20,082 bases of DNA. It comes from a virus. The position numbers and the translations under genes are program-made. Positions 1 to 20,082 of the stretch are shown here, one piece after another. Numbering within the stretch: the first letter of the stretch is position 1; each line of letters starts with the position of its first letter. The stretch lies in the IMG/VR virus record IMGVR_UViG_3300030419_002417, positions 1 through 20,082 of that record; one strand, 5' to 3'. Below the pieces are notes generated by a model. The model had not been told where the DNA came from. It was given only the letters and a program-made list of their open reading frames with translations, and did not search any database.

Positions 1-253
1 ACCAATACATCCAAAGATGATCTCCATTATGCTCTGGTTTCTTTAGCTTACCTTTTGATACAGTAAAGGCATACAAGCCATTAGAAAATGGTGTGGTATC
101 CTTTATGCTCTTAGTCATATAGGTATCGTTGGCAAATCCTTTTGGGTTTAAGTCTGGGTCTTGCCATATAACATTAATCTTCCATTGGCTACCCATATCC
201 TCGCAGGATTTAATTTCTCCCTGTGTTATAAATGTTTCTTTTTGTTGTGTCAT
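1..253 (-). CDS. Unrecognised phage protein, C-terminus beyond the window edge
   Basis: An open frame starts at ATG 251-253 on the minus strand and stays open for 84 codons to the window edge, so only the N-terminal part is seen. It begins MTQQKETFITQGEI and contains QWKINVIWQDPDLNPKGF and later DHLWMYW; it is soluble and aromatic-rich. The start overlaps the stop of the upstream gene in an ATGA junction, and GGAG lies about 6 bases before it, which supports the start and suggests translational coupling. It is the last visible gene of the operon read from the promoter at 2844-2872. I do not recognise the family. Confidence 0.75.
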   Translation of the reverse strand, partial: MTQQKETFITQGEIKSCEDMGSQWKINVIWQDPDLNPKGFANDTYMTKSIKDTTPFSNGLYAFTVSKGKLKKPEHNGDHLWMYW

Positions 254-579
254 TCTTTTCTCCAATAATTATTACTTTCGTTTTCTAAATATCTTTTATT
301 TTTCTTGGTAATCTTCTCCTCATCTCTGACAAATCTTATTGCTCGATCAATACTGTTAGGTTTCATTGCTGACTTCCACCACTTAATAAACTGTGGTAAC
401 TTATCTTCTAGTACACTAGCTAGTTGTTGATTCTCTAGCCAATACTCCAGCATGATATCGTCATTAGACTTATCAAAGATTCTAGGATTCTTTTTATAAA
501 GTTTCTTTAGTTCCTCCTTTACATTCTTGTTAGTAAACTTATCATTCACATAGTCTGGCATCATACTCTGTTGCATCAT
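250..579 (-). CDS. Unrecognised small charged protein
   Basis: This gene encodes 109 residues, mostly helical by composition, with many Lys, Asn, Asp and Glu and a Trp pair in a KWWKSAMKP stretch followed by SIDRAIRFVRDEEKI. There is no signal peptide or membrane segment. The first ATG (577-579) overlaps the stop of the upstream gene in an ATGA junction and is followed at once by a second ATG; AGGAAAGG precedes it. The gene therefore sits in a chain of overlapping genes transcribed leftward. The size and the helix / basic Trp-rich / helix layout would fit a small nucleic-acid-associated phage protein, but no motif identifies it. Confidence 0.8.
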   Translation of the reverse strand: MMQQSMMPDYVNDKFTNKNVKEELKKLYKKNPRIFDKSNDDIMLEYWLENQQLASVLEDKLPQFIKWWKSAMKPNSIDRAIRFVRDEEKITKKNKRYLENESNNYWRKE

Positions 580-1160
580 TCCTTTCCTTCTAAAATTTTA
601 CTTATACGATCAGCATCATTGTAATCATTAACGAAAATTATATCTTGTTCATTCTCGTCATAATAAATACTGTCCATGTAATCTCGGTATTTTTTATATA
701 TAGCTTTTTTATCTTTAAATTTGTCATCGTATTCTTCTTTTACAAACTCTTCATAGCTATCATATTCCCATGCTCCATAACTAGCCTCAATTCCTACAAG
801 ACTATTATCATAGTCATCATCATCTAACACAGGATGATTTTTTATTGACTCGTGCATTAGTTTTAATATTGATTCTGCCTCTAGATATAATGGTTGATTA
901 ACATGAATCCAATATGTCCAATTAGAAACTATTTTTATTAAATCCTCTATATGTAGTTCACTTTCATTAATCCAAATGGTTACACTTGATCCATTTTGAT
1001 CTTCTAATATATTTGGATTGTTTACATCCCATGAAGTGTATATTTTATAACCTTTCTTTTTAATAACTTCCTGTACTTCCTCAAAGATTTTATATAATGA
1101 ATCTTTGTCATCATTTTCTTTTCTTTCAAAAATAAAAATTTTAGTTTTGTATTCTTTCAT
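576..1160 (-). CDS. Unrecognised acidic protein
   Basis: The product has 194 residues and is strongly acidic, with a DDDDYD run near residues 113-118 and a second D/E/Y-rich stretch around 130-180. The N-terminus (MKEYKTKIFIFERKE) has alternating hydrophobic residues like a beta strand, and WTYWIHVNQPLYLEAESI near residues 81-98 is the most hydrophobic segment, but no transmembrane helix is clear. The stop of the upstream gene (1161-1163) touches this ATG (TAAATG), with GGAG ahead. Low-complexity acidic phage proteins of this size are sometimes DNA mimics that block host DNA-binding enzymes; that is only a possibility here, since no family signature is visible. Confidence 0.8.
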   Translation of the reverse strand: MKEYKTKIFIFERKENDDKDSLYKIFEEVQEVIKKKGYKIYTSWDVNNPNILEDQNGSSVTIWINESELHIEDLIKIVSNWTYWIHVNQPLYLEAESILKLMHESIKNHPVLDDDDYDNSLVGIEASYGAWEYDSYEEFVKEEYDDKFKDKKAIYKKYRDYMDSIYYDENEQDIIFVNDYNDADRISKILEGKE

Positions 1161-1547
1161 TTACTTCTCCTTAATTTGTAATGTTGTTTTGTTTATAACT
1201 TTTGATGATTCTATTAATGATTTAATTGCTCCTCCTCTTTTACTAAATGGCTTTAGTTTAGTCATGTTAAACTTAGCTGGAATAATTTTAGTAGACTCTG
1301 GAACATATGCTCCACTACTCTCTAACTCTTCCATTGGTACAAGTTCTAGTATAGGTATCAGCTTACCTTGATCGTAAGTTAATGTATCTTTTCTAGTAAC
1401 TGTATGAGTATCGTTGGCTATTTGTTCAGCTTTAATTTCTTTCATGTCCTGTAAGATTTGCATTTCTATTCTTTCTTTTACTTCTATTGCTTTGCTTACA
1501 TCTTCCTTTGCTTTAACTAGCAACTGTACTAAGTCTATGTCATTCAT
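1161..1547 (-). CDS. Small phage protein with N-terminal coiled coil
   Basis: This 128-residue protein begins with a helical, coiled-coil-like segment (residues 1-42) and continues with a strand-rich half: VTRKDTLTYDQGKL, then LVPMEELESSGAYVPESTK, then AKFNMTKLKPF and a terminal SSKVINKTTLQIK. That pattern (an N-terminal helix, a V-T-R strand, a VP-E segment, a final strand ending in a hydrophobic x K) resembles small phage proteins often seen near replication or recombination genes whose function is unknown; the resemblance is from memory. The start overlaps the upstream stop as TAATG (1545-1549), showing coupling to the HTH/zinc gene. Confidence 0.85.
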   Translation of the reverse strand: MNDIDLVQLLVKAKEDVSKAIEVKERIEMQILQDMKEIKAEQIANDTHTVTRKDTLTYDQGKLIPILELVPMEELESSGAYVPESTKIIPAKFNMTKLKPFSKRGGAIKSLIESSKVINKTTLQIKEK

Positions 1548-1948
1548 TATTTATTCTCCTTTGTTTTTAATTCCTTTGTACAATCTTCGCAGTATCTATC
1601 TCCTCTGGGATTCTGTCCATGATAAATGAATCCGTGTTCACGATTGTATTCAAACTTCTCATAGCACATACTGCAATAAGCTATAGACAAGTATGCATCC
1701 TCAACTGTTGTTGCGTTGTGCATCTTAGCTATCTTATTAAAATGCTTTTCTATGTATGACTTTCTAAACTTATACCTATACCCTTTGCCTTCCTGTTCAG
1801 CAGCTATCTTGCCCTGCATTACCAGCTTAGATATGTAAGCTCTACTAACTCCGAGCATCTCGCATAATTCTTTTGTACTCCAATGCTTTTCATGCTGCGT
1901 CTTTTTCTTTGTTTGTTTCATCAACTGATCTATTTTATTTACTACCAT
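1547..1948 (-). CDS. HTH DNA-binding protein with C-terminal zinc ribbon
   Basis: The 133-residue product has a basic N-terminal tail (KQTKKKTQHEKH), then a MerR/excisionase-type helix-turn-helix at about residues 23-66 (WSTKELCEMLGVSRAYISKL, then a KIAAEQEGKGYRY wing). The C-terminal part carries two CxxC pairs (C92/C95 and C120/C123) spaced like a zinc ribbon. The HTH points to sequence-specific DNA binding and the cysteines to a structural zinc; a role as a transcription regulator of phage genes is inferred. It lies in a chain of TAATG-coupled genes, its own start (1946-1948) overlapping the stop of the 56-residue zinc microprotein. Possible targets are the repeat arrays at 7349-7895, but nothing in the sequence ties it to them. 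Confidence 0.9.
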   Translation of the reverse strand: MVVNKIDQLMKQTKKKTQHEKHWSTKELCEMLGVSRAYISKLVMQGKIAAEQEGKGYRYKFRKSYIEKHFNKIAKMHNATTVEDAYLSIAYCSMCYEKFEYNREHGFIYHGQNPRGDRYCEDCTKELKTKENK

Positions 1949-2118
1949 TAATCCTCCAAGTAGGAATATTTATTTATAATTTTTTGTATGTCTGATTCTT
2001 TTTCTTTAATCTTATATGGTATGCCATACCTACCCTCTGCCTTCCAGCTCTCACACTCGGAGCATTGGTAATCTCTGTGACAATATTGACATCTGTTTTC
2101 GCACACTTCACATACCAT
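1948..2118 (-). CDS. Zinc-binding microprotein with three CxxC knuckles
   Basis: A 56-codon ORF runs from ATG 2116-2118 to a TAA at 1948-1950. The first 22 residues hold three CxxC pairs (C3/C6, C10/C13, C19/C22), followed by a charged helical tail ending KYSYLED. Six regularly spaced cysteines in a short protein strongly suggest one or two zinc sites. Both ends make TAATG overlaps, with the upstream 52-residue ORF and with the downstream HTH gene, and AGGAG lies before the start, so this is a real member of the operon although it is short. The function is unknown; nucleic-acid or protein binding is likely for such knuckles. Confidence 0.82.
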   Translation of the reverse strand: MVCEVCENRCQYCHRDYQCSECESWKAEGRYGIPYKIKEKESDIQKIINKYSYLED

Positions 2119-2276
2119 TAATTCATCTCCTCTTCTATTAATCTATTTGCACATTCATTACATAAATAATATGGTTCTATAGTAGTTATTGATTCAAATG
2201 GATTATCAAAAGCAGAATTAGGGTCAACCTTAGTATATTCATCAGATAATATTTCATAACACTTGTTACACTTCAT
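2118..2276 (-). CDS. Zinc-ribbon microprotein with two CxxC pairs
   Basis: A 52-codon ORF runs from ATG 2274-2276 to a TAA at 2118-2120. It starts MKCNKC and has a second pair in LCNECANRL (C3/C6 and C39/C42), the spacing of a small zinc ribbon or treble clef. GGGAG sits about 8 bases before the start and the stop overlaps the next start as TAATG. It is the first of three consecutive genes whose products carry CxxC pairs, which suggests a related set of zinc proteins made together. No specific family is recognised. Confidence 0.82.
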   Translation of the reverse strand: MKCNKCYEILSDEYTKVDPNSAFDNPFESITTIEPYYLCNECANRLIEEEMN

Positions 2277-2280
2277 TTAT

Positions 2281-2514
2281 TCATCTCCCTATCTTAAGTC
2301 TTTCTCTCGTTCTAAACTCCCACTCAACAAATTCTTCGTCATATCCTTTTGGATTTAATTCTGTCAATAATTCAACATCTTCAAATGTTTCGTTTAAATG
2401 AAACTCAAGATATAAAGTATCAACTAAATTGTTACCTATACTGCTTGTTGCTTTTCTTACTATATTAAGTATCTTTATCCACTCTTCAATGTGTCTTTTA
2501 AATTCTTTATCCAT
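2281..2514 (-). CDS. Unrecognised small acidic protein
   Basis: The product has 77 residues and appears mainly helical: an N-terminal amphipathic segment (MDKEFKRHIEEWIKILNIVRKA), then LVDTLYLEFHLNETFEDVELL, and a charged end with EFVEWEFRTRERLKIG. It has no cysteine or membrane segment. GGGAG is placed 8 bases before the ATG at 2512-2514; a second, out-of-frame ATG lies just upstream. It follows the 2532-2810 gene by 17 bases and precedes the zinc microproteins by 4 bases, so it belongs to the same leftward operon. No family is recognised. Confidence 0.75.
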   Translation of the reverse strand: MDKEFKRHIEEWIKILNIVRKATSSIGNNLVDTLYLEFHLNETFEDVELLTELNPKGYDEEFVEWEFRTRERLKIGR

Positions 2515-2531
2515 TCATTTATCTCCCTTAA

Positions 2532-2810
2532 TTATAATTTTATTTCGTCTGGGTCTGCGTGTGTGTAGTAACCCATATCTCTAGGAGGAATTAAAGCCTT
2601 GCTAGAATATTTTTTACATAAGTATTCTTGACAAGATACTTTTATATTTGATCCTTCAAATCCTGTTATTAATAACAAGTGACCAGAATGATAATGTGGA
2701 TGTTTATAACATTGTTTAAATGTTAAGTAGTCACTATCATAAACTTTGCAGTTATGCTGTATCTCTTTAATCCTTGTTATGTAGTCATTGATAGTTATAG
2801 TTATACTCAT
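2532..2810 (-). CDS. Unrecognised small protein, first gene of an operon
   Basis: This 92-residue protein starts MSITITINDYITRI and contains several Cys and His residues (HNCK, QCYKHPHYHSGHLL, VSCQEYLCKKY), so metal binding is possible, though the spacing fits no zinc-finger pattern I know. The C-terminal part reads SSKALIPPRDMGYYTHADPDEI. The start has AAAGGAG followed by CAAACATT and ATG, a start context shared with the genes at 4236, 5301 and 6500. It is the first gene after the near-ideal promoter at 2844-2872, with a predicted leader of roughly 27 bases. The function is unknown. Confidence 0.8.
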   Translation of the reverse strand: MSITITINDYITRIKEIQHNCKVYDSDYLTFKQCYKHPHYHSGHLLLITGFEGSNIKVSCQEYLCKKYSSKALIPPRDMGYYTHADPDEIKL

Positions 2811-2843
2811 AATGTTTGCTCCTTTTGATTTATTGATGTTACC

Positions 2844-2872
2844 ATTATAACATACAAAAATATATTTGTCAA
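2844..2872 (-). promoter_or_regulatory. Consensus sigma70-type promoter, leftward
   Basis: On the minus strand a perfect TTGACA (2867-2872) is separated by 17 bases from a perfect TATAAT (2844-2849). It lies in the only sizeable gap of this gene run (2811-2892) and would start transcription near 2837, just before the AAAGGAG of the 2532-2810 gene. All hexamer positions match the bacterial housekeeping consensus, so host RNA polymerase should use it unless repressed. Confidence 0.9.
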
Positions 2873-2892
2873 CTCTTCTCTTAAATTTCTCC

Positions 2893-3087
2893 TCACTTAT
2901 TATTCTTTTTGTTTTTAATTTGTAAACTCTTTGCCTTTTGTTTTGATATCAATGCCATCCGTGCAATGATACATAAGTTAAAGTTATCGCTGGCTCGGCT
3001 GTTAAAATATATACTAGGTTTATCTGATAGGGTAGTGATATAATTTTTTAAAGCCTTGATACTCCATCCGTTTATATAATCATTCAT
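2893..3087 (-). CDS. Unrecognised small basic protein
   Basis: A 64-residue product ending in a strongly basic tail (KQKAKSLQIKNKKNNK). The first half (MNDYINGWSIKALKNYITTL) looks helical and could be part of a small HTH-like fold, but no convincing motif is seen. The ATG at 3085-3087 is one base after the stop of the excisionase-like gene, and no strong ribosome binding site is present (GTGAG only), so translation probably depends on coupling to that gene. It ends 20 bases before the 2867-2872 promoter box, making it the last gene of the middle leftward unit. Confidence 0.65.
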   Translation of the reverse strand: MNDYINGWSIKALKNYITTLSDKPSIYFNSRASDNFNLCIIARMALISKQKAKSLQIKNKKNNK

Positions 3088-3088
3088 A

Positions 3089-3289
3089 TTAATAACTCAC
3101 AGTCTTGCGTTGTTCTATAAATTCATCTAGATCTTTTCTATTAAACCTCCAGAGTCTGCCTAACTGATATGATGGTATTGTTTTAGCTTTGCACATATCA
3201 TATAATTTCCTCTCACTTATGCGCAGCAGCTTGGCTACCTCTGGAGGTGTCATGATATCTGATAGGTTGTCTTGTATATCTTTACTCAT
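3089..3289 (-). CDS. Excisionase-family helix-turn-helix protein
   Basis: The product has 66 residues if started at ATG 3287-3289, which is preceded by a perfect GGAAGGAGGT; a longer frame to 3403 would run inside the upstream gene and lacks such a site. Residues 12-62 are a typical winged HTH of the excisionase/MerR-like family: MTPPEVAKLLRISERKLYDM, then the wing IPSYQLGRLWRFNRKDLDEF. Such proteins bind DNA either as phage Xis partners or as small transcription regulators. No integrase is seen in the window, so a regulatory role is as likely as excision. It overlaps the previous gene by 8 bases and is coupled to the next one. Confidence 0.93.
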   Translation of the reverse strand: MSKDIQDNLSDIMTPPEVAKLLRISERKLYDMCKAKTIPSYQLGRLWRFNRKDLDEFIEQRKTVSY

Positions 3290-3521
3290 TGTATACCTCC
3301 TTCCAATAATATTTTTCTGCATCTCTTTTTCTTTTAAACCAATGAGCTGAATGAGGGTATACAATTCCATTAGTAAATAGATTTTTACATAAAACATATC
3401 CATAATTTCTGTCGTTACCTTTTGGTGTCCTAAACAACATCGGTATTTGATTTGGGTAAAACTTTTTTACTCTCTGATTATATTCTTTTGATGATAATAT
3501 ATTGTACTGATCTTTATTCAT
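3282..3521 (-). CDS. Small protein with an F-K-x-K-x-D-A-x-x-Y motif
   Basis: This 79-residue basic protein (isoleucine-, lysine- and tyrosine-rich) ends with HWFKRKRDAEKYYWKEVYNE. The same F-[KR]-x-K-x-D-A-x-x-Y pattern occurs in the product of the upstream gene (3525-3956), which suggests the two share a small alpha/beta module. AAGGAGGT precedes the ATG at 3519-3521. It overlaps the start of the excisionase-like gene by 8 bases. The function is unknown. Confidence 0.8.
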   Translation of the reverse strand: MNKDQYNILSSKEYNQRVKKFYPNQIPMLFRTPKGNDRNYGYVLCKNLFTNGIVYPHSAHWFKRKRDAEKYYWKEVYNE

Positions 3522-3524
3522 TGC

Positions 3525-3956
3525 TTACCTCCTTGCCTCAGTAATCATATCGTTTAATTGCCTAGTATATATTTTATTTTGATTATCTATAGAAGAAAAA
3601 ATATCTTCTTGTCTTTCATTAATTCTTTTTAATTTATTATTGATTGTTTCTACATAATCAAATAACAAATCTACTATTCTGTTGCTATGATTAGCTTTGT
3701 ATATATAATTTCTGGCATCCTGTTTTGTTCTAAATCCAAAACGATTAGTGTCTAACTCTCTCAAATAACTACATTGATCAAAAGATATAAAAGTAAAATA
3801 TCTTGTGTAAGATTTAATATCTTTAGAGAGTATAAATAAAGTAATTGATCGTCTGTATTTTTTTTCTATTACTATTGAATCTCCATCTATTATTTCTGCA
3901 ATAGAAAAATTAAAGTCTTTGGCAAATTCGTTTATTAATTGCATCTCTTTATTCAT
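3525..3956 (-). CDS. Unrecognised protein with an F-R-x-K-x-D-A-x-x-Y motif
   Basis: The product has 143 residues. The first half is strand-rich (IAEIIDGDSIVIEKKYRRSI, then a TRYFTFISF strand), followed by FGFRTKQDARNYIYKA near residues 73-88 and a C-terminal helical or coiled-coil tail rich in Asn, Arg and Gln (from about residue 95). The KxDAxxY motif matches the downstream protein. AGGAGG stands before ATG 3954-3956, inside the end of the upstream gene, which it overlaps by 8 bases. No known family is recognised. Confidence 0.8.
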   Translation of the reverse strand: MNKEMQLINEFAKDFNFSIAEIIDGDSIVIEKKYRRSITLFILSKDIKSYTRYFTFISFDQCSYLRELDTNRFGFRTKQDARNYIYKANHSNRIVDLLFDYVETINNKLKRINERQEDIFSSIDNQNKIYTRQLNDMITEARR

Positions 3957-4236
3957 TGGTTGCCTCCTTTTCTTTTATCACTTGCTGCCATTGATCCTTC
4001 AGATTTTCATGTGCTGCTCCTGCTGTTAATATATTTATTTGTTCATCCATCCAATACCAGAAAGCTCCTGTTAATTCATTCTTATTAATTGGGATGTTTC
4101 CGTAAACTGAGCAGCAATATATTTTATTATTTCTTTTTATATAATGATCTCTGTGAATCATATTTTTAATAAACAGATCATAATATTTTTCTTTTAATAG
4201 TGCTGCTGTGTGTATGTCTTGATGCTGTATAGTCAT
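3949..4236 (-). CDS. Unrecognised small protein, first gene of the middle unit
   Basis: The product has 95 residues with an N-terminal helix (MTIQHQDIHTAALLKEKYYDLFI), a central strand-like KRNNKIYCCSVYGNIPI, a Trp/Phe-rich GAFWYWMDEQINILTAG and an acidic/basic end. No motif identifies it. AAGGAG with the shared AACATT-ATG start context lies in front. A promoter candidate (4394-4423) and a hairpin (4283-4307) sit in the non-coding stretch upstream, so it is probably the first gene of a unit running to 2893. Confidence 0.78.
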   Translation of the reverse strand: MTIQHQDIHTAALLKEKYYDLFIKNMIHRDHYIKRNNKIYCCSVYGNIPINKNELTGAFWYWMDEQINILTAGAAHENLKDQWQQVIKEKEATNE

Positions 4237-4282
4237 AATGTTTTTTCTCCTTAATGATTTAATGTTTTAATGTTTTAAATGC

Positions 4283-4307
4283 TGCTTAGTCACTAGAAAA
4301 CTAAGCA
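4283..4307 (-). repeat. Inverted repeat in the leader of the 3949-4236 gene
   Basis: TGCTTAGT and ACTAAGCA form a perfect 8-bp inverted repeat around a 9-base centre. In the leftward transcript from 4394-4423 it would fold as a hairpin about 45 bases before the start codon. No T-run follows on either strand, so it is not a standard terminator; an operator or an mRNA-stabilising hairpin are the main options. Just downstream lies a short TTTAATG-type direct repeat (about 4258-4280). The rest of 4237-4450 shows no gene. Confidence 0.6.
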
Positions 4308-4393
4308 ATGTTTAATCCTTTATGAATGATTTATAATATCATATCTAGTATTGATTTTAAAAGTTATTAATTATTTAATAACTGTTGCCTTTT

Positions 4394-4423
4394 ATATTAC
4401 CTCCTTTGTTTTTTAAATGTCAA
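4394..4423 (-). promoter_or_regulatory. Promoter candidate, leftward
   Basis: On the minus strand TTGACA (4418-4423, perfect) is followed after 18 bases by TAATAT (4394-4399, imperfect). It lies between the 51-residue gene and the gene starting at 4236, giving a leader of about 150 bases that includes the 4283-4307 hairpin. An orphan AAAGGAGG sits inside the spacer without a following ATG. Confidence 0.55.
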
Positions 4424-4450
4424 TAAGTTTGTAACCTATTTTTTAATTAA

Positions 4451-4606
4451 TTAATCTAAGTTTATATTTTTAGTTAGTCTTTCAGTTTTGATAATGTCTA
4501 TTTGTTTTCTTACTCTTTCGTTCCATTCTTTATCTGTTAATTTAAACTCCTTCTTATGAGCCTTAACAAGTAGATAAGTTTCAAGTCTTGTTATCCAATC
4601 AAACAT
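4451..4606 (-). CDS. Unrecognised 51-residue basic protein
   Basis: A short ORF from ATG 4604-4606 to TAA 4451-4453 encodes 51 residues, rich in Lys, Arg and Glu and probably one long helix pair (MFDWITRLETYLLVKAHKK, then WNERVRKQIDIIKTERL). A very strong AAAGGAGGT precedes the start, with an (AT)n stretch between, which argues for a real gene despite its size. It lies 26 bases after the Gp88-like gene and is the last gene before the internal promoter at 4394-4423. No family is recognised. Confidence 0.72.
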   Translation of the reverse strand: MFDWITRLETYLLVKAHKKEFKLTDKEWNERVRKQIDIIKTERLTKNINLD

Positions 4607-4632
4607 ATATATATATACCTCCTTTAATTTGT

Positions 4633-5301
4633 TTAATGTTTTATATAAGTAATTGATTTAATTGATTTATCCCAGCACATCCTGCAATCATTGCATTGAC
4701 CATTAGAATTCGGCTTAGTAGCTGGACAAATTTTGGTGTCACTTGGTACTGTGTTCAGCTTATCCTCATCGTATACATATGATTCCGTTATATTATTCAT
4801 TGGCTGCATCTTGTATGCGTTGATTAATGGATGTGATTTTCTTACATTTAAATTGCTTGGAATTTGATTAGCATATATTTTAACTAGTTTAAATTCTTTA
4901 GTTGGTAGCCAAAATTTAATTGACGGATTTAAGTTAGCAAGTTTTATAATGTCTTGAAACATTTCTGCTCCTTGTATATCTCCACTATCAAACCATCTAA
5001 AGTATTTGGTATCTTGTATTTCTTTTTTATTCTTTAATAAATAATCCATTGATAATAACCAAAGTTTTCTATTTGTTCTCCATAGCTCCAGCCTTCTAGC
5101 GTATGCGTTCTGTTGCGTTGGTAATGCTTGCATACCCTTGAGCGCATAGCATCCGTCACAAACTGTTGCTTGGTTGGACTCTCTCAACTTCGTGCCTGTT
5201 GCGCAGTCTAAAGCTGATATACTCCAAGATAAAGAAGGCATTTTAGATACTTTGCTTAAGCCTCCTACATTTTTGGTTGCTTCTTTAATTGTCATTGTCA
5301 T
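4633..5301 (-). CDS. Gp88-like cysteine-rich phage protein
   Basis: With the start at ATG 5299-5301 (AAAGGAG upstream) the product has 222 residues; a TTG 51 bases earlier is in frame but lies in the hairpin. Features match the phage/plasmid gene-product-88 family as I know it: LSKVSKMPSLSWSISA near residues 15-30, C33, then CDGCYALKG (48-56), FRWFDSGDIQ (101-110), FWLPTKE (130-136), and a C-terminal cluster C192, C203, C206, C209. The seven cysteines suggest an iron-sulfur or zinc centre; the biochemical role of the family is not established. The gene shares its leader hairpin with the metallopeptidase gene upstream, so the two are probably controlled alike. Confidence 0.85.
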   Translation of the reverse strand: MTMTIKEATKNVGGLSKVSKMPSLSWSISALDCATGTKLRESNQATVCDGCYALKGMQALPTQQNAYARRLELWRTNRKLWLLSMDYLLKNKKEIQDTKYFRWFDSGDIQGAEMFQDIIKLANLNPSIKFWLPTKEFKLVKIYANQIPSNLNVRKSHPLINAYKMQPMNNITESYVYDEDKLNTVPSDTKICPATKPNSNGQCNDCRMCWDKSIKSITYIKH

Positions 5302-5320
5302 AATGTTTGTTTCTCCTTTA

Positions 5321-5350
5321 GCTGCTGCAGCTTTTGGATTCTGCAGCAGC
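5321..5350 (-). promoter_or_regulatory. Intercistronic leader hairpin, copy A
   Basis: In the leftward mRNA GCTGCTGCAG and CTGCAGCAGC pair perfectly (10 bp) around the 10-base loop AATCCAAAAG. The element sits between the stop of the metallopeptidase gene and the AAAGGAG of the Gp88-like gene. Its twin at 6517-6546 keeps the loop and stem but swaps one C-G pair for G-C, so pairing is conserved while sequence changes. There is no T-run after it, so termination is unlikely; control of translation or mRNA processing/stability is inferred. Confidence 0.85.
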
Positions 5351-5369
5351 AATTTAATTTATTTATTTA

Positions 5370-6500
5370 TTATAAGCAGCCTTTGAACTGTTTGTCAATA
5401 GGTTTGTTAACTATCTTAATTTCATTTGGTTGAAATATATACCTTTCTGCTTGGTCTGCTAGCTTCGCAGCTATTAATAATCTTTCAACCTTTTCTTTTT
5501 TAGTTTTAAACATACTTAGCCAGCCTTTAATATATAACCCTGCGTTGTTGTATATTTTATCTTTATCGATTGCGTTATCGTCAAACCTTTTAAGGCTGTA
5601 CAGCATACCAATTTCTGCTACGCATTCTTCTAAGCTCCTTCCGTGAGTTTCGTTATATATAACTTTGTTTCTTCTATTGGTTCTGGTCTGGTGGTTGGTT
5701 GAATGTATTAACTCATGTATTACAGTTTCTAAAAAGTTTTCATCACTTAACATATCTGAAGATCTTCTTACATTTACTGTATCTGTTGATGGTCTATAAT
5801 ACGCTGTCATTTCTCTATGAAATTTTATATTTGGTTTACTTTCCATATTAACAATCATAGAATTAATAAAATCTAAATCTTTTAATTCTGTGCTGTTCTC
5901 TTCTTGTTCTTGTATCAACTGCCATTGTTCAGCCGTGATATTTTTATTTTTCTTTAATAACTTTTCGTTCTCCGTGCCTAATAAGTTTTCAAAACTCTCA
6001 ACATTGGCAACATAGGACAGCTTCGAAAATCTATAAATCATTTTTTCTCCTGCTGCTTTTAGCTGCTCATTAATTTTTTCTTTAACTTCTTTTGATACTT
6101 GCGAAGGATAGGAGCTTCTTTTATATCCATATTTTACAAGTAAATCCTTAGCTGCTTTAGTAAAGACAATGGAATTAAACCAGATAGGACACAATTTTGT
6201 CCCTTTAATTAATTTTATTCTATGCTCCTTATATAGTTTGTTAAATGATGACTGAGATATAAAGCCTTTATGTTCAAAGCCGAAGTGTTGATTATATAGT
6301 TTCGTTGTAACTCTGTTTTGTTGGTTGAATGTATAGCCGTGTAAAGCGTTGAATGTATCATCAATATTGATTAGCGCTTTGCCTCCGTTCTCCCAATCTC
6401 CGAGCGCTTTCTCCATCATTGGATAAATAAAATCTATAACTGATTCTTTTATATCAATTGTAGGTTCTTTGGTTAATTTGTTTATTTGCAATGTTGTCAT
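5370..6500 (-). CDS. ArdC-like zincin metallopeptidase domain protein
   Basis: The product has 376 residues from ATG 6498-6500; AAAGGAG precedes it, and an in-frame TTG upstream falls in the leader hairpin. Residues about 228-300 match the metallopeptidase half of ArdC/TraC-type polyvalent proteins: YYRPSTDTVNV, then the zinc motif HELIHSTNH (His262, Glu263, His266), TRTNR, and LEECVAEIG, whose Glu is the expected third zinc ligand. The N-terminal 220 residues do not clearly show the usual ssDNA-binding DUF1738 pattern, and residues 110-130 and 155-175 may be a divergent version. ArdC proteins protect incoming DNA from restriction; an antirestriction role early in infection is inferred, not shown. 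It is followed by the Gp88-like gene with a twin hairpin. Confidence 0.88.
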   Translation of the reverse strand: MTTLQINKLTKEPTIDIKESVIDFIYPMMEKALGDWENGGKALINIDDTFNALHGYTFNQQNRVTTKLYNQHFGFEHKGFISQSSFNKLYKEHRIKLIKGTKLCPIWFNSIVFTKAAKDLLVKYGYKRSSYPSQVSKEVKEKINEQLKAAGEKMIYRFSKLSYVANVESFENLLGTENEKLLKKNKNITAEQWQLIQEQEENSTELKDLDFINSMIVNMESKPNIKFHREMTAYYRPSTDTVNVRRSSDMLSDENFLETVIHELIHSTNHQTRTNRRNKVIYNETHGRSLEECVAEIGMLYSLKRFDDNAIDKDKIYNNAGLYIKGWLSMFKTKKEKVERLLIAAKLADQAERYIFQPNEIKIVNKPIDKQFKGCL

Positions 6501-6516
6501 AATGTTTTCTCCTTTA

Positions 6517-6546
6517 GCTGCTGGAGCTTTTGGATTCTCCAGCAGC
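6517..6546 (-). promoter_or_regulatory. Intercistronic leader hairpin, copy B
   Basis: In the leftward mRNA GCTGCTGGAG and CTCCAGCAGC form a perfect 10-bp stem with the loop AATCCAAAAG, the same loop as copy A (5321-5350). The adjacent TAAAGGAGAA and ACATTATGACA are also shared, so the whole leader is duplicated. The only stem difference is a compensated C-G to G-C exchange. It lies between the stop at 6570 and the ribosome binding site of the metallopeptidase gene. Confidence 0.85.
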
Positions 6547-6569
6547 AATTTAGTTTATATTGATTTAAT

Positions 6570-7082
6570 TTATTCTTCTCCTTCAGATACTCCATATCCG
6601 TTGATGTGAGTATCTGTTAATTTAAACCCTTGATGATCTGTTACGCTGCCGTTTAGGACTGCAAAAACATTTCCAAAATGTAATGTCCAATCAATAACAC
6701 TTAATCTTTTGTAGGTGTTTATATCTCTAGGTGTTGCGTTTTCTTTTTTGAAGTCTTTCTTTGCTACATCCAGCATATATTCCAATGCATCAGAAAGTAT
6801 TGACACCAAGAAATCTTCGTCTAATGCTGCTTGAAACATTCTTTGCAGTTTATAAGGAGCAGCAGCCAATATATTAAGAATCTCCTGCTTTTGATTAGAT
6901 GATCCATAATGGTTGCTGAAAGCTGCGTATAATGCATCAATCTGAGCATCAGAAACACCAGATAAGCCAAGATAAAAGGATCTATATGGGTTCCTAATAT
7001 TTGGAAGTTTAATTGATTGAAAATATTCTTTGCCGTATTTATAAACTTTTTGACTTGTAAAATTGGTTGGTAATGTATTCAT
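6570..7082 (-). CDS. Unrecognised protein, first gene of the leftward early region
   Basis: The product has 170 residues and looks mainly helical: DAQIDALYAAFSNHYG, an Ala-rich EILNILAAAPYKLQRMFQAAL, and DFLVSILSDALEYMLDVAKK, followed by a strand-like VIDWTLHFGNVFAVLNGSV and an acidic C-terminus. No signal peptide, membrane helix or catalytic motif is seen. AAAGGAG is 8 bases ahead of ATG 7080-7082. As the first gene after the strand-switch region it is probably expressed early, and could be a regulator or host-takeover protein, but nothing visible decides this. Confidence 0.82.
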   Translation of the reverse strand: MNTLPTNFTSQKVYKYGKEYFQSIKLPNIRNPYRSFYLGLSGVSDAQIDALYAAFSNHYGSSNQKQEILNILAAAPYKLQRMFQAALDEDFLVSILSDALEYMLDVAKKDFKKENATPRDINTYKRLSVIDWTLHFGNVFAVLNGSVTDHQGFKLTDTHINGYGVSEGEE

Positions 7083-7115
7083 TTTTTAATCTCCTTTGAA
7101 GATTTATTTAATTAA

Positions 7116-7142
7116 TTAATAAAAAATATATATGTTTGTCAA
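7116..7142 (-). promoter_or_regulatory. Leftward promoter candidate for the early region
   Basis: A perfect TTGACA on the minus strand (7137-7142) lies 55 bases before the first leftward gene. The -10 is uncertain: TATTAA at 15 bases spacing (7116-7121) has 4 of 6 matches, while at 17 bases TTAATT has 3. The position directly in front of the first gene and the perfect -35 support a promoter. Confidence 0.55.
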
Positions 7143-7177
7143 TACCTTTGTATACCTATAAAAAGTAGTAAATATCA

Positions 7178-7218
7178 TTAAAAAGCGCTATTTTTAAGAA
7201 AAACATACAAAAAGTATG
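7178..7218. repeat. Two adjacent inverted repeats between diverging promoters
   Basis: TTAAAAA-GCGCTA-TTTTTAA (7178-7197) and CATAC-AAAAA-GTATG (7204-7218) are perfect small palindromes in the stretch between the leftward and rightward TTGACA boxes. Stems are AT-rich, so chance is possible, but the placement is that of operators. Otherwise 7143-7304 holds only AT-rich sequence and no gene. Confidence 0.4.
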
Positions 7219-7304
7219 ATTTTTTATTTATTTATACATCCATTTTTACGAAAAAAAACAAACATTTATAAATTTTATAAATTTGTAAATACTTAAAATA
7301 ATGG

Positions 7305-7334
7305 TTGACAAACTTATAAATATATGTATATGTT
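7305..7334 (+). promoter_or_regulatory. Rightward promoter candidate into the non-coding repeat region
   Basis: TTGACA (7305-7310) is perfect on the plus strand. TATATG at 16 bases spacing or TATGTT at 18 bases spacing would be the -10 (each 4 of 6). No gene follows for over 900 bases, so the transcript would be non-coding up to the terminator-like hairpin at 7914-7937. Confidence 0.5.
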
Positions 7335-7348
7335 TTTCTTTATATATT

Positions 7349-7463
7349 GTTATATAATTCACGAGTATACATAGTTATATTATTCACAATGTTTCAAGCG
7401 TAAAAGGTTGTAATATATTTCACAATATATACCAGATAGGAATATAGTTATTTATTTCACAAT
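7349..7463 (+). repeat. Four 17-bp DnaA-box-like direct repeats
   Basis: Copies start at 7349, 7374, 7410 and 7447: GTTATATAATTCACGAG, GTTATATTATTCACAAT, GTAATATATTTCACAAT and GTTATTTATTTCACAAT. Spacings are 25, 36 and 37 bases. The second copy contains a perfect DnaA box TTATTCACA (7380-7388); the others have two mismatches to TTATNCACA. They could be initiator-binding iterons or operators. Confidence 0.75.
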
Positions 7464-7482
7464 TTATATGGTATGGGTTTTA

Positions 7483-7552
7483 TACTTGTTTAATATTTGT
7501 ATTAACATATTTTGTTTATATTTGTTTTGTACTTGTTTAATACTTGTTTAAT
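7483..7552 (+). repeat. Three copies of TACTTGTTTAAT
   Basis: Exact 12-mers occur at 7483-7494, 7530-7541 and 7541-7552; the last two share one base, giving an 11-bp period. Related T/G-rich pieces (TTTGTTTATATTTGTTTTG) fill the gap. Purpose unknown; the period matches one DNA turn as in the 11-bp arrays further right. Confidence 0.65.
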
Positions 7553-7559
7553 TTTTGCA

Positions 7560-7640
7560 GGGGTTGGGTGGTGGTAGTTAGCAAGAGCAAGTAGTTACAA
7601 GGGGTAGTCCTTAGAGTTAGTGGTGGAAGTAGGTGGATAC
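7560..7640 (+). other. G-rich, purine-biased tract
   Basis: In otherwise very AT-rich non-coding DNA this tract is strikingly G-rich on the plus strand and poor in C. The start has G-runs of 4, 3, 2 and 2 separated by one or two T (7560-7574), compatible with a two-layer G-quadruplex; GGGG recurs near 7601. Many TAG triplets exclude coding. It directly follows the T/G-rich 12-mer repeats. Confidence 0.5.
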
Positions 7641-7719
7641 CTCTGACAATTTAATTTTTACAAAATAAACGCTGGTATGTATTTGTAATACACTACTGTA
7701 TAAAGGGAAAATTGATTTT

Positions 7720-7763
7720 AATGTACACTTAATGTACAGTTCTGATACACTTTATGTACACCA
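7720..7763 (+). repeat. 11-bp tandem array A, four units
   Basis: Four units without gaps: AATGTACACTT, AATGTACAGTT, CTGATACACTT, TATGTACACCA. Each of the intact units carries the palindrome TGTACA. The 11-base period places the sites on nearly the same face of the helix, as expected for cooperative protein binding. Confidence 0.82.
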
Positions 7764-7793
7764 AATATAGGAAAAATTAACACCCCTGTTAAG

Positions 7794-7845
7794 GATTAGG
7801 TGTTGATTTTCTCCGTAGTAATAGAACCAAGTAGATATCCTAATC
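7794..7845. repeat. Inverted repeats between the two 11-bp arrays
   Basis: GATTAGG (7794-7800) and CCTAATC (7839-7845) are inverted; overlapping them, AACACC (7779-7784) and GGTGTT (7799-7804) form a second inverted pair. They sit in the spacer between arrays A and B. These short matches could be chance but are among the more GC-containing pieces here. Confidence 0.35.
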
Positions 7846-7862
7846 GTAATTTATGAAGGAAA

Positions 7863-7895
7863 AATGTACAGTTTATGTACAGTTTATGTACACTT
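7863..7895 (+). repeat. 11-bp tandem array B, three units
   Basis: Units AATGTACAGTT, TATGTACAGTT and TATGTACACTT follow each other exactly, repeating the array A motif. The array is enclosed by GGAAAAA (7858-7864) and TTTTTCC (7894-7900), so the whole 43-base block is nearly palindromic around the middle TGTACA. Confidence 0.85.
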
Positions 7896-7913
7896 TTTCC
7901 TAGTATATAAAAT

Positions 7914-7937
7914 AAAAAACCTTTTTATAGGTTTTTT
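7914..7937. terminator. Bidirectional intrinsic terminator-like hairpin
   Basis: AAAAAACCT and AGGTTTTTT pair perfectly (9 bp) around TTTTAT, with a T-run on the 3' side in either direction. Only two or three pairs are strong, so efficiency is uncertain. It would end a rightward transcript from 7305 before the structured RNA and terminase genes. Confidence 0.6.
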
Positions 7938-7997
7938 ATATACATATTTATATATATATATATATATCTTATATAGGCGTGCGTGCGTAAGGGAGTT

Positions 7998-8175
7998 ATG
8001 AAGGGAAGGTTATCTGGTATGTCGTGCTGTTTGGAAAGCTGCTTGTTTATGGTAGGTGGCAGGGAGAAACATTACAAACCCCCTGCTATTCAGTTGACTC
8101 TATATGAAAATAGATGAATCAAGCGAGTAGCCAACTTAACCTACCTGTAGGGTAATCACTCCCTACAATCATAAA
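7998..8175 (+). ncRNA. Candidate structured leader RNA upstream of the terminase genes
   Basis: This stretch is clearly GC-richer than its surroundings. Perfect pairings are GGTAGGT/ACCTACC (8051-8057 with 8139-8145) enclosing GCAGGG/CCCTGC (8059-8064 with 8081-8086) and AGTTG/CAACT (8092-8096 with 8132-8136), i.e. a three-way junction; directly after it TGTAGGG/CCCTACA (8146-8152 with 8161-8167) forms a hairpin that ends 5 bases before AAAGGAG. The four GTAGG/CCTAC segments could also pair in another order. A cis-acting leader, a small RNA or a packaging signal are all possible; not a known riboswitch class to my eye. Confidence 0.5.
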
Positions 8176-8184
8176 GGAGATTCA

Positions 8185-8211
8185 ATGATGAATAACATTG
8201 AAACTAATTAA
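8185..8211 (+). CDS. Eight-codon ORF behind a strong ribosome binding site
   Basis: AAAGGAG, 5 bases, then ATG ATG and codons for MMNNIETN and a TAA. The ribosome binding site is better than that of the small terminase gene, which has none, and stands right after the 8146-8167 hairpin. It may be a leader peptide or a decayed start; at 8 codons its translation cannot be judged from sequence alone. Confidence 0.3.
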   Translation: MMNNIETN

Positions 8212-8228
8212 GTTTTATCATATATAAC

Positions 8229-8257
8229 TTGCCAACACAATAGAATTACTGTATATT
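8229..8257 (+). promoter_or_regulatory. Promoter for the packaging/structural genes, implies leaderless mRNA
   Basis: TTGCCA (8229-8234) and TATATT (8252-8257) are 17 bases apart, each matching 5 of 6 consensus positions. Seven bases separate the -10 from the A of ATG 8265, which is the first well-placed purine for transcription start. The mRNA would then begin at the start codon of the small terminase gene. Confidence 0.68.
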
Positions 8258-8264
8258 TTACCCT

Positions 8265-8768
8265 ATGCCTAGAGGAAAACCTGCAAAAGGGTACAGTCAG
8301 AATAAATTTACTAACCAAAATAAGTTTTTGGCAGCCTATACTCTGTGGGGAACTGATGCTAAAGCACGAGAAGCAGCTAATATAGGGAAAGATGCTCTGT
8401 ATAAATGGAAACAAGACCCAGACTTTCTGCAAAAATACTCACAGGCTAAGAAAGATTTCGGAGAAACTATAGAACATAAGGCTTACCAGCTAGTTTTACA
8501 TATGCTTACTCCAGAAGAAAACGATGAAGGAAAGTTAGAATACCACGCACAGGCAAGATTCTACCAAACTCTCACTATGTTCGTACTAAATGGTATGTTC
8601 CCAGAGAAATATAAAGACCACAAAGGCGCAGAACAAGAGGCAGGCGATATTATGAAGTCCTTTAAAGATGCCATTAAAACTGCTGCCAAAGAAGAAAAGA
8701 AAGAATCTGACACCCCTAAACTAGAAATGGATTTAAACAATATAATGGGGAAAGGTAATAAAGAATGA
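8265..8768 (+). CDS. Terminase small subunit (putative)
   Basis: The product has 167 residues: a basic N-terminus (MPRGKPAKGYSQNKF), an HTH-like helical segment at about 28-60 (AAYTLWGTDAKAREAANIGKDALYKWKQDPDFLQKY), a helical middle and a Lys/Glu-rich tail. This layout, the size and the position directly before the large terminase, with an ATGA overlap (8765-8768), identify it as the DNA-recognition subunit of the packaging motor. The HTH would bind the pac/cos site. No ribosome binding site precedes ATG 8265, no other start is available after the in-frame TAG at 8241, and a promoter ends just upstream, so leaderless translation is likely. Confidence 0.82.
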   Translation: MPRGKPAKGYSQNKFTNQNKFLAAYTLWGTDAKAREAANIGKDALYKWKQDPDFLQKYSQAKKDFGETIEHKAYQLVLHMLTPEENDEGKLEYHAQARFYQTLTMFVLNGMFPEKYKDHKGAEQEAGDIMKSFKDAIKTAAKEEKKESDTPKLEMDLNNIMGKGNKE

Positions 8769-10108
8769 CTACTCAAAAAAATGATGTAGTAAACGCACTA
8801 TTCAGTATGGTAGATTTTAAACCTACCCAAGCACAAACCCCTATAATAAACTCAGATAAACGATATATCCTTGTAGCTGGTGGAGAACAGGCAGGTAAAA
8901 GCATGATCGCTAGTAAATATTTACTATCAAGAGTGTTTGAAACAGAAGGGAAAGGTCTTTATTGGCTTGTCGCTGCTGACTATGAAAGAACAAGAGCTGA
9001 ATACGAATACCTTGTAGATGATTTTTCTAAACTCGGTGTGCTAAAAAAAGCATCTAAACGAGTTGACCCTGCCACAATAGAACTTGTAGACGGAACACTT
9101 ATACAAACTAAATCAGCTAAAGACCCTCGTACCCTAGCTATGAGAGCGCCTAACGGCATCATAGGGTGTGAAGCATCACAGCTAGATTTAGAAACCTTCC
9201 ACAGACTACGAGGAAGATGCGCTCCTAAAAGAGCTTGGATGTTCCTAGCTGGTACTTTTGAAGGATCACTAGGGTGGTATCCACAAATGTTTCAGACTTG
9301 GCAGTACGGAGAAGATGACTCACAGTCCTATTCCCTACCCTCTTACACTAATAAACACTTATACCCAGAAGGAGAAACAGACCCAGAAATAATTAAACTA
9401 CAACGAATGACCTCAGATGATTTCTTTAAAGAAAGAATTATGGGGATACCTTCCCCACCACAAGGATTGGTATTCAATGAGTTCAGACCAGATACTCATG
9501 TACAAGATGTCGAGTATATACCAGACGAACCTGTACATATATGGATAGATCATGGTTACGCTTCTGCTTACGCTGTATGCGCTGTTCAAATTATTAATGA
9601 TCAAGTCAGAGTATTCGATGAGATATATGAACAGAATTTAATTACAGAAGAGATAATAGATATCGCTATGCAAAAAGATTGGTGGAAAGATGTACAGTTT
9701 GGTGTCACAGATATTGCAGGGTATCAACACCAAGCTATGTCAGCAGTAGCAGAAGTGTGGCTGGACAAAGCAGGATTGTACATGGATGCAGAAAAAATTA
9801 GAATTAATGACGGAACAGAAAGATTAAAGTCTATGCTTAAACTAGACCCCACTACACACGAACCTAAAATAATAGTTTCCCCTAATGCAAAAGGTCTGTT
9901 ATCTGAACTTGGCTTTGCTCCAAATCCTTTCAACGGACAAACACAAGTTTATAAATGGAAAACAGATCGTGACGGAAATGTGGTTGGCAATCAGCCAGAA
10001 GATAAGTATAATCATAGTGTTAAGGCACTTATATATGGTCTTGTCAATAGATTTGGCTATAGTTATTTGGCTAAACGCAACAGTATTCCTGTAAGAAGGT
10101 GGAGATAA
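8765..10108 (+). CDS. terL: Terminase large subunit (packaging ATPase/nuclease)
   Basis: The product has 447 residues with both expected domains. ATPase: Walker A GGEQAGKS (39-46, Lys45), a Walker B-like IIGCEASQL with Glu136 as likely catalytic acid, and FLAGTFEG (160-167) as coupling motif. Nuclease (RNase H fold): WIDHG with Asp262 and FGVTDIAG with Asp316; the third acid, usually in a DHxxDAxRY-like motif, is not obvious because the end reads YNHSVKALIYGL with Asn416 and Lys420, and Asp413 is a candidate. It cuts and pumps concatemeric DNA into proheads through the portal. The start is coupled to the small subunit by ATGA, with a G-rich ribosome binding region ahead. Confidence 0.96.
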   Translation: MTTQKNDVVNALFSMVDFKPTQAQTPIINSDKRYILVAGGEQAGKSMIASKYLLSRVFETEGKGLYWLVAADYERTRAEYEYLVDDFSKLGVLKKASKRVDPATIELVDGTLIQTKSAKDPRTLAMRAPNGIIGCEASQLDLETFHRLRGRCAPKRAWMFLAGTFEGSLGWYPQMFQTWQYGEDDSQSYSLPSYTNKHLYPEGETDPEIIKLQRMTSDDFFKERIMGIPSPPQGLVFNEFRPDTHVQDVEYIPDEPVHIWIDHGYASAYAVCAVQIINDQVRVFDEIYEQNLITEEIIDIAMQKDWWKDVQFGVTDIAGYQHQAMSAVAEVWLDKAGLYMDAEKIRINDGTERLKSMLKLDPTTHEPKIIVSPNAKGLLSELGFAPNPFNGQTQVYKWKTDRDGNVVGNQPEDKYNHSVKALIYGLVNRFGYSYLAKRNSIPVRRWR

Positions 10109-10109
10109 T

Positions 10110-11885
10110 ATGGCTAAAAAACCTAAGGCTGAAGAAATAATAAATAAAGTTGAAGCTCATTACGACTCAACTGAACCTTTACGATCAAGAATGGACAGAG
10201 ATTATTCTATTTATCGACTTGATCCATACGATGCAGGCGAAGATTTCCACAACTACACATCTAACGAACCAGCAACATTTGCAGATAAAATAATATCTTT
10301 CCTAAACGCATCAGAACTAACTGCTCGTATCCCTGTCAATTCACAGGAAAGAGAACAAAGAGAAGCTAATGACAAAAAAGAAAGATTCTTTATTGGCACA
10401 CTAAGAAGCGCTGACGAAAGATTAAAGATGGCTATACAACCAGATGTTAAATCACAACTTGCTTTTTATATTACCCTTCGTGGATGGTACGCAGGAAGAG
10501 CCTTGCTAACTAAAAACAAAGAAGGGAAAACATTTGTAGATGTAACACCATTTGACCCCATGCACACATATTGGTCATCTGGTTATGACGGATTAATATG
10601 GGCGTGTTATAAAACTAAACGATCTAAAGAAATGATTGAATCACAATACAATGTCAGATTAAATTTGTCTGACGACCATGACGATTGGATAGATGTCTAC
10701 GATTACTACGACAGAGAATATAACATGGTTGTACTCTCTAGTGGTAAAGTGGTTAAGAAAGCTACACCACACGGCTCTACTAGTGTCCCTGTATTCTTGG
10801 GAGCAGTAGGAGCAAACCCAGAAATACAAGCACTCAATCAAGCAGTAGCGATTGATGATACCATAAAAGATTATGGAGAATCTGTATTCAGACACAACAG
10901 AGATATATACGATAAAAATAATCTCATGATGTCTATAATGCTCGAACTTACAGCTCGTGCAAGACGACAGGGATTAAAGATTAAATCAAGAGATGGTACT
11001 AAAACCTTAGACGAAGATCCCTACAAAGAAGGTACTGAGATATCTTTAGGACAAGGAGAAGATGTAGAACCATTAGGACTAATGGAAATGTCTAGGGAAA
11101 CAGGAGCTTTCTTAGGATTGCTATCTGGAGAACTACAAAGAGGAGCATTGCCACACAGCATATACGGAGAATTACAATTCCAACTATCTGGCTTTGCTAT
11201 CAATACCTTACGACAAGGTATTAACTCTATACTAGAACCAAGAATAAAAGCACTTGAAGCTGCATACACAAGAATATGTATGCTACTTAACGATCAATAC
11301 TTAACAGATGCTTTTGATGCTATGGAATTATCTGGAGAAGATATGAACAGAAATTACTTCTCAGAAGAAATAACTCCAGATGCTATACGAAATGCAGGAG
11401 ATATTGTTATTAAGTTTGTAGGTCAACTACCAGAAGATGATATGTCTAAGATGAGCATGGCACAAATGGCTAGAGAAGGTCAGAGTCCATTGCTACCAGA
11501 CTTGTTTATCAGAGATAAAATACTTGGATTACAAGATGGAGATTTAGTTGACGATGCTATAAAAGAACAACAGGCAGAAAGAGTATTGCCAGAAGCAACT
11601 CTATATACTTTACTTTCTGCTACAGAGAACAGAGGAAGAGATGATCTTGCTCAGTTCTACTATGGAGAATTATTACATATATTAAGACAGAAGGAAATGG
11701 AAAGGCAACAGGCACAACAGGCTATGCAACAACCTCAAACTCCAGAAGGAGCAACACCACCTACAGCAGACCCAAGAGTTATGCCTAATGCTATGATGGG
11801 AGTACCACCTCCCACACCAACACCACCACAGGGAACAGTAGCGCCAGAAACTCCAAGACCTAATGCACAAGAGGGAGAGATATAA
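10110..11885 (+). CDS. Portal protein
   Basis: The product has 591 residues. The N-terminal part (MDRDYSIYRLDPYDAGEDFHNYTSNEPATFADKI, split here by other residues) and the following FYITLRGWYAGRALL, FDPMHTYW and VYDYYDREYNMVVLSSGKVV segments are typical of phage portals: helical wing, then stem and clip. Around residues 350-400 RGALPHSIYGEL and FQLSGFAINTLRQGINSIL lead into a long helix that would form the crown. The last 60 residues are a Gln/Pro-rich tail. Twelve copies make the DNA channel at one vertex. Start ATG 10110 is two bases after the terminase stop, with AAGGTGGAG in front. Recognised by pattern and position. Confidence 0.92.
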   Translation: MAKKPKAEEIINKVEAHYDSTEPLRSRMDRDYSIYRLDPYDAGEDFHNYTSNEPATFADKIISFLNASELTARIPVNSQEREQREANDKKERFFIGTLRSADERLKMAIQPDVKSQLAFYITLRGWYAGRALLTKNKEGKTFVDVTPFDPMHTYWSSGYDGLIWACYKTKRSKEMIESQYNVRLNLSDDHDDWIDVYDYYDREYNMVVLSSGKVVKKATPHGSTSVPVFLGAVGANPEIQALNQAVAIDDTIKDYGESVFRHNRDIYDKNNLMMSIMLELTARARRQGLKIKSRDGTKTLDEDPYKEGTEISLGQGEDVEPLGLMEMSRETGAFLGLLSGELQRGALPHSIYGELQFQLSGFAINTLRQGINSILEPRIKALEAAYTRICMLLNDQYLTDAFDAMELSGEDMNRNYFSEEITPDAIRNAGDIVIKFVGQLPEDDMSKMSMAQMAREGQSPLLPDLFIRDKILGLQDGDLVDDAIKEQQAERVLPEATLYTLLSATENRGRDDLAQFYYGELLHILRQKEMERQQAQQAMQQPQTPEGATPPTADPRVMPNAMMGVPPPTPTPPQGTVAPETPRPNAQEGEI

Positions 11886-11886
11886 A

Positions 11887-14800
11887 ATGACACCTGTAGA
11901 AATAAGAGATGCGCTAGCTAGAGGAATGAACTTTGACGCTGTAATGGCAAGGCACGCAGCAGATATACAAAGAGAACAAGGAATAGACATGGGTCTTTCT
12001 ATGTCACGAGCAAGAACTGATGTACAAAATATACAAAACGCAAGAGATGAAGGAATAGACCCTCCACAAATTGCATCTCCTGCAGCTCCAACAATCGGAG
12101 CGCAAGATATAGCATTAAAGCCTTTGGAAAAAGCCTTAACATTCACTCCACCAACAGCAGCAGTTGCGCCAATAAGAACAGGAACTCCTATAGGAAGTAT
12201 GGGATTACAAGGTAATTTACCACCTGTAGATTTGCAACAACAAGCTCTGATGGATATGCCAACAGGCAATGTGCCTTTAACATCTTTGCAAAAACTAAGA
12301 CAAGATCTGTTAATGGCACAGTTACGACAAGAACCAAGTATTCAAGCTGCATTTCAAACACAAGCAGATATGCCAAGTGAAATCGCAAGATTTGCTAGAG
12401 CAGTAAAACCATCTGTTCCTGTAGATCAAGTAGCAAAACTACAAGGAATGCGACCTTCTGCTCTAAGGGATATAAATTTAGAAGCAGTAAGAAATTTACC
12501 TAACTTGTCTTTGTTCGCTACTGACCCTAACGAAGCTGCAAGGTTTGCAAGAATAGCAGGAGGAGAAGCTCCGTTAGATGCTAATGAAGAGGCAAGGTTT
12601 GTAAGAGCAGCACAATCAGCAGCACAAACAACAGGACAATCTATTGCAAATGTTACACAACCTGTATCAGATTTTTCAGACTTTGAAGGTATAGCAACAC
12701 CATCGTTTGCCGAGCAGGCAGCGCAACCAACAGCAGGAATTGATCCTAACGAATTAGCTAGATTTGCCAGAGCAGGACAACCAATGGATACAGGATTGTC
12801 AGCAGATCAAGCAGCAAACTTAGCAGCAAATGAAGCAAGTTTGCGACAAGCTACAAGATTAGCAGGACTTGATCCTAGTGAGGTAGGAAGATTTGCAAGA
12901 GCAGGTCAACCACCTTTATCTCAAGTACAAGATGAACTAGACAGATTTGAAAGAGAACGAGCAAGAGTAGAAAGAACAGCAGGGACTTCTTTTGACCCTG
13001 TAGAGTTATTCCCAGCAGGCGATCCATATGAAAATATATTTAGCAGAATAGGTGGAGGTCTTAGTAATTTTTACAATCAACTTAGAACAGGTGGAACAGA
13101 TCAAAAAGAAAACGCAATTAACGAAGCAAGATCAAATTTTATAAATAACAACCAAGCGCTAGCAACATCTAACCCAGAAGAATTTGGAAAAAAATTAGCA
13201 GAATTTGAAAATGCTTTAAACGATTATAATACTCATAAAAGTAATATGTTTGAATTAGAAAGATTCAAAGTTAAAGCACAGCAAACTAATGCTGCAGCAG
13301 ATATAGCTAAAGTAACAGAGAAAGAAAAAGAAGTAAAAGAAAGTAAAGCAAAAGCAGATGCTAATACAATTATTAGCGATGCAGGTGGAGTTGTAGACTT
13401 TTCTGAATTTGAAGGACTTGCTCAACCAAGAACAAGTACTTTTTATAAGCCAGAAAACGAAACGCAACTTAAAGCAGCAAAAGCTGCTGGCATAATTCCG
13501 AAGGATCAAACACTTAAACAAGCACAAGATAATGCTGATGCATTATTAAAATCTACTGTAGTCCCACAACCAACAATAACACCAACGCCACCTGTAGGAA
13601 CACAGCCACCTGTAGGAACACAGCCACCTGTAGGAACACAGCCACCTGTAGGTACGCCACCAATGGGAACAAATGTTATAGGTGGAGGAGGATTTGCTCC
13701 AACTCCTGCAGCAACATTAGCAGGACTAGGAGAGTTAGGTGGAGTGTTAGGAGATAGAAGTCAGTATGTACAATCTATGTTAACTCCAGAACAACAGTTA
13801 TCGAGGTATGCTTCGTTCTTACCAACAACTGCATTAACTCCAGATATGGAAGAATATATGACAGATATTGCGTTGCCTCAAATGGAAGCTGCGTTTTATG
13901 CGCAAGGTGGAGATTTACCAGATAGTCCGTATGCTCCAACAGCAGGAAGTCCTTACTCTGCATTTGAAAACTTTATGAGAACAGGTAGCAGATTAGACCC
14001 TGCAGCGTTTCAAGAATATTTAGGGGAAGTAAGTGGAGCTTTGCAAGCTAGCGATCCAACACAAAGACAACAATTTTTATCTAGTTTATATGCTAGTCCA
14101 GAAGAACAATTACAATTATTATATCAAGGAATGGGAGCAGGAACTAGTGCAGCAACACGAGGAGCATTAGGAAGAATGTTAGGCAGGCAATATAGACAAC
14201 AGCAATTTGATGCGCCTGCGTCAGCCTTCTTACCTTCTGCATTAGCTAGAGGTGGAATAGGTGGAGCATTTTCACAATATGTAACTCCACAAGGAACAGT
14301 TGCAACAGCAGCACAGCCACCTGCAATGTCAACAATAATGGCAAATCAAGGAATAATACCTGCAACTTCTGGAGCAATAGATATGGATGCAGCTAATGCT
14401 GCAATGACTATGAATACAGGAGCTATGCCACCTGTACCTCCCACGCCACCTGTAGTACCTGCAGCAACGCCACCTGTAGTACCTGCAGCAACACCACCTG
14501 TAGTACCTATGGCAACAACACCAACAATAGCGCCAACACCTGTAGTGCCACTAAGTGTTCAGTCTACAATGCCAAAAGTTAACAGACCACAAGGAATGTC
14601 AGTAGCATTTGGTGGAGAGGGTGGAGGTTTTTATGATCCTACTACTTATTATATGACTGAAGAACAAAAAAAAGCATACGATGCTAAACAAAGAGAAGGG
14701 TTAACACCAAGATACGATATAACAGGCACAAATATTATTGGGTATGACGCACTTGGAAAAGGACAGGCAATAAGAACTTGGGTTGACGATGAAGGCAATC

Positions 14801-14958
14801 AACAAAACATGATAGTTAATGATCCTAATTTAAAAAGTGGAATGGATTATGATTTGCAAATGGAACAAAGAAAAAAGAAAAAGAAAAAGAAAAAGAAAGA
14901 TGTCAAAACAACAGTAGCAATGCCTGCGTTGGTTTCGCAAGGCGAGTTATTAAATTAA
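11887..14958 (+). CDS. Large Ala/Gln/Pro-rich repeat protein, probable virion component
   Basis: Started at ATG 11887 (GGGAGAG upstream, just after the portal stop) it has 1023 residues; an ATG at 11863 inside the portal gene is in frame but less well placed. Five 14-residue modules of the type DPNELARFARAGQP lie at residues 162-342. DFS[DE]FEG[IL]A appears twice (262-270 and 504-512). A charged helical stretch covers 400-500, PPVGTQ repeats 568-591, a mixed domain 600-800, PPVVPAAT repeats 854-877, and a run of nine Lys at 996-1004. Few strong hydrophobic segments occur. Position between portal and internal virion protein suggests a head- or ejection-related structural part; family not recognised. 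Confidence 0.85.
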   Translation: MTPVEIRDALARGMNFDAVMARHAADIQREQGIDMGLSMSRARTDVQNIQNARDEGIDPPQIASPAAPTIGAQDIALKPLEKALTFTPPTAAVAPIRTGTPIGSMGLQGNLPPVDLQQQALMDMPTGNVPLTSLQKLRQDLLMAQLRQEPSIQAAFQTQADMPSEIARFARAVKPSVPVDQVAKLQGMRPSALRDINLEAVRNLPNLSLFATDPNEAARFARIAGGEAPLDANEEARFVRAAQSAAQTTGQSIANVTQPVSDFSDFEGIATPSFAEQAAQPTAGIDPNELARFARAGQPMDTGLSADQAANLAANEASLRQATRLAGLDPSEVGRFARAGQPPLSQVQDELDRFERERARVERTAGTSFDPVELFPAGDPYENIFSRIGGGLSNFYNQLRTGGTDQKENAINEARSNFINNNQALATSNPEEFGKKLAEFENALNDYNTHKSNMFELERFKVKAQQTNAAADIAKVTEKEKEVKESKAKADANTIISDAGGVVDFSEFEGLAQPRTSTFYKPENETQLKAAKAAGIIPKDQTLKQAQDNADALLKSTVVPQPTITPTPPVGTQPPVGTQPPVGTQPPVGTPPMGTNVIGGGGFAPTPAATLAGLGELGGVLGDRSQYVQSMLTPEQQLSRYASFLPTTALTPDMEEYMTDIALPQMEAAFYAQGGDLPDSPYAPTAGSPYSAFENFMRTGSRLDPAAFQEYLGEVSGALQASDPTQRQQFLSSLYASPEEQLQLLYQGMGAGTSAATRGALGRMLGRQYRQQQFDAPASAFLPSALARGGIGGAFSQYVTPQGTVATAAQPPAMSTIMANQGIIPATSGAIDMDAANAAMTMNTGAMPPVPPTPPVVPAATPPVVPAATPPVVPMATTPTIAPTPVVPLSVQSTMPKVNRPQGMSVAFGGEGGGFYDPTTYYMTEEQKKAYDAKQREGLTPRYDITGTNIIGYDALGKGQAIRTWVDDEGNQQNMIVNDPNLKSGMDYDLQMEQRKKKKKKKKKDVKTTVAMPALVSQGELLN
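12370..12912 (+). repeat. Protein-level RFAR repeats in the 1023-residue protein
   Basis: Five degenerate units centred on E-x-A-R-F-A-R-A, at residues 162-175, 213-226, 231-244, 286-299 and 329-342, read as DPNELARFARAGQP in the clearest copy. DNA identity is low, so they are old or under protein-level selection. Confidence 0.8.
13588..13659 (+). repeat. 18-bp tandem repeat encoding PPVGTQ, four units
   Basis: CCACCTGTAGGAACACAG is repeated with near-perfect identity, giving PPVGTQ three times and a fourth PPVGT. The high DNA identity points to recent expansion; copy number may vary among related phages. Confidence 0.9.
14446..14517 (+). repeat. 24-bp tandem repeat encoding PPVVPAAT, three units
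   Basis: Units begin CCACCTGTAGTACCT and code for PPVVPAAT twice and PPVVPMAT once. CCACCTGTAG is also the core of the 18-bp repeats at 13588, so both arrays may come from the same seed. Confidence 0.88.
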
Positions 14959-14967
14959 GGGGTAAGT

Positions 14968-15330
14968 ATGGCAAACGGACAAAACGCAAACGATTTTTTT
15001 AACAATCCATTTAATCAATACACAGGCGATATGCTTGAGTACAAACCAGAACTAGCTTACTTTAGTTCTCCAGCAGGTAAAACTTTTGCTAAAGCTCCTG
15101 CTCGTAGACAATTTTTTCAAAGATCATTTGGAGATATATACAATCAATACTTAGGAGAGTTAGGTAGTCAGATCAGAGGAGGAGGCGCTCCTACTATGAG
15201 GTTTGCAGACTTCTTGGAAAGCGATCCGTTTACTAAACGATACAGTAGCATGACTCCAGAAATGAGAGGGAGCTTTGGATCGCAAGGAACAAGAACATCA
15301 GCTCCGTCAACAAGATTCATATATTTTTAA
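14968..15330 (+). CDS. Small structural-region protein, unrecognised
   Basis: The product has 120 residues, Phe-, Gly- and Asn-rich: NDFFNNPFNQYTGDMLEYKP at the start, KAPARRQFFQRSFGDIYNQYL in the middle, and a Gly/Ser/Thr-rich end. AAGGGG is 5 bases before ATG 14968, and it lies between two giant structural genes with short gaps (9 and 8 bases), so it is probably also a virion or assembly protein. No family or motif is recognised. Confidence 0.82.
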   Translation: MANGQNANDFFNNPFNQYTGDMLEYKPELAYFSSPAGKTFAKAPARRQFFQRSFGDIYNQYLGELGSQIRGGGAPTMRFADFLESDPFTKRYSSMTPEMRGSFGSQGTRTSAPSTRFIYF

Positions 15331-15338
15331 GGTAGATA

Positions 15339-18300
15339 ATGCCACATACACCTAATCATAAATATTACAATATAAGACCACAACCTACACAGAGCTTTGT
15401 GCCTACACCAAGAGCGCAAGTACAAATCCCTACTATGGGAATGTCAGCAGGGTTAAAGACCCCTATATTTGGTAGTCAAATTCCAACTATGATATCTCAA
15501 GGCAAACTGCCAGCTCCTAGCAAACCAACAACACCATCAAAAAACTTAGGGTTATCTTCTGATGTAGCAGAGTCTATAAAATATATAGCTCCTAAAATCG
15601 GACAGTTTGGAGCAGCTACAGCCAGAGCTATAGATCCAACAGGTGGAGCATTTAGAAACTTTTTGCGAGGCGAAAGAGGAATGGATGTGTTTGATCCACA
15701 ATCATTAATTGGCGCAACTGCAAAAGCAATAGACCCAACTGCTGATATGGGTGGATGGCAAAGAGCTGGAACAGCGCTACAACCTGTTTTAAATGTGCTT
15801 GGTAAATTTACAGAAGCATGGGATCCGTTGTTAGCAACAGCAGCAGCTCCGTTAGCAGGATCGAAAAAAAGTTTTATGTTAGAAGGAGAACAGTCATTTA
15901 ATCAGATACATAAAAAATACAGAGAACAAGGAGATAGCTGGTTAGAAGCATCCGACAAAGCATGGGATGAATTAGATTTGCATGAAGTGAATACTCCAAC
16001 AGGATGGGTAGGTTCGTTACCTAAATGGGCAGAAACACCTGCTAACTTTTTAGTAAAAGATATAGCTCCAACTATTGGCTACAAAGGAGGAATAGAAATG
16101 ATTGACCCATTTGTATTGCTACCTCTAGGAAAAGGCGCTACGGCAGCAGGAAGAAGAGCATTAGGCAAAAGTGCAAATGTTAAAAAACTTGCTGAAGATT
16201 CTATAGCACGACAAAAATATCAGCCTTTTAAACAAACTGTTGAAGAGCAAACTAAAGCATGGGATGAACTTGATGCAAAAATTATTTCAAGTAAAGACGG
16301 AAGATATATTATAGGTAGAGAAAAAGGCGCTCCACTTATTATTAATGCTACTGATATTCCACAACGAGGAACAGCAGAGTGGACAAATTGGCATATAAGA
16401 ATAGACAATTTGTTAAACGAAAAGAATTTAACAGGATCGCAACATATCGACAGACAACTATCTATATTAGAAGATTTAAGAAAAACAACTCCAGAGTCAC
16501 AGCTACCACCAAAACCTAGAGATGGGTTATTTGATGATGCAGTAGAAATAGGAGAAGAATTACCTAGCACAGTTACTCCTAACCCTTTAACTAGTACAGT
16601 AGGGGTAAAGAAAGGAGCAGCAGAACAAATAGTAGGAAGAAGTATTGACCCAACAAGACGACCAACAAATGGCAGAACTGTTGTTGGCGGATTAGGAAAA
16701 GGAGATAAGTTAAGAAATTGGGTAGGAGGAATGTTAGGAGATAACAAACTTCCTGTGATAGGCAGGTTAGGATTACCTACAGCTAGTGAAGCTAGGGTTG
16801 CACAATACACAAAACCTATAACAAGAAAGGCAGAAGAAATCTCAGACAACGGAGCAGATTATGCTAAAGTATTAAGAGATAGGTGGAATGATAAAGCAGA
16901 CGGATTGTTTGGCGATGATTTAAGTAGAACAGAAGGGGTTGAAGTTATAACTAGTTTAATAGACAAAGGTGGTATGCCAACAGGAGTAGCTCCAACAATA
17001 GCTGATGTAGCAGCAAGACTTCCTTTATTTTGGGATGAGCTAGGAAAACTAGGAGTTAAAAATAACAAAGGAAATCAATATCAAAAATTCTTTACAGACC
17101 TAAGAGATGAGATTGGAGTTTACGACCAATATGTAAAAGAAAATAATTTAATATCTGCTTCAAGAGGCGACATAATAGAGCAGGGAAATTTAGCAGATAA
17201 TATAGACAGAGGGTTTTATATACGAAGAGAAGGAGGCACACGAAAGCAAGGAGATTTTGATTTTGATGATGCAGTATTATACGACACTTCTGGTAACACA
17301 ATAAACAGGTTTGATTTTGATGCAAAGTTTAGTAGCCAAGCAGAAGGAATAGGTTATGTAAATCCAGAAACAGGAGCAAGAGTAGAATACAAAGGATTTG
17401 CTGAAGGAATTAAAAGCCATGCGCAAGAAGTAACAAACCATATATCTTCTACATACAGAAAAGAAGCACTAGAAAATCTTAGACCAAATGCTCTTAAGCA
17501 AAACATGACATATAAACAATACTACGCAGACCAAGTAGAAAAAGGAGTGTTAAGCGCAGCATTGGCTAAACCTTTAATTGAATTAAAAAATGTTAGAAAT
17601 TTGTTGAGAGATATAGACAGAGCATTAGGCGACCCTAACGGATTTAAGTTTCTTGGTATTGAAGAATCTAATGAAAAACTGTTAAGAAAATTAGACAATT
17701 TTTTAAACGATCCTATGGCTAATCCAAATGAGATCAGAGCAATACTAAAAGAAATTAGAGCTGATGTAAATAAAAGATTGCGTATCCCAATAAAAGACAG
17801 AGCTTTAGCTGACCAAAACACTTTAAGTAATTGGGATGCGTTAACAGAAACTATTAATACACAAAGAAGGCAAATCATGCAAAAAACTAACAAGTTAGAT
17901 CAAGAATATTTATCTACCATGAAAAAAATAGAAGAACAATTTAGAAAAGAATTAGATAATTTGCCACAGTTAATAGAATATAACGGCATCCCTAAAGAAG
18001 GGTGGATAGACGATATGGGCAGAGAAATAGAAAAGATTATATTGAACGATCCTATTTTAATTCCTAAGAAAGAAAGGTTTGCGACAATCAAAGCTCTTAA
18101 TGGCTTAACAAGAGGATTAGGGGCAACCTTAGACTTTTCAGCTAATGGAATTACATTGTTGTTTGGATGGGCAAGAAGTCCGTCAGCATGGGCAAGAGCG
18201 TTTAAAGCTAACTTGCAATCTTTAGTTGACCCAAAAGTATTAGGCAAGCATATGGAATCTTTTAATACAAGATTAAAAAAAGATACAGGATTAGATTTAG

Positions 18301-20012
18301 ATACATTGGTTAAAAATGGATTGCACATATCTGGAGGAGAATTTGAATTTGCTATAGCACAACAAGGAAGAGGAAGAATAGTAGGTCTTTCTAAAAAATT
18401 AGAAAATGTGCGTGGAATAAGAAATGCTAACAGAGCCTTCTCAAATGCTGGAGATGTCATGCGAATGGAAATGACAAAGAAAGAAGTTGAAAGATTGTTA
18501 AGAGCTGGTGGAAATATACAAGACATAATAAACTCTGGGCAATTAAGAGAAATAACTAATGTTGTTAACAGAGTAACAGGGTATAGTAGGAAAACTTTTG
18601 GTGGAGATTATGGAGAGTTGTTATTGTTTGCTCCCAGATTTTTTCAAACAAGAATAGAAAATTTGTTTAATGGTATATACGGAACAGCAAAACGACCTTT
18701 TCAAACAATAGGTGTTAATGTAACTCTTGAAGAACGATTAGCATCACAAACGCTTATGAGCTTTATAGGATATGGAACAACATTAACCTTTGCTTTAAAC
18801 TATGCGCTAGGGAATGAAACAGATTTGAATCCTTATAAGCAAATAACAACAAGTAAAAAAGTAGGAGATAAAACTGTATTTTCTAAAAAATGGATATTTA
18901 ATCCTAACTTTATGACAATAAGATTCCAAGATAGAGATTGGAATTTGTTTGGTACACAGTTAGCAACAGTTAGATTGTTTGCAACTATAGGAAGCGAAGC
19001 ATATCAGAAAGACCCAAAGGGAGTTATAAAAGCAGGAAGAGGATTATCTTCTCCAACTGTAGCAAGAGCATACGATGTAATATCTGGCACAACATTTATG
19101 GGTAAAGATGCAGACTTGTTAAATTTAAAAGGTGGGGAGTATGATCCCAAGACAGCTATGATAAATTTAACAGAACAGTTTTTTCCATTTGCTGTACAAG
19201 ATATGAAATTAAATATACTAGAAGCAAAAGACAAAGTACAACGAGAAGGGTCAGCAGCAGGAATAGCAACAGGAGCTGTGTCAGTTTTTTCAGACCTAGC
19301 AGGAGCAGCGCAGACACCTATGTCATTAGGAGATTTGTTACAAGATGTATCTGTAGATACCTTTGGTAAAAATTATTACGACATAGAACCATACGAAAAA
19401 GCAATCATACAAGAGTTAATTAAAGATAAAGAAACTCCTTTCAACAAAGAAGCTAAAGAAAGAATAACAGATGCTGATCAATATTATTCTAGGCTAGACG
19501 AAATCAAAGAAAAAAGATGGAACAAGTTAGAAGAATTAGGAAGAGATGTTGCAATAGGCAAGTCATTTGTAGATAAGTATTATGACATAATAGAATCTTA
19601 CGGAGATGAAAAAGGAGCATTAGAAGTAGAGTACAACTCTGATGACATCAATTCTCCTAACCCAGACAAAAAACTTATGGCAGAGTATTATGCCTTATTT
19701 GATATGGCTAAAACAAAAGCAGGTAACTTTGACCAAAACTTATATTCAATATTAAAAGAAAACTTTTTAAGAAAAGCTACAAAGGAACAACGAGATTATA
19801 TAGAACGAAATAGCAACAAAAATCCTGTACCACCTTTAGTTGTAAACAAGCTAATGGCTTCTGGTAAAGGTGGAATGACTACTGCTCAAAAGCTATTAAG
19901 AGCGCAGGCACTAAGACAGATTGCTTTAAAGAACAAAGGATTAGAAAATTTAATTCCAATAGCAGATAAAAACTTTTACACATATGTTAAGAAGGAAATT
20001 AAAAGAGATTGA
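15339..20012 (+). CDS. Giant putative internal virion / DNA-ejection protein
   Basis: The product has 1557 residues. It opens with a Pro/Gln/Thr-rich disordered stretch (1-65), continues with a segment rich in aromatic and Ala residues (about 100-290), and has long helical, Lys/Glu-rich regions around 690-900. From about residue 930 comes the most recognisable part: DFSANGITLLFGWARSP, then NANRAFSNAGDVMRMEMT, NRVTGYSRKTFGGDYGELLL and FAPRFFQTR (about 1077-1105), WIFNPNF and a D-W-N-L-F-G-T-Q stretch; this series resembles large phage proteins sometimes annotated as internal or polyvalent proteins (from memory). The C-terminus is basic. No lytic transglycosylase motif is obvious. Likely ejected with DNA; evidence is size and place. 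Confidence 0.78.
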   Translation: MPHTPNHKYYNIRPQPTQSFVPTPRAQVQIPTMGMSAGLKTPIFGSQIPTMISQGKLPAPSKPTTPSKNLGLSSDVAESIKYIAPKIGQFGAATARAIDPTGGAFRNFLRGERGMDVFDPQSLIGATAKAIDPTADMGGWQRAGTALQPVLNVLGKFTEAWDPLLATAAAPLAGSKKSFMLEGEQSFNQIHKKYREQGDSWLEASDKAWDELDLHEVNTPTGWVGSLPKWAETPANFLVKDIAPTIGYKGGIEMIDPFVLLPLGKGATAAGRRALGKSANVKKLAEDSIARQKYQPFKQTVEEQTKAWDELDAKIISSKDGRYIIGREKGAPLIINATDIPQRGTAEWTNWHIRIDNLLNEKNLTGSQHIDRQLSILEDLRKTTPESQLPPKPRDGLFDDAVEIGEELPSTVTPNPLTSTVGVKKGAAEQIVGRSIDPTRRPTNGRTVVGGLGKGDKLRNWVGGMLGDNKLPVIGRLGLPTASEARVAQYTKPITRKAEEISDNGADYAKVLRDRWNDKADGLFGDDLSRTEGVEVITSLIDKGGMPTGVAPTIADVAARLPLFWDELGKLGVKNNKGNQYQKFFTDLRDEIGVYDQYVKENNLISASRGDIIEQGNLADNIDRGFYIRREGGTRKQGDFDFDDAVLYDTSGNTINRFDFDAKFSSQAEGIGYVNPETGARVEYKGFAEGIKSHAQEVTNHISSTYRKEALENLRPNALKQNMTYKQYYADQVEKGVLSAALAKPLIELKNVRNLLRDIDRALGDPNGFKFLGIEESNEKLLRKLDNFLNDPMANPNEIRAILKEIRADVNKRLRIPIKDRALADQNTLSNWDALTETINTQRRQIMQKTNKLDQEYLSTMKKIEEQFRKELDNLPQLIEYNGIPKEGWIDDMGREIEKIILNDPILIPKKERFATIKALNGLTRGLGATLDFSANGITLLFGWARSPSAWARAFKANLQSLVDPKVLGKHMESFNTRLKKDTGLDLDTLVKNGLHISGGEFEFAIAQQGRGRIVGLSKKLENVRGIRNANRAFSNAGDVMRMEMTKKEVERLLRAGGNIQDIINSGQLREITNVVNRVTGYSRKTFGGDYGELLLFAPRFFQTRIENLFNGIYGTAKRPFQTIGVNVTLEERLASQTLMSFIGYGTTLTFALNYALGNETDLNPYKQITTSKKVGDKTVFSKKWIFNPNFMTIRFQDRDWNLFGTQLATVRLFATIGSEAYQKDPKGVIKAGRGLSSPTVARAYDVISGTTFMGKDADLLNLKGGEYDPKTAMINLTEQFFPFAVQDMKLNILEAKDKVQREGSAAGIATGAVSVFSDLAGAAQTPMSLGDLLQDVSVDTFGKNYYDIEPYEKAIIQELIKDKETPFNKEAKERITDADQYYSRLDEIKEKRWNKLEELGRDVAIGKSFVDKYYDIIESYGDEKGALEVEYNSDDINSPNPDKKLMAEYYALFDMAKTKAGNFDQNLYSILKENFLRKATKEQRDYIERNSNKNPVPPLVVNKLMASGKGGMTTAQKLLRAQALRQIALKNKGLENLIPIADKNFYTYVKKEIKRD

Positions 20013-20015
20013 TAA

Positions 20016-20044
20016 TTGACAAATCATAAACAAAATAGGATACT
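20016..20044 (+). promoter_or_regulatory. Promoter candidate before the next structural gene
   Basis: TTGACA (20016-20021) is perfect and GATACT (20039-20044) has 4 of 6 matches at the ideal 17-base spacing. It lies in the 50-base gap after the giant gene, which could boost expression of the following gene, as expected for scaffold or capsid. Confidence 0.6.
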
Positions 20045-20062
20045 TTACAATAGGAGGATTAT

Positions 20063-20082
20063 ATGGTAACCGAAAATAACGA
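20063..20082 (+). CDS. Start of the next gene, cut by the window edge
   Basis: ATG at 20063 has a strong AGGAGG 7 bases ahead; six full codons are visible (MVTENN). Too short to identify. Its own promoter and strong ribosome binding site suggest an abundant product. Confidence 0.7.

Follow-up and report, generated by a model that had tools for sequence, protein, structure and literature searches.

In E. coli, stable structure downstream of stop codons has been linked to less reinitiation; such elements, termed RTS (Chemla et al. 2020, PMC7518266), are mRNA folds lying just past the stop, between genes at least 25 nt apart, and their authors regard the idea as still to be tested on native sequences. 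In the cluster K mycobacteriophages, a short repeat is found at the starts of some non-structural genes, about half of them with an inverted repeat just upstream (SAS and ESAS; PMC3203893). Related phages have different versions of the repeat; where the arms of ESAS depart from symmetry, the authors see no support for RNA pairing, and they favour DNA binding (PMC3203893). The PeSL of T4-like phages (Arbiol 2010 and Comeau 2014, as cited in PMC4503421) are, by the title of the 2014 paper, composite promoter-terminator motifs; they form mobile cassettes for early-gene control, with a stem-loop and variable genes behind. Two further cases are the inverted-repeat motif present before most left-end ORFs of the haloarchaeal virus HGTV-1 (PMC3950731) and the operator hairpin upstream of the ribosome site of gene 43 in phages T4 and RB69, where a single gene is autoregulated by its own product (PMC3014915).

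The locus that we compare with these systems belongs to a virus record of 20,082 bases (the whole stretch of DNA analysed, hereafter the window). Its early operon, on the minus strand, reads in the order 170-aa ORF, ArdC-like gene, Gp88-like gene, 51-aa ORF and more, and two hairpins, both on the minus strand, occupy intergenic gaps of 68 and 69 nt. Each belongs to a leader unit of 51-54 nt that can be written AAATT-hairpin-TAAAGGAG-AACATT-ATG. The features concerned are the following:

4451-4606, minus strand: 51-aa ORF, orthologue of the hairpin-led ORF of the related locus L015; its leader is bare in the window.
4607-4640, minus strand: leader of the 51-aa ORF, AACATTAAACAAATTAAAGGAGG..., which is bare and represents the hairpin-free state.
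4633-5301, minus strand: Gp88-like gene, 222 aa (Pfam PF17338, 2.3e-25).
5302-5355, minus strand: leader unit 1, AAATT-hairpin-TAAAGGAGAAACAAACATT to the ATG, defined by alignment; covariance match of 84.5 bits (the sequence is itself in the model).
5313-5319, minus strand: Shine-Dalgarno AAAGGAG of gp88.
5321-5350, minus strand: hairpin copy 1, 10-bp stem and loop AATCCAAAAG, 5′ of gp88.
5369-5398, minus strand: perfect promoter-like site, TTGACA-18-TATAAT, overlapping the end of the ArdC-like gene.
5370-6500, minus strand: ArdC-like antirestriction gene, 376 aa (PHROG 7245, 1.4e-22; MPTase-PolyVal, 1.1e-16).
6501-6551, minus strand: leader unit 2, AAATT-hairpin-TAAAGGAGAAAACATT to the ATG, defined by alignment; covariance match of 79 bits (the sequence is itself in the model).
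6509-6515, minus strand: Shine-Dalgarno AAAGGAG of the ArdC-like gene.
6517-6546, minus strand: hairpin copy 2, 10-bp stem and loop AATCCAAAAG, pair 8 swapped, 5′ of the ArdC-like gene.
6570-7082, minus strand: upstream cistron, 170 aa, with no clear family.

Compared with the described systems, the locus shares with RTS a stable fold past the stop between well-spaced genes, and the computational RTS criteria pick it out; it differs in that a specific, copied hairpin stands in a phage leader, 16-23 nt past the stop and abutting the next Shine-Dalgarno, and in that insulation is here a proposed effect. The layout of SAS/ESAS is similar, a repeated sequence at gene starts plus an inverted repeat, but the sequence is unrelated and the variable pair of our hairpins keeps RNA pairing, G-U included. 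Thus the 13-bp SAS, GGGATAGGAGCCC, is absent from the start codons in question, where the window leaders read TAAAGGAGAAACAAACATT-ATG and TAAAGGAGAAAACATT-ATG, and instead of the imperfect, uncompensated 17-bp inverted repeats of ESAS we find 10-bp arms whose variable pair is paired in all three copies known. Set beside the PeSL as these are described in PMC4503421, our element may likewise be seen as a stem-loop cassette before variable early genes, but its hairpin follows the promoter, lacks a T-run and abuts the Shine-Dalgarno. Of the early sigma-70 promoter that belongs to a PeSL cassette, a perfect example stands before copy 1 and none of note close before copy 2. On the minus strand, the stem is succeeded by TAAAGGAG, and the terminators listed for the transcribed strand do not include this site; an intrinsic terminator was rejected for want of a T-run. 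HGTV-1 resembles the locus by description, but is an archaeal virus with a TATA-like motif, and the gene 43 operator resembles it as a phage hairpin upstream of a ribosome site, though ours is known from sequence alone.

Read on the minus strand from 5350 to 5321, copy 1 is GCTGCTGCAG-AATCCAAAAG-CTGCAGCAGC, and copy 2, from 6546 to 6517, is GCTGCTGGAG-AATCCAAAAG-CTCCAGCAGC. The twin hairpins reported in the first-pass annotation proved exact: each has ten perfect pairs, the loops are identical, and the copies differ solely at pair 8, where both partners are exchanged, C-G in one copy and G-C in the other. The accompanying statement that the hairpins stand directly before AAAGGAG needs a small correction, as one U lies in between; the shared start context holds, and the unit in fact extends from the AAATT 5′ of the stem through the ATG. 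A pseudoknot between the UCC of the loop and the GGA of the Shine-Dalgarno was considered and dropped, the 10-bp stem being too long for 4 nt to span.

Predicted folding energies of the two window hairpins are -17.6 and -17.8 kcal/mol (z of about -4 to -5). The window has no other perfect 10-bp stem containing at least 6 G/C, and 40 dinucleotide shuffles of it yielded none. For two random substitutions in the 30 nt, the probability that both hit the stem and leave every Watson-Crick pair intact is 0.009, or 0.021 if both are taken to hit the stem; this chance figure of about 0.01-0.02 is suggestive, not strong, support for a compensated change at pair 8.

A TerL search brought together 21 related loci. 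A third copy lies in L054 (contig 3300025305_003224; also L030 and L057) and reads AAATTGCTGCTGGAG-CTTCCAAAA-CTTCAGCAGC-TTAAAGGAAACAAAAACATT-ATG. Its stem matches at 19 of 20 positions in spite of divergence elsewhere, including indels right beside the stem: the loop has lost one base (9 nt) and one base is gained after the stem. UCCAAAA of the loop is common to all three copies, while 3 of 10 loop positions change, more than in the stem. At pair 8, the three copies have C-G, G-C and G-U, respectively, and each of the 30 pair cells holds a standard pair. Since the G-U of L054 keeps the RNA pair and breaks the DNA symmetry, RNA pairing is favoured over a DNA palindrome. With three sequences, column shuffling gives no significance, the observed value being reached in 164 of 500 shuffles, and a single paired change is weak evidence, because template-switch mutation, by which stems can arise and be corrected in the absence of selection (PMC8794818), could also yield it. 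The initial proposal that the RNA fold and not the DNA word is kept thus gains from the G-U pair, and from a different hairpin in the same slot of L015, but is limited by the number of copies and by this mutational route; the fold appears to be what is kept, on the strength of one variable pair in three sequences.

The known distribution is narrow, with three copies on two contigs. The covariance search put forward at the outset, run on 786 kb of related and Gp88-bearing loci, brought no copy beyond the three. A search of viral contigs for the stem plus Shine-Dalgarno pattern returned L054 alone (= L057, L030), and the leaders of 78 Gp88 genes contain some stable folds, this stem in none. BLAST of the leader against phage records gave 13 weak matches (E of about 0.7 where shown), none with at least 80% query coverage, and Rfam gave no match at the hairpins, with three weak matches elsewhere in 4200-7200, far below gathering scores. 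Other matches were rejected as chance: the loop followed by 10 nt and TAAAGGAG as an exact pattern had 12 matches in viral contigs, stemless except the window's own; the loop plus 3′ arm matched only stemless sites in viral contigs and bacterial genomes; and covariance matches in G011 and G012 (L052 and L049; E of about 0.001) contain unmatched model pairs, and their AT-rich stretch looks like the tail of an upstream reading frame. The ArdC-like protein as a single query found no relative, and a two-sequence profile found L054 and two remote loci.

Other repeated elements were seen in the course of these comparisons. Pelagiphage-type gp88 homologues (L060, and Gp88 loci among L072-L143) have degenerate heptamer arrays, (CAAGCNN)n, on either side. 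In 44 loci, we counted 147 arrays of at least 3 units, every one of them on the strand of gp88, with none on the other strand and none in the reversed control. All 16 dinucleotides are seen at NN, and CTTGACA, which resembles a -35 box, closes some of the arrays. The 11 matches in HTVC027P all fall within 16506-17737, a stretch that surrounds the gp88 homologue (16750-17349); the arrays are absent from those close relatives of the window that were examined. In the sister contigs G001 and G002, TCCAGGTAAYGC repeats precede early genes (L043 at 13835, 15212, 16212 and 17300; L045/L046) and in places pair into palindromes of 11-12 bp, the gp88 leader there holding a single arm. The related phages G011, G012 and G013 share a conserved, A/T-rich intergenic region of roughly 100 nt that contains two hairpins and ends in GTTTAAAGGA (L052 at about 17990-18095, its counterpart in L049, and L053 at about 2490-2600); it precedes genes without visible similarity (352 aa vs 67 aa) and is better conserved than the upstream gene. 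As to the proteins, Gp88 homologues from six phages (the window gene is that at 4633-5301) share invariant cysteines (CxxCYA, CPA...CxxCRxCW), which suggests a metal or Fe-S site, and the window carries at 11863-14958 a 1031-aa ORF with DPNEXARFARAGQP-like motif repeats and VGTQPP and VPAATPPV tandem repeats.

The hairpin does not follow gene identity. Gp88 orthologues of 91% identity (L015, L016, L017) have leaders without it, and in L054 it stands before a 57-aa ORF, the ArdC-like gene coming next with a bare leader; the hairpin is therefore not tied to either gene. This lends no support to the suggestion of the first-pass annotation that the element links an antirestriction-type protein to Gp88, and neither do the more distant Gp88 leaders, all of which lack this hairpin. 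The annotation had also held that homologous loci with a broken stem and kept flanks would speak against the fold: gp88 of L015 goes part of the way, keeping the leader flanks with the hairpin wholly absent, not half broken. In L015, the leader AACATTA(AA/AT/GA)(C/T)AAATT precedes six genes, and in one of the six an unrelated 13-bp hairpin, AACCCTTCAGATT-AAC-AATCTGAGGGGTT, stands directly 5′ of AAAGGA. That hairpin leads an ORF orthologous (51% identity) to the 51-aa ORF of the window, whose leader is bare. A survey of 408 Shine-Dalgarno/start sites in the relatives showed strong hairpins abutting the Shine-Dalgarno only in the two window copies, L054 and L015. Judging from these leaders, the hairpin is easily gained and lost.

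The four hairpin-bearing leaders (the two of the window, L054 and L015, in this order) have similar geometry, with 19, 23, 16 and 18 nt from stop to hairpin and 19, 16, 20 and 15 nt from hairpin to start. Ribosome footprints place such hairpins just outside both the terminating and the initiating ribosome. We applied the RTS criteria (PMC7518266), with simplified shuffles, to the 14 early junctions of the window. The next gene has to be at least 25 nt away or on the other strand, and the distances are 68 and 69 nt in the window, about 65 in L054 and 62 in L015. Folding has to be below that of shuffles in 5 or more 40-nt windows in a row, with openings from -10 to +20, and reach -6 kcal/mol or lower in one of them; the two window hairpins gave runs of 20 and 27 such windows with minima of -19.0 and -18.8 kcal/mol. 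Only 2 of the 14 junctions passed, both hairpin-bearing. The L054 junction passed too, as did the L015 hairpin junction, its three bare junctions failing. Predicted accessibility of the Shine-Dalgarno changes little, 0.73-0.88 with the hairpin vs 0.68-0.75 without.

This geometry, the RTS results and a predicted Shine-Dalgarno access that hardly varies with the hairpin lead us to favour insulation, then mRNA stability, then a protein operator. Our preferred reading, which we hold tentatively, is that of an exchangeable cis-acting RNA hairpin in a shared early-gene leader, insulating the downstream start from the upstream cistron; that the hairpin is transcribed, folds in the cell and insulates is what we infer. 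The leader cassette that this phage group has before several early genes occurs in two states, bare (AACATTAAACAAATT-AAAGGAG) or bearing a stable hairpin that separates its A/T-rich part from the Shine-Dalgarno. The hairpin would lie just beyond a ribosome halted at the upstream stop and just upstream of an initiating 30S subunit. Being outside both, it could stay folded while both are bound and would form a barrier to 70S scanning and reinitiation, the downstream gene then being translated on its own schedule; a side effect on mRNA decay would be likely, and secondary. Several points are against insulation: the paired change may stem from template switching in the absence of selection (PMC8794818); the small predicted effect on Shine-Dalgarno accessibility; RTS signals peak about 5 nt past the stop, a value that is the centre of an averaged profile, whereas the stem starts 16-23 nt past it here; most early genes with bare leaders manage without a hairpin; and the cases are few, three related copies and one unrelated.

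One alternative, which we consider possible and rather doubtful, is that the hairpin shields a cleaved downstream mRNA from nucleases, or that processing takes place at the hairpin itself, so that gp88 and the ArdC-like gene would each have a stable monocistronic mRNA. A stable hairpin does border the two cistrons at their 5′ side, and T4 gene 32 mRNA, processed upstream of its start, is very stable (PMC3014915). The promoters bear on this. Promoter-like sites matching at 12 of 12 positions number two in the window, vs 0.055 expected from shuffles. One lies 5′ of copy 1, which begins about 12 nt past the transcription start expected from it, but there is none of note close before copy 2, so that a 5′-end role would not be common to both copies. 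A stem of 10 bp is, moreover, a short substrate for RNase III. The second perfect site, TTGACA-17-TATAAT, lies at 2844-2872 on the minus strand, before the ORF that starts at 2810, where AACATT-ATG again closes the leader but there is no hairpin; AACATT stands immediately 5′ of the ATG in four window genes (starts at 6500, 5301, 4236 and 2810), two of which lack this hairpin.

It is unlikely, in our estimate, that a phage protein binds the stem or loop as a translational operator and so coordinates several genes, in the way that T4 gp43 binds its upstream hairpin (PMC3014915). The kept UCCAAAA would suit a protein site, but the loop varies more than the stem, orthologous genes lack the hairpin, and the stem, at 15-20 nt from the start codon, does not cover the Shine-Dalgarno. 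With unlike stems and loops in the same slot, as L015 has it, a structural role in cis is favoured over a sequence-specific operator. We also doubt that the hairpin is a scarcely functional or functionless remnant of a duplicated leader and of template-switch mutation, the mutation process making palindromes and keeping them perfect. The leader unit, nearly identical before non-homologous genes, must have been copied recently, template switching fixes stem pairs in one step (PMC8794818), and the hairpin is dispensable in orthologues; but an unrelated hairpin recurs with the same slot and geometry, and the L054 stem has been kept amid divergence and indels. An operator palindrome at the DNA level, the role suggested for inverted repeats in cluster K mycobacteriophages, seems improbable: the perfect dyads do lie beside promoters and starts, and the paired change between the window copies preserves DNA symmetry as well, but the G-T of L054 breaks the dyad, the loop is asymmetric and partly kept, and the L015 palindrome is unrelated. 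An N-terminal extension from an upstream TTG can practically be set aside, for although each of the three copies has an open frame through the hairpin, in phase with the ATG, the TTG has no Shine-Dalgarno and the L054 indels alter the peptide (AAAA, APAA to LQQL) while the nucleotide stem stays unchanged, which argues against a coding role.

Taken as an insulator, the hairpin would be a small, real variation on known leader and insulator elements, of modest weight. It is conceivable, at a low probability, that the site between the A/T-rich box and the Shine-Dalgarno is an exchangeable slot, in which unrelated hairpins are gained, lost and swapped and translation is thereby switched between coupled and insulated. 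If the insulator reading is right, these phages would offer natural gene pairs having the same leader with and without a translational insulator hairpin, and hairpins would be exchangeable parts of phage leader cassettes.
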